From NCBI GenBank assembly GCA_022449545.1, contig JAKUPN010000003.1, forward strand, positions 1 through 64,000: 64,000 nucleotides of DNA, written 5' to 3'. The stretch comes from Alphaproteobacteria bacterium (GTDB lineage Bacteria; Pseudomonadota; Alphaproteobacteria; UBA6615). The notes below the pieces were generated by a model. The model saw nothing but the letters and a program-made list of their open reading frames with translations, searched no databases and was not told where the DNA came from. Both the position numbers and the translations under genes were made by a program. Below are positions 1 to 64,000 of this stretch, in pieces (position 1 is the stretch's first letter; each line of letters starts with the position of its first letter).

Positions 1-1617
1 TCGTTCGGCCCAGTTTCCGACCGCTTCCAAATCAATGTTTACTATCACAGCACAGAATTCTCTTTTGTCACCAAACGCGACAGCTTCTTTAATGTGTGAG
101 AAAAATTTAAGTTTATTTTCAATGAATTTCGGGGCAAACAACGTTGCGTCAGAAAGCCGACCAACATCTTTTGCCCGATCAATAATCCGAAGATGTCCAT
201 CATCACCAACTAAACCAGCATCACCAGTACGAACCCAGCCATCAGGAGTTTTAGTTTCTAAGGTTGCCTCAGGATTTTTAAAATATTCCTTGAAAACACC
301 TGGGCTACGAAACATAACCTCTCCTTTATCAGACACAGTAATCTCTACTCCAGGTGTGGGAACGCCCACAGTATCAGGCTTTACCTCACCGTTAGGTTGC
401 GCTGTAATAAATACACTTGCTTCTGTAGAACCATACAACTGTTTCAAGTTAATTCCTAGGGAACGATAAAAGCGAAATATATCTGGTCCTATAGCTTCTC
501 CAGCCGTATAAGCATTACGTATTCGACTTAGTCCCAAAGTATTTTTAAGGGGTCCGTAAACTATTATCTCTCCCAAAAAGTATAGTAACCGATTTATTAC
601 ACTGACCTGTTTCTTGTCTAAGATGTCAGAACCATTTCGTCGTGCTACATTCATAAAAAAATCGAACATCTTGCGCTTTACTTTACTGGAATCAGCAATA
701 CGTATCATAACTGACGTCAATACATTTTCATAAATTCGAGGAGGGGCAAAGAAATAAGTGGGGCCCAACTCTCGGAGATCGTTAAGAAGAGTCTCAGATG
801 ATTCTGGACATGAAACGCAAAAGCCTACAGCATAAGACTGGGCATAAGATAAAACGTGATCGCCCGCCCAAGCCATTGGTAAATATGCGAGGCATTCATC
901 ATTTTCATTTATAGCTTCCTGATCAGCTGCGTTGACTGATGTCAAGTAGATAGCCTCATGTGTTAGAACAACACCCTTTGGCTCACCGGTTGTACCTGAT
1001 GTGTATAAAATAATTGCAGTATCGGTGCCCTTTCCCTTAGAGACTTCATCACTAAAAAATGAGGACTTACTTTTATTAAATTCTTTACCCTTATTTATTA
1101 CGTCTTCTATGTGGTAAAGGTATGGCTCTATATAATTGCGCATTCCTCTCGGTTGGTCGTAAACAATAAACTCTAAATTTGGACAATCATCAAAAACGCT
1201 CAATAATTTATCAATTTGCTCTTGGTCTTCAACTACAGCAAATCGAACTAAAGCATGACCGAGAAGAAATTTTATTTCATCTGCCACAGCGTCCTGGTAC
1301 ATAGGAATAGGTATCCCCCCCAGTGCCTGCACTGCAGCGATGGTCCAGTATAGCCTTGGTCTATTATCTCCAATAATTGCAACTGGATCCCCTCGGCTTA
1401 ATCCCAGTGAAGCCAAGCCGCATGCTATTAACTTTACTTGAAGAGATACTTCTTCCCAGTTCCAAGATTGCCAAATACCAAAATCTTTTTCGCGCATTGC
1501 TGTACGCTTTGGTCTCTTGATAACATTTCGTTCTAATAACTTTGGAAATGTATCAAATTCCCGATCTAAAGTCGCGGATACTTTATCAGAAGTCACTATC
1601 TTACGTGTCTGTGCCAT
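1..1617 (-). CDS. AMP-forming long-chain acyl-CoA synthetase (C-terminus beyond window)
   Basis: ATP-dependent ligase that activates a carboxylic acid to its CoA thioester through an acyl-adenylate. I read 539 codons from the ATG at 1615-1617; the frame is still open at base 1, so roughly the last 100 residues are missing. Visible motifs are the P-loop YTSGTTGEPKGV, the LYGSTEAS adenine-binding motif, WVRTGDAG and the hinge DRAKDVGRL. A GGAG-type ribosome site precedes the ATG. It resembles the long (about 640-660 residue) acyl-CoA synthetases that often sit beside branched-chain-type ABC transporters, but no transporter is visible here. It lies 138 bases downstream of the class II aldolase gene on the same strand, so it may belong to the same catabolic run. 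The substrate cannot be told from sequence; a long-chain or aromatic acid is plausible. Confidence 0.9.
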   Translation of the reverse strand, partial: MAQTRKIVTSDKVSATLDREFDTFPKLLERNVIKRPKRTAMREKDFGIWQSWNWEEVSLQVKLIACGLASLGLSRGDPVAIIGDNRPRLYWTIAAVQALGGIPIPMYQDAVADEIKFLLGHALVRFAVVEDQEQIDKLLSVFDDCPNLEFIVYDQPRGMRNYIEPYLYHIEDVINKGKEFNKSKSSFFSDEVSKGKGTDTAIILYTSGTTGEPKGVVLTHEAIYLTSVNAADQEAINENDECLAYLPMAWAGDHVLSYAQSYAVGFCVSCPESSETLLNDLRELGPTYFFAPPRIYENVLTSVMIRIADSSKVKRKMFDFFMNVARRNGSDILDKKQVSVINRLLYFLGEIIVYGPLKNTLGLSRIRNAYTAGEAIGPDIFRFYRSLGINLKQLYGSTEASVFITAQPNGEVKPDTVGVPTPGVEITVSDKGEVMFRSPGVFKEYFKNPEATLETKTPDGWVRTGDAGLVGDDGHLRIIDRAKDVGRLSDATLFAPKFIENKLKFFSHIKEAVAFGDKREFCAVIVNIDLEAVGNWAER

Positions 1618-1755
1618 TTATTTTTTAACTCCACTAACACTTAAGAAATTGTAATAATTTTATAACGACTTTATTTATACCCTTCAAAAACCCGCAAACT
1701 AATACGTAAGTTAACTGTGAAAAACTCACTTTTGTTAAAATTAAATTAATAATAC

Positions 1756-2544
1756 TTACCTACGAAAGCTTCCATCTATCGTATCCAAACGACGCAGGTG
1801 GCCAGGCCAATCCCGAATAGAAACGTTAACATTATCATCGAATTGTTTAGCAGCATATTCACATGTTTCATCCGAGGGAATTATTAATTTAGCACCTGTA
1901 GCCATTGCTTTCAGCTGACTTCGTGCACATTTTTCCATATAAAACATTAATGAGAATGCCTCATCTATAGTTCTACCAGCCGTCAATAGGCCATGATTTC
2001 GTAAAACCATATTGTGATGATTACCTAAATCATTAGCCAGGCGTTCACGCTCATCTAATTCGAAAGCCAGACCCTCATAATCATGGTAGGCCACCCTGTT
2101 GTGGAGTCGCATCGCATGCTGACTTATAGACAAAAAACCACACTCCAGTGCCGATATAGCCATTCCGGCTTCAGAGTGAGTGTGTAAAACACAATTAACA
2201 TCCTCTCTTGCCGAGTGCACTGCACTATGTATCGTATACCCAGCCGGATTTATTTTATATGCGCTCTCGCTTAGTATGTTACCGTCTATATCAACTTTAA
2301 TTAAGCTCGAAGCAGTAATTTCATTAAACATCAATCCAAATGGATTTAAGAGAAATGTCTCTTCCCCCTGTAATTTTGCGGAAATATGCGTCCGGGTCAT
2401 ATCTGACATTCCATATAGATCTACCAAGCGATAACAGGCAGCTAGGTTAACGCGGGTGTTCCATTCCTCAGCACTCACTTGGTTTTTTACTGACTTAATT
2501 TCATCAAGTGATGGAAAATCATCTACAGTTGCTAAATGTACCAA
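1756..2544 (-). CDS. class II aldolase/adducin family protein
   Basis: A 262-residue zinc-dependent aldolase or epimerase-fold protein of the L-fuculose-phosphate aldolase/adducin family. Metal-binding histidines are visible at H121 and H123 (VLHTHSEAG) and H184 (RNHGLL). The start is TTG at 2542-2544: no ATG is available in frame, a stop lies five codons upstream, and a perfect AAGGAG sits 8 bases before the TTG. It lies 63 bases downstream of the fumarylacetoacetase-family gene, so the two are probably cotranscribed. Members of this subgroup, which lack the sugar-phosphate context, are often seen in aromatic or small-acid catabolic clusters. The reaction here (aldol cleavage or decarboxylation) is not determinable. 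The family call is secure; the function is open. Confidence 0.88.
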   Translation of the reverse strand: MVHLATVDDFPSLDEIKSVKNQVSAEEWNTRVNLAACYRLVDLYGMSDMTRTHISAKLQGEETFLLNPFGLMFNEITASSLIKVDIDGNILSESAYKINPAGYTIHSAVHSAREDVNCVLHTHSEAGMAISALECGFLSISQHAMRLHNRVAYHDYEGLAFELDERERLANDLGNHHNMVLRNHGLLTAGRTIDEAFSLMFYMEKCARSQLKAMATGAKLIIPSDETCEYAAKQFDDNVNVSIRDWPGHLRRLDTIDGSFRR

Positions 2545-2552
2545 TTCTAATG

Positions 2553-2558
2553 CTCCTT
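2553..2558 (-). promoter_or_regulatory. Shine-Dalgarno site fixing the TTG start of the class II aldolase
   Basis: On the minus strand AAGGAG lies 8 bases before TTG 2542-2544. It decides the start, because the reading frame contains no ATG or GTG between the upstream stop and this point. Confidence 0.7.
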
Positions 2559-2607
2559 ATTGCAACCAAATTTCAAAAAACGATATTAAAAAAGAAAACG
2601 ATTTAAA

Positions 2608-3597
2608 TCAAATGGCCTCTTCTACGACTAAACATCTTTGTGACCCTAATCCGGAAGCTTCCGCTTCCACAATATCTCCATCTTTTAAGTAAGTTCCGCT
2701 TCCGTGTCCTACCCCCTCTGGTGTTCCTGATGAAATTATATCGCCAGGATGAAGAGCTAGCTGGGCAGAAGCATGTTCAATCTGTTCTTCAATTGAAAAA
2801 ACCATTTCCCCCGCAGGGTCATTCTGTTTGATTTCGCCATTTACCTTTAAAGTTAAGTTAATCAGCCTGTAATCATCAATGAAAGCAGCCGGCACGAAAA
2901 ATGGCCCCATGGGTGCAAAACTATCGTGGCTTTTACCTGTAAACCAGTCTGTTCGAAGTGTTGGCCAATCAGGTCGGCTTTGAGAATCGCGAGCCGTAAC
3001 ATCATTTGAAGTCATATAACCAGCGACATAATCAAGCGCACTTTCAGCCTTTACCCTTTTAGCAGTTCTACCAATAGCCAGTGCGAGCTCCACTTCCCAG
3101 TCGACTTTGAGTGCCTCGGGAGGCAAAATAATATTGCTATACGCTCCCACAAGAGAACTGGGCGCCTTCAGGAAAGAGTAGGGTCTAACTCTTGCTTTAT
3201 CGCGATCTAACATATTCTCACGTTCCTGCTCATTCTTAGCCGTACCAGCATTAAGCATCTCTCGGATGTGACCACCATAATTTGCTGCTGCATAAATCAT
3301 TTTATTAGGACTTAGAATCGGAGGTAGCGGGCTTATTTCGGCAATATCTTTTTCTGCTCGCCATTCTCTATATTTTTCCGCCTCATTATTAATGGTTTCG
3401 GCAATTTCGCACAAAGAATTAAAATTGACGTCCCAATCTAAAAGCATTTCCTGTATTCCAACAGTAGTGGTTGGCTTAGGACCTGAAAATATATTTACGA
3501 CTTCATCAATATTAAAAATTTTTTGATCAATAACCATACCAACAAAAGTTTGATTATTATTTGCGAAAGTTCCAAGTTTGAATTTTGTGTAAGACAT
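2608..3597 (-). CDS. fumarylacetoacetate hydrolase family protein
   Basis: A 329-residue protein of the FAH superfamily, whose members hydrolyse C-C bonds or hydrate/decarboxylate 2-oxo acids (fumarylacetoacetase, 5-oxopent-3-ene-1,2,5-tricarboxylate decarboxylase, acylpyruvases) using Mg2+ or Mn2+. The C-terminal catalytic domain spans about residues 90-325. Signature segments are KVDWEVELALAIGR (metal-binding acidic residues), YMTSNDVTARDSQ and GDIISSGTPEGVG. The start is ATG 3595-3597 without a strong ribosome site. It sits between the glutathione transferase (33 bases upstream) and the class II aldolase (63 bases downstream) on the same strand, which suggests consecutive steps of one catabolic route. 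It could act on a ring-cleavage product or acylpyruvate; the exact substrate is unknown. Confidence 0.9.
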   Translation of the reverse strand: MSYTKFKLGTFANNNQTFVGMVIDQKIFNIDEVVNIFSGPKPTTTVGIQEMLLDWDVNFNSLCEIAETINNEAEKYREWRAEKDIAEISPLPPILSPNKMIYAAANYGGHIREMLNAGTAKNEQERENMLDRDKARVRPYSFLKAPSSLVGAYSNIILPPEALKVDWEVELALAIGRTAKRVKAESALDYVAGYMTSNDVTARDSQSRPDWPTLRTDWFTGKSHDSFAPMGPFFVPAAFIDDYRLINLTLKVNGEIKQNDPAGEMVFSIEEQIEHASAQLALHPGDIISSGTPEGVGHGSGTYLKDGDIVEAEASGLGSQRCLVVEEAI

Positions 3598-3630
3598 TGT
3601 TTGTTACCATTATTAAAACTAAGGATGTTT

Positions 3631-4323
3631 CTACCAATCGTAGCCAGGATTTTTCCTCGCTAGTCCATCATAAAGATCTAAGATACGTTGTAACCAAGAA
3701 TAGATTGGATCATCTTTTTCCAACAGAGCCAATGAGCTAACAGTACGCGCCCAAATAAATGGACTGAATGCGACATAATCAGCATAAGTTGGTAATTCAC
3801 CTCCCAGGTAAGGAGTATCTCTCACAACAGAACGCATCGGTTCCAGCCGCTGTCGTAGCTCGATCAGTCGACTTTCACGCCCCAACTGAACGCCTGTTAT
3901 ATCTCTTCCTAAACGCTTGGATCTTGAATCATAAAACCATTCTTGATCCTCCGGAGTTAAGTGAGCATGTATATCTTCGACAATCATAGTAAATAAAAAT
4001 TGACTAATTCTAGCAACTGCCCACTCCTGAATAAACCTTGCATGTTGAATGCCATCACTTCCCCCTAAAATCGGAGGTCGCTCTGGATATTTATCATCAA
4101 GATGCTCTGCTATCGACCAGCTATCAACGATATAATCTCCATTATCATTAATAACAGGAATGGTTTTAAAAGAACCATCTCCAATTTTCTTAATCTCAGT
4201 AAAACGGGTTGGCACCGTCTCGCAATCTAGGCCTTTATGGGCTATTGCTAGACGCGTTCTCCAACAATTTGAGCTGAACCTCCTATCATCAATTCCAACT
4301 AGATCATAAAGTATTATTGCCAT
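3631..4323 (-). CDS. LigE/beta-etherase-like glutathione S-transferase
   Basis: A 230-residue cytosolic GST. The thioredoxin-like N-terminal domain (about 1-85) contains NCWRTRLAIAHKGL and the glutathione-contact segment IVDSWSIAEHLDDKYPERP. The helical C-terminal domain ends with ILDLYDGLARKNPG. From memory, segments of both domains and the overall length closely parallel the LigE/LigP beta-aryl etherases of Sphingobium, which cleave lignin-type aryl ethers with glutathione. That subfamily call is my reading by eye and is not proof of etherase activity. It is flanked on the same strand by the monooxygenase (54 bases upstream) and the FAH-family gene (33 bases downstream), consistent with a catabolic operon. 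An AAAGG ribosome site precedes the ATG. Confidence 0.85.
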   Translation of the reverse strand: MAIILYDLVGIDDRRFSSNCWRTRLAIAHKGLDCETVPTRFTEIKKIGDGSFKTIPVINDNGDYIVDSWSIAEHLDDKYPERPPILGGSDGIQHARFIQEWAVARISQFLFTMIVEDIHAHLTPEDQEWFYDSRSKRLGRDITGVQLGRESRLIELRQRLEPMRSVVRDTPYLGGELPTYADYVAFSPFIWARTVSSLALLEKDDPIYSWLQRILDLYDGLARKNPGYDW

Positions 4324-4377
4324 TATTCGCCTTTGTTACTTTTGATCAGGTAGTTAGAAAAGATAAGACTCTTTTAA

Positions 4378-5463
4378 CTAGGCTGCTTTAGAAAAGCCAG
4401 GGACAAATTCAGGTGCCACCGTCTCCGCAAATCGCCTTAAAACATCCTGACGTAATTTACGGGGAACCCCTACTGTAGCTGGGTGTACTATCATATAATT
4501 GAGACCAATTTCTCTCAGTTTTTCAACCTGTTCACATACTTTTTTAGCCGAGCCAACAAAGTTATGCCCAGCAAAACCATCGATATTGTCTGGATCTGAC
4601 AACAAGTTAAGATTTTTGAAAAAACGGCTAAACTGCTCATAACCTTTAATGTCAGACCAAAAATCAGCGTCAGCTTCGTAGTGTTTGGTCTGCAAGCTAA
4701 AATACTCAGATAAATGTTTCCGAGCTAAATCCAGAGCTTCATCATCACTGTCTGCCATAAGAGTATGAACTAATACAGGACGTCTATTATCAGATGGATA
4801 ACCACTTTTGTTAGCCTGGTCATCCCAAAGATTCATAGATTTTTCCAAAATATGAAATGGAAATTGACAAACATTAAGAGGGGGTAGACCCATGCCTGCC
4901 ATTATACTTGCACTTTGAGGACTTCCTATTGCCCCATACAGATGTATCCTTTCGCTATTAGGTTCAGGTCTGATACGAACTTCACGATTTGTTGAATGAT
5001 ATTTGCCTTGATATGAGAATGTCTGACCTGAGAGAGCCAATTTAAGGATTTCGCAACAATCAGTGAAACGATCTCTAGCTTCTTCCATGTTTATACCAAA
5101 AGCATCATATTCTAACTTTGCGGTCCCCCTTCCTAGACCCAAGAAAAGATTACCCGAACATAAATTACTCAACATTGCAATTTCACCAGCCAGACGCATT
5201 GGTTGATACCAAGGAGCAACTAAAACAGAAGTTCCAAAGCTCAGTCCAGGAAACTGAGGAGCCAAATTAGACATAAATAATAGAGGGCTAGGTGTAGGAT
5301 AGTAGTCTGAAAAATGATGTTCTAACATCCAAGCACTGTCATATCCCAATTGGTGTCCAACTTTACAATCTGAAAGAACCTCTGAGTAAAGCTCTTGGTC
5401 AGTAAGGTTTCTATCACCTACAGGTGCAATTCCGAATCCAAATTCAACATTCTTATTCATCAT
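4378..5463 (-). CDS. LLM-class flavin-dependent oxidoreductase
   Basis: A luciferase-like TIM-barrel monooxygenase or reductase that uses FMNH2 or F420H2. The frame can be opened from GTG at 5481. However, AAAGGGA at 5471-5477 lies 7 bases before the ATG at 5463, so I take that as the start (361 residues, beginning MMNKN). Typical features are the DSAWMLEHHF segment near residue 50, the barrel segment LFLGLGRGTAKLEYDAFG and a late FVGSAKKVCEQVEKL. It is the first gene of the minus-strand run that continues with the GST, FAH and aldolase genes, and it faces a divergent plus-strand pair. A role in oxygenating an aromatic or aliphatic substrate is inferred from the neighbours. Confidence 0.88.
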   Translation of the reverse strand: MMNKNVEFGFGIAPVGDRNLTDQELYSEVLSDCKVGHQLGYDSAWMLEHHFSDYYPTPSPLLFMSNLAPQFPGLSFGTSVLVAPWYQPMRLAGEIAMLSNLCSGNLFLGLGRGTAKLEYDAFGINMEEARDRFTDCCEILKLALSGQTFSYQGKYHSTNREVRIRPEPNSERIHLYGAIGSPQSASIMAGMGLPPLNVCQFPFHILEKSMNLWDDQANKSGYPSDNRRPVLVHTLMADSDDEALDLARKHLSEYFSLQTKHYEADADFWSDIKGYEQFSRFFKNLNLLSDPDNIDGFAGHNFVGSAKKVCEQVEKLREIGLNYMIVHPATVGVPRKLRQDVLRRFAETVAPEFVPGFSKAA

Positions 5464-5776
5464 ACAGAGGTCCCTTTGCACTTCGTGTTTTTAAAATAAC
5501 TAAAAGTCATATTCTTATCAAAAAGCGACATCCTTATAATCAACCCGCATTGTTCAAAAAAAACTTATATGCAAGGATTGATGTAAAACATTAAACGGTA
5601 AACAGAGAAAACACAAAAAATTTTATTGAAAACAACAATCCGTAATTAACTAAATTTATGTATTGGGTTGTTTCAATTGTCAGTAAAACAAAAATTTGTA
5701 CTTTCTTTCTAATTTTAATCAATTTTTTTTTTAATCAGACAACCCTACTATCAAATAAAATAAGGATAATTCACAT
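5464..5776. other. divergent intergenic region
   Basis: A very AT-rich stretch of about 310 bases between two divergent operons; it must hold both promoters. I see long A and T tracts and a 7-base inverted repeat (GGGTTGT at 5665-5671, ACAACCC at 5739-5745), but no convincing -35/-10 pair and no gene. Confidence 0.5.
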
Positions 5777-6184
5777 ATGGCAAAATCTTTAGAAGATCAA
5801 AAAAAGGATAGAGCTAGAATCCAGAAGCTCTACTTCGATGGTCTCCAAGGTGAAAAAGTTTTTGATCTATGGGAATCTTTTGATCCCGAACTGGCACTCG
5901 ATCTAACCCATTTTGTCTCTGGCACTATGTACTCCAGAGAAAAAATTTCTCATAAAACCAGACAACTTGTTGCCATTTCTGCTTTGACCGCTATGGAGAA
6001 AAGAGAAGAGCTTCGTGTACATATATACGGTGCTATTAATGTTGGCTGTAAACCAGATGAAATAGCAGAGGTAATATTTCAAATGTTTACTTATTGTGGA
6101 GCTCCTGCGGTTAATTCAGGCCTAAAGGCTTTGCGGTCAGTGATGGATGAACGTGGATTAAAGTTAACTAATGAAGAACGATAA
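5777..6184 (+). CDS. carboxymuconolactone decarboxylase (PcaC-like) family protein
   Basis: A 135-residue all-helical protein of the CMD/AhpD superfamily. The segment EELRVHIYGAINVGC followed by PDEIAEVIFQ and YCGAPAVNSG matches the 4-carboxymuconolactone decarboxylase type. The AhpD-type CxxC redox pair is absent, so peroxidase activity is unlikely. An AAGGA ribosome site precedes the ATG at a good distance. It is followed 27 bases later by a short-chain dehydrogenase on the same strand. Together with the divergent ligase, FAH, aldolase and GST genes it supports an aromatic-catabolism context, although many PcaC-like proteins have no proven substrate. It could act on a lactone intermediate. 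Confidence 0.85.
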   Translation: MAKSLEDQKKDRARIQKLYFDGLQGEKVFDLWESFDPELALDLTHFVSGTMYSREKISHKTRQLVAISALTAMEKREELRVHIYGAINVGCKPDEIAEVIFQMFTYCGAPAVNSGLKALRSVMDERGLKLTNEER

Positions 6185-6211
6185 ACCTCACTCATAGAAA
6201 GCAAATAAATC

Positions 6212-6973
6212 ATGGAAATAAGTAACACTTCGGTAATTATAACAGGTGGAGGATCTGGTTTGGGAGCTGCTACAGCTAATATTCTAAGCAAGAAAACTTC
6301 CAAAATAGCGCTGCTTGACGTACATATAGAGGGAGCAAAAGAAACCGCAAAAAAAATCAACGGTCTAGCCATAGAGTGTGATGTCAGTGATCCTGAGAGC
6401 GCTTCAAAAGCAATCAGCTTAGCTAAAGAAGCCCATGGAACTGCTAAAATCTTAGTAAATTGCGCAGGCATAGGTCCTGGAGCCGCGGTAGTAGGTCGTA
6501 CCGGGCCTGTCGATCTAGATTGGTTTGAAAAAACTGTTAGTGTTAATTTAACAGGAACCTTCAATATGATCAGGCTTACAGCTGCAAATATGATAGAAGA
6601 AGAACCAAACATAGAAGGGGAACGCGGTGTAATAATCAATACTGGCTCGACATCAGCCTATGAAGGACAAATAGGTCAAACTGCTTACGCGGCCTCAAAA
6701 GCTGGTGTTGTAGGCATGGGAATAGCTCTCGCTCGTGAGTTTGCGCGTGAAGGTATAAGGGTAATGACAATTTCCCCAGGCCCTTTTGATACTCCTCTTT
6801 TTGATAGCATGCCATTAAACGCCTATAAGCGCTTACTTGATGCAGCTCAGTTTCCTAAAAGAGCAGGTAATCCGGATGAATACGGCCGACTCGTTAAAAG
6901 CATAATCGAAAACCCAATGTTAAATGGAGAGTCTATTAGGCTTGATGGCGCCATCAGAATGGGCCCCAGATAG
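6212..6973 (+). CDS. SDR oxidoreductase, 3-hydroxyacyl-CoA dehydrogenase type-2-like
   Basis: A 253-residue short-chain dehydrogenase/reductase with a Rossmann fold. The N-terminal cofactor motif is TGGGSGLGAATA, followed by a C-x-GIGPG strand and the catalytic Ser ... YAASKAG (Tyr and Lys). The segments GSTSAYEGQIGQTAYAASK and VMTISPGPFDTPLF closely resemble HSD17B10 / type II 3-hydroxyacyl-CoA dehydrogenase, an NAD+-dependent enzyme of fatty- and branched-acid beta-oxidation. That would fit with the CoA ligase and other catabolic genes nearby. It follows the CMD-like gene by 27 bases on the same strand. The family is secure, the substrate is inferred. Confidence 0.9.
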   Translation: MEISNTSVIITGGGSGLGAATANILSKKTSKIALLDVHIEGAKETAKKINGLAIECDVSDPESASKAISLAKEAHGTAKILVNCAGIGPGAAVVGRTGPVDLDWFEKTVSVNLTGTFNMIRLTAANMIEEEPNIEGERGVIINTGSTSAYEGQIGQTAYAASKAGVVGMGIALAREFAREGIRVMTISPGPFDTPLFDSMPLNAYKRLLDAAQFPKRAGNPDEYGRLVKSIIENPMLNGESIRLDGAIRMGPR

Positions 6974-7047
6974 CATAAACCTGATTAAAGAATATTAATT
7001 AACATCTTAATAAGATTACCTTCAAAGAAAGATGACTAGGTACACGA

Positions 7048-7086
7048 CCCTTACATCCGCTTCTACTGGTGTTAGAGTAGATAGGG
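7048..7086 (+). ncRNA. candidate structured RNA element upstream of rpsU
   Basis: TCTACT (7062-7067) pairs perfectly with AGTAGA (7076-7081). Outside this, CCCT (7048-7051) can pair with AGGG (7083-7086). It could be a leader structure of rpsU, a 3' element of the preceding operon, or a small RNA. I do not recognise it as a known family. Confidence 0.25.
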
Positions 7087-7311
7087 GAACTAAGATTTTA
7101 CAGAAGATGCAGAAAGAAAAGAGTAGAGGGTAGAATACCTATTACATAGTCTTTTGACAAATGTTGAAACACTTGGATTCGTAATATTTCTGCCAATTTT
7201 CGAATATGTCTAGTAAAACCAATAACCTTGTGTTAGAAACCGCCGCCATAACAGTTTAAAGTAATAATTTAGCACGCAGTAGGAAGTGAAAACTCTGAAG
7301 AAAAACACAGG

Positions 7312-7320
7312 AGGAGGTGA
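7312..7320 (+). promoter_or_regulatory. near-perfect Shine-Dalgarno site of rpsU
   Basis: AGGAGGTGA is complementary to nine consecutive bases of the 16S rRNA 3' end. Its GGAGG core lies 8 bases before the ATA at 7326. The only conventional start nearby, GTG 7317-7319, is inside the site itself. Confidence 0.75.
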
Positions 7321-7325
7321 GTAAT

Positions 7326-7532
7326 ATAGTTCAAGTTGTTGTAAGAGATAACAACGTTGACCAAGCTCTGAAAGCGCTTAAGAAAAAAATGCAACGTGAA
7401 GGTGTATTTCGGGAAATGAAACTTCGCCGAAGCTACGAAAAACCATCTGAAAAAAGAGCGCGCGAAAAAGCTGAAGCAGTCAGAAGAGCCAGAAAGCTGG
7501 CAAGAAAAAGAAAAGAAAGAGAAGGTTACTAA
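7326..7532 (+). CDS. rpsU: 30S ribosomal protein bS21, apparently with an AUA start
   Basis: A small, strongly basic ribosomal protein that joins the 30S platform near the anti-Shine-Dalgarno helix and helps initiation on many mRNAs. The core [20 protein letters not shown] and the Arg/Lys-rich tail [14 protein letters not shown] are diagnostic. Homologues begin (M)VQV or MQV directly before RDNNVDQAL. In this gene those positions are ATA GTT CAA GTT, with no ATG. A GTG at 7317 is in frame and would give 71 residues, but it overlaps the Shine-Dalgarno sequence with only 2 bases between. ATA at 7326 is ideally spaced and gives 68 residues. I therefore favour ATA, with GTG as the alternative. 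A strong terminator follows. Confidence 0.92.
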
Positions 7533-7588
7533 GCTCTATTAGTTTTGTAAGGGATTCTTCAAATTCAATTCCAATGCAATGCCCTAGA

Positions 7589-7628
7589 CACTCGACAGTT
7601 CCTGGGGAAGTTTGTCGTGAATATTTTT
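7589..7628 (+). terminator. Rho-independent terminator of rpsU
   Basis: A long hairpin: CGACA (7593-7597) pairs with TGTCG (7613-7617), and inside it TTCC (7599-7602) pairs with GGAA (7606-7609). The stem is extended by CA/TG with a two-base bulge, and a T-rich tail (five T) follows to 7628. It lies about 57 bases after the rpsU stop. The tail is on the plus-strand side, so it serves rpsU, not the convergent pntB. Confidence 0.65.
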
Positions 7629-7643
7629 GTACAAATGACTAAA

Positions 7644-9044
7644 TTAGTGCTGACTGCCCTGAAGTGATTTTACTATATCTTCACACATTTTCTTAGCATC
7701 GCCAAACAGCATCATGGTTTTATCTGAGAAAAATAAAGGATTATCAACACCAGCATAACCTGATGCCATAGAGCGCTTTACAACCAAAGTGGTTTGAGCT
7801 TCCTCAACATTTAAAACTGGCATTCCATATATAGCACTCGATTTATCGGTCTTAGCCGCAGGATTAACCGTGTCATTCGCACCTATCACAAAGACAACTT
7901 CTGTAGAAGCAAAGTCGTGATTAATCTCATCTAATTCTAATACGTTTTCGTATGGAACGTTTGCTTCTGCCAAAAGTACGTTCATATGACCGGGCATACG
8001 ACCAGCAACTGGATGAATTGCATAACGCACCTTGACCCCTTTTTCGGTCAAAAGGTTAGCCATTTCAGCCAAAGAGTGCTGAGCCTGAGCGACTGCCATG
8101 CCATAGCCAGGCACTATGATAACTGTCGAAGCTTGTTCCATGATGAAAGCCGCATCTGCTGCGGCACCCTGCTTAACTATTCGATCCTCTTTATCTCCAC
8201 TTGATCCTGAAACTTCTCCCCCGAATCCTCCCAGAATTACGCTTATAAACGAGCGGTTCATACCTTTACACATTATGTAACTTAGTATTGCACCTGATGA
8301 TCCAACCAAAGCTCCAACAATTATCAGTAATGGATTACTTAGTGTAAAACCTATTCCAGCGGCGGCCCATCCCGAGTAAGAATTTAACATCGATACAACT
8401 ACCGGCATGTCTGCGCCGCCGATAGGCACAATTATAAGGATGCCAAGCAATAATGAGATTACTACTATTAACCAGAAAGCCATCTGAGACTCATCTAATG
8501 CAAGCCAAACAATTACAGCCGCAAGAAGAATTCCTAAACATAAATTAACTAAGTGTTGGCCTGCAAAGACAAGAGGTCTGCCAGATACAATCCCCTGTAG
8601 TTTTCCAAAAGCTATTATTGAACCGGTAAATGTAATGGCTCCTATTGCAGTGCCGATCGACATCTCCACAAGACTAGCAGTCTTGATATCTCCAGCATGT
8701 CCTATACCGTAGGCTTCAGGGGCATAAAAAGCAGCTCCAGCAACAAATACTGCAGAAAGGCCAACAAGGGAGTGGAAAGCAGCAACTAACTGAGGCAGCG
8801 CCGTCATTTCAATTCTTAGCGCTATTGCCGTCCCTATGGCTCCCCCAATTAAAACCCCCAAAACAATCATACCAAATGAAATTACTCCGGGAAGAGCGAG
8901 GGTAGTAAAAACAGCAATGACCATGCCAGAAATACCATAAATATTCCCAATTCTGGCACTTTTTGGAGAACTAAGTCCCCGCAAAGCCATAATGAAGCAG
9001 ACACTAGACAGTAGGTACAAGGAGGCCGTTAAAGAAGCAGACAT
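7644..9044 (-). CDS. pntB: NAD(P) transhydrogenase subunit beta
   Basis: A 466-residue inner-membrane subunit carrying the proton channel helices (about residues 1-270, many hydrophobic spans) and the C-terminal NADP(H)-binding domain III. That domain contains VIIVPGYGMAVAQAQH and FVIGANDTVNPAAKTD. With PntA it uses the proton-motive force to reduce NADP+ with NADH, supplying NADPH for biosynthesis such as the GOGAT encoded at 30-36 kb. Length and motifs are typical. It is the last gene of a three-gene minus-strand operon, 17 bases after pntA2, and it converges on rpsU. Confidence 0.97.
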   Translation of the reverse strand: MSASLTASLYLLSSVCFIMALRGLSSPKSARIGNIYGISGMVIAVFTTLALPGVISFGMIVLGVLIGGAIGTAIALRIEMTALPQLVAAFHSLVGLSAVFVAGAAFYAPEAYGIGHAGDIKTASLVEMSIGTAIGAITFTGSIIAFGKLQGIVSGRPLVFAGQHLVNLCLGILLAAVIVWLALDESQMAFWLIVVISLLLGILIIVPIGGADMPVVVSMLNSYSGWAAAGIGFTLSNPLLIIVGALVGSSGAILSYIMCKGMNRSFISVILGGFGGEVSGSSGDKEDRIVKQGAAADAAFIMEQASTVIIVPGYGMAVAQAQHSLAEMANLLTEKGVKVRYAIHPVAGRMPGHMNVLLAEANVPYENVLELDEINHDFASTEVVFVIGANDTVNPAAKTDKSSAIYGMPVLNVEEAQTTLVVKRSMASGYAGVDNPLFFSDKTMMLFGDAKKMCEDIVKSLQGSQH

Positions 9045-9061
9045 TTAAAGCATTCTCCCCT

Positions 9062-9469
9062 TCAGCGTTTTTGTCTAAACATCTGAAGCATACGCTGAGT
9101 AACAATAAAGCCCCCAAAAATATTTACAGAGGCTAGTATTACAGCAATAAATCCAAATATCTTGGCTAAGTTCCAACCCTCAGGCCCAGCGGCTATAAGC
9201 GCGCCTACTATTATAACTGATGAAATAGCATTAGTAATTGCCATTAGTGGCGAATGTAAAGCAGGGGTTACACTCCAAACAACGTAATAACCGATGAACA
9301 CTGCTAAAACAAATATTGTAAAAAGAAAAACAAAATTGTCACCAGCCCCAGAAGAAGAACTCATTACTATATTGCTTGTGTTCTGAGCTACATCAGCCAC
9401 GGGTATGTATAAATTTTGCAGTTCTTCAGCAATTTTCATCGCTTTATCAGCGATGCTGGTTACGTTCAT
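9062..9469 (-). CDS. NAD(P) transhydrogenase subunit alpha, membrane part (PntA2)
   Basis: A 135-residue protein equivalent to the C-terminal membrane portion (domain IIa) of E. coli PntA. Three hydrophobic helices are visible, with FLFTIFVLAVFIGYYVVW and the conserved TPALHSPLMAITNAIS segment that lines the proton path. The split of alpha into a soluble and a membrane polypeptide is the usual alphaproteobacterial arrangement and is not a broken gene. It lies between pntA1 (44 bases upstream) and pntB (17 bases downstream). A GGAGGAG-like ribosome site lies before the ATG. Confidence 0.95.
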   Translation of the reverse strand: MNVTSIADKAMKIAEELQNLYIPVADVAQNTSNIVMSSSSGAGDNFVFLFTIFVLAVFIGYYVVWSVTPALHSPLMAITNAISSVIIVGALIAAGPEGWNLAKIFGFIAVILASVNIFGGFIVTQRMLQMFRQKR

Positions 9470-9513
9470 TTTTTAAACTCCTCCCTGCTATGGTTTAACT
9501 GAACCCGGATCAT

Positions 9514-10683
9514 CTAAATCGAGTTCTTTTTTTCTTTAAGCAGTGCGGGATGAATAACTTTGCCATCACGAGTTAAACAAGAATTGGTGATTACTTCATC
9601 ATCCCAATCAATTTCTAATTGTTGCCTTTCTTTATCTATCATCAGCTCAACAAAATTATATAAATTTCTGGCATATAGAGCAGACGCGTCAGAGGCCAAA
9701 CGTGAGGGTAGATTAAAATGCCCCATGATGACTACTCCATTATCCGTGGTTATAATTTCCCCACCAACACTTTGAGTTACGTTTCCCCCTTGTTCCACAG
9801 CCAAATCTAAAATCACCGATCCAGTTCTCATAGATGCAATCATCTCATCGCTAATCAATACTGGTGCTGTCCTACCTGGTATTAGTGCAGTGGTAATCAC
9901 TATATCTTGGCCAGATATATGAGTTGCTAACAGCTCTGCTTGTCTTCGTTTGTAATCTTCAGACATTTCCTTCGCATATCCGCCCTCTGTCTGGCCTGTA
10001 TCGTCATTCTCACTTTCTACCATTACAAAAGTAGCGCCCAGACTTTCTACCTCCTCTTTGGCAACAGCCCGAACATCTGTTGCGGAAACAACTGCCCCAA
10101 TTCGCCTTGCTGTAGCAATTGCTTGCAATCCAGCTACTCCAGCACCCATAACAAAAACCTTCGCAGGGTTGATCCGTCCAGCAGCCGTCATCATCATCGG
10201 TATACCTCTTCCGTACTCTGCAGCAGCATCGACAACTGCTTTGTAGCCTGCAAGATTAGCCTGAGAACTTAAGGCATCCATAGATTGAGCTCTACTAATA
10301 CGCGGAAGAAACTCCATAGCAAATGAAACAATATTTTTTGCTGCGTAATGCTCTACCCCAATCGGATCTCCGAAAGGATTATGCAAAGCAACTAAAACAC
10401 ATCCATCAGGGTAATCTCCAAGGCCATCTGCCCCACCATCAGAAGTGGTTCTAGGCCGTTGAACCTTGAGAATTATATCAGCCCCTTCAAAAGTCTCTAT
10501 CCTAGTTTTATGTATTGTTGCTCCAGCTACTATATAATCATTATCAAGTATCGCAGCCTTTTCACCTGCACCTGACTCAACACTGACCTCGATTCCCATA
10601 GAGACAAATCGTTTAACTGTGTCGGGTGTGGCTGCAACTCGCCTTTCATGAGCTCTTCGCTCCAAAGGAATGGCAATCTTCAT
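9514..10683 (-). CDS. pntA: NAD(P) transhydrogenase subunit alpha, NAD-binding part (PntA1)
   Basis: A 389-residue soluble domain I of the proton-translocating transhydrogenase, related to alanine dehydrogenase. It begins MKIAIPLERRAHERRVA and carries the NAD(H)-binding motif VMGAGVAGLQAIATARRIGA near residue 175. The family start is the ATG at 10683; an in-frame GTG one codon upstream is less likely. AAGGTG stands 8 bases before the ATG. It is the first gene of the pntA1-pntA2-pntB operon, followed by pntA2 after 44 bases. The roughly 280-base AT-rich region upstream presumably holds the promoter. Confidence 0.96.
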   Translation of the reverse strand: MKIAIPLERRAHERRVAATPDTVKRFVSMGIEVSVESGAGEKAAILDNDYIVAGATIHKTRIETFEGADIILKVQRPRTTSDGGADGLGDYPDGCVLVALHNPFGDPIGVEHYAAKNIVSFAMEFLPRISRAQSMDALSSQANLAGYKAVVDAAAEYGRGIPMMMTAAGRINPAKVFVMGAGVAGLQAIATARRIGAVVSATDVRAVAKEEVESLGATFVMVESENDDTGQTEGGYAKEMSEDYKRRQAELLATHISGQDIVITTALIPGRTAPVLISDEMIASMRTGSVILDLAVEQGGNVTQSVGGEIITTDNGVVIMGHFNLPSRLASDASALYARNLYNFVELMIDKERQQLEIDWDDEVITNSCLTRDGKVIHPALLKEKKNSI

Positions 10684-10962
10684 CACTAAAACACCTTCAA
10701 CTCAACTTTGTGTTTTTAAAAAATATAGCTAACCAGCGTGCGCGGGATATACCCACAGAAACAAATAAGCACAAGTGCTCTAGGGAAAAATTATTATAGA
10801 AATGATGTTTTTTAGGGGATTTTTTAATATTTTTCTAGCTAAATTCGAAATTACCTTATTAACAAACGTTTTTACAAAAAATTTCTAACAAAAAAATCAT
10901 ACTCTAGATCAAATCGAAACTTATCCAATGAACAACTATCATAAATCAGGATGATTGAATAT

Positions 10963-12813
10963 TTAATTCTTGAAAAAATCACTAGACCCTTTTGTTTCCA
11001 TTTCACTTAACTCATCCAAGAGATCCGATATAAGAGAAAGGCCCCTATGCCAAAATGAGGGATCACTGGCATCTAGGCCAAAGGGCGAAAGCAATTCTTT
11101 GTGACGTAGTGTTCCACCAGCCCTTAGCATATCCAAATATTTTTTATCAAAATCATATTCATTCTCCTGGTATACAGCAAAAAGTGAGTTAACCAAACAG
11201 TCGCCAAACGCATAGGCGTATACGTAAAAAGGAGAATGGACAAAATGAGGGATGTAGGACCAATAAAAAGCATATTCATCATACAATTTTACTGACGGCC
11301 CTAAACTTTCTCTTTGTACCTGCATCCATATATCGCAAATCTCTTCTGTAAGAAGCTCATTTACTAGCCGCTTCTCGTGCACATTACGTTCAAACTCAAA
11401 GAAAGCGACCTGTCTTACAACCGTATTTAACATGTCTTCGATCTTACCAGCTATCATTGTCATTTTCTGATTCTGAGTGTTGGAATCATTAAGTAATTTT
11501 CTAAATGTTAGCATTTCCGCGAAAACTGATGCAGTTTCTGCCAAGGTCAAAGGTGTGTCGGACATCAAATGTCCCTGATCAGAAGCTAAGCATTGATGAA
11601 CCCCATGGCCAAGTTCATGGGCTAATGTCATAACATCCCTTATCTTTCCTTGATAATTTAATAGTAAGTATGGGTGAACACTTGGAACAGTGGGATGAGC
11701 AAATGCCCCCGGAGACTTTCCTTTCCTTACCTGGGCGTCAATCCAATTATTATCAAAAAACTGACGGCCTATATCAGCCATTTCTATAGAAAAATCTTCG
11801 TATGCACTGAGTACTATTTTAACTGCTTCATCCCATGAAATTAACCTATTATCCTCATTAGGCAATGGAGCGTTACGATCCCAATATTCAAGGATATCGG
11901 ACCCAAACCACCCAGCTTTAATTTTATAATATCGATGAGATAATTTCGGATACATCTCTTTTACCGAATGAATTAATGCATCAACAACATCATCCTCTAC
12001 AAAATTCGATAAGTTCCTACTTGATACCGGTTTATCGAATTGTCGCCATCTATCTTCGATTTCTTTATCCTTTGCAAGGGTATTTGTGATAAGCGTAAAT
12101 ACGCTAGCATTCTCACTTAACACTTTTCCGATAGACTTTGCTGCACCTTTTCGAACAGGTCCTTCTTTGTCCGACAGTAGATCAAAAATTTCTGTACTTG
12201 TTAGCTCTTTCTCTTGTCCATCGCGATCAACTTTAAATCTCATCTTTGCCAAGGTCTCATCAAATAGACGAATCCAAGAAGCTCTTCCAACTACTTGTTT
12301 TTCTAATATTAAGCGTTCTGTCTCATCGCTTAGCTGATGAGGTTTATAAGCTCGAATATCACGGATCCATGATTCATATTTAAAGAATTCTGCTTCGGTA
12401 ATAATTTTTGATAAATGAGAATTATCGAGTTGATTTAACTCCAGAGTGAAGAATAAAAGATATGTTGTTATTTCAGTGATTTTCTCTTGCGTACTCTGAT
12501 AGAATTGACCTGATTCTGTATCAGTCATGTCCGCTGCGTAGAGCAATGATGCAAAACTCATCATTTTTGCAAGAACTTCTTCTATTTCTTCGTATTCCTT
12601 AATTGCAACAACTAATTTGTCTCCACTTAATTCTAATAAGTTTCCTTTATAATCTTTCTCAAATTTTTTTGCTCTTAAACAAATCTCTTTTCTTTCCATA
12701 ATTAGAAGATCAGAGTGTTTTCCATCGTAAAGGTCACTAAGGTCCCATATGGGTAGGTTACCCAATTTATGATTTGAAATTCTTTTAGATGTTGAAGAAA
12801 GTAACTTTTTCAA
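10963..12813 (-). CDS. pepF: M3-family oligoendopeptidase F
   Basis: A 616-residue cytosolic zinc metallopeptidase that cuts oligopeptides. The zinc site HELGH is at residues 399-403, followed about 25 residues later by LAETASVFAEM, which supplies the third ligand Glu. The C-terminal AYAFGDCLVNSLFAVYQ segment is typical of the PepF/M3B group, and the length matches the family (about 600). No signal peptide is seen. It stands alone, with AT-rich flanks on both sides, and is divergent from the acyl-CoA ligase gene at 12930. It probably recycles peptides from protein turnover or uptake. Confidence 0.95.
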   Translation of the reverse strand: MKKLLSSTSKRISNHKLGNLPIWDLSDLYDGKHSDLLIMERKEICLRAKKFEKDYKGNLLELSGDKLVVAIKEYEEIEEVLAKMMSFASLLYAADMTDTESGQFYQSTQEKITEITTYLLFFTLELNQLDNSHLSKIITEAEFFKYESWIRDIRAYKPHQLSDETERLILEKQVVGRASWIRLFDETLAKMRFKVDRDGQEKELTSTEIFDLLSDKEGPVRKGAAKSIGKVLSENASVFTLITNTLAKDKEIEDRWRQFDKPVSSRNLSNFVEDDVVDALIHSVKEMYPKLSHRYYKIKAGWFGSDILEYWDRNAPLPNEDNRLISWDEAVKIVLSAYEDFSIEMADIGRQFFDNNWIDAQVRKGKSPGAFAHPTVPSVHPYLLLNYQGKIRDVMTLAHELGHGVHQCLASDQGHLMSDTPLTLAETASVFAEMLTFRKLLNDSNTQNQKMTMIAGKIEDMLNTVVRQVAFFEFERNVHEKRLVNELLTEEICDIWMQVQRESLGPSVKLYDEYAFYWSYIPHFVHSPFYVYAYAFGDCLVNSLFAVYQENEYDFDKKYLDMLRAGGTLRHKELLSPFGLDASDPSFWHRGLSLISDLLDELSEMETKGSSDFFKN

Positions 12814-12929
12814 ATTGTCCTCAAACGGTTGATTAAATATTTATTACAGATAAGTTCATTTATCTGTGACGCAATAAGTAAATTATATTGACTAAATAAT
12901 ATTTACAGAGTCATAGCTCGGAGGGAAAG

Positions 12930-14756
12930 ATGGATTACGCTGAAAATTATAAAAATTGGCAAACTCTGCATGAAATGTTTTTTTCAAAAGCAACAGAGTT
13001 GGGAGAAAAACCTCTTTTTTGGAAGAAGGATAAGGAAACTTGGATTCCTACGACTTGGAAGCAAGCAGATTGTCAAGTAAGAGCTCTGGCAAGAGGTTTG
13101 AAGTCTTTAGGTGTTTCAACCGGAGACAGGGTTGTTCTGGTTTCTGAAAATTGCCCTGAATGGGGTATATCGGATTTAGCAATAATGGCGGCAGGTGCAT
13201 TAACAGTGCCCGCATATATAACTAATACGACTCAAGATCACGCCCATATTTTTTCTGACAGTGGAGCAACTATAGTAATAGTGTCTAACCAACAATTAGC
13301 AGAACGTGTTTTGCAAGCTGCAACTTCAATAAAAGAAGTAAAAACTGTAATAACGTTGGAAAAAGTTCAAACTGATCTGGAAGAACTAAAAATAATTAAC
13401 TGGTATGACCTTATAGATGAATTTGTTCAAAACTCAGAAGATGAAAATATAGGTCTAACAATCAGATCTCGCGAAGACACTGCTTGCCTGATTTACACAT
13501 CTGGCACTGGAGGTAACCCCAAAGGAGTTATGCTTAGTCATGGGGCAATTTTATGTAATTGCACGGGGGCTCATTATTTATTTAATGAAGACGGGTTACT
13601 ATCAATAAATAATGAAGTATTTCTATCTTTTCTGCCGCTTAGTCACTCTTATGAGCATACTGCGGGACTTCATTTTGCCATCTCCATTGGTGCGGAAATA
13701 TATTATGCAGAAGGAATAGATCGACTAGCAAATAATATGGCAGAAGTTAAGCCTACTATGATGGCGGCTGTGCCAAGGCTTTATGAAATGATGCACCAAA
13801 GAATAACGACTGGAGTAACCAGGAAAGGCGGAATTTCTGCCGTTTTATTTAATAAAACCATAGAGCTTGGCTCTAAAAAATACGAGCAAGGACTTGATAA
13901 ATTAAGTCTCTGGGAAAAGATTCAAAACAAAGCTCTTGATAGACTTGTTCGAGCTAAAGTTGCAAAACGGTTTGGAGGAAGACTTAAATCTTTCATATCA
14001 GGCGGTGCACCGCTAAATTATGATATAGGTCTATTTTTTACTTCACTTGGAGTGAGAATTTCTCAAGGTTATGGCCTTACTGAAACTGCCCCAATTGTGA
14101 GTTGCAATCCTTTTAATCGTATAAAGCTAGATACAGTCGGTCCAGCCGTTCCTGGTGTAGAGGTCAAATTAGAAAAAGATGGCGAATTAGTAGTTCGTGG
14201 CGAACTGATCATGCAGGGATATTGGGGTTCACCGGATTTAACGAATGAAATTTTGAAGGAAGGTTGGATATATACCGGAGATATTGCTGAAATAGATGAT
14301 GATAACTACATCAAAATAACCGATAGAAAAAAAGATATTATCGTCAATTCTGGAGGGGATAATATCTCACCTCAACGTGTTGAGGGCATTTTAAACTTCG
14401 CTCCAGAAATTTCTCAATCTCTAGTCTATGGGGATAAGCGCCCTCACTTGGTAGCTCTTCTAATTCCTGATCAAATGTTTATTGAAGAATGGGCCAAAAA
14501 ACATGGCCACAAGGAGGGCAATATCCTCCTAATTGAGTCTGACCCATTTAAAAGTCACATCAAATCTGTAATTAATAAAGTTAATGAACAGTTATCACCA
14601 ATAGAGCAAATAAGAAATTTTATAATGTCTATTGATGAATTTTCTACTGAAAATGGACTAATGACTCCTACCTTGAAACCAAAACGACACAAAATTAAAG
14701 AATTGTATGGAGATAAACTGGAAGCCTTGTACAGAACATCTATAAAACAAGGCTAG
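12930..14756 (+). CDS. AMP-dependent long-chain acyl-CoA synthetase (FadD15-like)
   Basis: A 608-residue ligase forming acyl-CoA from a free fatty acid, ATP and CoA. Motifs in order: IYTSGTGGNPKGVMLSH (P-loop; the usual TTG is TGG here), GYGLTETAPIVSC, GWIYTGDIAEID and the hinge DRKKDIIVNSGGDNISP. GGAGGGAAAG directly precedes the ATG. It is a different subtype from the ligase at the left edge, so the organism has at least two such enzymes. It is transcribed divergently from pepF and convergently with the epimerase gene, so it appears monocistronic. A membrane-lipid or beta-oxidation role is likely. Confidence 0.93.
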   Translation: MDYAENYKNWQTLHEMFFSKATELGEKPLFWKKDKETWIPTTWKQADCQVRALARGLKSLGVSTGDRVVLVSENCPEWGISDLAIMAAGALTVPAYITNTTQDHAHIFSDSGATIVIVSNQQLAERVLQAATSIKEVKTVITLEKVQTDLEELKIINWYDLIDEFVQNSEDENIGLTIRSREDTACLIYTSGTGGNPKGVMLSHGAILCNCTGAHYLFNEDGLLSINNEVFLSFLPLSHSYEHTAGLHFAISIGAEIYYAEGIDRLANNMAEVKPTMMAAVPRLYEMMHQRITTGVTRKGGISAVLFNKTIELGSKKYEQGLDKLSLWEKIQNKALDRLVRAKVAKRFGGRLKSFISGGAPLNYDIGLFFTSLGVRISQGYGLTETAPIVSCNPFNRIKLDTVGPAVPGVEVKLEKDGELVVRGELIMQGYWGSPDLTNEILKEGWIYTGDIAEIDDDNYIKITDRKKDIIVNSGGDNISPQRVEGILNFAPEISQSLVYGDKRPHLVALLIPDQMFIEEWAKKHGHKEGNILLIESDPFKSHIKSVINKVNEQLSPIEQIRNFIMSIDEFSTENGLMTPTLKPKRHKIKELYGDKLEALYRTSIKQG

Positions 14757-14773
14757 TGGGGTATTACATATTT

Positions 14774-15745
14774 TCATTTCAAATTATGATATTGTAAAAA
14801 CCAATTAACAAATCTAGGTATACCCTCATCGATAGAGGTTATTGGTTTAAAACCCAGATCATTTTTACTACTATCGATATCGGCGTAAGTTTCTTTCATG
14901 TCACCCGCCTGCATGGGCTCAAATTCAATTATTGCTTTTTTATTTAATGCACTCTCAAATAGTCCTATATAACGCATAAGCGGTTCAGGTTTATTATTAC
15001 CTAAATTATAAATTTCATGATTGGAACTCTTTAGTTCTTGAGAGCGATCCGAAGCTGATATTATTCCGGATACAATATCATCTATAAAAGTAAAATCTCT
15101 AAGCATTTGACCGTCACCAAAAACTTGAATTGGTTCACCGGAAAATATTTTAGAGGTAAATATAAAGGCCGACATATCAGGTCTACCCCATGGCCCATAT
15201 ACCGTAAAAAGACGCAAACCAGTCTGAGATAGGCTATAGTTGTGACTATACACTTCACTCATTAACTCCCCTGCCCTTTTAGTTGCTGCATATAGAGACA
15301 CAGGATTATCAACAGGATCTGCTACTGAATAGGGAAGGTTTTTACTCGCCCCGTATACTGATGAAGAGCTGGCATAGACAATATTAATTAGCTCATTAGA
15401 TATATAGCGAGCATATTCTAGAATATTTATATGGCCAGCTAAATTAGATTTGATATAGGAATCTGGGTTTTTAAAGCTATAGCGGACCCCTGCTTGTGCA
15501 GCTAGATGAATTATTTTATCAATTTCTCCAGCAAATCTGTTCAGGCTTTTAGGCTCTGAAATATCTAAAAGCTCAAATCGAAAATTTGTATACTTAGCTA
15601 ATAATGACAACCTCGCTTTCTTAAGGTTTACATCATAGTAATCATTTAAGTTATCGACACCTATGACATTTTCTCCACGCTCTAACAAAGACTGAGCGAC
15701 ATTCATGCCAATAAATCCTGCTACACCAGTTATTAGGATGGCCAA
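14774..15745 (-). CDS. UDP-glucuronate 4-epimerase-like NAD-dependent epimerase
   Basis: A 323-residue extended SDR. The NAD motif TGVAGFIGMNVA is at the start. GVDNLNDYYDVNLKKARL is the hallmark of the UDP-glucuronate/LpsL/CapI epimerase group, and the catalytic YAATKRAGELM (Tyr and Lys) lies near residue 145. It converts UDP-glucuronate to UDP-galacturonate for surface polysaccharide or LPS. No other capsule genes are next to it; the neighbours are an acyl-CoA ligase (convergent) and the indolepyruvate oxidoreductase (divergent). The subgroup is a strong call; exact substrate specificity is inferred. Confidence 0.88.
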   Translation of the reverse strand: MAILITGVAGFIGMNVAQSLLERGENVIGVDNLNDYYDVNLKKARLSLLAKYTNFRFELLDISEPKSLNRFAGEIDKIIHLAAQAGVRYSFKNPDSYIKSNLAGHINILEYARYISNELINIVYASSSSVYGASKNLPYSVADPVDNPVSLYAATKRAGELMSEVYSHNYSLSQTGLRLFTVYGPWGRPDMSAFIFTSKIFSGEPIQVFGDGQMLRDFTFIDDIVSGIISASDRSQELKSSNHEIYNLGNNKPEPLMRYIGLFESALNKKAIIEFEPMQAGDMKETYADIDSSKNDLGFKPITSIDEGIPRFVNWFLQYHNLK

Positions 15746-16017
15746 GTTGTTCGTACCCCTAATTAAACATTATATTTAAAAAAATTATTGTTACTAAACT
15801 ATTGGAAATAAAATATAAGTTAAATTCTTTTATAACATCAAAATCGATTTAATCGTTTGAATTATGATGTATAGTCTTCAATTTGTTTGGTATAATGATT
15901 AATCTTTTGCGGTGAAACTTTTATAGTGAGAGTTAATATACTTATAAAGATATGGTTGCCCTATTACTATTGTATTGATTATTTGGCTTCTAGATCTGAT
16001 ACGTCATGGAGAAAATA

Positions 16018-19000
16018 ATGGCTATTTCAGCTATCAGTCTCGACGATAAATATGAGCTTCAGTCGGGCCGAGTTTACCTAACAGGAACTCAAGCATTGGT
16101 ACGTCTACCTATGATGCAACGTATAAGGGATCAAAAGGCCGGGCTAAACACAGCATGCTTTGTGAGTGGCTACAGAGGGTCGCCCTTGGGCGCTATTGAT
16201 CAGCAGATGCAAAGAGCTCAAGAGTTTCTAAAAAAACATCATATAGTTTTCCAACCAGGGGTTAACGAAGATCTAGCTGCAACTGCTATATGGGGAAGTC
16301 AACAAACGAATCTTTTTCCTAATGCTAAGTACGATGGTACTTTCGGTATGTGGTATGGAAAAGGGCCGGGTGTTGATCGATCGGGTGACGTATTTAAACA
16401 CGGAAATCTCGCAGGATCTTCACCCAATGGAGGTGTTCTACTTCTCGCAGGTGACGACCATACATGCAAATCATCAACTACTGCACATCAATCTGAATAT
16501 GCTTTCGCAGACGCTATGATACCAGTTCTAAATCCAGCTGGAGTTCAAGATTTTCTAGATCTGGGCTTGTTTGGCTGGGCTATGAGTAGATATTCTGGCT
16601 GCTGGGTGGCCTTCAAGACTGTTGCAGAGACTGTCGACAGTTCTGCCTCCGTATACATAGATCCTCATAGAATAAGTATTACAGCACCTAATGACTTTTT
16701 AATGCCCGAAGGCGGTCTAAATATTCGATGGCCAGACGAATTTCTGATTCAAGAAGATAGACATCATAGATACAAGTTGCAGGCAGCAATAGCTTTCGCC
16801 AAAGCAAACCAAATTGATAAAATTATTTATAGAAGTCCTAAAAAAAGGCTCGGAATAGTCACAACAGGTAAATCTTATCTAGATGTACGCCAGGCTTTAG
16901 ACGACCTAGGTATTAATGAAGACACCGCTAAAGAGATAGGTGTGAGTCTCTATAAAGTTGGAATGTCATGGCCAATAGAACCTAGCGGGTTGAGGGAATT
17001 TGCTGAAGGCTTCGAAGAGATACTCGTTGTTGAAGAAAAAAGAGCACTAATTGAAGCTCAAATTAAGGAACAACTATATAATTGGAAAACGGAACTACGG
17101 CCAAGAATCTATGGAAAACATGATGAAAAAGGTGAATGGATATTGCCTTCTTCTGGAGAGTTAAGCCCTACCAAAATTGCTCAGGTGATAGCTGCCCGTT
17201 TGAAACGGTTTCATAGCTCACCTTCTATAGAAGAACGTTTGGCTTTTTTGACTAGAAAAGAGTCTTCACTTTCTCAGCAACCAGACACTGTTAAAAGAGT
17301 TCCATATTTTTGTTCTGGATGCCCCCACAATACCTCAACCCATATTCCTGAAGGCAGCCGAGCCCTTGCAGGCATTGGATGCCACTTTATGTCATTATGG
17401 ATGGATAGAAACACCGCTACCTTTACTCATATGGGCGGAGAAGGTGCTAGCTGGGTCGGACAGGCACCATTTACAAGTGATGAACATGTTTTTGTAAACC
17501 TTGGGGATGGAACCTATTATCACTCTGGATATTTAGCAATAAGACAAGCCGTAGCTTCAGGTGTAAATGTTACTTATAAAATTCTTTATAATGATGCTGT
17601 AGCAATGACAGGAGGACAACAAGTAGATGGACCTCAGTCAGTTAAATCTATAGCACGCCAGGTAGCGGCTGAAGGAGCTAAAAAAGTTGTTGTAGTTTCA
17701 GACGAGCCTTCCAAATATCCTGATGATTCCAAATTTCCGACGGGAACGAGCTTCCATCATCGTGATGAACTTGACGCAGTTCAACGTGATTTACGAGAAC
17801 AAGCTGGAACAACAGTTCTAATCTATGATCAAACATGTGCTGCCGAGAAACGTCGCCGTCGTAAGAGAAATTTGTTTCCCGATCCACCAAAAAGAGTTTT
17901 TATAAATGAAGCAGTTTGCGAGGGATGTGGAGATTGTTCTGTTAAGTCTAATTGCTTGTCAGTAGTTCCTGTGGATACTGAGTTTGGCCGGAAACGTGCC
18001 ATTGATCAATCTAGCTGTAATAAAGACTATTCGTGCGTAAATGGGTTTTGTCCAAGTTTTGTAACTGTCCATGGGGGACAATTAAAAAAACCGAAGCTTA
18101 TAGAGACCAAAGAATTGAGGCATAACGATGGTTCTGTAAATCTCCCAGATCCCGTTACTCCCTCTACAGAGAATCCATACAGTATAATAGTTACTGGAAT
18201 TGGTGGCACCGGCGTAGTGACGATCGGAGCTTTACTCGGAACAGCAGCTCATATTGAAGGTAAAGGTGCTTCGGTACTAGATATGGCAGGTCTTGCTCAG
18301 AAGGGAGGGGCCGTAGTCAGCCATATAAGAATAGCTGATGCCCCTGAGGATCTGCATGCCGTACGCATTGCTGCAGGGGCTGCCAATGCAGTAATAGGGT
18401 GTGATTTAATGGTATCAGCGAGCCCTGAAGTCTTATCCAAAATGGAACCTGGGATAACGCAGGTAGTTATAAATAGCCATGAGACAATTACCGGAGATTT
18501 TACTAGAAACCCGGATATGGATCTAATGGGCACCGAGATGGTTAAGATAATTGATGTAGCCGTGGGCGATAAAGGATCCAACCACTATGAAGCATCCCGA
18601 CTAGCGACAGCACTTCTTGGTGACTCAATAGCTACGAACTTGTTTATGCTTGGTATAGCCTATCAAAAAGGACTAATTCCCATATCTTCGAAAGCTTTAG
18701 AAGAAGCAATAGAACTTAATGCCGTCTCTGTAGAATTAAATAAAAAAGCATTTTTCTGGGGTAGAAAAATGGTAATTGATCCCGATTTAGTGCAAAGAGC
18801 TGCTGAGCCTAGTACTCCTTTAAGGCTTAAAAAGCCTGATATATCAGAAAATTTAGAAGAAATTATTTCCCGTAGAATAAAATTTCTTACCGCTTACCAA
18901 AATGAAGATTACGCAGATCGATATCTAGAATTAGTAAGAAAGGTTCAAAATATAGAAGGTCAGAAAACCAAAGGTCGTGATGATCTTACAAAAGCTGTGG

Positions 19001-19512
19001 CAAAATACTTTTTTAAAATACTTGCATATAAAGATGAATACGAAGTCGCAAGACTTTATACAAATGGAGAATTTAGAAAAAATATTAAGGATCAGTTCGA
19101 AGGTAATTACAAGTTACAGTTTCACTTAGCTCCACCCCTTTTCTCAGAGAGGGATCCTAATACTGGTCATCAAATTAAAAAAGAATTTGGTTCTGGAACA
19201 TTATTCATGTTCTATATTTTATCCCGACTAAAATTTTTACGAGGCACTAAATTTGATCCGTTCGGATATACTTCAGAGAGAAAACTGGAACGTAAATTAG
19301 TGAAAAAATATGAATCAAATATAAAGGAAATATTGAGTCAATTGACCCATGAAAATCATGAACTAGCCGTGGCTATTGCCAAAATACCTGAACATATTCG
19401 TGGATACGGTCACGTTAAACATGACAACTATAAAAAAGCTATTATAGAGGAAGAAGCTATGATCCGCGCATTCAGAAATTCAGACCCCTCATCTGCACAA
19501 GCTGCAGAATAA
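16018..19512 (+). CDS. fused indolepyruvate:ferredoxin oxidoreductase-type 2-oxoacid oxidoreductase
   Basis: A large single-chain enzyme (1164 residues) that oxidatively decarboxylates aryl- or branched 2-oxo acids to acyl-CoA using thiamine diphosphate and iron-sulfur clusters. From the N-terminus: a pyrimidine-binding domain (VSGYRGSPLGAIDQQ), a TPP-binding domain near residues 440-600 (GEGASWVGQAPF, NLGDGTYYHSGY, NDAVAMTGGQ), a cysteine-rich segment near 630-680 (CEGCGDC, SCVNGFC), and the gamma-type domain beginning IVTGIGGTGVVTIGALLG. The C-terminal about 200 residues are specific to the long proteobacterial form. GGAG at 16008-16011 lies 6 bases before the ATG at 16018, so I prefer this over the ATG at 16006. 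It stands alone; the electron acceptor is not encoded nearby. Confidence 0.94.
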   Translation: MAISAISLDDKYELQSGRVYLTGTQALVRLPMMQRIRDQKAGLNTACFVSGYRGSPLGAIDQQMQRAQEFLKKHHIVFQPGVNEDLAATAIWGSQQTNLFPNAKYDGTFGMWYGKGPGVDRSGDVFKHGNLAGSSPNGGVLLLAGDDHTCKSSTTAHQSEYAFADAMIPVLNPAGVQDFLDLGLFGWAMSRYSGCWVAFKTVAETVDSSASVYIDPHRISITAPNDFLMPEGGLNIRWPDEFLIQEDRHHRYKLQAAIAFAKANQIDKIIYRSPKKRLGIVTTGKSYLDVRQALDDLGINEDTAKEIGVSLYKVGMSWPIEPSGLREFAEGFEEILVVEEKRALIEAQIKEQLYNWKTELRPRIYGKHDEKGEWILPSSGELSPTKIAQVIAARLKRFHSSPSIEERLAFLTRKESSLSQQPDTVKRVPYFCSGCPHNTSTHIPEGSRALAGIGCHFMSLWMDRNTATFTHMGGEGASWVGQAPFTSDEHVFVNLGDGTYYHSGYLAIRQAVASGVNVTYKILYNDAVAMTGGQQVDGPQSVKSIARQVAAEGAKKVVVVSDEPSKYPDDSKFPTGTSFHHRDELDAVQRDLREQAGTTVLIYDQTCAAEKRRRRKRNLFPDPPKRVFINEAVCEGCGDCSVKSNCLSVVPVDTEFGRKRAIDQSSCNKDYSCVNGFCPSFVTVHGGQLKKPKLIETKELRHNDGSVNLPDPVTPSTENPYSIIVTGIGGTGVVTIGALLGTAAHIEGKGASVLDMAGLAQKGGAVVSHIRIADAPEDLHAVRIAAGAANAVIGCDLMVSASPEVLSKMEPGITQVVINSHETITGDFTRNPDMDLMGTEMVKIIDVAVGDKGSNHYEASRLATALLGDSIATNLFMLGIAYQKGLIPISSKALEEAIELNAVSVELNKKAFFWGRKMVIDPDLVQRAAEPSTPLRLKKPDISENLEEIISRRIKFLTAYQNEDYADRYLELVRKVQNIEGQKTKGRDDLTKAVAKYFFKILAYKDEYEVARLYTNGEFRKNIKDQFEGNYKLQFHLAPPLFSERDPNTGHQIKKEFGSGTLFMFYILSRLKFLRGTKFDPFGYTSERKLERKLVKKYESNIKEILSQLTHENHELAVAIAKIPEHIRGYGHVKHDNYKKAIIEEEAMIRAFRNSDPSSAQAAE

Positions 19513-19539
19513 GATAATAATCAATATCCGATATGATAC

Positions 19540-19782
19540 TTATAAGTCTAATGCCCTCGTATAAACTTCTAGAAGTTGTTCTTCCTGCATTCTATCACTG
19601 GGGTCTAACCTTCTCAAACGAACAACACGACGGATAGTTTTAGTATCGAAACCGGCCGACCTTGCTTCTGACATTATTGATCGAATATCGGCATTTAAGA
19701 CAGCACGTTCTTCTTCCAACTGTTCAATTCTTTCAACAAAGCTTCTCAAGCGGTCTACTTCTACACCCGCAGTTTGGACCAT
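19540..19782 (-). CDS. GapR-family (DUF2312) DNA-binding domain protein
   Basis: An 80-residue protein with the DUF2312 signature: DRLRSFVERIEQLEEER, then GFDTKTIRRVVRLRRLDP and an acidic EEQLLEVYTRAL end. In Caulobacter, GapR clamps overtwisted AT-rich DNA ahead of replication and transcription machinery and stimulates topoisomerases. The basic RRVVRLRR stretch and the coiled-coil N-terminus fit that role. GGAGGA precedes the ATG by 6 bases. It converges with the oxidoreductase gene and lies downstream of the DUF1244 gene on the same strand. The family is secure; GapR-equivalent function is inferred. Confidence 0.9.
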   Translation of the reverse strand: MVQTAGVEVDRLRSFVERIEQLEEERAVLNADIRSIMSEARSAGFDTKTIRRVVRLRRLDPSDRMQEEQLLEVYTRALDL

Positions 19783-19871
19783 AAAACATCCTCCTCAGAA
19801 ATAGCTGTTTTATAAAATATGAATTTAATTTATGAAAAGACACTTCAAAGATATAAACATAAACGAGAAAC

Positions 19872-20189
19872 CTATTTGTTTTTCTTTGATTCCATGGCTG
19901 ATTTCTGCTCCGAGGTCATTTCAGTCTGATGCTTATTTTTCCATTCCTGATACGGCATCCCATAAATTATTTCACGAGCAGAATCATAATCCAAGTCCAG
20001 TCCTTGCTCATCTGCTGCTGATTTATACCATTTCGAAAGGCAGTTTCTGCAAAAATCAGCTAAATTCATTAGGTCAATGTTCTGCACTTGAGGATTATCT
20101 CGTAAATGCTGTATTAGCGTCCTAAATGCGGCTGCCTCAAGTTCTGTTTTGATTTGTGGATCAATGTTAGTCATAGCCCTACTTCTCAT
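19872..20189 (-). CDS. DUF1244 domain-containing protein
   Basis: A conserved small protein of unknown function (up to 105 residues). The diagnostic segment runs LEAAAFRTLIQHL, NIDLMNLADFCRNCLSKWY, and EIIYGMPYQEWKNKHQ, with the C-R-N-C pair that could bind metal or be redox active. Two starts are possible: ATG 20189 (used here) or ATG 20174 (100 residues, beginning MTNIDP), which better matches how family members start as I recall them. Neither has a strong ribosome site. The gene lies between cystathionine beta-synthase and the GapR-like gene on the same strand. No function should be assigned. Confidence 0.88.
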   Translation of the reverse strand: MRSRAMTNIDPQIKTELEAAAFRTLIQHLRDNPQVQNIDLMNLADFCRNCLSKWYKSAADEQGLDLDYDSAREIIYGMPYQEWKNKHQTEMTSEQKSAMESKKNK

Positions 20190-20276
20190 ATGAATATTTA
20201 AATTGCGTTTTTACATGTGATACATTCAAGCCTGTTACTTTTTTAAAAAATGTATAAATATTATTCCTTATAGAAA

Positions 20277-21659
20277 CTAAATAAATCTTTTATCTGTTTT
20301 TTTTGCGAGATGCTCTATCAAATCAATTTGTGAAATTATACCTATTACTTTGCCGCCGTCTATTACCACTGCAACATGATCAGATTGAAACAAAAAATAC
20401 AGCTCTTCAATTCTAGCTTTAGGATAGATTAAACCACCTATCGGAGCAGCTAATTCACCCGTACTAGTTTCTAGCTCAACAGCACCTTCGCGAAGGCCCC
20501 TAAGTATATCAGATTCATGTATCATTCCATTGATCTTACCACTGTCGATCACTGGGATTTGAGATACACTATTGGCCCTCATAATTCTTATTATCTCAGA
20601 GATTTTAGTATCAGCAGATGCTGTCAGAGGAGATTTATTATTTTCAGTTAACAAATCTTCCACTAAGCCTAATTCTAGTTCTGTTTCAAGTAATCCCTGC
20701 TCTCTCATCCATTCATCTGATAGAAACTTGGAAATGTACCTATTACCAGAATCACAAAGGGTAACAACAATTGTTTTATTTGAGCCTAACTCCAATGCCA
20801 CTTCTATTGCAGCATGAACTATAGATCCAGAAGATCCACCACAAAACAATCCTTCCTCACGTAATAACCTTCTGGCCATATCAAAGGATTGCTTATCATT
20901 AACTTGTCTCATTTCATCAACCACAGAAAAATCCATTGCCTCACACTCGATGTCCTCTCCGATACCTTCTACTTTATAAACATAAGCAGTTGGTAAGCAG
21001 CCTGTGTGGAACAAATGGTAATGAACTGAACCCAGAGGATCTACACCAATAATCTTTACATTGGGAGCATACTCTTTAAACCAGCGACCAACCCCGGATA
21101 CTGTTCCTCCTGTCCCAGTACCCCCCATAAAAACGTCTATTTTTCCTCCATTAGTCTGTTCAAAAATCTCCCTTCCCGTAGATAAACGATGAGCCTCTAT
21201 ATTCCACTCATTATGATATTGATCTACGTAAAAGGAGCCTGGAGTTTCAGCTGCTATCCTTTTGGCTGTATTAACATAATGATCCGGAGAATCTCCTGGC
21301 ACGTCGGTTGGAGTAATAACAACCTCCGCACCATAAGCCTTCATCATATCTATCTTTTCCTGACTCATTTTATCTGGAAGTGTGAAGATACATTTATATC
21401 CCTTCACAGCGGCAACCATTGCTAAACTTTGGCCCGTATTGCCTGATGTGTTCTCAACTATTGTGCCTCCAGGCCTTAATAAACCTTCTTTTTCAGCCTG
21501 TTCAATTATATATGTGGCCATCCTGTCTTTTATCGAGCCTGTCGGATTCATATATTCACATTTTGCAAGTACTTGAGCCGCTCCTGGCGGAACCACTTTA
21601 TTCAGACGAACTAGAGGAGTTTTTCCAACTGCTTCAATAATATTGTCGTAAACTTTCAT
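20277..21659 (-). CDS. cbs: cystathionine beta-synthase (PLP domain plus two CBS domains)
   Basis: A 460-residue fold-type II PLP enzyme that condenses serine (or O-acetylserine) with homocysteine (or sulfide). The PLP lysine is K44 in NPTGSIKDRM. The phosphate-binding loop is GGTGTGGTVSG and the Asn-bearing motif is NTSGNTGQSLAM. After about residue 330 come two CBS repeats (segments around ISEIIRIMRANSVSQIPVID and AVVIDGGKVIGIISQIDL) that usually bind adenosyl ligands and regulate the enzyme. The full CBS-type architecture favours cystathionine beta-synthase over a plain cysteine synthase. It is upstream of the DUF1244 gene on the same strand. Confidence 0.93.
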   Translation of the reverse strand: MKVYDNIIEAVGKTPLVRLNKVVPPGAAQVLAKCEYMNPTGSIKDRMATYIIEQAEKEGLLRPGGTIVENTSGNTGQSLAMVAAVKGYKCIFTLPDKMSQEKIDMMKAYGAEVVITPTDVPGDSPDHYVNTAKRIAAETPGSFYVDQYHNEWNIEAHRLSTGREIFEQTNGGKIDVFMGGTGTGGTVSGVGRWFKEYAPNVKIIGVDPLGSVHYHLFHTGCLPTAYVYKVEGIGEDIECEAMDFSVVDEMRQVNDKQSFDMARRLLREEGLFCGGSSGSIVHAAIEVALELGSNKTIVVTLCDSGNRYISKFLSDEWMREQGLLETELELGLVEDLLTENNKSPLTASADTKISEIIRIMRANSVSQIPVIDSGKINGMIHESDILRGLREGAVELETSTGELAAPIGGLIYPKARIEELYFLFQSDHVAVVIDGGKVIGIISQIDLIEHLAKKTDKRFI

Positions 21660-21851
21660 GTAACAACTCGCATTTTAAATTATCTTAGTGCTTACATTAA
21701 AAAATTCTGTCTTCATTTATGATATACACACCTTCAAGGGCTTAAGCTAATCGCATTACTCCGGTCGACTTTATTGTATTGCGCTAAGATGAAGATTCTA
21801 TCAGGGATAATGAGCATCCATTTTAAAAATTCAGCAGTAAGCCAAAATTAG

Positions 21852-23879
21852 TTACACGAGGCTTTCTTGTCTCTGGGTAATTACTATATCAGCTTCACGG
21901 CCAGACAGTTCCTGCAAATGATCAAATTCATAGCGAAAACTACCCGTACCTTGAGTTAATGAACGAAGTTCAATTATCAGGTCAGCGATTTCGGCCTGTG
22001 GCAGATTAGCATAGACTGTATCCCAACCTTTCCAGCCCTCTTTAGTATCGAATCCTAGAAGCTGACCTCTCCTCCCACTGACAATCTGATTGACCTTGCT
22101 CGTATGGTCTGAAGGACTATCGATCTCAACTTTACAAATTGGTTCAAGAAGAATTGGGCTACATTTTGGCATGCCTTCGCGCATTGCTGCTTGGGCAGCC
22201 GTTTGAAAGGCCATATCGGAAGAATCTACCGCGTGGTGCTGTCCATCAAAAAGACATACTGCTATATCAACTATTGGAAAACCTAGTGGACCACGATCTA
22301 AGTATCTGCGCACACCTGTCTCTACTGAAGGAATATATTGGCGAGGCACGGTTCCTCCCACAACACGGTTACTAAACTCAAATCCTTCGCCTCGTGGTCT
22401 GGGACTAATTTCTATATGTACATCTCCAAACTGCCCATGGCCACCACTCTGTTTTTTGTGTCGAGCATGCTGCTCGACTTGCTTACGAATTGTTTCTTTA
22501 TAAGGCACACTAGGTCGGCGAGTTATTACTGAAATATTATATTTTTCTGACAATTGATCCTTAGAAACAGATAAGTGTATTTCTCCTTGACCATGAAGCA
22601 CTAACTCATGAGTGTCAGCATTATGTTCAATGGAACAAGATGGATCTTCCTCAACAAGCTTAGCTAAAGAAGAAGATAACTTTACTTCATCATCATGTTT
22701 TTCGACTTCTATAGCGACTGAATAGACAGGTGAAAGAAGCCCGTTCCATGAGTTTGAGTTTTCAGCACGCCCCGAAAGAGTCAAGACATCTCCTGTTTTA
22801 GCTTCCTTTAACCGCCCTAGGGCGACCACATCTCCAGATACTGCTCCATTAATTTTGGAAGATTCTGATCCAAACATACGAAATAATCCACCAACCCGAT
22901 CTCCCCCTATAGAGATTCCATCATTTATTTCTCCAGACCAAACCCTTGCATGGCTTAACTTCCCCGTTTTAGCCTGGCTTGTTTTAAAAACTTCAACAAT
23001 TGGCTCATTATTTATTGAAAAACCCCTTCGTTCGGCAGTTTTCTGGGCACTGGGAGCATCGTGACGTAAAGACTTCCAGAGTCTGAATACACCGCTCTGA
23101 GTTTCCCCAGCTCCAATCATTACTGGAACAATATTATCAGAAGCCAGGTTGTCTATTAGCTCTCTGTAAACATCTTTTTTGTCAGGAACTACATCTTCAA
23201 GAAGCTTCTCTAACAAGTCATCATTGAAATCTGCAAGAGATTCCAATAACTCTTGCCTGGCAATCGAATGACCATCTACAAGTTCTTCGGGAACTTCAAC
23301 AACCGTTGATGGTTCTCCTTCTTTATACTTGTATGCTCGCTGACTGATTAAATCTATATAACCGGCTGTTTTTTCCCCTTCAAGTATTGGCACATGTCTC
23401 AAAACCAGAGGAATATCTGAAACTTTCTGTAATGCAGAAATAGTTTCTTCTTGAGACGAAACTGGATTATCAATTTTATTTATAAAGATAACGTGGGGAA
23501 TAGATCTATCGGCGAGAAATTTTAAAATCGGAGATACCACACCTGCTTTGCTAGAGTCAGATTCAACAACTACAACTGCAATATCTGCTGCCATTAGGGC
23601 ATTTCGACCTTCTTGCCAGAATTCTATCGATCCCGGACAATCAAGTATGGTCCAATCTTCATCCATAAACTGACAATGAGCCACATTAAGCTCAATACTC
23701 ATTTGTCGTTTTCTAGCAACTACTGAGGCATCTCCAATGGTGTTTCCCTCTCGCACTGATCCCTTGCGACTAACCGAACCAGTTGCTGCCAACATAGCCT
23801 CTAATAAACTCGTTTTTCCGCTTAAATAGGGACCAACAAGAGCAACGCAACGTGGTCCTGAGCCAATAGTGTCAACCAT
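21852..23879 (-). CDS. EF-G-like translational GTPase paralogue
   Basis: A 675-residue member of the elongation factor G family. Visible are the G1 loop GPYLSGKTSL, G3 DCPGS, G4 NKID, domain III with LHGQGEIHLS, domain IV with SGGHGQFGDVHIEI and domain V to the end. The G3 motif reads DCPGS where canonical EF-G has DTPGH, so the GTPase-activating histidine is missing. The alphaproteobacterial EF-G-like paralogues share this as I recall, so it is a subfamily trait. The frame extends to TTG 23894, but the ATG at 23879 has a G-rich ribosome site just upstream and is preferred. It stands alone. It is not the main fusA; its role on the ribosome is unknown. Confidence 0.9.
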   Translation of the reverse strand: MVDTIGSGPRCVALVGPYLSGKTSLLEAMLAATGSVSRKGSVREGNTIGDASVVARKRQMSIELNVAHCQFMDEDWTILDCPGSIEFWQEGRNALMAADIAVVVVESDSSKAGVVSPILKFLADRSIPHVIFINKIDNPVSSQEETISALQKVSDIPLVLRHVPILEGEKTAGYIDLISQRAYKYKEGEPSTVVEVPEELVDGHSIARQELLESLADFNDDLLEKLLEDVVPDKKDVYRELIDNLASDNIVPVMIGAGETQSGVFRLWKSLRHDAPSAQKTAERRGFSINNEPIVEVFKTSQAKTGKLSHARVWSGEINDGISIGGDRVGGLFRMFGSESSKINGAVSGDVVALGRLKEAKTGDVLTLSGRAENSNSWNGLLSPVYSVAIEVEKHDDEVKLSSSLAKLVEEDPSCSIEHNADTHELVLHGQGEIHLSVSKDQLSEKYNISVITRRPSVPYKETIRKQVEQHARHKKQSGGHGQFGDVHIEISPRPRGEGFEFSNRVVGGTVPRQYIPSVETGVRRYLDRGPLGFPIVDIAVCLFDGQHHAVDSSDMAFQTAAQAAMREGMPKCSPILLEPICKVEIDSPSDHTSKVNQIVSGRRGQLLGFDTKEGWKGWDTVYANLPQAEIADLIIELRSLTQGTGSFRYEFDHLQELSGREADIVITQRQESLV

Positions 23880-24066
23880 ATCATCCCCCCACAAGACATT
23901 ATTTACATTACTGCACCGTATAAGTGCTTTTTCTTTATTTTTATCGTTCCATTTATTTGGTGGGTGAGTCTAGGGGTAAGACCGATTAAATTTAAAACAA
24001 TTAATATTTCTATATAAAGATTTTAAATTAGAATCAAAATTTAAAAAAAAGCCTAAATTTTAATAA

Positions 24067-25299
<1,233 letters not shown>

Positions 25300-25499
25300 T
25301 TAACAAAAATAAACTTCACAGTAGTTCCATACAAGACTTGAAAAAAATACATTTTTTTCTTTCATACAAATATTGAAAAATTATGTGAATATACCTTAGA
25401 TCTGATATAAATTTCGAATAAAAAATTATATAAACTAATATCTCTAATATCTAAAACACTTAGATAAAATATATAAATGACATAGTCGATTTTGCCAAA

Positions 25500-27587
25500 A
25501 TGAAAAATCAAACTGCTTCTAAAAATCTACCGCATCTAGAACGGAAGTTTATTGAGGACCACCCAGCTGGAGACGATCCGGCTATTTTCGACTTAGTATC
25601 TGATTATTTTCCTGCTGGAGACCAACCTCAAGCAATACAAGGTTTGGTTAGTGGCTTAGAGCAAGGAGAACGTGATCAAGTGCTTTTGGGAGTAACAGGC
25701 TCTGGTAAAACTTTTACTATGGCACATACTATAGCAAAAACTCAGAGACCAGCTTTAATTTTAGCGCCAAATAAAACATTAGCAGCACAATTGTATAATG
25801 AAATGAAGCGGTTTTTCCCTACTAACGCTATAGAATACTTTGTTTCTTACTACGACTATTATCAGCCTGAAGCTTATGTGCCAAGGTCAGATACTTATAT
25901 CGAGAAAGAAGCATCAATCAACGAGCAAATTGATCGATTGAGACATGCAGCAACAAGATCACTTTTTGAGAGACGTGATGTTATCATAGTAGCTTCAGTC
26001 TCATGCATTTACGGCATAGGGGATGCTGAATCCTATTTAAAAATGACAAAATCATATGCTGTTGGAGATAAAATTGACAGGAGTATCGTACTGCGCGATT
26101 TGATAGAACTGCAGTACAAAAGGAATGATACAGATTTTTACCGAGGCACTCTTCGCTCAAGAGGCGATACAATAGAGATATTTCCTGCGCATCTAGAAGA
26201 TAGGGCGTGGCGTCTATCTTTATTTGGTGATGAAGTTGAAGCGATCTCTGAATTTGATCCGCTCACTGGAGAGAAAATCGAAAGTTTAGACGAGATAAAA
26301 GTATTTGCAAATTCTCATTATATTACCCCTAAACCAACATTGAATCAGGCAGCAAAAACCATCAAACAAGAATTGATATCTCGTCTTAGAGAATTAAATC
26401 ACAAAAATAAATTGGTGGAAGCACAAAGACTAGAACAACGTACTAATTTTGATTTAGAAATGATTAAAGTAACAGGATTTTGTGCTGGCATTGAAAATTA
26501 TTCTCGACATTTGACTGGTCGCAAACCAGGTGAACCTCCTCCGACTTTATTTGAGTATTTACCTAATGATGCAATTTTATTTGTGGATGAGTCCCATATA
26601 ACAGTTCCACAGATTGGAGGAATGTTTAGAGGTGACCTTTCTAGAAAGACGACTTTATCTGAGTTTGGATTTCGTCTTCCTTCGTGTATAGATAATCGCC
26701 CACTTAAATTTGAAGAATGGTTTGAAATGCGCCCCGACACAATCTATCTTTCCGCAACTCCTAGTGACTGGGAATTAGAACAAAGTGGTGGAGTGTTTAC
26801 CGAACAAATCGTCAGACCAACTGGCTTGATTGATCCTGTTTGCATTATTAAACCTGCAGAAACACAGGTGGATGATCTAATAGATGAATGTCGTGCAGTA
26901 TCTGCAAAAGGAATGCGCGTCCTAGTGACAACGTTAACTAAGAGAATGTCGGAAGACTTGACAGAATATATGCATGAACAAGGAATCCGAGTGCGCTACA
27001 TGCACTCTGATATCGAAACATTGGAACGAATTGAAATACTAAGGGATCTAAGGCTAGGAGTTTTTGATGTTTTAGTTGGTATTAACTTACTTCGAGAGGG
27101 ACTGGATATTCCTGAATGTGCACTTGTTGCTATTCTCGACGCAGACAAGGAAGGATTCTTAAGGTCGAAAACTTCCTTGATTCAAACAATAGGCCGAGCA
27201 GCAAGAAATATTGATGGTCGTGTAATTCTCTATGCTGACAAAATTACCGGCAGTCTAAAATATGCAATGGATGAAACCAATCGACGGCGTGAAAAACAAA
27301 AAGAGTATAACAGTCTAAAAAATATCACCCCAGAATCCATCCGTAGTAACATGGCCGATATTTTGAATAGTGTTTTTGAGCGTGATCGAGTTACTATAAG
27401 CACAGGAGAATCTAAAACTCTACATCTCGTGGGAGATAATCTAAAGACTCATATATTTAATCTTGATAATCGAATGCGAGAAGCTGCAGCTGATCTTGAG
27501 TTTGAAGAAGCAGCTCGAATTAGAGACGAAATTCGTAGGCTTGAAGATCAAGAACTTCAGCTAATGGATGAAATGAATTCTAAGTAA
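25500..27587 (+). CDS. uvrB: excinuclease ABC subunit B
   Basis: A 695-residue helicase-like damage verifier of nucleotide excision repair. It has the Walker A motif GVTGSGKT, the beta-hairpin [12 protein letters not shown] that probes the damaged strand, the DEAD-like DESH box, motif [11 protein letters not shown] and a C-terminal UVR domain ([15 protein letters not shown]) that recruits UvrC, whose gene lies at 37.9 kb. About 30 residues precede the usual start of the family core, a common extension in alphaproteobacteria. Its stop codon overlaps the start of the next gene by one base, so the two are cotranscribed. Confidence 0.97.
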
Positions 27588-28417
27588 TGAATGATATGTC
27601 AAACATACGTTTCGCGCCCAACTTCTACCATCTCTTTCTCGAGCTATCGATACGTGAGAGATTCGCTGCTGCTGCCAAAATTGGTATAGACGCTGTTGAA
27701 TGGCATTTCCCATATGAGATATCTAAGCAAGAACTAAAATGTTTACTTGATGAATATGGCATTGAATTTACCTACTGTGTCGTTCCCCCAGAAAAAAAAG
27801 ATGGATCGTTCGTTACTATCAGAGGATTAGGAGCACAACCAGGAAAGCAAGAAGAATTTAAAAGATCCGCTGATTTAGCTTTAGAATATATTCATCATTG
27901 TGACTTTTACTCTATTAACGTTGGTGCTGGTCCTATTCCTCAAGGTGAAGAAAAACAGAAGTGTTTGGACGTTTATATTGAAAATATAGACTACATATCT
28001 ACTAATGCCGGTAATCATCGCTGTAAATTCTTACTAGAACCTGTATGTGCACATAGAATAGAGAACTGGCCAATGCAAAAGATGGCTGAAGCAAGGGAAA
28101 TAGTTAACTCGTTGGGAAAAACGAATGTCGGATTGGTTTATGATACTTTTCACATGCGTTATGAAGAAACCGGGACTTTAACGGATATCATGGATGAGTT
28201 TTGGCCATTAATTGGCTATTTCCAAATAGGTAATCCACCTGATCGAAATGAACCAGGCGTTGGGGAACTGGACCTAATTTGGTTGGTTAGAAGAGCCATA
28301 CAGAAAGGATACAAAGGGGCTATTGGGATGGAACTTGATCCTTCCTTGGACACTTGGTCAAGTCTATTATGGATGAATGAATTTGGTTATAAAGTAGATC
28401 AGGATAGCCACCTTTAG
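27587..28417 (+). CDS. hydroxypyruvate isomerase-family TIM-barrel protein
   Basis: A 276-residue xylose-isomerase-like TIM-barrel protein of the Hyi/OtnI group, which interconverts hydroxypyruvate and tartronate semialdehyde or related 2-oxo-sugar acids. Metal-binding Glu, Asp and His residues sit in FLLEPVCAHRIENWP, VGLVYDTFHM, IGYFQIGNPPDRNEPG and GAIGMELDP. The start ATG shares its A with the uvrB stop TAA, which implies translational coupling; a second in-frame ATG at 27596 is possible. The functional link to uvrB is not obvious. It converges with the peroxiredoxin operon. Confidence 0.88.
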   Translation: MNDMSNIRFAPNFYHLFLELSIRERFAAAAKIGIDAVEWHFPYEISKQELKCLLDEYGIEFTYCVVPPEKKDGSFVTIRGLGAQPGKQEEFKRSADLALEYIHHCDFYSINVGAGPIPQGEEKQKCLDVYIENIDYISTNAGNHRCKFLLEPVCAHRIENWPMQKMAEAREIVNSLGKTNVGLVYDTFHMRYEETGTLTDIMDEFWPLIGYFQIGNPPDRNEPGVGELDLIWLVRRAIQKGYKGAIGMELDPSLDTWSSLLWMNEFGYKVDQDSHL

Positions 28418-28465
28418 AAGCAAAGAAAATTGGATCATAGATAGTTTGTTTTTAATAATCAAAAT

Positions 28466-28996
28466 TCATAATTTAGACTTTTCCAGATAATCCAGAATGC
28501 TTTGGGGGGAGCTGACTTCATATGGATCATCAGCGGCATTATCTGAAAACCCAGGCTCAACAAATAACTTTTGTACTACGCAGTTATCAACTATAGCCGC
28601 GTATCTCCATGATCTCATGCCAAAACCTAGATTATCTTTCTTAACTAACATTCCCATTTTTCTTGTGAATTCACCAGACCCATCAGGAATAGCGGAAATA
28701 TTTTTTATTTTTAAACTTTCGAACCACGAATTCATCACAAATGAATCATTTACAGAAACACAATAGATCCTATTAATTCCAAAAGATTGAAAATTTGAAT
28801 ACTGTTGTTCAAAGCTAGGCAACTGAAGAGTCGAGCATATCGGCGTAAATGCACCTGGCAAGGAAAACAAAATTGCTTTCGTGTTAGAAAAATAATGTTC
28901 CGTGTCTAAATCTTTCCAGACAGCTTCTGAAGTTGTATTTAGATCTTCTTTAACACGAGTTTTAAATATGACCTGAGGTAATTTACTTTTAATCAT
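28466..28996 (-). CDS. peroxiredoxin, Prx5/hybrid type
   Basis: A 176-residue thiol peroxidase that reduces H2O2 and organic peroxides. The peroxidatic Cys is C54 in LPGAFTPICSTLQLP, followed by CVSVNDSFVMNSWFE and the Arg-bearing FGMRSWRYAAIVDN, all diagnostic of the Prx5 subfamily. The frame extends upstream to 29131, but those residues overlap the preceding gene and are unlike the family. The ATG at 28996, 13 bases after that gene's stop, is the likely start. It is the second gene of an operon controlled by the iron box at 29617-29647. No resolving Cys or glutaredoxin domain is obvious, so an external thiol reductant is expected. Confidence 0.9.
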   Translation of the reverse strand: MIKSKLPQVIFKTRVKEDLNTTSEAVWKDLDTEHYFSNTKAILFSLPGAFTPICSTLQLPSFEQQYSNFQSFGINRIYCVSVNDSFVMNSWFESLKIKNISAIPDGSGEFTRKMGMLVKKDNLGFGMRSWRYAAIVDNCVVQKLFVEPGFSDNAADDPYEVSSPQSILDYLEKSKL

Positions 28997-29009
28997 TTTA
29001 TTTCTATCA

Positions 29010-29585
29010 CTAGTTAATAGTTTTGTGAAACTGCGAAACCCGATCACTGCCACTAGATTTTCGAGCAACGAGATCAAAATAATGAGATCGAATAGGAAAA
29101 ATAATTCCTTTATTCGCAAATGCTCGTGCAATTTTTCCTAATAATCGACTCGAAGCCTCAGCCGGAACGTCAGACATATAATTATATAGAATTTGTTTCA
29201 CTATCACTTCGTGATCTTCTTGATGAAAAGTAATACAGCCTAATGTAATTAATTCCAATAATCCGTATTTCTTGCAGCCGTGACAGCCGATACTTAGACC
29301 ACTTGTTGAAAAACTCACTATAAGATCTAAGCAGAATGCGAAAGCAACATCGATATCACTGTGTTCTTCACAAACGATGCCCAAGTCATAAAAAGCCTGC
29401 GATATAAGTGGTTGTGGATCAATTTTATGATAGGTACTTCTAGCCCAATGTTGTACAGACCAAGACCAAAATATCTCTGGAGCTGTTTGATCACCTATAA
29501 CTAAATGAAAATCATCGTATTCGTCGAATGTCAAACAATTATGATCAAAAGTATTCCCTGTCGTAGTTTGCATGCCTGCATCCAT
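29010..29585 (-). CDS. uncharacterised CxxC-containing protein, iron-box-controlled
   Basis: A 191-residue protein I do not recognise. It has no signal peptide or clear membrane span. It is rich in aromatic, His and acidic residues. The middle carries SIGCHGCKKYGLLEL with a C-x-x-C pair, followed by LGCITFHQEDHEV, giving several Cys and His residues close together that could bind a metal. The C-terminal half looks helical (LLGKIARAFANKGIIFPI). The ATG at 29585 has no good ribosome site; an in-frame ATG at 29573 is an alternative. A near-consensus Fur site lies about 32 bases upstream, and the peroxiredoxin gene follows after 13 bases. A role in iron limitation or iron-linked peroxide stress is inferred from context only. 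Confidence 0.75.
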   Translation of the reverse strand: MDAGMQTTTGNTFDHNCLTFDEYDDFHLVIGDQTAPEIFWSWSVQHWARSTYHKIDPQPLISQAFYDLGIVCEEHSDIDVAFAFCLDLIVSFSTSGLSIGCHGCKKYGLLELITLGCITFHQEDHEVIVKQILYNYMSDVPAEASSRLLGKIARAFANKGIIFPIRSHYFDLVARKSSGSDRVSQFHKTIN

Positions 29586-29947
29586 TTTTTTAATAATAAT
29601 TTATTCTTTACTTATTGATAATGCGAATCATTATCATTATCATTATCAAGTAAAAAGTTAATAATGTCTTAATTTATCGAATCAAGTGATTAAAATAAGT
29701 CGAAATCAGCTTCTATATTGGGTTTATACAATAATCTGCTATGAGTTGATGTTAATTGGCTATAGCATGTGCTAATTGACGCAACCTACTGGAAATTAGG
29801 CATCTTTACGGCTAGAATCAAAGAACTTCGTTTTTTGAAAGCGAATTGGGAGATTCGTTATCATACGATTTGCCTTTAAAAATTTGTAATATCTGCCGGG
29901 GTAGATTATTTGCTCTCGGTCGGAAATGGTTGGGAGAAGTTTTATAC
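29586..29947. other. divergent region between the iron-box operon and gltB
   Basis: About 360 bases. The left part holds the Fur-like site. The rest, up to the gltB start, is AT-rich leader without a recognised riboswitch or gene. A reading frame continuous with gltB begins at TTG 29846, but it encodes a segment unlike any GOGAT N-terminus. Confidence 0.5.
29617..29647 (-). promoter_or_regulatory. Fur-type iron box
   Basis: Bases 29617-29635 match the 19-base Fur consensus at 17 of 19 positions, differing only in the two central bases. ATTATC hexamers continue to 29647 in register (steps of six), so two or more overlapping Fur dimers could bind. It ends about 32 bases upstream of the 191-residue gene on the minus strand and some 300 bases from gltB, so the minus-strand operon is the likely target. 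In alphaproteobacteria the binder could be Fur or Mur; Irr and RirA recognise different sequences. Confidence 0.8.
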
Positions 29948-32900
29948 ATGATGTCTTTCGACGAAAAACAGCCCTCTCAAGGCCTATATGATAAAGCTAA
30001 CGAACATGACTCTTGTGGGGTTGGTTTTATAGCTAATATCAAGGGATCCAAATCGCATGAGATTATCCTGAATGGCCTAAAAATACTTGTTAACTTAGAC
30101 CACAGGGGTGCTGTTGGGGATGACCCACTAATGGGTGATGGGGCCGGCTGTTTGATTCAAATTCCTGATTCACTACTTCGTGACTGGACAAAGACTAATG
30201 GATACCAGCTTCCCGAGATTGGGCATTACGCTGTTGCTATGTGTTTTTTACCGCAAGGTGAACCTGAGAAACAAGCTGCAATGGAGCACTTAGAAAGATT
30301 TGTAAAAGCAGAAGGTCAAACCTTATTAGCCTGGCGTCCAGTTCCAACAGATCTTTCTGGAATCGGAAAAAGAGTTTTAGAAACCATGCCAGGAATCTAC
30401 CAAGCAATTATCTTAAGGGATCCCTCTATATCTGATCAAAACACCTTTGAACGGAAATTACTAACCATTAGAAAGCAAACCCTTAACAGTGCACGCTCTG
30501 AACAAGGCTTACTTTCAGATTTATACATTCCCTCATTTTCTTCAAGAACAATAGTTTACAAAGGTCTTTTGCTCGCTCGACAGGTGGGAACTTTTTATCG
30601 TGATTTATCAAATCCATTAACTGAATCTGCTTTAGCGCTTGTTCACCAAAGGTTTTCAACCAACACTTTCCCTTCATGGCCTTTAGCTCACCCATATAGA
30701 ATGATTGCTCATAACGGCGAGATAAATACAGTACGGGGTAATGTGAATTGGATGTCTGCCAGACGTCATTCACTTTCGAGTGATTATCTTGGTCCAGACC
30801 TAGATAAAATGTGGCCACTTATTCCTCATGGTCAATCTGATACAGCCTGTATTGATAACGCATTAGAAGTTTTGGTTGCTGGAGGTTACTCGCTATCACA
30901 TGCTATGATGATGTTAATACCAGAGGCTTGGACGGGTAATCCTTCTATGGATCCTGATCAAAAAGCTTTTTATGAATATTATGCTGCGCTAATGGAACCT
31001 TGGGATGGTCCCGCAGCAATAGCTTTTACAGATGGTCTGCAAATTGGAGCTACACTAGATAGGAACGGTTTACGACCAGCCAGATACGTGGTTACAGATG
31101 ACGATAATGTGATCATGGCATCAGAAGTAGGTGTACTGCCAGTTGATGAGGAAAAGATCGTTAAAAAGTGGCGCCTTCAACCAGGCAAGATGCTCCTAAT
31201 CGATTTTTCCGAGGGGAGAATTATAGATGATAGTGAGATTAAACAAAAACTTGCCGCAGAACATCCCTATCAGGACTGGCTGAATAACACCCAATTCAAA
31301 CTTGAAGACCTTAATAATATAGAAGAGAAAACAAGCAATACTGCCATAAGAACGAATTCAAAGCCCAACGAAAGGCTAAAATCTCAGCAATCTTTTGGTT
31401 ACTCACAAGAAGACCTGCAGATGTTTCTCGAGCCAATGGCACGTTTTGGTGAAGACCCTGTTGGATCTATGGGAGTTGATACACCAATTGCGGTTTTATC
31501 AAACAAGCCAAAGTTATTATACAACTACTTCAAACAGAACTTTGCTCAGGTTACTAACCCGCCAATTGACCCAATCAGAGAAGAGCTAGTCATGTCTTTA
31601 GTTTCAATGATTGGCCCCCGGCCTAACCTATTAGGCCACCATGCAGGAACACACTATAGACTGGAAGTAAGTCAACCCATTTTGACTAATCCAGATCTAG
31701 CCAAAGTTAGATCAATATCAGCATTGGTTGGAGACGCGTTTCGTACATTAACAATTGACATGACCTGGCCCGTTTCAGAGGGAGAAAGCGGCCTATTAAC
31801 AGCAGTTGATAGAATCCAACGAGAAGCAGTTGACGCAGTAATTTCAGGGCACAATATTTTAGTTTTATCAGATAGATCAGTTAGCTCAGAAAGAATTGCA
31901 ATTCCTGCCTTATTGGCTACCGCCGCAATACATCACCATCTTATACGGAAAGGTCTACGTACTTCTACAGGGCTGGTTGTAGAAACTGGAGAGGCGCGAG
32001 AAGTCCATCATTTCTGCGTGCTTGCGGGATACGGAGCAGAAGCAATAAATCCTTGGTTGGCGTTTGATACGTTAGAAGAAATAAGGTCGCGGGAAAATCT
32101 TCAGAAAAGCCATGAAGAAATTCAGAAAAATTATATCAAAGCCGTTAACAAAGGCATCCTCAAGGTAATGTCTAAGATGGGTATTTCAACATATCAATCT
32201 TATTGTGGGGCGCAAATCTTTGACGCTGTTGGCCTCTCAACTGACTTTATAGAAGACTATTTCACCGGTACCCCTACTACGATAGAGGGAGCAGGCATAA
32301 ATGAAATAGCTATCGACGCAATCGAAAGACACAACAACGCCTGGGGCGGAAATCCAATCTATGATGGAATGTTGGATGCTGGGGGAGATTTAGCCTACCG
32401 TCTTAGAGGAGAAGATCACGCTTGGACACCGGAATCAGTAGCCGATTTGCAACATGCTGTTAGGGGAAACTTGCCAGAAAAATATATTGAGTTTGCTAAT
32501 AGCGTAAATGATCAGAGTAAAAGGCTATTGACTATACGAGGACTAATGGACTTCCGTTTTTCTGATAATCCTCTACCATTGGAAGAAGTTGAAGATGCAG
32601 GGCAAATAGTGAAAAGATTTGCCACTGGAGCTATGAGCTTTGGCTCTATAAGTAGAGAGGCCCATACCACTCTTGCGATTGCTATGAATAGAATTGGAGG
32701 AAAATCTAATACTGGTGAAGGAGGTGAAGAAGTAGATAGATTCTCTACCCTACCGAATGGTGATTCAATGCGCTCAGCTATCAAACAGGTTGCATCAGGG
32801 CGTTTCGGAGTTACAACCGACTATTTAGTTAATGCTGACGATATACAAATTAAAATGGCTCAAGGAGCAAAACCTGGTGAAGGAGGACAGCTACCAGGAC

Positions 32901-34597
32901 ATAAAGTTAATAAAAATATTGCATCAGTTAGACACTCTACTCCTGGCGTAGGCCTAATATCTCCCCCTCCACATCATGATATCTATTCAATAGAAGATTT
33001 AGCTCAACTTATCCATGATCTTAAAAACGTTAATCCCAAAGCTAGAATTTCTGTGAAACTAGTATCAGAGGTTGGAGTGGGTACAGTAGCGGCAGGCGTT
33101 AGTAAGGCCAGAGCAGATCACGTAACGATTTCAGGATTTGAGGGAGGAACGGGTGCGAGTCCCTTAACGTCTCTAACACATGCAGGATCACCTTGGGAAA
33201 TAGGACTTTCTGAAACTCAACAAACGCTTGTTCTAAATGGCCTTAGAGGTCGAATTGCTGTGCAAGTAGATGGAGGGCTTCGGACAGGTAGGGATGTAGT
33301 TGTAGGAGCGCTGCTGGGTGCGGATGAGTTTGGTTTTTCTACTGCACCACTTATAGCCTCAGGATGCATAATGATGCGCAAATGCCATCTCAACACCTGT
33401 CCGGTTGGTGTTGCCACCCAAGACCCTATTTTAAGAAAACGATTCACTGGTACACCTGAACACGTCATAAACTACTTCTTCTACGTAGCCGAAGAAGTGA
33501 GAGAGCTTATGTCAAAACTTGGTTTCCGTACTTTTGATGAAATGATCGGAAAAGCCGAAAAGCTTGATATGCGAAGTAGCATTGATCACTGGAAAGCAGA
33601 GGGCGTCGACCTTAGTAGGCTATTATACGTTCCGGAAAAAAGACCAGATGTAGCAACTTTTAACTGTGAATCTCAAGATCATAACCTTGAAGCTGCCCTT
33701 GATAATGAATTGATATCTGAAGCTAAAGAAGCAATTGAAAAAGGCACCGTGATAAGTCTTAAGAAGAAAATTAAAAATACTAATCGCACAGTCGGAGCTA
33801 CTTTATCCGGAGAGGTTGCTAAGAGATATGGGCACGCTGGACTAGCTGAAAATACTATAACAATAACATTTAACGGTAATGCCGGTGGAAGCTTTGGTGC
33901 GTTTCTGGCTCGAGGAATTACCCTTGATTTGATTGGAGACGCGAATGATTACGTTGGAAAGGGCTTATCAGGCGGAAAATTAATAGTACGTCAGCCTAAT
34001 GATGGTAATCGAGAAGCCGGTGAAAACATAATTATTGGTAATACCGTTCTTTATGGAGCTATCGCTGGAGAAGCACATTTTGAAGGAGTTGCAGGCGAAC
34101 GTTTTGCCGTTAGAAATTCTGGAGCAATCACAGTAGTTGAAGGCGTTGGTGACCATGGTTGCGAATATATGACTGGAGGAGTTGTTGTAGTACTCGGAGA
34201 AACTGGTCGAAACTTTGCCGCAGGAATGTCTGGTGGAATAGCCTATATTTATGATCCAGAAAATAATTTTGCTACCAATTGCAATATGTCAATGGTCGAC
34301 TTAGAGACAATTACACCATCAAATATAGAAGAAAATAAAAACCTTGAAGCCCCTCAACAACTCTCGATAAGTTCAGAAAATAGCGGAATGGGCTACATGC
34401 TATCATATGACGAAGAAAGATTAAGAATTTTGGTTGAGCGACACCGTTTATTGACTGGCAGCAAAAAGGCCAACTATCTACTCGAAAATTGGGATTCGAG
34501 TTTAAGAAAGTTTATTAAAGTTGTTCCTAAAGATTACCGACGAGCTCTCCTAGAGTTACAAGCAGATGAATCTTCTAAAGTAGTAGCAGCTCAATGA
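29948..34597 (+). CDS. gltB: glutamate synthase (NADPH) large subunit
   Basis: The alpha subunit of GOGAT, which makes two glutamates from glutamine and 2-oxoglutarate. From the ATG at 29948 it has 1549 residues: a 22-residue propeptide, then the N-terminal nucleophile Cys in DSCGVGFIA (exposed by processing), an Ntn-amidotransferase domain to about 400, the central domain, and the FMN/3Fe-4S synthase domain ([19 protein letters not shown]; cluster [13 protein letters not shown]). It ends with the C-terminal beta-helix ([12 protein letters not shown]). GGAG lies 11 bases before the ATG. The frame opens farther upstream at TTG 29846, but that stretch has no family similarity. gltD follows after 27 bases. 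Confidence 0.97.
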
Positions 34598-34624
34598 TAA
34601 ACCAAAGCGCAAGGAAAGTTATAT

Positions 34625-36079
34625 ATGGGTAAAAATACCGGCTTTTTGGAGTATGAACGTCAAGATCGAGGCTACGAGCCTACCGAAACTCGATCCAAAA
34701 CATGGAAAGAGTTTGTGGAGCCTCTCCCTGAACCACAACTTGGACAGCAAGCTGCCAGATGCATGGATTGTGGCATTCCATTTTGTCATACTGGGTGTCC
34801 CGTTAATAACTTAATTCCTGATTGGAATGACCTAGTCTATAAAAGCCAGTGGAAAACTGCATTAAACACTCTACATTCAACTAATAATTTTCCAGAATTC
34901 ACGGGCCGTATATGTCCAGCTCCTTGTGAGGAGGCTTGCACATTAAACATTGACAATGCGCCAGTTACAATCAAAACCATCGAATGTGCAATAGTAGATA
35001 GAGGATGGCAAGAAGGATGGATTGAACCACAGCCCGCTAAATCACTTACTGGCAAAAAAATTGCGATTATTGGTTCTGGTCCAGCTGGGATGGCGTGCTC
35101 CCAGCAGCTTGCACGAGCAGGTCATAGTGTTGTGCTTTTTGAGAAAAATGATCGGATCGGTGGTTTGATGCGTTATGGAATACCAGATTTTAAAATGGAA
35201 AAATGGCTTATTGACCGAAGAGTAGAACAAATGGCTTCTGAAGGCGTCGTTTTTAAGACAAATATCCATGTTGGGAAAGATCTTGAAATCTCCGAACTGC
35301 GTAACGACTTTGATGCGTTAGTGTTAACCGGCGGTGCAGAAATGCCTAGAGACCTTGATGTGCCAGGAAGAAATTTAAATGGCATACACTTTGCTATGGA
35401 TTTTTTGGTACAACAAAATAAACGAGGAGCAGGAGATAAAGAAGAAATTGCTGCCCCCCTAGGCACAATATCAGCAAAAGATAAACATGTAATTGTGATA
35501 GGTGGAGGAGATACAGGCTCAGACTGTATTGGCACATCGATACGCCATGGGGCCACATCAATTACACAATTAGAGATAATGCCAAAACCTCCATTACAAG
35601 AAGAAAAGTCTCTTACCTGGCCCAACTGGCCATTAAAACTTCGAACTTCTTCATCTCAAGAAGAAGGCTGTGAACGAGATTGGTCTGTCCTTACAAAGCA
35701 AGCTGTGGGATCAAACGGGAAAGTTGAATCTCTAGAATGTGTAAGGGTGGAATGGACAAAAGATAAGTCAACAGGGCAATTTAATATGAATGAGATAAGT
35801 AAGAGCACTTTTCATCTTAAGGCAGATCTTGTTCTCCTTGCCATGGGATTCACCGGACCAATTACAGACGGCATTTTAGAGCAAGTAGAAATTGGAATTG
35901 ACCAAAGAGGAAATATTTTAGCTAACACCTCAGATTATCAAACATCAATTGATGGGATTTTTTCTGCTGGAGATATGCGTCGTGGTCAATCATTGGTGGT
36001 TTGGGCGATTCGGGAAGGTCGTCAGTGTGCTCGTTCAGTTGATAAATACTTGATGGGAACTTCTAAGTTGCCGACTTAA
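34625..36079 (+). CDS. gltD: glutamate synthase (NADPH) small subunit
   Basis: A 484-residue beta subunit of GOGAT that takes electrons from NADPH and passes them to GltB. The N-terminal ferredoxin-like part has two Cys clusters ([17 protein letters not shown] and [11 protein letters not shown]) for 4Fe-4S centres. It is followed by the FAD motif [19 protein letters not shown], the NADPH motif [13 protein letters not shown] and the C-terminal [14 protein letters not shown]. It is 27 bases downstream of gltB, a typical two-gene operon, and converges with msrA. Confidence 0.97.
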
Positions 36080-36124
36080 AATTTAAAATAAGTTTTTTTC
36101 GGAAATTTAAATCGTTATTTCTAA

Positions 36125-36583
36125 TCAAGAACGGTTCATACGCGCAAAATATTTTTGGTGATAATCTTCACCTTCCCAAAATGTAGCTGCCGGTTCTATA
36201 GCAGTGACTATGTCATTGTTGAATTTTTCTGCATCCACCAATCTTTTGATAGACGACCTTGCAATCTGTTCCTGCTCGCTATCATGAAAAAATATTACCG
36301 AACGGTATTGAGTTCCGAAATCAGGCCCTTGTCGATTAAGTTGTGTAGGATCATGTATTTTCCAAAGCACATCAAGTAAGCTTTCATAGCTGATTTTATT
36401 AGGATCGTATTCAAGCTGAACCACCTCAACATGTCCAGTAGATCCCGAACAGACCTCTTCATAACTAGGATCAGATTTTGTACCCCCCATGTAACCGACT
36501 AAGGTCATAGAGACCCCAGTTAATTGATCAAAAACATGTTGAGGGTGCCAAAAACATCCAGCACCAAATGTTGCCTTAGCCAT
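36125..36583 (-). CDS. msrA: peptide-methionine (S)-S-oxide reductase
   Basis: A 152-residue thiol enzyme repairing methionine-S-sulfoxide. The catalytic Cys is C10 in FGAGCFWHPQ. The family segments VGYMGG, VCSGSTGHVEVVQLEYDP and the QGPDFGTQYRS strand are intact. AAAGGG lies 6 bases before the ATG at 36583, which fits the family N-terminus, so the longer frame reaching 36682 is rejected. The residues after CFW are HPQ rather than the commoner GVE/GPE. It stands alone, convergent with gltD. Confidence 0.94.
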   Translation of the reverse strand: MAKATFGAGCFWHPQHVFDQLTGVSMTLVGYMGGTKSDPSYEEVCSGSTGHVEVVQLEYDPNKISYESLLDVLWKIHDPTQLNRQGPDFGTQYRSVIFFHDSEQEQIARSSIKRLVDAEKFNNDIVTAIEPAATFWEGEDYHQKYFARMNRS

Positions 36584-36851
36584 ATTTAACCCTTTCGATT
36601 GATATGTACTTTTATTAAATACCAGTTCTGAATGTCCATTAATACTTATACCATGTAGAACTAAATTGTTTTTAATAATCAAATAAAATTAACTCTAATT
36701 GACTATTTTTATAAACTACAATTTTCCAACTCAAAGCTGTAATAATTAGTCTAAAATAAATTTCTTGAAAATATCTCTATATTAAGCGATTAAATAGTTC
36801 CTAGAAGTTTCTGGTAAAGTGATTTAGAAATCACTTTTGAATACTGACACT

Positions 36852-36857
36852 AGGAGA
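36852..36857 (+). promoter_or_regulatory. Shine-Dalgarno site of the Ca/Na exchanger gene
   Basis: AGGAGA lies 5 bases before ATC 36863-36865. No ATG, GTG or TTG is present in this frame before base 36929, by which point most of the first membrane helix would already be lost. Confidence 0.6.
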
Positions 36858-36862
36858 CATTT

Positions 36863-37837
36863 ATCAACCACCTGGTCTTTATCGAAGCAACTTTTGGGCT
36901 TGCTCTATTACTATTTGCCGCTGACTATTTGGTGAGAGGCTCAGTGGCAATCGCTCGTGCCAGTAATATATCTCCTCTTATAATTGGACTAACGATCGTT
37001 GCTATAGGAACTTCGGCACCTGAACTCGTTACAACTCTGGAGGCATCACTCTCCGGGGCAAAAGATATGGCACTCGGTAATATTATAGGAAGTAATATTG
37101 TTAATGTGCTTTTGATTCTCGGAATAGCTGCAGTAATTTGCCCTATCAATGTAAGCCATCAGATAATTACCCGCGAAACTATAATGGTTATTGCAGCTAC
37201 TGGACTATTTTTTACCGTAGGAAGGTTCGGAATATTTAATCAATTAGAAGGGATTCTATTTCTCCTAGTATTAGCTGCATATTTAACTATAACTTACCGA
37301 GCCGAAAAAGCTCACAGCAAAAGTAAAATTAATACGAAAGTTACATCTGATGATGTTGAGAGAGTACCAGAAAAAAAATGGGTAGCTTCACTTTACATAT
37401 TTGTTGGAATCGTAGGTATCATAATAGGTGCCAAACTTACTATTAGCGGCGGAATAGGAGTTGCAGAAGTTTTGCAGGTTTCACAATCAATGATAGGCCT
37501 AACGCTAATAGCCATTGGCACTAGCCTCCCTGAATTAGCCATAGTTTTTGTAGCTAGCCTAAGAAGACAGAGCCATATAGCGCTAGGAAATATATTGGGA
37601 AGTAATTTATTTAATATTTTAGGAATTATCGGAGCAGTTAGTATAATTACTCCTTTAAAAATGCCTACAGAATTGATTAACTTTGATCTATGGGTACTGA
37701 TAACTATAACTGTATTACTGCTACCTTTGATGATAACGGAAAAAAAGATTAGTCGATTTGAAGGTAGTTTTTTAATTTTTCTCTATATAATTTACTTTTC
37801 ATTACAATTTTCGAGTTTTAAGAATATATTTATTTAA
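36863..37837 (+). CDS. CaCA-family calcium/sodium exchanger (YrbG-like), apparently with an AUC start
   Basis: An inner-membrane antiporter of about 324 residues with ten hydrophobic segments in two inverted halves. The two alpha-repeats are visible: LIIGLTIVAIGTSAPELVTT with GNIIGSNIVNVLLILG, and MIGLTLIAIGTSLPELAIV with GNILGSNLFNILGIIG. The length equals E. coli YrbG if translation begins near 36863. Reading back in frame from helix 1 gives no ATG, GTG or TTG before the TAG at 36851; the first conventional candidate (TTG 36929) would cut off helix 1. ATC 36863 behind AGGAGA, or less likely CTG 36872, is therefore the apparent start. It is followed by uvrC on the same strand. Confidence 0.88.
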   Translation: MNHLVFIEATFGLALLLFAADYLVRGSVAIARASNISPLIIGLTIVAIGTSAPELVTTLEASLSGAKDMALGNIIGSNIVNVLLILGIAAVICPINVSHQIITRETIMVIAATGLFFTVGRFGIFNQLEGILFLLVLAAYLTITYRAEKAHSKSKINTKVTSDDVERVPEKKWVASLYIFVGIVGIIIGAKLTISGGIGVAEVLQVSQSMIGLTLIAIGTSLPELAIVFVASLRRQSHIALGNILGSNLFNILGIIGAVSIITPLKMPTELINFDLWVLITITVLLLPLMITEKKISRFEGSFLIFLYIIYFSLQFSSFKNIFI

Positions 37838-37879
37838 TTAAAAATAGAGAATTACTGAACAGGTACGGATAATAATGTC

Positions 37880-39856
37880 GTGAATCAGCCTAATTCAGGA
37901 ATAGAAGTCATTAAAAAAGCTATACAAACATTGCCAACAAGTGCAGGCGTGTATCGAATGTGTAATAGCTCTGGCGATGTCCTTTACGTTGGTAAAGCAA
38001 GAAACTTGAAAAGAAGGGTTAATAGCTATACTCAGCTGGATCGACTTCCTTTGCGCCTTCAAAGAATGGTAGCCCAAACCGATTCACTCGAAATCGTAAC
38101 CACCCATACTGAAGCAGAAGCACTTTTACTTGAGTCCAACCTGATAAAACGCTTTGCACCCTACTTCAATGTCCTGCTTAGAGACGATAAGAGCTTTCCG
38201 TACATACTGCTTACAAATCATCTTAATAGAAAACTTTTATTAACCGGGGATTCAAAAAAAACGAACCCCTCAAAGAATGCTCAATCTCCGAAGAACCCAG
38301 CTAAGAAAGGAGAAAATCCTGAAGAGTGGATGGGTATTACTAAATATCGAGGGACACGCTCCAACCGCGGCGAATATTTTGGTCCTTTTGCATCGCCAGG
38401 AGCCGTAAATAGTACTCTTAATGCTTTAGAGCGTGCATTTCTGCTACGTAGTTGTTCAGATTCTGTATTTACAGGTCGCACCAGACCATGCCTTAAATAT
38501 CAGCTCAAAAGATGTAGCGCTCCCTGTGTTGGTTTAATTTCTTTAGAAGATTATAAGAAACTAACCCAACAGGCTCGGGAATTTCTTGGTGGAAAATCCA
38601 GATCTGTACAAGAGAAAATAGCAAATGAGATGCATAAAGCCAGTCAGAATCTTGAATATGAAGCAGCTGGACAAGCGAGAGATAGAATACGAGCCCTAAC
38701 ACAAATACAAGCTCACCAGGACATAAACGTTGAAAACCTTAACCTCCCGGAGGCGGACGTTATAGCTGCTCACCAAATAAATGGTCAAACCTGTATTCAG
38801 GTATTTTTTTTTAGGATGGGACGCAACTATGGTAATCGAGCCTACTTTCCTCGCCACGATAAATCATTAGCTACTTCTGAAGTTCTCACTGCTTTTATTG
38901 GTCAATTTTACGCAGATAAAACCCCGCCTCGTCTCATTCTCGTAAGTCAACAGCTACCGGAAAGCGCTGTTTTGTCGGCAGCACTTTCGGTAAAGGAAAA
39001 TTATAAAGTCCAGATAGTTATTCCCAAGCGGGGCACTCGAAAAAAAGTCTTGCAACATGCTATAGATAATGCTCGAGATGCTCTGGAAAGGCGATTAGCA
39101 GAAAAAATCACTAATGAAGAGCTCCTCAAAAAAGCTGCTCATTTATTCAAGTTAGAGACACCAATTAAAAGAATTGAGGTATACGACAACTCACATGTGA
39201 GCGGACAATATGCTGTTGGCGCCATGATTGTAGCAGGTCCTAACGGCTTTGTTAAAGGTGCTTATCGAAAATTTAACATGAAAGATGACAGAAATAATAA
39301 AATTGACGGATACACTGCTGGAGACGATTTGGGCATGATGAACGAGATGCTTACTAGGCGTTTTTCAAGGGCCTTAAAAGAAAAGGGTAAAAACAGTTAT
39401 ACGGATTGGCCTAGCTTGATATTAATCGACGGCGGCCGAACCCAACTAAATACAGCGAATAATGTTTTAAAAAGTTTAGGAATTAAAGACATAAAAGTTG
39501 TAGGTATAGCCAAAGGACCCGAGAGAAATTCGGGGAAGGAGCAGTTTTTCCTTCCCGAAAAAGAGCCATTTCAGTTGCCTCAAAATGACGGGCTATTATA
39601 TTATTTTCAACGGCTTAGAGATGAAGCTCATAGATTCGCTATAAGCACACATAGAGCAAAAAGATCTAAGTCGATTTATAAAAATCCACTTGATGATGTC
39701 GTAGGAATCGGAGCAAAACGAAAAAAAGCCCTATTATTACATTTTGGTTCAGCACGGGCTGTCACACGAGCTGGATTAGCAGATTTAGAGGGAGTTAGCG
39801 GTATCAGCAAGTCTATGGCTAAAAATATTTATTATTATTTTAATGCAAATAGTTAA
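37880..39856 (+). CDS. uvrC: excinuclease ABC subunit C
   Basis: A 658-residue dual-incision nuclease of nucleotide excision repair. In order: the GIY-YIG-type nuclease (SAGVYRMCNSSGDVLYVGKA, about 17-95), the Cys-containing linker (RPCLKYQLKRCSAPCVG), the UVR motif, the RNase H-like 3' nuclease (EVYDNSHVSGQYAVGAMI; LILIDGGRTQLN) and tandem helix-hairpin-helix motifs at the end. Start is GTG 37880. A hydrophilic stretch of roughly 30 residues (about 115-150, KKTNPSKNAQSPKNPAKKG) is inserted before the RGEYFGPFAS motif and is not usual for the family. It opens the uvrC-pgsA-mobB-moeA-moaD-moaE run. Confidence 0.96.
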   Translation: MNQPNSGIEVIKKAIQTLPTSAGVYRMCNSSGDVLYVGKARNLKRRVNSYTQLDRLPLRLQRMVAQTDSLEIVTTHTEAEALLLESNLIKRFAPYFNVLLRDDKSFPYILLTNHLNRKLLLTGDSKKTNPSKNAQSPKNPAKKGENPEEWMGITKYRGTRSNRGEYFGPFASPGAVNSTLNALERAFLLRSCSDSVFTGRTRPCLKYQLKRCSAPCVGLISLEDYKKLTQQAREFLGGKSRSVQEKIANEMHKASQNLEYEAAGQARDRIRALTQIQAHQDINVENLNLPEADVIAAHQINGQTCIQVFFFRMGRNYGNRAYFPRHDKSLATSEVLTAFIGQFYADKTPPRLILVSQQLPESAVLSAALSVKENYKVQIVIPKRGTRKKVLQHAIDNARDALERRLAEKITNEELLKKAAHLFKLETPIKRIEVYDNSHVSGQYAVGAMIVAGPNGFVKGAYRKFNMKDDRNNKIDGYTAGDDLGMMNEMLTRRFSRALKEKGKNSYTDWPSLILIDGGRTQLNTANNVLKSLGIKDIKVVGIAKGPERNSGKEQFFLPEKEPFQLPQNDGLLYYFQRLRDEAHRFAISTHRAKRSKSIYKNPLDDVVGIGAKRKKALLLHFGSARAVTRAGLADLEGVSGISKSMAKNIYYYFNANS

Positions 39857-39864
39857 ATAAATTG

Positions 39865-40428
39865 ATGACAATACCAAATATATTGACCCTACTTCGCGTT
39901 CTGCTAGTTCCCGTTATAGTAATGCTGTTAATTAATGAAGAGAAAAACATCCTTCTTTGGTGGGCATTTGGTTTATTTTTAGTATCTGCCATCACAGATT
40001 TTTTAGATGGATGGTTAGCTCGCAAGCTAGACCAAGAAAGCGACTTTGGTCGTTTAATTGATCCTATTGCGGACAAGCTTTTGATAGTTGGCGTTTATTT
40101 CGCCTTAGTTGAGAATGGAACTATCACTGATTTACACGTTATAGCTTTCATCTTAATCGTTTGCAGAGAGGTTCTAGTTTCAGCACTACGTGAATACCTT
40201 GCTAAATTTAGTATAAATATGATTCCAACTAAATTGGCTAAACTAAAAACAGCAATACAGCTAGTGACCTCAGCAGCCCTTATTATAAGTCCACTTTTCA
40301 GCGATACATTTCTGCTTTTTTCTCTTATAGGCCTTTGGTTGTCGGTGGTGATAACTATTTCAACTGGATATAGCTATTGTCTCTATGCTACTAAACAAAT
40401 TAGCTTCAAAAATAAGTTCAGGAAATAA
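39865..40428 (+). CDS. pgsA: CDP-diacylglycerol-glycerol-3-phosphate 3-phosphatidyltransferase
   Basis: A 187-residue inner-membrane enzyme that makes phosphatidylglycerol phosphate, the committed step to phosphatidylglycerol and cardiolipin. The CDP-alcohol phosphotransferase signature D-x2-DG-x2-AR-x8-G-x3-D-x3-D is visible from TDFLDGWLARKLDQE to FGRLIDPIADKLL. It begins MTIPNILTLLRVLLVP, as usual. An in-frame TTG one codon upstream is disregarded. It follows uvrC after 8 bases, the common alphaproteobacterial order. Confidence 0.96.
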   Translation: MTIPNILTLLRVLLVPVIVMLLINEEKNILLWWAFGLFLVSAITDFLDGWLARKLDQESDFGRLIDPIADKLLIVGVYFALVENGTITDLHVIAFILIVCREVLVSALREYLAKFSINMIPTKLAKLKTAIQLVTSAALIISPLFSDTFLLFSLIGLWLSVVITISTGYSYCLYATKQISFKNKFRK

Positions 40429-40432
40429 CTAA

Positions 40433-40972
40433 ATGAATGTTATAGGCCTAACTGGCTGGAGCGGCAGTGGAAAGACAACACTTTTAGTAGAACTCGTCGT
40501 CTGTATAACCAGTCTTGGCTACACAGTTTCTACAATTAAACATGCCCACCACAACTTTGATGTTGATCAAAAGGGTAAGGATTCGTTTCTTCATAGGAAA
40601 GCAGGTGCCTCCGAGGTTCTGGTGGCTTCATCAAATCGATGGGCACTTATGCATGAGTTGAGAACTGAGACTGAACCAGATCTTGAACATTTATTAACCC
40701 GCATGTCACCAGTCGATATTGTTTTAGTGGAGGGATACAAAAATTTTGATCATAAAAAAATTGAGGTTCATCGTCCCGACCTTGGACATCCATTAATTGC
40801 TCTTGAACAAAATTCAGTGATAGCAATTGCAACTGATAAAAAAATATTAGATGCCACTAAATTAGACACGAAAATTCTTGATTTAAATGATGTAATGTCT
40901 ATCACAAATTTTATACTTTCATTCTGCGGGTTATCTAGTCATAAAAACCAATTAGCCAAAGATTTGAGTTAG
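40433..40972 (+). CDS. mobB: molybdopterin-guanine dinucleotide biosynthesis protein MobB
   Basis: A 179-residue P-loop GTP-binding protein that assists MobA in attaching GMP to molybdopterin. Seen are the Walker A motif GLTGWSGSGKTTLL, the family segment TIKHAHHNFDVDQKGKDSF and VDIVLVEGYKNFDHKKIEVHR. Start is ATG, 4 bases after pgsA, and moeA begins 4 bases downstream, so it is cotranscribed. MobA is not in the window. Confidence 0.94.
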   Translation: MNVIGLTGWSGSGKTTLLVELVVCITSLGYTVSTIKHAHHNFDVDQKGKDSFLHRKAGASEVLVASSNRWALMHELRTETEPDLEHLLTRMSPVDIVLVEGYKNFDHKKIEVHRPDLGHPLIALEQNSVIAIATDKKILDATKLDTKILDLNDVMSITNFILSFCGLSSHKNQLAKDLS

Positions 40973-40976
40973 GAAT

Positions 40977-42257
40977 ATGGCCCAACTTAAAGACAACTGT
41001 TTTATTAATGATGGCGAATTAATCACCACATATTCTGTAAATAAAATTTTATTTAATCGACTAAATACCGTTGTCGACAAAGAGATAACTAATTTAAGGG
41101 ATGCGTCTGGCCGTATTCTTGCAGAAAATATTATTTCTCAAGTAGATGTTCCTCCTCATAATAATTCCGCAGTTGATGGTTTCGCTGTGTATTTCGACGA
41201 CCTTTCATCTACATCTGAAACTCAACTGAAAATAGTTGGAAAATCTGCGGCCGGGCATCCATATCTTGAACTTTTGGAGCGCGGTCAAGCAATAAAGATT
41301 TTCACTGGGGCGCCAATGCCAAAAGGTAAAAACGGTGGGCCAGACACTATATTCATGCAGGAAGATTGTAAAACAGAGTTTATAAGTAAAATGGAAATAG
41401 TGATTGTCCCCCCTGGAATAAAAAAAGGGGCAAATCGCAGGTTACGTGGTGAGGATGTAACTAAAGGGAATAATATATTGGAGATGGGAGCCCTGCTGAG
41501 AGCACAAGAGATAGGACTAGCTGCCTCAACTGGCTTAACCTCAATAGGTGTTTACAAAAAATTAAAAGTCGCAATTCTTTCGACCGGCGATGAAGTCTAT
41601 GATCCTGGAAGCGAATTACCTTACGGAGGCATCTTTGATTCTAACCGATATAGTTTGTTTGCTCTTTTAAAGTCCCTAGGTTGTAATGTTACCGACCTCG
41701 GAATTGCGCCTGATAACAAAATATTAATCAGAAAAATAATTGAAAAAGCATCAAAAAGTCACGACGTAATAATGACAACGGCAGGAATGTCTGTTGGCGA
41801 AGAGGATCATATTTATGAAGTAATTTCAACTTTAGGAGAAATTTACTTTTGGAAAGTAGCCATAAAACCTGGAAGACCTGTGGCTCTCGGACAAGTTAAA
41901 AATACGACTTTTATTGGACTTCCCGGTAACCCGGCGGCAATGATGGTTACTTTTTTACGTGTAGCAAGGCCAGCGTTATTAAGATTATCAGGTGCCAGAT
42001 TAGTTGAGCCCAGAACTTTTAAAGTTTTAATAGGATTTGAACATCATAAAAAGCCTGGAAGAAGAGAGTATTTAAGGGTTAGCCTTTCTAATGATGGTGA
42101 TGGTAATTTAGTAGCTAATAAGTTTCCCCGTGAAGGGGCAGGAATCTTGACTTCTCTTGTAGAGTCTGAAGGGTTTGTTGAGTTATCAGAAGACGTAACA
42201 CATTTTGAGGAGAGAACCTTGGTAGATTATCTACCTTTCTCGGAAGTAGGCTTATGA
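40977..42257 (+). CDS. moeA: molybdopterin molybdenumtransferase
   Basis: A 426-residue enzyme inserting molybdate into adenylylated molybdopterin. Characteristic segments: PHNNSAVDGFAV, IFTGAPMPKG, RLRGEDVTKGNNILEMG, the subdomain III MoCF motif ILSTGDEVYDPGSELPYG, TTAGMSVGEEDH and LPGNPAAMMVTF. Full length. Its TGA stop overlaps the moaD ATG (ATGA), which indicates translational coupling in the cofactor operon. Confidence 0.96.
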   Translation: MAQLKDNCFINDGELITTYSVNKILFNRLNTVVDKEITNLRDASGRILAENIISQVDVPPHNNSAVDGFAVYFDDLSSTSETQLKIVGKSAAGHPYLELLERGQAIKIFTGAPMPKGKNGGPDTIFMQEDCKTEFISKMEIVIVPPGIKKGANRRLRGEDVTKGNNILEMGALLRAQEIGLAASTGLTSIGVYKKLKVAILSTGDEVYDPGSELPYGGIFDSNRYSLFALLKSLGCNVTDLGIAPDNKILIRKIIEKASKSHDVIMTTAGMSVGEEDHIYEVISTLGEIYFWKVAIKPGRPVALGQVKNTTFIGLPGNPAAMMVTFLRVARPALLRLSGARLVEPRTFKVLIGFEHHKKPGRREYLRVSLSNDGDGNLVANKFPREGAGILTSLVESEGFVELSEDVTHFEERTLVDYLPFSEVGL

Positions 42258-42505
42258 AAATACTTTACTTCGCTTGGCTTAGACAAAGGATAGGAACGGA
42301 TACGGAAGAGTTTGTATTGCCAAATGAAATAGAAACAGTTGAAGATTTGATTAATTGGCTTATTACAAGAGGTTCCGGCTATGCAGACGCATTTGCCAAG
42401 CCTGAGATAATCCGTGCAGCAGTTAACTTAGAGTATGTTAGCTTCGATCATAGTCTAGATGACGAAGATGAGGTGGCTTTTTTTCCACCTGTAACAGGCG
42501 GTTAG
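42254..42505 (+). CDS. moaD: molybdopterin synthase sulfur carrier subunit
   Basis: An 83-residue ubiquitin-like protein ending VTGG. The terminal Gly-Gly is adenylated and then thiocarboxylated to donate sulfur to precursor Z. It begins MKILYFAWLRQRIG, typical of the family. It overlaps moeA by 4 bases and is followed by its partner moaE after 18 bases. Confidence 0.95.
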   Translation: MKILYFAWLRQRIGTDTEEFVLPNEIETVEDLINWLITRGSGYADAFAKPEIIRAAVNLEYVSFDHSLDDEDEVAFFPPVTGG

Positions 42506-42523
42506 TAAGTTAGAATCAAAAAT

Positions 42524-42982
42524 ATGATTAAAGTACAAAAAGAAGATTTTAATATCAGCGAAGAAATAGAGTCCCTAACTAACGGTGATAGTGCTATTGG
42601 AGCAATTTCAACCTTCGTGGGCCTTGTAAGAGATCAAGATAACAGCGAAGTTCCTACTTCGGTACTAAAATCCATGACTTTAGAACATTATCCAGCTATG
42701 ACAGAAAAAAAACTTCTTGAAATTGAAACAGAAGCAAAATCACGATGGAATATAAAGTCGAGTCTTATAATTCATAGATATGGTCAATTAGAACTAGGAG
42801 AAAAAATTGTTTTTGTTGCATGTGCTTCTTCACATCGCCAAGACGCATTTGACGCCTGTAATTTTCTTATGGATTGGCTGAAAACTGAAGCCCCATTTTG
42901 GAAATTAGAAGAAACTCATTCAGGTAATGATTGGGTAGATAAAAGAGAAAGTGATGATAAGGCAGCGGAGCGCTGGAAATAA
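42524..42982 (+). CDS. moaE: molybdopterin synthase catalytic subunit
   Basis: A 152-residue large subunit that, with MoaD, converts cyclic pyranopterin monophosphate to molybdopterin. Seen are GAISTFVGLVRD, LEHYPAMTEKKL, the RYGQLELGEKIVFVA strand, SSHRQDAFDACNFLMDWLK, and the catalytic lysine region KTEAPFWKLEE. It is the last gene of the operon and converges with ilvE across about 75 bases, where I see no clear terminator. Confidence 0.96.
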   Translation: MIKVQKEDFNISEEIESLTNGDSAIGAISTFVGLVRDQDNSEVPTSVLKSMTLEHYPAMTEKKLLEIETEAKSRWNIKSSLIIHRYGQLELGEKIVFVACASSHRQDAFDACNFLMDWLKTEAPFWKLEETHSGNDWVDKRESDDKAAERWK

Positions 42983-43057
42983 GGCCCTCTTGACTCCCGT
43001 TTATTTAATTTATTAAGCATACTGTGACTTAAAATGAAAAGAAAAATCAAAAATTAG

Positions 43058-43957
43058 TTATTCTGCTGCGGCAGAAATATCACGTCCATTCACGAGATCA
43101 TCATAATCGGTCATTAATGTTTTTGTAATATTACCAACATCAAAAGTAAATTCACCTGCTATATCCGATATTGGTGTCACCTCAGCAGCAGTTCCAGTGA
43201 CAAACATTTCTGTAGCATCACTAAGCTCTTCTGGCATGATAGCTCTTTCAACAATATCATAACCCCTATTCTTAGCTAGTTTTATAACTGAACGTCTGGT
43301 AATCCCATCAAGAAAACAATCTGGAGTAGGTGTATTAATCTTTCCATCTATAACCAAAAAAATATTTGCTCCAGTTGTTTCCGCAAGCTGTCCTCGCCAA
43401 TCAAGCATTAAAGCATCCGAATAACCATTAGATTCTGCAGAGTGTTTTGACAAAGTACAAATCATATAGAGACCAGCGGCTTTTGCATGAACAGGGGCTG
43501 TAGCTGGGTCTGGACGTCGATATGGAGCCCAGTCAAGTGCAATTCCTTTCATACGTGCTTCAGGAGTAAAATAAGCTGGCCACTGCCAAGCTGCTATAGC
43601 AACGTTAATCACACATGCCTGTGCAGACACTCCCATTTGCTCAGGACCTCTCCAAGCGATAGGTCTTATATAGGCTTCTGTAGCCCCTGTCGTTTCAAAC
43701 GTTTCTCGACAAGCCTGATCTAATTCCTCTGTTGTATAAGGAACCTCAAAGCCTAGCATCTCCGCAGATTTTAGCAGCCGCTCATTATGGGCAGTTAACT
43801 CAAATATATTTCCATTATAAGCTCTCATGCCTTCAAAAACACCAGAGCCATAATGTAGGGCATGATTCAAAACATGAAGTTTTGCTTCACGCCAGGGCAC
43901 GGTTTTTCCGTTAAACCAGATTACGCCATCCCTATCATCGTAAGGCACTTCATGCAT
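43058..43957 (-). CDS. ilvE: branched-chain amino acid aminotransferase
   Basis: A 299-residue fold-type IV PLP enzyme for the last step of leucine, isoleucine and valine synthesis and the first of their breakdown. Features are HYGSGVFEGMRAYNG, the PLP lysine K159 in APVHAKAAGLYM, AETTGANIFLV and VTGTAAEVTPI. The length is about 300, as in the alphaproteobacterial form. It is divergent from the MarR-family regulator, and the roughly 100 bases between could hold a shared control region. Confidence 0.94.
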   Translation of the reverse strand: MHEVPYDDRDGVIWFNGKTVPWREAKLHVLNHALHYGSGVFEGMRAYNGNIFELTAHNERLLKSAEMLGFEVPYTTEELDQACRETFETTGATEAYIRPIAWRGPEQMGVSAQACVINVAIAAWQWPAYFTPEARMKGIALDWAPYRRPDPATAPVHAKAAGLYMICTLSKHSAESNGYSDALMLDWRGQLAETTGANIFLVIDGKINTPTPDCFLDGITRRSVIKLAKNRGYDIVERAIMPEELSDATEMFVTGTAAEVTPISDIAGEFTFDVGNITKTLMTDYDDLVNGRDISAAAE

Positions 43958-44059
43958 AGCTTAACCTTTTAACATATTCATTCAATAAGAAGTTAATATC
44001 AGACATATTATTATCTTTTTCACTTGCACGAGGTAACATTCTAGGTTTATTAAGTCAAC

Positions 44060-44566
44060 ATGGCTGACCTTAAAACAAATCTTAACAATTATTCATTAGA
44101 TGAGGAAGAACTTCGACAAGGAATCGAATTGCTTTTTTATGCCTATAGAGATTTTACTTCTGAGCCAGACAAAATACTTGCAAAATGGGGTTTTGGACGA
44201 GCCCATCATAGGGTTATTTATTTTGTAGGAAGGAATCCTAATATAACGGTCACAGAACTACTCCTTATATTACAAATCACTAAACAGAGTCTCGCACGAG
44301 TATTAACAATTTTAGTAAAAGAGAATTTCATTAACCAACGCGCTGATCCCTCAGATCGACGCAGAAAACTTATGACATTAACTGAAAAAGGTCAGCAACT
44401 AGAAAAGGAGCTTACCTCTACACAAATGGCTAGATTTAATAGAGCGTACAATGAAACTGACACAGAAGCGATAGAAGGTTTCCGAAGAGTTTTAAGAGGA
44501 ATTATAAACCCTCATGATCGTGCAAGAGTTAGACCTCGAACTGGATTAAGCCATAGAAGAAATTAA
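44060..44566 (+). CDS. MarR-family transcriptional regulator (PetP-like)
   Basis: A 168-residue winged-helix regulator. The recognition helix and wing are seen in NITVTELLLILQITKQSLARVL and ADPSDRRRKLMTLTEKG. It is followed 79 bases later by an OmpR-type response regulator. This pair recalls PetP-PetR of Rhodobacter capsulatus, where PetR is needed for cytochrome bc1 expression; petABC is 15 kb away here. The PetP equivalence is inferred from gene order and length (about 165). Confidence 0.85.
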   Translation: MADLKTNLNNYSLDEEELRQGIELLFYAYRDFTSEPDKILAKWGFGRAHHRVIYFVGRNPNITVTELLLILQITKQSLARVLTILVKENFINQRADPSDRRRKLMTLTEKGQQLEKELTSTQMARFNRAYNETDTEAIEGFRRVLRGIINPHDRARVRPRTGLSHRRN

Positions 44567-44645
44567 AGCTCTAGCGAATTTCGTCATATTGCTGCAATAT
44601 TAACCTCTCTTCATAATAATTAGAGTTAGGCATTGTCATAATTAG

Positions 44646-45323
44646 ATGGATGATACACCTCATATCTTAGTAGTTGACGACGACACAAGATTACGCGGTT
44701 TACTAAGAAAATTTCTCAGAGAAAACGGCTTTCGAGTAACCACATCTTCTGATGCCACTCAAGCACGTCAAGTTTTAGAATTTTTCGAATTTGACTTGGT
44801 TGTTTTAGATGTAATGATGCCAGGCGAATCTGGCCTACAACTCACTAGTAGATTGAGAGAAATTAGTGATATGCCAATACTTTTGCTTACGGCAATGGGT
44901 GAGTCTGAAGATAAAATTAACGGCCTAGAAATAGGTGCTGACGACTACCTTTCTAAACCGTTCGAGCCCAGAGAATTATTGGCTCGTATTCGTTCAATAT
45001 TGCGCAGAGTTTCGCCCCGTCCTGAGAAAGAAGAAATTGTGTTAGGCGAGCATGTATATGATTCAGTTCGCCAACAACTTATGGGGCCAAATGGCCCTGT
45101 AAGATTGACCAACGCCGAGGCTCGTCTTCTTCAAGTCCTACTAACAAATCCAGGAAATCCAATTAGTAGAGAAGCTCTGCAACAACAAAGTAGACTTGGT
45201 GGAAGCATAAGGGCTGTAGATGTACAAGTAACCCGATTACGAAGAAAAATAGAGCCGGACCCTAAAGTCCCAAGATACTTACAAACGATTCGCGGAAGGG
45301 GTTATGTTTTGTGGCCCGACTAG
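44646..45323 (+). CDS. OmpR-family response regulator (PetR-like)
   Basis: A 225-residue two-domain regulator. The receiver has the acidic pocket D11-D12, phosphoacceptor D55 (LVVLDVMMPG), T82 and K104 (YLSKPFEPREL). The C-terminal winged helix ends with the DNA-binding RAVDVQVTRLRRKIEPDP and RGRGYVLWP. Its last 13 bases overlap the start of the histidine kinase gene, which is the cognate sensor. By synteny with a MarR gene upstream it corresponds to PetR-type regulators of alphaproteobacteria. Confidence 0.93.
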   Translation: MDDTPHILVVDDDTRLRGLLRKFLRENGFRVTTSSDATQARQVLEFFEFDLVVLDVMMPGESGLQLTSRLREISDMPILLLTAMGESEDKINGLEIGADDYLSKPFEPRELLARIRSILRRVSPRPEKEEIVLGEHVYDSVRQQLMGPNGPVRLTNAEARLLQVLLTNPGNPISREALQQQSRLGGSIRAVDVQVTRLRRKIEPDPKVPRYLQTIRGRGYVLWPD

Positions 45324-46663
45324 AAACAATTCTAAAACCAACTAGATCGATTAGGCTTGCTATCAAGCGAGCTCTTCCGAGCGGTTTATTAGGTCGATCC
45401 CTGCTGATAATCATAGTCCCTTTGGTTGTTTTGCAGGTGGTCAGCGGAATTGTATTTTACGATCGTCACTGGGCAAACGTCAGCAGGCACAGAGCTAACG
45501 CATTGGCCGGCGATGTAGCTATGCTGCTCGAAATTCTGAGAAACACCAAGCCTAGTCTACATCAGGATTCCATAATTGATATGGCAAATCAAAATCTCGA
45601 TTTAATAGTTAAATTTGAGAGTGATAGTATTCTCCCTAATATAACAAAAAATCCTATTGGAAATCTTGAAAGAACCCTTGGCAGATCTCTGGAACAAATA
45701 GTTAAAAGGCCTTATATCATTAACACCTCGAGCGAACGCCAAAGGGTAATAATATCTGTACAGGCATCTAAAGGAGTTCTTCATGTCTCTGCTAATGACG
45801 AGAGGCTTATAAGTTCTACAACAAAAATATTTATTATGTGGATGATAGGAACATCGCTAATTCTTTTTGGAGTGGCAACTATATTCATGCGAAACCAGGT
45901 TAGTCCTTTACGCCGCCTGGCATCAGCAGCAGAGAATTTTGGGAGAGGTCGCGACACTCCTAATTTCAGCCCTTCCGGTGCTACTGAAGTACGTCAGGCG
46001 GCATCAGCCTTCATGTCCATGCGTGATCGGATTCAGCGTCAAATGCAACAACGCACCGAAATGTTAGCTGGAGTTAGTCATGATCTTCGAACTCCCTTGA
46101 CAAGAATGAAACTTCAATTAGCTATGCTCGACAAAAGTAATGAAATTGATGAACTGACTTCGGATGTAGAAGCCATGGAGACTATGATTGAGGGTTATTT
46201 GAATTTTGCGAGAGGTGAGGGTAGTGAAGAAGTTAATCCGATAGAAGCGAAAGCACTTTTACAAGAGATCATCCATGAGGCACGAAGAAACAGTATCCAA
46301 ATTTCTTTGCAAATAAACGATTCCGTTGAGCTTTTAATAGCCAGAAACGCTTTTAAACGAGCCATTACAAATCTAATTGATAACGCAGCAAATTATGGAG
46401 AGCAAATAGAGATTGTCTTGAAGTTAAATGGAAGTGTTATTGAACTTATTTTTGATGACGATGGACCAGGAATTCCAGTAGAAATGCGTGAAGAGGTTTT
46501 CAAACCATTTTTTCGTCTTGATCAATCACGTAATGTTGATACTGGAGGCACAGGACTAGGGCTTTCTATTGCTCGTGATATAGTAAGAACACATGGCGGA
46601 GACATAATACTCTCTGAATCTCCACTAGGGGGTTTACGAGCAAAAGTCACCGTTCCTATCTAA
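45311..46663 (+). CDS. EnvZ-like sensor histidine kinase
   Basis: A 450-residue membrane sensor. Transmembrane helix 1 is about residues 29-50 (LLIIIVPLVVLQVVSGIVF), then a periplasmic domain of about 120 residues, helix 2 near 173-192 and a HAMP linker. The H-box is GVSHDLRTPLTRMK with phosphoacceptor H257; the N-box is NLIDNAANYG, G1 DDDGPGIP and G2 GGTGLGLSIARD. The start GTG 45311 lies inside the regulator gene and has AAGGGG 9 bases upstream, so the two are translationally coupled. The signal is unknown; osmotic or redox input is possible. Confidence 0.93.
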   Translation: MARLETILKPTRSIRLAIKRALPSGLLGRSLLIIIVPLVVLQVVSGIVFYDRHWANVSRHRANALAGDVAMLLEILRNTKPSLHQDSIIDMANQNLDLIVKFESDSILPNITKNPIGNLERTLGRSLEQIVKRPYIINTSSERQRVIISVQASKGVLHVSANDERLISSTTKIFIMWMIGTSLILFGVATIFMRNQVSPLRRLASAAENFGRGRDTPNFSPSGATEVRQAASAFMSMRDRIQRQMQQRTEMLAGVSHDLRTPLTRMKLQLAMLDKSNEIDELTSDVEAMETMIEGYLNFARGEGSEEVNPIEAKALLQEIIHEARRNSIQISLQINDSVELLIARNAFKRAITNLIDNAANYGEQIEIVLKLNGSVIELIFDDDGPGIPVEMREEVFKPFFRLDQSRNVDTGGTGLGLSIARDIVRTHGGDIILSESPLGGLRAKVTVPI

Positions 46664-46688
46664 CTATTTGAATTAGATGTTTTATCTT

Positions 46689-47024
46689 TTAAAATAAACG
46701 CCCTCCGTTTGGAACGTTATGATCTGGACTTAAAAGAACCACCTCTCCTTCTAGATCGGGGAAACCCAAAATCAATATCTCAGACATAAATTTTCCAATT
46801 TGCTTAGAGGGAAAGTTTATTACTGCAGCGATCTGACGACCTAAAAGATTTTCACTCGAATAATATTTAGTCACCTGCGCTGAAGTTTTTAGAATTCCTA
46901 GATCCTCACCAAAATCAACCCAGATTTTTAATGCGGGTTTGTTAGCTTCAGGAAATTTTTTAACCTCTACAATAGTACCTACTCTGATATCAATTTTCAG
47001 AAAATCTTCAAAAGAAACCGTCAT
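46689..47024 (-). CDS. csaA: CsaA-like tRNA-binding domain protein
   Basis: A 111-residue OB-fold protein of the EMAP/tRNA-binding family. DIRVGTIVEVKKFPEANKPA, KTSAQVTKYY, GRQIAAVINFPSKQIGKFMS and the C-terminal PDHNVPNGGRLF match CsaA, a dimeric protein with tRNA-binding and chaperone/export-linked activity in Bacillus. It is 27 bases downstream of proC on the same strand and convergent with the histidine kinase gene. Confidence 0.9.
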   Translation of the reverse strand: MTVSFEDFLKIDIRVGTIVEVKKFPEANKPALKIWVDFGEDLGILKTSAQVTKYYSSENLLGRQIAAVINFPSKQIGKFMSEILILGFPDLEGEVVLLSPDHNVPNGGRLF

Positions 47025-47051
47025 CTAATAACCTAATTAATTCACAAATTA

Positions 47052-47855
47052 TTATGCTAATTTCTTTGAGCGCTCAGTCGCTCGAATAACTGTTTCACAC
47101 ATAAGTTGAGTTAGCCCCCTAGTTCCCATTAACACTTCAAGTGCAGCAGCTGTAGTTCCGCCTGGACTAGTAACATTTTCTCTTAATATGCTAACTGGAA
47201 CATTATTTTCTTTTAACAAAGCACCACTACCTGCAACAGTGGAACGGGCCAGACTCATTGCTAGCTCCGCTGATAGTCCTGCCTCTACTCCAGCTTCTGC
47301 CATAGCCTCAACCATATGAAAGACGTATGCTGGACCACTTCCTGATAAACCAGTAACGGCGTCCATTAACTTTTCATTATCAATCCATTCAACTTCTCCA
47401 ACGGATTTCATCAATTTGGTGCATAGGATTTTTTGATCAGAAGAAATCCGGTTATTGGAACAAAGAACTGTTATTCCCTGACCAATAGAAGCCGGCGTAT
47501 TTGGCATCCCTCTTATTATAGCGCCTTGTTTTAATATTTTCTCAAAATAACTAATTGGCTTACCAGCTGCAATTGACAAAAATGCGGTATTAGTCTCGTC
47601 ATATTGCTTGTACAGGGGTACTACTTCATCAAGGGACTGAGGTTTTACAGCAAATACTACAACTGTTGGATTACTAGTAAGGGTAAGCTCACAGATATCT
47701 TTTCTATGATTTACACCTTCAGGCATTTCAGATTCTAAAAATGGATCTATTACCGAAATAGAGTCTGGCGTCATGCCTTCTTTTATCCATCCGTGCAAGA
47801 GAGCACTACCCATCCTGCCAAAACCAATAAGCAAAATACTTTCGCGATATGTCAT
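47052..47855 (-). CDS. proC: pyrroline-5-carboxylate reductase
   Basis: A 267-residue NAD(P)H-dependent enzyme for the last step of proline synthesis. The N-terminal Rossmann motif is IGFGRMGSALLHGW. The middle has FAVKPQ and RGMPNTPASIGQG, and the C-terminal dimerisation domain has GLSGSGPAYVFHMVEAM and NVTSPGGTTAAALEVL. It lies between the YbjN-like gene (32 bases upstream) and csaA, an order common in alphaproteobacteria. Confidence 0.96.
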   Translation of the reverse strand: MTYRESILLIGFGRMGSALLHGWIKEGMTPDSISVIDPFLESEMPEGVNHRKDICELTLTSNPTVVVFAVKPQSLDEVVPLYKQYDETNTAFLSIAAGKPISYFEKILKQGAIIRGMPNTPASIGQGITVLCSNNRISSDQKILCTKLMKSVGEVEWIDNEKLMDAVTGLSGSGPAYVFHMVEAMAEAGVEAGLSAELAMSLARSTVAGSGALLKENNVPVSILRENVTSPGGTTAAALEVLMGTRGLTQLMCETVIRATERSKKLA

Positions 47856-47887
47856 TTTATTACTCTATGATTATAATGGGTTTAATA

Positions 47888-48388
47888 TCAGGCTTCTCCA
47901 ACTGTTTCAAAAGCTACCGTTGCAATAGCATTTATAGGAGTCTGCCCTCCCCAGATGACATACTGGAATGCAGGATAGAATCGATCAGTCTCATGTAACG
48001 CTATATCAAGAAGGTCTTCAACTTGTTCTGCAGATAAAGTACCACCTCTCAGCAGTAAAGTATGCCTATAAGCTGGAAGACCCTCTATAGAATCGATATG
48101 AAAATGCCCGATTCCCAGTCTATCGTTAACTAAGGCTAATAATTCATAAATTAATGATTTACTTTGTTCAGGAGAGCGTAAATCAAGAACACAAGAAATT
48201 TGTAAGGCCCCTATATCATTGGACCAATGAAAGAATACTTGATAATGACACCATCTACCGGTGACCTCTACTAGCAGTTCATCACGCTTAGGCCTATCCA
48301 ATGCCCATTCCCTCGTTGCTATAGCTTCCTCAACAAGGTCTAAAGGATGTGCCTTCTGAGTGATATGTCCGCTACTTACGACTGCCAT
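47888..48388 (-). CDS. YbjN domain-containing protein
   Basis: A 166-residue protein of the YbjN family (type III secretion chaperone-like fold). Visible: HPLDLVEEAIATREWALDRP, then LQISCVLDLRSPEQ, LALVNDRLGIGHFHID and a C-terminal HETDRFYPAFQYVIWGG. GGAGG lies 7 bases before the ATG. The gene precedes proC in many alphaproteobacteria; its cellular role there is not established. No signal peptide or membrane span. Confidence 0.85.
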   Translation of the reverse strand: MAVVSSGHITQKAHPLDLVEEAIATREWALDRPKRDELLVEVTGRWCHYQVFFHWSNDIGALQISCVLDLRSPEQSKSLIYELLALVNDRLGIGHFHIDSIEGLPAYRHTLLLRGGTLSAEQVEDLLDIALHETDRFYPAFQYVIWGGQTPINAIATVAFETVGEA

Positions 48389-48697
48389 CTATTAACCTCC
48401 AAGCTGAACAACCCAAATAGATTAATAAAAAAATATACTCGAATAAGTAGGTCTAGTATTACTATATATTGTTACCAGCCAAGCAAAACCTACCACCCAG
48501 TGTAAGGTGTCATGAAGTCATATTGCGCCGCAACCTTTAAGATTGTGGGAAAGTGGCTTTATTTTTCTGAGAAAAATTGTAATCTCAATTACAACATGTT
48601 CACGTTTACTTGATATGTTAGCCAAGCGATAAAGATTACGTGATTTAACGGCATATTTTGTACATGAGTAATTAGCAAAAATATTTTGGAGTTATGT
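48389..48697. other. divergent region between the YbjN gene and an SDR gene
   Basis: About 310 bases without a protein gene. The left part should contain the YbjN-proC-csaA promoter. The middle (48478-48566) is richer in G and C and potentially structured (separate entry). The right part is plain AT-rich sequence up to the GGAG ribosome site of the dehydrogenase. Confidence 0.5.
48478..48566 (+). ncRNA. candidate structured RNA with U-rich tail
   Basis: Nested pairings can be drawn: GCCA (48478-48481) with TGGC (48554-48557), CCCA (48496-48499) with TGGG (48546-48549), and AAGGT (48504-48508) with ACCTT (48533-48537). There is also a possible internal hairpin around TTGCGCCGCAA. TTTATTTTT follows directly, as at an intrinsic terminator. 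It does not match any riboswitch or RNA family I can recall. Confidence 0.3.
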
Positions 48698-49510
48698 ATG
48701 AACCTAAAACTAAAAAATAAACGCGCGTTAGTAACAGGCTCTACTTTAGGAATAGGACGTGCAATTGCTAATTCTCTATTAGCTGAAGGAGCGGATGTTA
48801 TAATCAACAGTCGATCTCAAAGCAAAGTTAAAAAAACCATAGATGAAATGAAAATTACAAACAAAACAGATTCACCTAAAATAACTGGAATTGGCGCTGA
48901 TTTGTCAAACCATACAGGCGTTAATGACCTTATTTCTTTTGCACAATCTGAAGGCCAGATAGATGTTCTTATCAACAATGTAGGTAGTTTTACTGTAAAA
49001 GACTTTTTCGATATTGAAGATAGTGATTGGTGTCATATATTTGAGTTAAATGTAATGAGTGCAGTGAGACTCTCTAGAGCATTTTTACCATCAATGCTAA
49101 AGCAGGGGTGGGGAAGAATAATTTTTATAGGCTCTGATCAAAGCTCCAAACCAAATCCTTCTATGGCACATTATGCAATGACAAAAACTGCTCTAGTTTC
49201 AATAGCACGAAGTTTATCAGAATTAACTCGTGGAACAGAAATAACAATTAATTCCGTGCAAGTTGCTCCAACCTGGACAGAGGGTGTCAGTGAATTCATC
49301 GAAGATTTGGCTCGCATAGAAGGAAAAACTCCAGAGGCTATGAGTAGGTCATATTTTGAAGAAGGGGAAGGTAATACTTCTCTTATACAAAGATGGGCAG
49401 AACCTGAAGAAATTGCCAAAGTTGTCACATTCCTCTCTTCTCCTATTTCTTCAGCAATTAATGGCTCCTCCCTCAGGGCTGACGGAGGAATGATAAGATC
49501 ACTATTCTAA
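48698..49510 (+). CDS. SDR-family oxidoreductase
   Basis: A 270-residue classical short-chain dehydrogenase: cofactor motif TGSTLGIGRAIA, the NNVG strand, catalytic Ser in IFIGSDQSSK and Tyr/Lys in YAMTKTALV. The SSAINGSSLRADGG C-terminus is typical. GGAG lies 6 bases before the ATG at 48698; a TTG four codons earlier is not preferred. It resembles 3-oxoacyl-reductase-like dehydrogenases of unknown substrate. It stands alone, convergent with ubiK. Confidence 0.88.
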   Translation: MNLKLKNKRALVTGSTLGIGRAIANSLLAEGADVIINSRSQSKVKKTIDEMKITNKTDSPKITGIGADLSNHTGVNDLISFAQSEGQIDVLINNVGSFTVKDFFDIEDSDWCHIFELNVMSAVRLSRAFLPSMLKQGWGRIIFIGSDQSSKPNPSMAHYAMTKTALVSIARSLSELTRGTEITINSVQVAPTWTEGVSEFIEDLARIEGKTPEAMSRSYFEEGEGNTSLIQRWAEPEEIAKVVTFLSSPISSAINGSSLRADGGMIRSLF

Positions 49511-49539
49511 TCAACAGGGCTTATCGCCTATTGCTACAA

Positions 49540-49785
49540 TCATTTTTTTTTGGATTCTAATTTGCGAAGACGTTCTTCGATTTTTTCCTGTTCTGTGCGT
49601 GATTTAGAAAGCATGGCTTTTACTACGTCAAACTCTTCACGGCTAACGAGATTCAAACGATCCAGAATTTTTTCAACTCTTGAATTAACTAAAGCTTCTA
49701 TTTCTTCTCTCATTCCACTTGCTAAGCCAGCTGCACTATTGGCCATTTTTGCTATATCGTCTAATAATCTATTCCGTATTTGCAT
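49540..49785 (-). CDS. ubiK: accessory factor UbiK family (BMFP domain) protein
   Basis: An 81-residue coiled-coil protein. The family pattern is LLDDIAKMANSAAGLASGMREEIE followed by VSREEFDVVKAMLSKSR and a Lys/Glu-rich coiled coil ending RKLESKKK (shown in parts: LLDDIAKMANSAAG, REEFDVVKAM). UbiK helps assemble aerobic ubiquinone biosynthesis, and the domain is membrane-fusogenic in Brucella BMFP. AAGGAG lies 5 bases before the ATG at 49785; a longer open frame to 49992 overlaps the divergent epimerase gene and is rejected. Confidence 0.9.
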   Translation of the reverse strand: MQIRNRLLDDIAKMANSAAGLASGMREEIEALVNSRVEKILDRLNLVSREEFDVVKAMLSKSRTEQEKIEERLRKLESKKK

Positions 49786-49909
49786 ATTATAACTCCTTAG
49801 TTGATTAACCATATGATAGCAAAGATGAGACCCGCAAGTTTTCAGCATATAGTTTTTTATATACATATTGATAAGATTATAAAACGAATAAATCAAAAAT
49901 AGGATTTCG

Positions 49910-50896
49910 ATGATTGTAGTAACTGGAGGCGCTGGATTTATAGGATCTAATCTTGTTGCCGCCCTTGAAGAGGAAACTAACGAAGATATCATTGTCTGCG
50001 ATTACATTGATAGTTCTGACAAGTGGCAAAATATAAAAAAAAGAAAAAGAAAAGAGGTGATATCACCAGATAATCTTCTGCAATGGCTATCCGATCATAT
50101 CTCGAAAGTAGAAATCATATTTCACTTAGGAGCTATTTCCTCGACTACTGAGAGAAACACAGAACAAATAGTTTCAAATAATTATTGTTTTAGCCAAAAT
50201 CTCTGGAAAATATGCACTAATCATAATTTACGACTAATTTATGCCTCATCAGCAGCTGTTTATGGGAATGGTAACGCAGGATTTGAAGATAAAGTTTCAT
50301 TGCCATATATGGAAAAACTTTACCCTTTAAATCCATATGGTTGGTCAAAGCTCTTGTTTGATCAAAAAGTCGCATATTATTCAGAAGTTAAAAATTTTAT
50401 GCCCCTACAATGGGCAGGTCTTCGCTTTTTTAATGTCTATGGCCCTAACGAATTTCATAAAAAAAACCAGCAGAGTGTAATACCTCAATTTTGGAAACAA
50501 ATAAAAGAGACTGGAGAGGCAAAGCTTTTCAAATCATACGACCCTAAGTATCCAGATGGAGGTCAGATGCGTGACTTCATTTATATCGATGACTGTATCA
50601 ATGTTATGATATGGCTTTATGAAAATATTAATACTTCAGGAATTTTTAATGTTGGGACTGGTCAGGCACGCACATTCGAAGACGTAGCTAAAGCTATATC
50701 AGATGGGCAAAAAACAAACACAAATATAGAATACTTCCACATGCCGCCCAATGTTAAAAAACACTACCAGTACTTTACTCAAGCAGATATTAAGAATTTA
50801 AGAGATGCGGGTTACACAAAAAACTTTACAAGTCTCGAAGACGGTGTAAATGCGTATATTGAAAACTTTCTTGCTACAAACGACCCTTACAGATGA
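49910..50896 (+). CDS. ADP-L-glycero-D-manno-heptose 6-epimerase (HldD/RfaD-like)
   Basis: A 328-residue extended SDR. IVVTGGAGFIGSNLVAAL begins the protein; then DYIDSSDKWQNIK, HLGAISSTTE, ASSAAVYGNG, the catalytic NPYGWSKLLFD and FFNVYGPNEFHK, all matching HldD. It makes the ADP-heptose used in the LPS inner core. It is divergent from ubiK across about 125 bases and is followed by lgt after 51 bases. Presence implies a heptose-containing LPS, although the other heptose genes are outside the window. Confidence 0.9.
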   Translation: MIVVTGGAGFIGSNLVAALEEETNEDIIVCDYIDSSDKWQNIKKRKRKEVISPDNLLQWLSDHISKVEIIFHLGAISSTTERNTEQIVSNNYCFSQNLWKICTNHNLRLIYASSAAVYGNGNAGFEDKVSLPYMEKLYPLNPYGWSKLLFDQKVAYYSEVKNFMPLQWAGLRFFNVYGPNEFHKKNQQSVIPQFWKQIKETGEAKLFKSYDPKYPDGGQMRDFIYIDDCINVMIWLYENINTSGIFNVGTGQARTFEDVAKAISDGQKTNTNIEYFHMPPNVKKHYQYFTQADIKNLRDAGYTKNFTSLEDGVNAYIENFLATNDPYR

Positions 50897-50947
50897 ACAC
50901 TCTATAAAGTAAACTCATAGTATATTTGTTTAAAGCCACGAGGGAAA

Positions 50948-51751
50948 ATGTCATTTCCTAATATAGACCCCGTTGCAATTACCTTAGGATCAATCGCTAT
51001 TCGTTGGTATAGCCTCGCCTATATTTTTGGGTTACTCGCCGGCTACTGGTATATCAATCAACTTATAAAAAGACCTCCACCGGTTCTAACTCAAAATCAA
51101 CTTAGTAAGTTTTTTAGCTGGGTTATTGTTGCTGTAATCTGCGGAGGTCGCCTCGGTTATGTAATATTTTATCAAGGTTCATATTACATTGAACATCCGA
51201 TTAAGGTTTTCTATTTATGGGAAGGTGGAATGTCATTTCACGGTGGCATTATTGGGGTAATTATTGCAGTTTGGGTTTTTTCACGACAGCATAAAGTTAA
51301 ACTACTTGGCTTAAGTGATCTGCTCGCATGCGCAGCCCCCATAGGTATTTTTTTTGGTCGATTAGCAAACTTTATAAATGGCGAGCTTTATGGAAGAGTA
51401 AGTGAGGTGCCGTGGGCCATCGTATTCCCAGCTGGAGGTGAGCAACCTCGTCATCCCAGTCAGCTTTATGAGGCAGTTCTAGAAGGTTTTATTTTATATT
51501 TTATCCTTTTGATTTTAATTAGTTTTACTAACATTCGTTATAAGACAGGCTTAGTTACTGGTGTTTTTCTCAGCGGCTATGGTTTAGCCCGAATTATAGT
51601 AGAACAATACAGAGAACCAGATATTCAACTTGGCTTTTTTATATTTCAAACCACCATGGGACAATGGTTATCTGTTCCATTACTCTTGCTAGGACTCTAT
51701 CTAACCTACAGATCATTTTTTATTCTCGATTCAAAACGCAAAAAACATTAG
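50948..51751 (+). CDS. lgt: prolipoprotein diacylglyceryl transferase
   Basis: A 267-residue inner-membrane enzyme with seven hydrophobic helices that transfers diacylglyceryl from phosphatidylglycerol to the lipobox Cys of lipoproteins. Motifs: IRWYSLAYIFGLLAGYW, GGRLGYVIFY, GGMSFHGGIIG, the Lgt signature GRLANFINGELYGR and RHPSQLYEAVLEG. GAGGGAAA precedes the ATG. It starts the lgt-midA-pgeF run. Confidence 0.96.
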   Translation: MSFPNIDPVAITLGSIAIRWYSLAYIFGLLAGYWYINQLIKRPPPVLTQNQLSKFFSWVIVAVICGGRLGYVIFYQGSYYIEHPIKVFYLWEGGMSFHGGIIGVIIAVWVFSRQHKVKLLGLSDLLACAAPIGIFFGRLANFINGELYGRVSEVPWAIVFPAGGEQPRHPSQLYEAVLEGFILYFILLILISFTNIRYKTGLVTGVFLSGYGLARIIVEQYREPDIQLGFFIFQTTMGQWLSVPLLLLGLYLTYRSFFILDSKRKKH

Positions 51752-51787
51752 TAACAAAATGTAAAATATTTTAAACATATTATCTTA

Positions 51788-52918
51788 ATGAAATTAAACA
51801 CAAATAGCCTAAGCCAAATATTAGCTCGAAGAATCATAAATGGTGGAGCAATAAGTGTCCACGAGTTTATGTCAGAGGCTCTGAATCATCCCGAGCATGG
51901 TTATTATACCAAAAGTAATCCGATTGGCCGCTCGGGAGATTTTATCACTGCCCCAGAAATTAGTCAGATGTTCGGTGAGCTTATAGGTATTTGGTGCGCC
52001 ACTACTTGGCTTAAGATTGGGAAACCCAAATCTTTTATTTTAATGGAGTTAGGGCCTGGCCGAGGAACATTGATAGTAGACGCTCTTCGAGCTTTAAAAA
52101 AACTCCCTGAGTTTCTAAAAACCATGGAATTGCATTTTGTTGAAATAAACCCTCAATTAAAAAAAACACAAGAAAAGCTTTTATCAGACTTTAAAATAAC
52201 TTGGCATAAAAAGCTTAGCGACATACCCCAAAAACCAACTATATTTATTGCTAATGAGTTTTTTGATGCTCTGCCTATAGAACAATTTTTTTTTAGAAAT
52301 AAAAAATGGTACCGAAGAAAAGTTGATCTTGCCGAAAAAAAATATCAATCAGAGCCTAAGTTCACTTTCATTGAAGAGCCCTCTTCTTTATCAGACGTAG
52401 ATGGACAATTTGTTATTAATTCAGAATGGCTTAACGGATCAATTTTTGAATTCTCACCTCAGTCGAGAGAAGTTATTACTAAAATTTCCAAACATATAAA
52501 TTATTACAATGGAGCGGCACTAATTGTAGATTATGGGTATTATGAGCCTAATACTAATAGCACTCTCCAAGCTATTCAAAGACATAAATATGTTGACGTT
52601 TTAAATGAGCCTGGATGCTCTGACCTTACCGCACATGTTGATTTTAAAGCTCTTTCTTCCATTGCTAAGATTAATGGAATATCCTGCTGGGGACCTATAT
52701 CTCAAGGCAGTTTTTTAAGGAGACTCGGAATAGAAACTAGAGCAGACAAACTCTCAGTTTCAGCCTCAAAAGAAACTAAAGAATCAATAAAACGTGCCAA
52801 ACAAAGACTAATAAATGAAGACCAAATGGGCTCTTTATTTAAGGCTATGGTTCTAGGGCGAAAGTCCTCTTATCCTTTCCCAGGATTTTTAAGTAACGAT
52901 TTAAGTGAAACCACATGA
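51788..52918 (+). CDS. MidA/NDUFAF7-type SAM-dependent methyltransferase
   Basis: A 376-residue COG1565 (DUF185) protein. The SAM-binding segment is LMELGPGRGTLIVDALRAL, the N-terminus has HPEHGYYTKSNPIGRSGDFITAPEISQMFGEL, given here in parts (HPEHGYYTK; GDFITAPEISQMFGEL), and later NEFFDALPIEQFF and ALIVDYGYYEP. Mitochondrial NDUFAF7 methylates an arginine of complex I subunit NDUFS2; the bacterial role is unproven. Its last 4 bases overlap the pgeF start, so the two are translationally coupled. Confidence 0.92.
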   Translation: MKLNTNSLSQILARRIINGGAISVHEFMSEALNHPEHGYYTKSNPIGRSGDFITAPEISQMFGELIGIWCATTWLKIGKPKSFILMELGPGRGTLIVDALRALKKLPEFLKTMELHFVEINPQLKKTQEKLLSDFKITWHKKLSDIPQKPTIFIANEFFDALPIEQFFFRNKKWYRRKVDLAEKKYQSEPKFTFIEEPSSLSDVDGQFVINSEWLNGSIFEFSPQSREVITKISKHINYYNGAALIVDYGYYEPNTNSTLQAIQRHKYVDVLNEPGCSDLTAHVDFKALSSIAKINGISCWGPISQGSFLRRLGIETRADKLSVSASKETKESIKRAKQRLINEDQMGSLFKAMVLGRKSSYPFPGFLSNDLSETT

Positions 52919-53685
52919 TAAGAAAAGATGAATCACTGTCTAAGTTGAAAGGAATACGCCACGGTTTTTTTTCTAGAATTGGTGGGGTTAGTAAGGGAGT
53001 CTACCATTCTCTCAATTGTGGATTAGGATCCAGCGATGACACTGAGCATGTTATTGAAAATCGTCGCAGAGCTATGCTTTGTCTAGGGCTTCCAATTACA
53101 TCTCTGAGGACTGTTTATCAAATACATTCTGATTTGGTTTTAACCATCGAAAGAGACAGTGATAGCTCAGATTTCATTAAAGCTGATGCCCTGGTAACAG
53201 CAACAAGTGAAATAGCACTGGGAATCTTAACCGCTGACTGCGCACCAATTTTATTAGCTGACCCTATTAAAAGAGTTATAGGTGCCAGCCACTCAGGTTG
53301 GAGGGGAGCACATAAAGGAATAATTGGGTCTACAGTAGAATCGATGATAAATTTAAAGGCTAAAAAAGAAAATATTATTGCAGCAATTGGTCCTTGTATT
53401 AGCCAAGAATCCTACGAAGTAGATACCATTTTCTTAGAAAAATTTGAAAAGCAAAATTCAATCAATCGTAAATTTTTTATTCCAGGTAGAAGTGGTCATT
53501 TTCACTTTGACCTAAAAGGCTATGCAGTAAGCCGATTAAAAGAAGCCGGCATCACAAAGATTAATGCCCTTAACATAGATAGTTATAATGATAACGACTT
53601 TTTCAGCTATCGGAAAGCGCGTCATAAAAATGAATCTGATTATGGTCGTAATATATCAGTGATAGCACTTAACCAAATCTCTTAA
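52915..53685 (+). CDS. pgeF: PgeF/YfiH-type laccase-domain peptidoglycan editing factor
   Basis: A 256-residue multicopper-oxidase-like fold protein. The metal-binding signature includes RHGFFSRIGGVS near the N-terminus, TVYQIHSD, the ALVTATSEIALGILTADCAP segment, GASHSGWRGAHKG and AIGPCISQESYEV. In E. coli it removes wrongly incorporated L-Ser from peptidoglycan precursors. It overlaps midA by ATGA. About 270 bases of AT-rich DNA follow before prs, with a TTGACA at about 53787 that may be part of the prs promoter. Confidence 0.93.
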   Translation: MIRKDESLSKLKGIRHGFFSRIGGVSKGVYHSLNCGLGSSDDTEHVIENRRRAMLCLGLPITSLRTVYQIHSDLVLTIERDSDSSDFIKADALVTATSEIALGILTADCAPILLADPIKRVIGASHSGWRGAHKGIIGSTVESMINLKAKKENIIAAIGPCISQESYEVDTIFLEKFEKQNSINRKFFIPGRSGHFHFDLKGYAVSRLKEAGITKINALNIDSYNDNDFFSYRKARHKNESDYGRNISVIALNQIS

Positions 53686-53953
53686 TCAATATGCCATATC
53701 TTCTAAACTTAATTTTAATATGTATTATAGCTGCGTTACTTAGCTGTGTTCTCTAAATATTTTATCGTTAGAAGGCTATAGTAGATTGACAACATCAATA
53801 AAATCTAGTTTCTACCTAGTTTACACTTTAGGAACGTCTTGATAACTTCCACCTAACTGTCCTCGAAAATGAGTATATCGTTTAAATATATTTTCTGGCT
53901 AAACTGATGATTATTATTAATGGATCTAAGTGCGTCCATCACTTCGGAGAAAA

Positions 53954-54889
53954 ATGATGAAAGTGCTGGCGTGCAATAGCAATCGACCTTTGGCAGAAGC
54001 GATCTCGCAATACCTAGGTGTAGATTTGACCAAAGCCTCAATACGACGATTTTCTGATATGGAAGTTTTCGTTGAAATTTTGGAAAATGTTCGTGGAGAA
54101 GACGTATTTGTTATTCAGTCCACTTCTTATCCAGCTAACGATAACTTAATGGAATTATTAGTTACTCTTGATGCATTGCGAAGAGGTTCAGCCAGAAGGG
54201 TTACGGCAGTTATTCCATATTTTGGATATGCCAGGCAAGATCGTAAGACAGGGCCTAGAACACCTATATCTGCAAAACTTGTTGCAAATTTAATCACTAA
54301 TGCAGGAGCTGATCGAGTTCTTACTTTTGACCTACACGCTGGCCAAATCCAGGGATTCTTTGATATTCCCGTTGATAACCTGTTCGCTGGCCCACTCTTC
54401 TCTGAAGACATTAGCATCAATTATAACGGTTCTGAGCTAGTGGTGGTTTCTCCTGACGTAGGTGGTGTAGTTCGTGCAAGGGCTTTAGCTAAAAGACTTG
54501 ACGCAGATCTCGCGATCATCGATAAGCGAAGAGAGCAGGCTGGTGTATCTGAGGTTATGCATATTATAGGGGACGTAAAAAACCGTTATTGTATTATGGT
54601 GGATGACATTTGTGATAGCGCTGGAACTTTATGCAACGCGGCAGAGGCTCTGATGCATGATGGAGCAAAATCCGTGGATGCCTATGTAACACATGGTGTC
54701 CTCTCAGGAGGTGCAGTAAGTAGGGTAATGAAGGCACCTTTAGAGAAGCTCGTTATGACAGACTCTATACAAGCAACAGAATCAGTGCGTTTAACAAAAA
54801 ATATTCGACAATTAACCGTTGCTCCGCTACTTGGTGAAGCAATAAAAAGAATAAGCCAGGAGGCTTCGGTATCTAGTTTATTCGATTAA
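53954..54889 (+). CDS. prs: ribose-phosphate pyrophosphokinase
   Basis: A 311-residue enzyme making PRPP from ribose-5-phosphate and ATP for purines, pyrimidines, histidine and tryptophan. [10 protein letters not shown] and [15 protein letters not shown] (ATP and flexible loop), [18 protein letters not shown], and the PRPP loop [10 protein letters not shown] are visible. GGAG lies 4 bases before the first of two consecutive ATGs (53954, 53957). The in-frame GTG at 53930 is rejected. rplY follows 126 bases later. Confidence 0.96.
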
Positions 54890-55015
54890 AATAATTGATT
54901 TTTTTTGATACCAAAATGTAGATAATATTGTATTCGGGAAATTTTCCCAAAAAAACAAACAAATTGATCTATCGGTTCAATCCGATTTATTTCTACCGGT
55001 AACGGAGAACTTGAA

Positions 55016-55705
55016 ATGACTGAAACAAACACATTTAACGCGGAAGAGCGTTCTAATGTTGGAACTGGAGCAGCACGTGCCACACGGAATGATGGCGGCA
55101 TCCCTGCAATTATATATGGTGCTAATAAAGACCCACTGCCCATAACAATTAAACCAGTGGAACTGAATGCTGAAATTAGTAAACCAGGTTTTTTTGCAAC
55201 GCTATATGATATTGAATGTGGTGGTAAAAAAGAAAGAGTCTTATGCCGTGACCTTCAACTTCATCCTGTTACCGATTCTCCTATGCATGCTGACTTTCTA
55301 CGCGTAACAGAATCCACTCAACTTAATGTTGATATTGCAGTTCTATTTGAGAACGAAGAAGAAAGTCCGGGACTAAAAGGTGGAGGAGTTCTTAATGTGG
55401 TTCGCCACTCAGTGGAAGTTAGATGCCTTGCAGGAGCAATCCCTGGATCAATTTTAATTGATCTAACTGGCAAAGAAGTAGGAGATAGCATTCATATTTC
55501 AGATGTAAATCTACCTGAAGATGTCCAACCAACAATTGATGATCGTGATTTCACTATAGCCACTATAGCCGCACCAACTATTGTGGAAGAAGTTGTAGAA
55601 GAAGAGTTAGACGAGCTTGAAGGCGAAGAAGGGCTAGAAGAAGGTGCAGAAGATGGAGAAACAGAAGACGAGAAAACCGAGGAAGATAGTGGAGACGAAG
55701 CCTAG
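55016..55705 (+). CDS. rplY: 50S ribosomal protein bL25/general stress protein Ctc
   Basis: A 229-residue two-domain form of bL25, which binds 5S rRNA. The N-terminal domain has RNDGGIPAIIYG and the C-terminal TL5-type domain has DITGKEVGDSIHISD-like sequence (here LIDLTGKEVGDSIHISDVNL). The last 45 residues are almost entirely Glu, Asp, Gly and Thr, a common acidic tail in alphaproteobacteria. Start ATG 55016 is preceded by GGAG 8 bases upstream. pth follows after 23 bases, as in many alphaproteobacteria. Confidence 0.96.
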   Translation: MTETNTFNAEERSNVGTGAARATRNDGGIPAIIYGANKDPLPITIKPVELNAEISKPGFFATLYDIECGGKKERVLCRDLQLHPVTDSPMHADFLRVTESTQLNVDIAVLFENEEESPGLKGGGVLNVVRHSVEVRCLAGAIPGSILIDLTGKEVGDSIHISDVNLPEDVQPTIDDRDFTIATIAAPTIVEEVVEEELDELEGEEGLEEGAEDGETEDEKTEEDSGDEA

Positions 55706-55728
55706 TTATCTTATCGGGGCTTGTTAAA

Positions 55729-56421
55729 ATGCACCTAATTGTGGGGCTGGGAAACCCTGGAAAAAAACACGAGAATAATCGTCATAATATTGGCTTTATG
55801 GCAATTGAAAACATAGTTCAAAAACATGGTTTATCGTCACCTAGATCACGCTTTCTAGCCGAAACGTATGAGACTATCATTGGTGGCAATAAGATTTTGT
55901 TACTTAAACCTTCTACATTCATGAATGAATCAGGAAAGGCTGTGTATCAAGCAGCAAATTTCTACAAAGTTCCATCTGAAAAAATTATAATTTTCCATGA
56001 TGAAATTGATTTAATTGCGGGAAAAATTAAGCTTAAGCGTGGGGGTGGTCACGCAGGACATAATGGACTTCGTTCAATTCACAATCACTTAGGATCGTCT
56101 GAGTTTATACGGGTTCGTATAGGAATCGGCCACCCTGGAACCAAAGATAAAGTTAATAGCCACGTTCTCGGCAATTTTTCAGCAGATGAAAAAAAATGGG
56201 TGGAAGAGAAACTTAACTCTCTAACCCAATCACTCCCGTCTCTAATTTGTGGTAATGAGAGAGACTTTATGAGCCAGGTCTCGGGATCGGATACAAGAAA
56301 GTCCGACAAAAATGAGGCTCAAAACTCCGCAGATCAGATTAAAATTAAGGCAAAATCACAACAAAAAACATCTTTGATGAGTGCCTTTATTAAAGCGTTA
56401 TCCAAAAAGGCAAAAAAATAA
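55729..56421 (+). CDS. pth: peptidyl-tRNA hydrolase
   Basis: A 230-residue esterase that recycles tRNA from prematurely released peptidyl-tRNA. VGLGNPGKKHENNRHNIGF contains the catalytic His and Asn; LLKPSTFMNESG, FHDEIDLIAGKIKLKRGGGH and NGLRSIHNHLGS complete the family core by about residue 185. A basic, low-complexity C-terminal tail follows, as in other alphaproteobacteria. It lies between rplY and ychF; ychF starts one base after its stop. Confidence 0.96.
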   Translation: MHLIVGLGNPGKKHENNRHNIGFMAIENIVQKHGLSSPRSRFLAETYETIIGGNKILLLKPSTFMNESGKAVYQAANFYKVPSEKIIIFHDEIDLIAGKIKLKRGGGHAGHNGLRSIHNHLGSSEFIRVRIGIGHPGTKDKVNSHVLGNFSADEKKWVEEKLNSLTQSLPSLICGNERDFMSQVSGSDTRKSDKNEAQNSADQIKIKAKSQQKTSLMSAFIKALSKKAKK

Positions 56422-56422
56422 T

Positions 56423-57520
56423 ATGGGTTTTAATTGTGGTATAGTCGGCCTGCCTAACGTGGGAAAATCAACATTATTCAATGCATTAACAGCTACTATT
56501 CAAGCCCAGGCTGCAAATTATCCTTTTTGTACTATTGAACCTAATACTGGAAGAGTAGCTGTTCCTGATGAACGCCTAAATACTCTAGCCTCTCTGGCTA
56601 AATCAGAAGAAATCGTTCCGACTTATATCGAGTTTGTTGACATCGCTGGTCTGGTAAAAGGTGCAAGTTGTGGAGAGGGTTTGGGAAATCAATTTCTTGG
56701 TCAAATTCGAGAAGTGGACGCGATATGTCATGTTGTAAGATGTTTTGAAGACGAGGATATTACACATGTTGAAGGTCATGTTGATGCAATTCGTGATGCC
56801 GAAATTATAGAAACTGAGCTAATGATATCTGATCTAGAAAGTGTAGAAAAAAGAATAGAAAACTTAAAAAAAAGATCCCAGAATATTGATAATTCATTGA
56901 AAAACCAGCTTGAAGTTTTATCTTTAGCCCAAGAAACACTGAGTAAAGGCGAACCTCTACGAAAGTTACTAATACCTACAGAATTGAAAAAGGATTTTAG
57001 TAATTTAAAACTTTTATCCTCTAAGCCTGTTTTATTTATATGTAATGTGGATGAAGAATCAGCCTCGACAGGTAACTTTTTTTCTGAAAAACTATCTATC
57101 ATGGCGAATGAAAAAGACGCTAAAAGTGTCATTGTTTCTGCAGCAATTGAAGCCGAGGTCGCCCAACTTAACAACCAAGATCAATTAGAGTTTTTGCACG
57201 GCCTAGGTTTATCAGAGACCGGTTTGTCGCGTGTGATTCAAATGGGCTATAAATTATTGGATCTTATTACATTTCTTACGGCTGGCCCGAAGGAGTCAAG
57301 AGCCTGGACGATACCTAGAGGAACTCTGGCACCAGACGCAGCAGGAACAATACATAGTGATTTCAAAAAGGGGTTCATCAGCGCCGAGACCATAAGCTAT
57401 AATGACTATATTTCCAACGGAGGTGAACAGAAAGCACGTGAAAACGGTAAAATGCGCCTTGAAGGAAAAGATTATGTCATACGAGATGGTGATGTAGTAT
57501 TGTTTCGTTTCAACGTTTGA
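56423..57520 (+). CDS. ychF: redox-regulated ATPase YchF (Obg family)
   Basis: A 365-residue P-loop ATPase that associates with ribosomes. It begins MGFNCGIVGLPNVGKSTLFN (Walker A), then NYPFCTIEPNTGRV, DIAGLVKGAS (G3), ICNVDEES (the G4 position reads NVDE in place of NKxD, explaining ATP preference in this family), and a C-terminal TGS domain with ESRAWTIPRGTLAPDAAG. The longer frame from 56381 overlaps pth and is rejected. Confidence 0.95.
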   Translation: MGFNCGIVGLPNVGKSTLFNALTATIQAQAANYPFCTIEPNTGRVAVPDERLNTLASLAKSEEIVPTYIEFVDIAGLVKGASCGEGLGNQFLGQIREVDAICHVVRCFEDEDITHVEGHVDAIRDAEIIETELMISDLESVEKRIENLKKRSQNIDNSLKNQLEVLSLAQETLSKGEPLRKLLIPTELKKDFSNLKLLSSKPVLFICNVDEESASTGNFFSEKLSIMANEKDAKSVIVSAAIEAEVAQLNNQDQLEFLHGLGLSETGLSRVIQMGYKLLDLITFLTAGPKESRAWTIPRGTLAPDAAGTIHSDFKKGFISAETISYNDYISNGGEQKARENGKMRLEGKDYVIRDGDVVLFRFNV

Positions 57521-57642
57521 AACACTGCGAATTAAAATTTACTTAAATATTTGGTAATTTGGATAAAAATTTTACGGAAATTGACCTCAAACTTAAAATT
57601 AATCAAAGGCTTTTCCCGTACAAAAATAGTAGGGAGAAAAAC

Positions 57643-58314
57643 ATGGGATACGACTTATCTTTAACAACTGCTGATGGGCACACGCTTGAAGCTTATTCGG
57701 CCATGCCTGATGGGGAACCTAAGGCTGGAATGGTAATAATTCAGGAAATATTTGGAGTGAATGAAGATATTCGTGAAACAGTTGATAACTTTTCTAAACA
57801 AGGTTATCACGCAATAGCGCCTGCATTATTCGATCGTTCAGAATCGAATGTTGTCTTGGGCTTTGATGAAGAAGGTATGACCAAAGGAATAGAGTTAAAA
57901 AATAACCTTAATTGGGACGACGTTATAAAGGACGTTAACTCCGCGATAGAGCACGTGAAAACAGCTGGAAATGTAGGAATAGTTGGTTTTTGTATGGGGG
58001 GCTCTGTTGCCTGGTTCGCAGCTTCTCGCTGTCCTGTCCAGGCTGCGATTTGCTACTATGGAGGTGATATAAACGCCAATAGAAGTAGCGAGTCTCCTAG
58101 TTGTCCTGTAATGTTCCACTGGGGGGCAGAAGACCAAGGCATACCTCTTGAAGGCGTAAAAGAAGTTGAAAGTGAGCATCCAGATCAAGAAAGTTTTATT
58201 TATGATGGTGCTGGGCATGGGTTCAGTTGTTCAAGACGTGGTTCCTATCATGAAGAATCTGCTAAAACAGCCATGAAACGTACTCTTGAATTTGCAGCTC
58301 ATAATTTATTTTAA
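57643..58314 (+). CDS. dienelactone hydrolase family protein
   Basis: A 223-residue alpha/beta hydrolase. The nucleophile Cys lies in VGFCMGGSVAWF, the acid in WGAEDQGIP and the His in GAGHGFSC, the Cys-Asp-His triad of carboxymethylenebutenolidase. AGGGAGA precedes the ATG at 57643; the frame runs on to TTG 57559, but that part is not family-like. True dienelactone hydrolases act in chlorocatechol breakdown, but many homologues have other substrates. It is convergent with the VOC gene. Confidence 0.9.
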   Translation: MGYDLSLTTADGHTLEAYSAMPDGEPKAGMVIIQEIFGVNEDIRETVDNFSKQGYHAIAPALFDRSESNVVLGFDEEGMTKGIELKNNLNWDDVIKDVNSAIEHVKTAGNVGIVGFCMGGSVAWFAASRCPVQAAICYYGGDINANRSSESPSCPVMFHWGAEDQGIPLEGVKEVESEHPDQESFIYDGAGHGFSCSRRGSYHEESAKTAMKRTLEFAAHNLF

Positions 58315-58360
58315 AGGAAACGTGAATTAAGTTATGACAGAAGTGATCCCTTTGTAATCC

Positions 58361-59227
58361 TTAATCTTCTTTGGCAAACACTAGAAAAACTCCGCAAGCC
58401 TCTTCAGAGGGAACTATTACTGCGTCGCTACTGTCCCGCTCGAAAGCCACCTGTTGCCCCGATAAATAAAGAGCAGTAGCCTGGGTGTTTGCAACCGTCA
58501 AAGTCAAAGCAGCCAGCCTTGGCAAAGGTAGACTTTCGTCAAATTTTTTATCATAGTGTCGCTCCGGAAAAGTCTTTGGAGTTACAAACCAAAGTTCATC
58601 ATTTCCTGTATCAACTGTTATGCTTCCTTTACGTTCATCTCCAGAAATAGATCTAGATCCAAATATCCGAGCGTAAGCATCCGCTACACCGGCAAGGTTT
58701 TGCATAACAACGGTAACTTCAGATATACCACGTGCTCCATTTGGATGAGATAACCATGCTGGCTGTCGAACTTTTTCTGGAGTTAAATGTTGGCTAGCAA
58801 ATGTCTCTAACCCAGGTGTTAGTTCAGCAGGCAAGTGCACATATCGAAAGCTAAGTAACTCTTTCTTTTCGTTAACCATAATAAGCCGCTGTAAATCCTG
58901 CGCATCAAGTGCATTTGCACTCTTTTCCTTTAGCCATGTTGACGTGGCATTCGCATCACTTGTAGCGAGAACAACCTTAAACAATCCGTCACCATTTTGT
59001 AAAAAATCTTCCAAATTATGAGTGTTTTGTTCCCTGTCAATCACGGCGATCATTTCAACATAATCATTTTCAAACATTATAGTATGATTGCCAGTTCCCC
59101 AACCAATATGCCTTCCGCGAGGTGTAAGTGTGAAGCCAAGCTTTTGATATGATAAGCGTGCTGATTCTAGATCAGCTACACCAACAAGTGCATGATCTAT
59201 CCCCGTTATTTGACTAGGTTTTACCAC
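58361..59227 (-). CDS. VOC-family (glyoxalase-like) protein
   Basis: A 288-residue vicinal-oxygen-chelate protein with two beta-alpha-beta-beta-beta modules: one from ITGIDHALVGVADLESA, the second from GISEVTVVMQNLAGVADAYARIFG (parts: GISEVTVVMQNL; DAYARIFG). It belongs to the glyoxalase-like subgroup without an assigned reaction. Start is GTG 59227, with AGGTGG 7 bases upstream. A 9-base inverted repeat lies about 155 bases upstream. It is followed convergently by the dienelactone hydrolase gene. Confidence 0.85.
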   Translation of the reverse strand: MVKPSQITGIDHALVGVADLESARLSYQKLGFTLTPRGRHIGWGTGNHTIMFENDYVEMIAVIDREQNTHNLEDFLQNGDGLFKVVLATSDANATSTWLKEKSANALDAQDLQRLIMVNEKKELLSFRYVHLPAELTPGLETFASQHLTPEKVRQPAWLSHPNGARGISEVTVVMQNLAGVADAYARIFGSRSISGDERKGSITVDTGNDELWFVTPKTFPERHYDKKFDESLPLPRLAALTLTVANTQATALYLSGQQVAFERDSSDAVIVPSEEACGVFLVFAKED

Positions 59228-59545
59228 GATAACACCACCTATTTAGGCTATTTACAAAAAAACCAACTTAAAGAAAATAGTATATTAGTAAGATTCTTAG
59301 CTCCTGGATTTTTCATTATACAATAGATAGAAGCTTAGTTAATACAACCTAACACGTAGATCTAATTCACCAAAACAATAGTATTATGATCAAAATTTTC
59401 CTTCAAATCATAATAGATGGTGTTTTCACAAAATAAATAAAGTATATGAGGGCAAAAAGAGTAACAACTAAACTCTAAATATTTTCAATAGTAAAAAATA
59501 CTTCAGAAAATAAAAACCCGCCTTCTGGAAAAATAAGTAGCAGTT
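59228..59545. other. intergenic region between the VOC and BKACE genes
   Basis: About 320 AT-rich bases. Apart from the inverted repeat at 59382-59415, I see no gene or clear terminator. A short GC patch with T-run on the minus strand just after the BKACE stop (about 59517-59530) lacks a convincing stem. Confidence 0.5.
59382..59415. promoter_or_regulatory. 9-base perfect inverted repeat, possible operator
   Basis: TATTATGAT (59382-59390) and ATCATAATA (59407-59415) form a perfect inverted repeat around a 16-base spacer. It lies upstream of the VOC gene and downstream of the BKACE gene. It could be an operator or a weak stem; no regulator is identified. Confidence 0.35.
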
Positions 59546-60430
59546 TTATTGCTTACGAGGAAGAAGCTCTAGCATCTCAGCTGCCCTAACAGGTTCAACT
59601 GGTTCAGCATCGAGTTCGTTCATTATTCTAACAGCTTTTTCAACTAATTGACCATTAGTGCCAAACTCACCTTTACCTAAATAAAGATTATCTTCCAACC
59701 CAACACGGACATGTCCTCCAGAGTTAACCACCTCCGCTACTATTGGAAACTCCCATCTACTAATTCCAAAGGCAGCCCAATTGGAATTCTTAGGAAGCAT
59801 ATCATGCATGGCTTGCACCATCTTGGGTGTTGCGGGAGCACCGTAAGCAATACCCAAACATAGTTGGAAAAGTGCAGGAGACTCTACCAAGCCCTCCTTA
59901 ATAAACTCGTTCGCTAGGCGAATATGACCAGCTTCAAATACTTCAAGCTCGGGCTTCACTCCTGCATCTTTAATTAACGTTGCCATTTTTCTCAAATGGC
60001 CAGGGGTATTCATAAATACATGCTCACCAAAATTCATGGTTCCCATATCAAGGGTACAAATATCTGGTCGTAACTCAAGAACATGTCTCACTCTAACTTC
60101 AGGAGAACTCAAAGTGGTTCCCTCACCGCCAATTCTTGGGTCGGTATCACTAGGGATATAACGGCCTCCCTCCCCCGTAGTAAGGTTTATTAAAATATCA
60201 CTACCAGAGTCACGAATACGTTGAACAACTTCTCGAAAATGGGCTGGGTCGGCCGAACGCTCCCCTGTATTAGGATCACGTACATGGATGTGTGCAATTG
60301 CGGCGCCTGCCTGACGTGCTTCTATACATGCATCGGCAATTTGTTTCGGGGTAATAGGAAAGTTGGGATGTTTATGAAAATTCATATGGCCCCCAGTGAC
60401 TGCACATGTAACTATTGTCTCACGCGACAT
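59546..60430 (-). CDS. BKACE-family beta-keto acid cleavage enzyme
   Basis: A 294-residue TIM-barrel enzyme of the BKACE (DUF849, 3-keto-5-aminohexanoate cleavage) family. It cleaves a beta-keto acid with acetyl-CoA to give acetoacetate and a CoA ester. Seen: TCAVTGGHMNFHKHPNFP, AAIAHIHVRDPNTGERS (zinc-binding H-x-H), INLTTGEGGRY, the Glu in LEVFEAGHIR, and GGHVRVGLEDNLYLGKGE. Substrate (carnitine dehydration product, 3-keto-5-aminohexanoate, betaine-like or other) is not readable. It lies 70 bases downstream of petC on the same strand. Confidence 0.92.
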   Translation of the reverse strand: MSRETIVTCAVTGGHMNFHKHPNFPITPKQIADACIEARQAGAAIAHIHVRDPNTGERSADPAHFREVVQRIRDSGSDILINLTTGEGGRYIPSDTDPRIGGEGTTLSSPEVRVRHVLELRPDICTLDMGTMNFGEHVFMNTPGHLRKMATLIKDAGVKPELEVFEAGHIRLANEFIKEGLVESPALFQLCLGIAYGAPATPKMVQAMHDMLPKNSNWAAFGISRWEFPIVAEVVNSGGHVRVGLEDNLYLGKGEFGTNGQLVEKAVRIMNELDAEPVEPVRAAEMLELLPRKQ

Positions 60431-60500
60431 TATTTCCTCCTAAATTACGTCTGATTACATAAAAACGTCCTATAAACAGACTGAAAAATAGCAATTTTTA

Positions 60501-61289
60501 CTAATGCTCTTTAGACCAAACCTGACGTTTCACAGCGTATAGTAGCCCGGTTAGAACAAGTAAAAAAAGTACTACTTTCCAACCTAAACTCCTTCTCTGT
60601 TCCATCTCAGGTTCAGCTGTCCAATGGAGAAAATTAACTAGATCCCAAGACATCTGAGAAACTGTCGCTTTTGTCCCGTCTGGGTATTCAACAGAATCTT
60701 CATAGAGAGGCTGCGACATAGCTATTTGCTGACCTACAAAGTAAGGATTAAAGTTCATTCCCTCTCCCATTTCAACGCCATCAGGAGCCTCATCCTTATA
60801 ACCGGTAAGAAGCGCGTAGATATAATCTGCTCCTCCATGTCGAGACTTAGTAATGAGAGATAAGTCAGGAGGCATGGCACCATTATTGGAAACTCTAGCC
60901 GCTTTTTCATTTGCAAATGGGGCAACAAATTTATCTGAAGGCCTAGCTTCTCGAGCAAACATTTCGCCTTCATTATCTGGTCCGTCCATTACCTCAAATT
61001 GCTCGGCAATTTCCTTAATTTCTTCAATATTAAGACCTATATCCTTCAAATTTCTATATGCGACTTGATCCAGGCCGTGACACGATGAACAAACCTCAAG
61101 GTAAACCTGTAGGCCACGTCGGATAGAACTCTTATCAAACTTACCAAACAGCCCATTAAAACCCCATTCTTGGGATTCGGGATGTTTATATTTCCCAGCG
61201 GAATTAGCAGAGTCAGATAAAACGACCGTCATTATAAAAGTTATGGAAACTATAGCTAAAAAATTTAATAAGCCGTTAATTTTTTTCAT
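60501..61289 (-). CDS. petC: ubiquinol-cytochrome c reductase cytochrome c1
   Basis: A 262-residue membrane-anchored c-type cytochrome of the bc1 complex. A cleavable signal peptide ends near ANSAGKY (about residue 31). Heme attaches at C67-S-S-C70-H71. The C-terminus has one membrane helix (WKVVLFLLVLTGLLYAV) followed by a short cytoplasmic tail. It shares one base with the petB stop (TAATG), so it is translationally coupled. It accepts electrons from the Rieske cluster and passes them to soluble or membrane cytochrome c. Confidence 0.96.
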   Translation of the reverse strand: MKKINGLLNFLAIVSITFIMTVVLSDSANSAGKYKHPESQEWGFNGLFGKFDKSSIRRGLQVYLEVCSSCHGLDQVAYRNLKDIGLNIEEIKEIAEQFEVMDGPDNEGEMFAREARPSDKFVAPFANEKAARVSNNGAMPPDLSLITKSRHGGADYIYALLTGYKDEAPDGVEMGEGMNFNPYFVGQQIAMSQPLYEDSVEYPDGTKATVSQMSWDLVNFLHWTAEPEMEQRRSLGWKVVLFLLVLTGLLYAVKRQVWSKEH

Positions 61290-62605
61290 TACATACTTCC
61301 TCCTGACTTAGCCGAAGCACTCGAAGAAGTATCCCCGTTAAGGACAGATTCAGTAATACTAGTAGGTAAAGGCTTTGTTTTTTCTACAGTTCCTAATAAA
61401 GGTAAAAGAATTAAAAAGTGGAAAAAGTACCAAGCTGTTCCAATATGACCCAAGTCAATAAAAAGCAGCCATTCTATGCCCTTAAACACATGGTCACTGG
61501 GTGGATGACCGCCAACAAAACCAAGCAGTAAACAATCGAGAAGAAGAATCCAAAAAAACCATTTATAGATCGGACGGAACCGAGCGCTTCTTACTTTGGA
61601 TCGGTCAAGCCAGGGGACCAAAAATAAAAGAATTATTGATCCAAACATAGCAATAACGCCACCTAACTTCGCGTCTATAAACCAAATGTCGAAATCTATT
61701 GATCTAAGAATGGCGAAATAAGGAAGAAAATACCACTCAGGTACTATCTGAGCAGGCGTCTGGAGAGGATCTGCTTTAATATAATTCTCTGGTTCACCAA
61801 AAAAATTTGGTGCAAAAAAAACAAATGCAGCAAAAATTGTCACCCAAAGCGCAAGGCCAAAACTATCTTTTGCCGTATAATAGGGATGGAATGGTAGGGT
61901 ATCCTGAGGCCCTTTAGGGTCAATACCTAATGGATTATTGGACCCAGATACATGCAGAGTTATGACATGTAAAACAACTACACCTAAAATAACAAAGGGA
62001 AGTAAAAAATGTAATGAAAAGAACCGATTTAGTGTTGGGTTCTCCACTGCAAAGCCTCCCCACAACCATGTAACTATTGAATCACCAACTAAAGGGATTG
62101 CAGAAAAAAGGTTAGTTATAACAGTCGCTCCCCAGAAACTCATTTGTCCCCATGGTAAAACATAGCCCATAAAAGCCGTGGCCATCATCAGCACAAGTAT
62201 GAGAACACCGAAAATCCAGAGCAACTCACGTGGGTTCTTATAAGATCCGTAATAAAGACCACGGAATATGTGGATATAAACAGCAATAAAGAAAAAAGTG
62301 GCACCATTTGCATGAAGATATCTCAGCAACCATCCATAGTTAACATCACGCATTATTCGTTCAACTGAATCGAATGCGAAATCTACATGAGGGGTATACT
62401 GCATAGAAAGAAAAATGCCCGTGAATATCATTAATACTAGCATAAAAGTCAGAATGGCTCCAAAGTTCCACCAATAATTGAAGTTTTTAGGGGCCGGATA
62501 TTCTCCATATTCCTTCTGCATATAAGAAAAGACTGGCAAACGACTATCTATCCAGTTAACCAATCCCCTACCAGTTGATGACTTATTGCTTTTGTTTGCA
62601 CTCAT
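61289..62605 (-). CDS. petB: ubiquinol-cytochrome c reductase cytochrome b
   Basis: A 438-residue, eight-helix membrane subunit carrying hemes bL and bH. The heme-binding His residues lie in [21 protein letters not shown] and [21 protein letters not shown] (written here as short parts: [38 protein letters not shown]). The Qo-site PEWY motif is [10 protein letters not shown]. The length equals that of Rhodobacter cytochrome b. It is 13 bases downstream of petA. Confidence 0.97.
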
Positions 62606-62618
62606 CTGAACTTATGCC

Positions 62619-63161
62619 TCAACCAATTTTAATTGTATTGTCATCCAAAAACTTATACTCAGGAACCGCTAAATTTTCAGGAGCAGGTCCCTTACGAATT
62701 CTGCCAGAAGTATCGTAATGAGAACCGTGACAAGGACAGAACCAACCATTCCATTCTCCACGGGCCTCTGTAGAGCCCTGTCCAAGTGGAACACAGCCCA
62801 AATGAGTACAAACCCCAACTACTACCAACCATTCTGGTCTTAAAACTCGACTTTCATCTGATTCAGGATGAGGTAAATCAGAGGGTGTTTCCGAGGCTAG
62901 TTTAATTTCTTGCTCGGTTCTTCTTCGTACAAAAACAGGCTTTCCTCGCCAAATTACAGTGATGGCCTGTCCGGGCTCAATCGGAGACAAATCTACTTCG
63001 GTCGATGAAAGGGCTAAAACATCTGCAGAGGGATTCATCGAATCTATAAATGGCCAAAGCGATAATGCAGCTCCTACTCCAGCAAACACGCCAGTACCAA
63101 TGTACAGAAAATCCCTTCGGTTTCCTTGCTTGCCTACTGGCTCACTATCTTGGTCTGTCAT
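62619..63161 (-). CDS. petA: ubiquinol-cytochrome c reductase Rieske iron-sulfur subunit
   Basis: A 180-residue Rieske protein. A twin-arginine signal anchor ([17 protein letters not shown]) starts the protein. The [2Fe-2S] ligands are C118 and H120 (CTHLGC) and C142 and H145 (CPCHGSH), with a disulfide between C123 and C144. It is the first gene of petABC. The 5' region up to trmL (63162-63432) contains inverted repeats that may regulate the operon. Confidence 0.97.
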
Positions 63162-63236
63162 GGAAGATTTCTCTTTCTAATAATTACAGCCAAATTGCCT
63201 GGGCTTTAAAAGTTCATCATATTTGTAAATCGCATG

Positions 63237-63269
63237 TGCGGCTATAAAACAATGTGACACCGTGCCGCA
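63237..63269. promoter_or_regulatory. 6-base inverted repeat upstream of petABC
   Basis: TGCGGC (63237-63242) and GCCGCA (63264-63269) are a perfect inverted repeat with a 21-base spacer, about 75 bases before the petA start. It could be an operator or leader stem. The GC-rich arms stand out from the AT-rich background. Confidence 0.3.
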
Positions 63270-63300
63270 ATGGGAGCTATACGGAAGCAAGCATAAGATA

Positions 63301-63337
63301 AATTAAATTACAAACAAAACTCAGCTTACTGGCTGAG
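63301..63337 (-). terminator. terminator-like hairpin upstream of petABC
   Basis: CTCAGC (63320-63325) and GCTGAG (63332-63337) form a perfect 6-base stem with a 6-base loop. On the minus strand it is followed directly by TTTTGTTTG, as in an intrinsic terminator. No minus-strand gene is upstream of it, so it would end antisense transcription or act as an attenuator for petABC. It may instead be simply a palindromic site. Confidence 0.35.
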
Positions 63338-63432
63338 GGGCGCTTTAAGCATATACACAAATATACCATGATTTGCCAAGTCTAGTCAGAAGCATAGTTA
63401 TTTATTTCGTATTAACTATAGTCAGGGGAAAA

Positions 63433-63894
63433 ATGCGACTTGCCTTATTTGAACCGGACATTCCACAAAATACAGGCACCATCCTGCGCATGGCCGCCTG
63501 CCTGGGGGTTCCTGTAGACTTAATCGAACCGGCTGGGTTTATTATTAATAATAAACTAATGAAAAGAGCAGGAATGGATTACTTAAACCATGCTGACCTG
63601 ACAAGGCATAAATCATGGAAATCTTACTCTGAGCAGCGCCAAGAAAATAAACGTATCATTTTACTCACAACCAGAGCGAAAATTAGCTACATTAATTTTA
63701 AGTTTAACCCTGACGATACTTTACTACTAGGAAGAGAAACGAGCGGCGTGCCTTCCGAGATTCATGACTTTGTTGACGCCAGTTTAAAAATACCCATGCA
63801 AGAGCACATGCGATCCCTAAATGTTGCTATAGCAGCAGCAATTGTACTAGGCGATGCATTAAAGCAAACAAACCAATTACCGGAATTTAACTAA
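63433..63894 (+). CDS. trmL: tRNA (cytidine(34)-2'-O)-methyltransferase
   Basis: A 153-residue SPOUT-class methyltransferase (YibK type) that methylates the wobble nucleotide of tRNA-Leu. It begins MRLALFEPDIPQNTGTILR, and the trefoil-knot motifs LLLGRETSGVPSEIHD and MRSLNVAIAAAIVLGDAL are intact. AGGGG lies 4 bases before the ATG at 63433; the longer frame from 63373 is rejected. hemF begins immediately after its stop. Confidence 0.95.
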   Translation: MRLALFEPDIPQNTGTILRMAACLGVPVDLIEPAGFIINNKLMKRAGMDYLNHADLTRHKSWKSYSEQRQENKRIILLTTRAKISYINFKFNPDDTLLLGRETSGVPSEIHDFVDASLKIPMQEHMRSLNVAIAAAIVLGDALKQTNQLPEFN

Positions 63895-64000
63895 ATGTCT
63901 AAAAGCTCAAATGAGTCTGTTAGCGAACAAAAAAAATTGGATGTAACGAAATGGTTTGAGTCTTTAAGAGACCAAATTTGTATTTCTTTTGAAACATTGG
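63895..64000 (+). CDS. hemF: oxygen-dependent coproporphyrinogen III oxidase (first 35 codons)
   Basis: Only the N-terminal 35 codons are inside the window. After a short polar leader, TKWFESLRDQICISFETL matches the HemF N-terminus (WFE-LRD-I-x-FE). The ATG directly follows the trmL stop, and petABC-trmL-hemF is a familiar alphaproteobacterial grouping. HemF decarboxylates coproporphyrinogen III for heme, including that used by cytochromes b and c1. The identification rests on a short segment plus gene order. Confidence 0.75.
   Translation, partial: MSKSSNESVSEQKKLDVTKWFESLRDQICISFETL

Follow-up and report, generated by a model that had tools for sequence, protein, structure and literature searches.

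A class-wide alphaproteobacterial protein family marked by Fur-like boxes, linked to iron storage and uptake genes, and in some lineages followed by a Prx5-type peroxiredoxin

The hemP-irpA-bfd-bfr operon of Rhodobacter sphaeroides is induced by iron starvation (PMC3413700, PMC4618611), and the available text of these two reports names no gene of the kind described here between hemP and irpA. In Caulobacter, H2O2 rises under iron limitation (PMC6120978). Bfd, which known systems induce when iron is scarce, has about 65 residues and a [2Fe-2S] motif of the form C-x-C...C-x-x-C. A further point of reference is HI0572 (PDB 1NM3), a hybrid of a Prx5 peroxiredoxin and a glutaredoxin. Here we describe a locus that shares features with each of these systems. 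It lies in a 64,000-nt stretch of an alphaproteobacterial genome (GCA_022449545.1, contig JAKUPN010000003.1, positions 1 to 64,000), which we call the window.

Read along the minus strand, the locus consists of a box array, a gene for a 191-aa protein, a short gap and a peroxiredoxin gene (Table 1). A sequence-only reading of the window had described a Fur-like site matching 17 of 19 consensus positions, with further hexamers, upstream of a two-gene operon in which a 191-residue protein precedes a Prx5-type peroxiredoxin. Our consensus scan, the open reading frames, the 13-nt gap and a Pfam Redoxin match (1.6e-20) bear out this layout; the 19-mer has two mismatches to the 19-bp Fur consensus. 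The peroxiredoxin carries the peroxidatic P-x3-T-x2-C motif, and its PGAFTPIC sequence is kept among homologues except at one position. Translation likely begins at the ATG at 28996, giving 176 aa, rather than at the TTG of a 221-aa frame. Prx5 structures are among its PDB matches, and the best solved relative is HI0572, whose Prx5 domain it matches at 7e-46. Unlike HI0572, the window enzyme lacks a glutaredoxin domain, and its gene follows that of an unrelated protein in a Fur-box operon.

Table 1. Features of the window locus (positions in the window)
Feature	Position	Strand	Description	Basis
Fur-box array	29617..29647	.	19-mer GATAATGCGAATCATTATC (29617-29635) and overlapping in-register ATTATC hexamers to 29647	consensus scan; kept 5' of the homologous operon in L008, L009 and L010
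191-aa protein gene	29010..29585	-	unannotated alphaproteobacterial family; CHGC at residues 101-104; all-helical by prediction	ORF, profiles, model
Intergenic gap	28997..29009	-	13 nt	equivalent gaps of 16, 11 and 0 nt in L008, L009 and L010
Prx5-type peroxiredoxin gene	28466..28996	-	176 aa; peroxidatic Cys54 in PGAFTPIC; Cys79 25 residues on	ORF, Pfam, PDB matches

Three relatives share the box, the gene order and the spacing. A MarineAlpha12_Bin1 contig (L008, 83% identity) keeps the box, both genes and the flanks; in SAT177 (L009, 50% identity) and in a different taxonomic family (L010, 33% identity) the box and both genes are again present, with different flanking genes. Weak matches that were short and held internal stops (L011, L013) were left out. 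In both genes, the codon differences between the window and L008 (23/14/47 and 11/6/29) fall mainly at third positions, and this excess indicates that both are coding. The gap sizes are consistent with a single transcript. The congeners of the window's lineage are marine metagenome-assembled genomes, and the lineage itself appears to be marine.

The 191-residue protein could not be assigned in the sequence-only reading, and we found no confident match to a known unrelated family in Pfam, NCBIfam, the PDB or Foldseek searches. The window protein has no Pfam or NCBIfam match above curated cut-offs, 36 family members returned just stray single matches to these libraries (E 0.009 or weaker), and a PDB profile search with the family gave a best E of 0.12, which is not significant. 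By 'unannotated' we mean only without an entry in Pfam, NCBIfam and the PDB. None of the papers found names a family member. Fur-regulated hypothetical genes have been described in Caulobacter (PMC3751524). AlphaFold, given the 120-row alignment, produced a confident all-helical model (pLDDT 86, pTM 0.79) with no significant Foldseek match in the PDB (best E 0.26, TM 0.21) or among viral structures. A single-sequence prediction for L058, made with no alignment, reached a pLDDT of 41, too low to be informative.

A five-sequence profile recovered the family from 42 of 385 alphaproteobacterial genomes, and a 36-sequence profile from 106 of them, which span 78 of 276 genera. Of the 41 positive genomes in a draw across the phylum, 40 belonged to Alphaproteobacteria; the family is nearly absent outside this class. 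Members are 160-190 aa long, the window's genome holds one copy, and the deep branches of the family tree are weakly supported. We rejected an origin from a plasmid or phage: phage and plasmid collections contained no match to the window protein, viral contigs yielded none, and the distant members found on plasmid records are all from Azospirillum. One gene in genome G355 (L055:7336-8475) encodes a 379-aa protein with two fused family domains, and tandem or divergent paralogue pairs, which may suggest heterodimers, occur at seven loci (L145, L146, L148, L049, L052, L054, L176). In the reduced genome G072, a family gene that looks decayed, with internal stops (L202:5003-5305), adjoins a TonB receptor, AhpC and an AhpF-like ORF, and the family gene of a related genome (L192) is intact.

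Conservation within the family does not center on the cysteines. Across 120 aligned members, E111 is invariant (100%), followed by R45 (97%), D110 (87%), Q122 (83%), W47 (81%) and a C-terminal His (81% of filled rows). The window protein has Gln in place of R45 and Leu in place of D110, and its group has Asn in place of the terminal His. Cys104 is present in 68% of members and both CHGC cysteines in 36 of 120, a distribution that does not sustain the earlier proposal of a CxxC functional core; we rejected a CxxC redox or metal centre as the feature that defines the family. All four members of the window group do retain two cysteines in this segment. No conserved set of metal ligands is evident in the alignment.

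We scored Fur-like sites 5' of the conserved domain as 7-1-7 palindromes around AATNATT, using a score built for this analysis and a threshold of 13 or more. Such palindromes precede 89 of 130 members versus 61 of 1028 neighbouring genes (6%; Fisher 8e-60, a value that overstates independence because members are related), and 4.2% of dinucleotide shuffles reach the threshold. Since box presence played no part in collecting members, this enrichment also supports the view that the distant ones are true homologues. In Azospirillum, three members listed as 'hypothetical protein' each have TGCGAATGACTTGCA some 55 nt before the start. Sites were found in 46 of the 52 taxonomic families of members and in none of the loci of the other six. 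The latter include f23, for whose loci we therefore rejected Fur control; f23 may correspond to Rhodobacteraceae, a group that relies on other iron regulators. On this evidence, iron control is predicted to be a property of the family.

The genes around family members point in the same direction. Of 80 genomes, 12 have a bfr gene no more than 2 kb from a member, where about 0.1 would be expected if placement were random and each genome held an estimated 1.3 members; at a distance of up to 8 kb the number is 17. The family gene, bfd and bfr are co-directional in L078; the bfd-bfr pair is divergent from the family gene in L179 and L189 and convergent with it in L182. Like Bfd, the family is apparently cytosolic and encoded by a small Fur-box gene found repeatedly near bfr. 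However, members are much longer and helical and lack the Bfd cysteine motif, and Bfd occurs separately alongside them, so we rejected the idea that they are Bfd. The likeness to the R. sphaeroides operon is seen in f23, where hemP lies directly 5' of the family gene in five genomes and imelysin (irpA) directly 3' in four of these; in L217, bfd and bfr come after imelysin. The window operon differs from that of R. sphaeroides in its Prx5 partner and its Fur-box control site. Elsewhere, f67 loci have divergent hemP and TonB receptor genes, one f104 locus has hemP at 0.6 kb, and f50 loci have a TonB receptor and an FTR1-like permease, with AhpC in two of three. Direct neighbours (n=126) include five TonB receptors, three ferritins, two imelysins and two HugZ-like domains; distal control genes include two TonB plugs, and ferritin and imelysin are absent among the families listed for them. 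These counts are approximate, because gene calls in GC-rich loci were mechanical. Many members stand alone, without an iron-related neighbour. Taken together, box and neighbour counts show a family that is marked by predicted Fur boxes and has physical linkage to genes of iron storage and uptake, and they strengthen the link to iron limitation drawn in the sequence-only reading.

Another gene found close to that of the family, in the window (27587-28417), L044, L045 (5794-6600) and L208 (3378-4235), encodes a TIM-barrel protein of the hydroxypyruvate-isomerase / xylose-isomerase-like type. The L045 copy matches Pfam AP_endonuc_2 and the other three were judged by eye; the association may be a true link or a coincidence.

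Fur-consensus sites are rare in the window's genome. Those with two or fewer mismatches occur at only three places in the whole 2.25 Mb, and a backwards control pattern allowed up to three mismatches matched 0 and 1 times in the whole-genome scan. One site separates divergent bfd (L227 5038-5265) and bfr (L227 5506-5985), a pair located on a different contig from the family gene. Another precedes an operon of imelysin-like, sterol-desaturase-like and FbpA/FbpB-like ORFs, named by eye from sequence, which is likely an FbpAB-type iron uptake operon. This second Fur-box operon (L228:694-6046) contains imelysin-like and sterol-desaturase-like membrane protein genes that are also paired near a family gene in L218 (2035-4479). 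The genome encodes two FUR-domain proteins above cut-off, and this pair together with the three-site pattern is what a real Fur regulon would be expected to look like. It also encodes further AhpC/TSA proteins; a search for PF00199 catalase, which does not cover KatG, found none.

A Prx5 gene lies directly 3' of the family gene in the window, L044, L045 and L046, where the two nearly overlap, and in L058, L060 and L080. This adjacency amounts to three changes on the family tree, and may have had one origin. Most homologues have no adjacent peroxiredoxin, and we rejected a universal partnership; the pairing with redoxins that had been proposed for the window is partly supported, being limited to three places on the tree. 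Of the two kinds of neighbour that the sequence-only reading asked about, iron boxes accompany most homologues and redoxins a minority. One L058 ORF (8671-9636) seems to join a second, diverged family copy to the Prx5 frame. It may reflect a gene fusion or a frameshift artefact, or the ORF may simply extend through the region ahead of the real peroxiredoxin start.

The sequence-only interpretation as a whole is partly supported. Our preferred reading, which we hold with about as much doubt as belief, is that the window carries a Fur-controlled, class-wide iron-starvation operon, in which the family protein acts with Bfr and Bfd on an iron or haem reserve and Prx5 removes peroxide. When iron is plentiful, Fe-Fur would occupy the box array and block transcription; as iron falls, both genes would be expressed. 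The family protein, predicted to be cytosolic and all-helical, would then act on the intracellular iron or haem reserve, for example as a partner of Bfr and Bfd that helps release or pass on stored iron. The co-transcribed Prx5 would clear peroxide, with no need for iron, while ferrous iron is mobilised. The recurrence of bfr, bfd, hemP, imelysin and TonB receptors makes action on an iron or haem reserve most likely; repression by Fur itself, the Bfr/Bfd partnership and the role of the peroxiredoxin are what we infer. More tentatively, and with disbelief outweighing belief, the family could be a dedicated third partner of bacterioferritin and Bfd in mobilising this reserve, derepressed through Fur and, in certain lineages, protected by a Prx5 from the same transcript. 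The solitary members, the restriction of the peroxiredoxin to three places on the tree, the separate contig of bfr and bfd in the window's genome, the six taxonomic families without a site, the variable CxxC, the Asn that replaces the C-terminal His in the window group and the absence of an evident conserved metal-ligand set all count against the model.

Alternatively, the protein could bind or traffic haem that is taken up, or freed from Bfr, during iron starvation. The hemP genes of f23, f67 and f104, the adjacent TonB receptors and HugZ-like domains, and the fact that Bfr is itself a haem protein all fit such a role, as does the Cys-Pro dipeptide, a haem-regulatory motif, that is seen in many members (alignment A5). 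However, the window group has GCHGC in place of this dipeptide, the cysteines vary, haem-uptake genes are missing at most loci and the model has no fold match to any haem protein, and we judge this function unlikely. We also think it rather improbable that the protein is a generic Fur-induced iron-sparing or regulatory adaptor, acting on a protein or RNA target without contact with iron stores, and that its neighbours just share its regulon. Many members stand as single genes, each behind a box of its own, and an interaction surface could be formed by the conserved R, W, DE, Q and C-terminal His, but physical linkage to bfr and bfd recurs far above chance. Least probable by far is a thiol-redox partner of Prx5, whether reductant or adaptor, with CHGC as its active site: gene adjacency and the paired cysteines of the window group would suit it, but most homologues have no neighbouring Prx, both cysteines occur in only 36 of 120 members, Prx-linked L060 and L080 have no second cysteine (RCPHNPG, RCPDYRG) and the helical model is not thioredoxin-like.

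Much work has been done on the iron-starvation regulons of Alphaproteobacteria, yet this family, which about one in four of the sampled genomes in the class carry, has no Pfam, NCBIfam or PDB entry. In the sea, where the window's lineage appears to live, iron is often limiting. Culturable carriers such as Azospirillum, among them Azospirillum lipoferum with AZOLI_RS22260, make the family directly testable. If it does mobilise bacterioferritin iron or haem, it would add a component to a pathway known until now from Bfr and Bfd.
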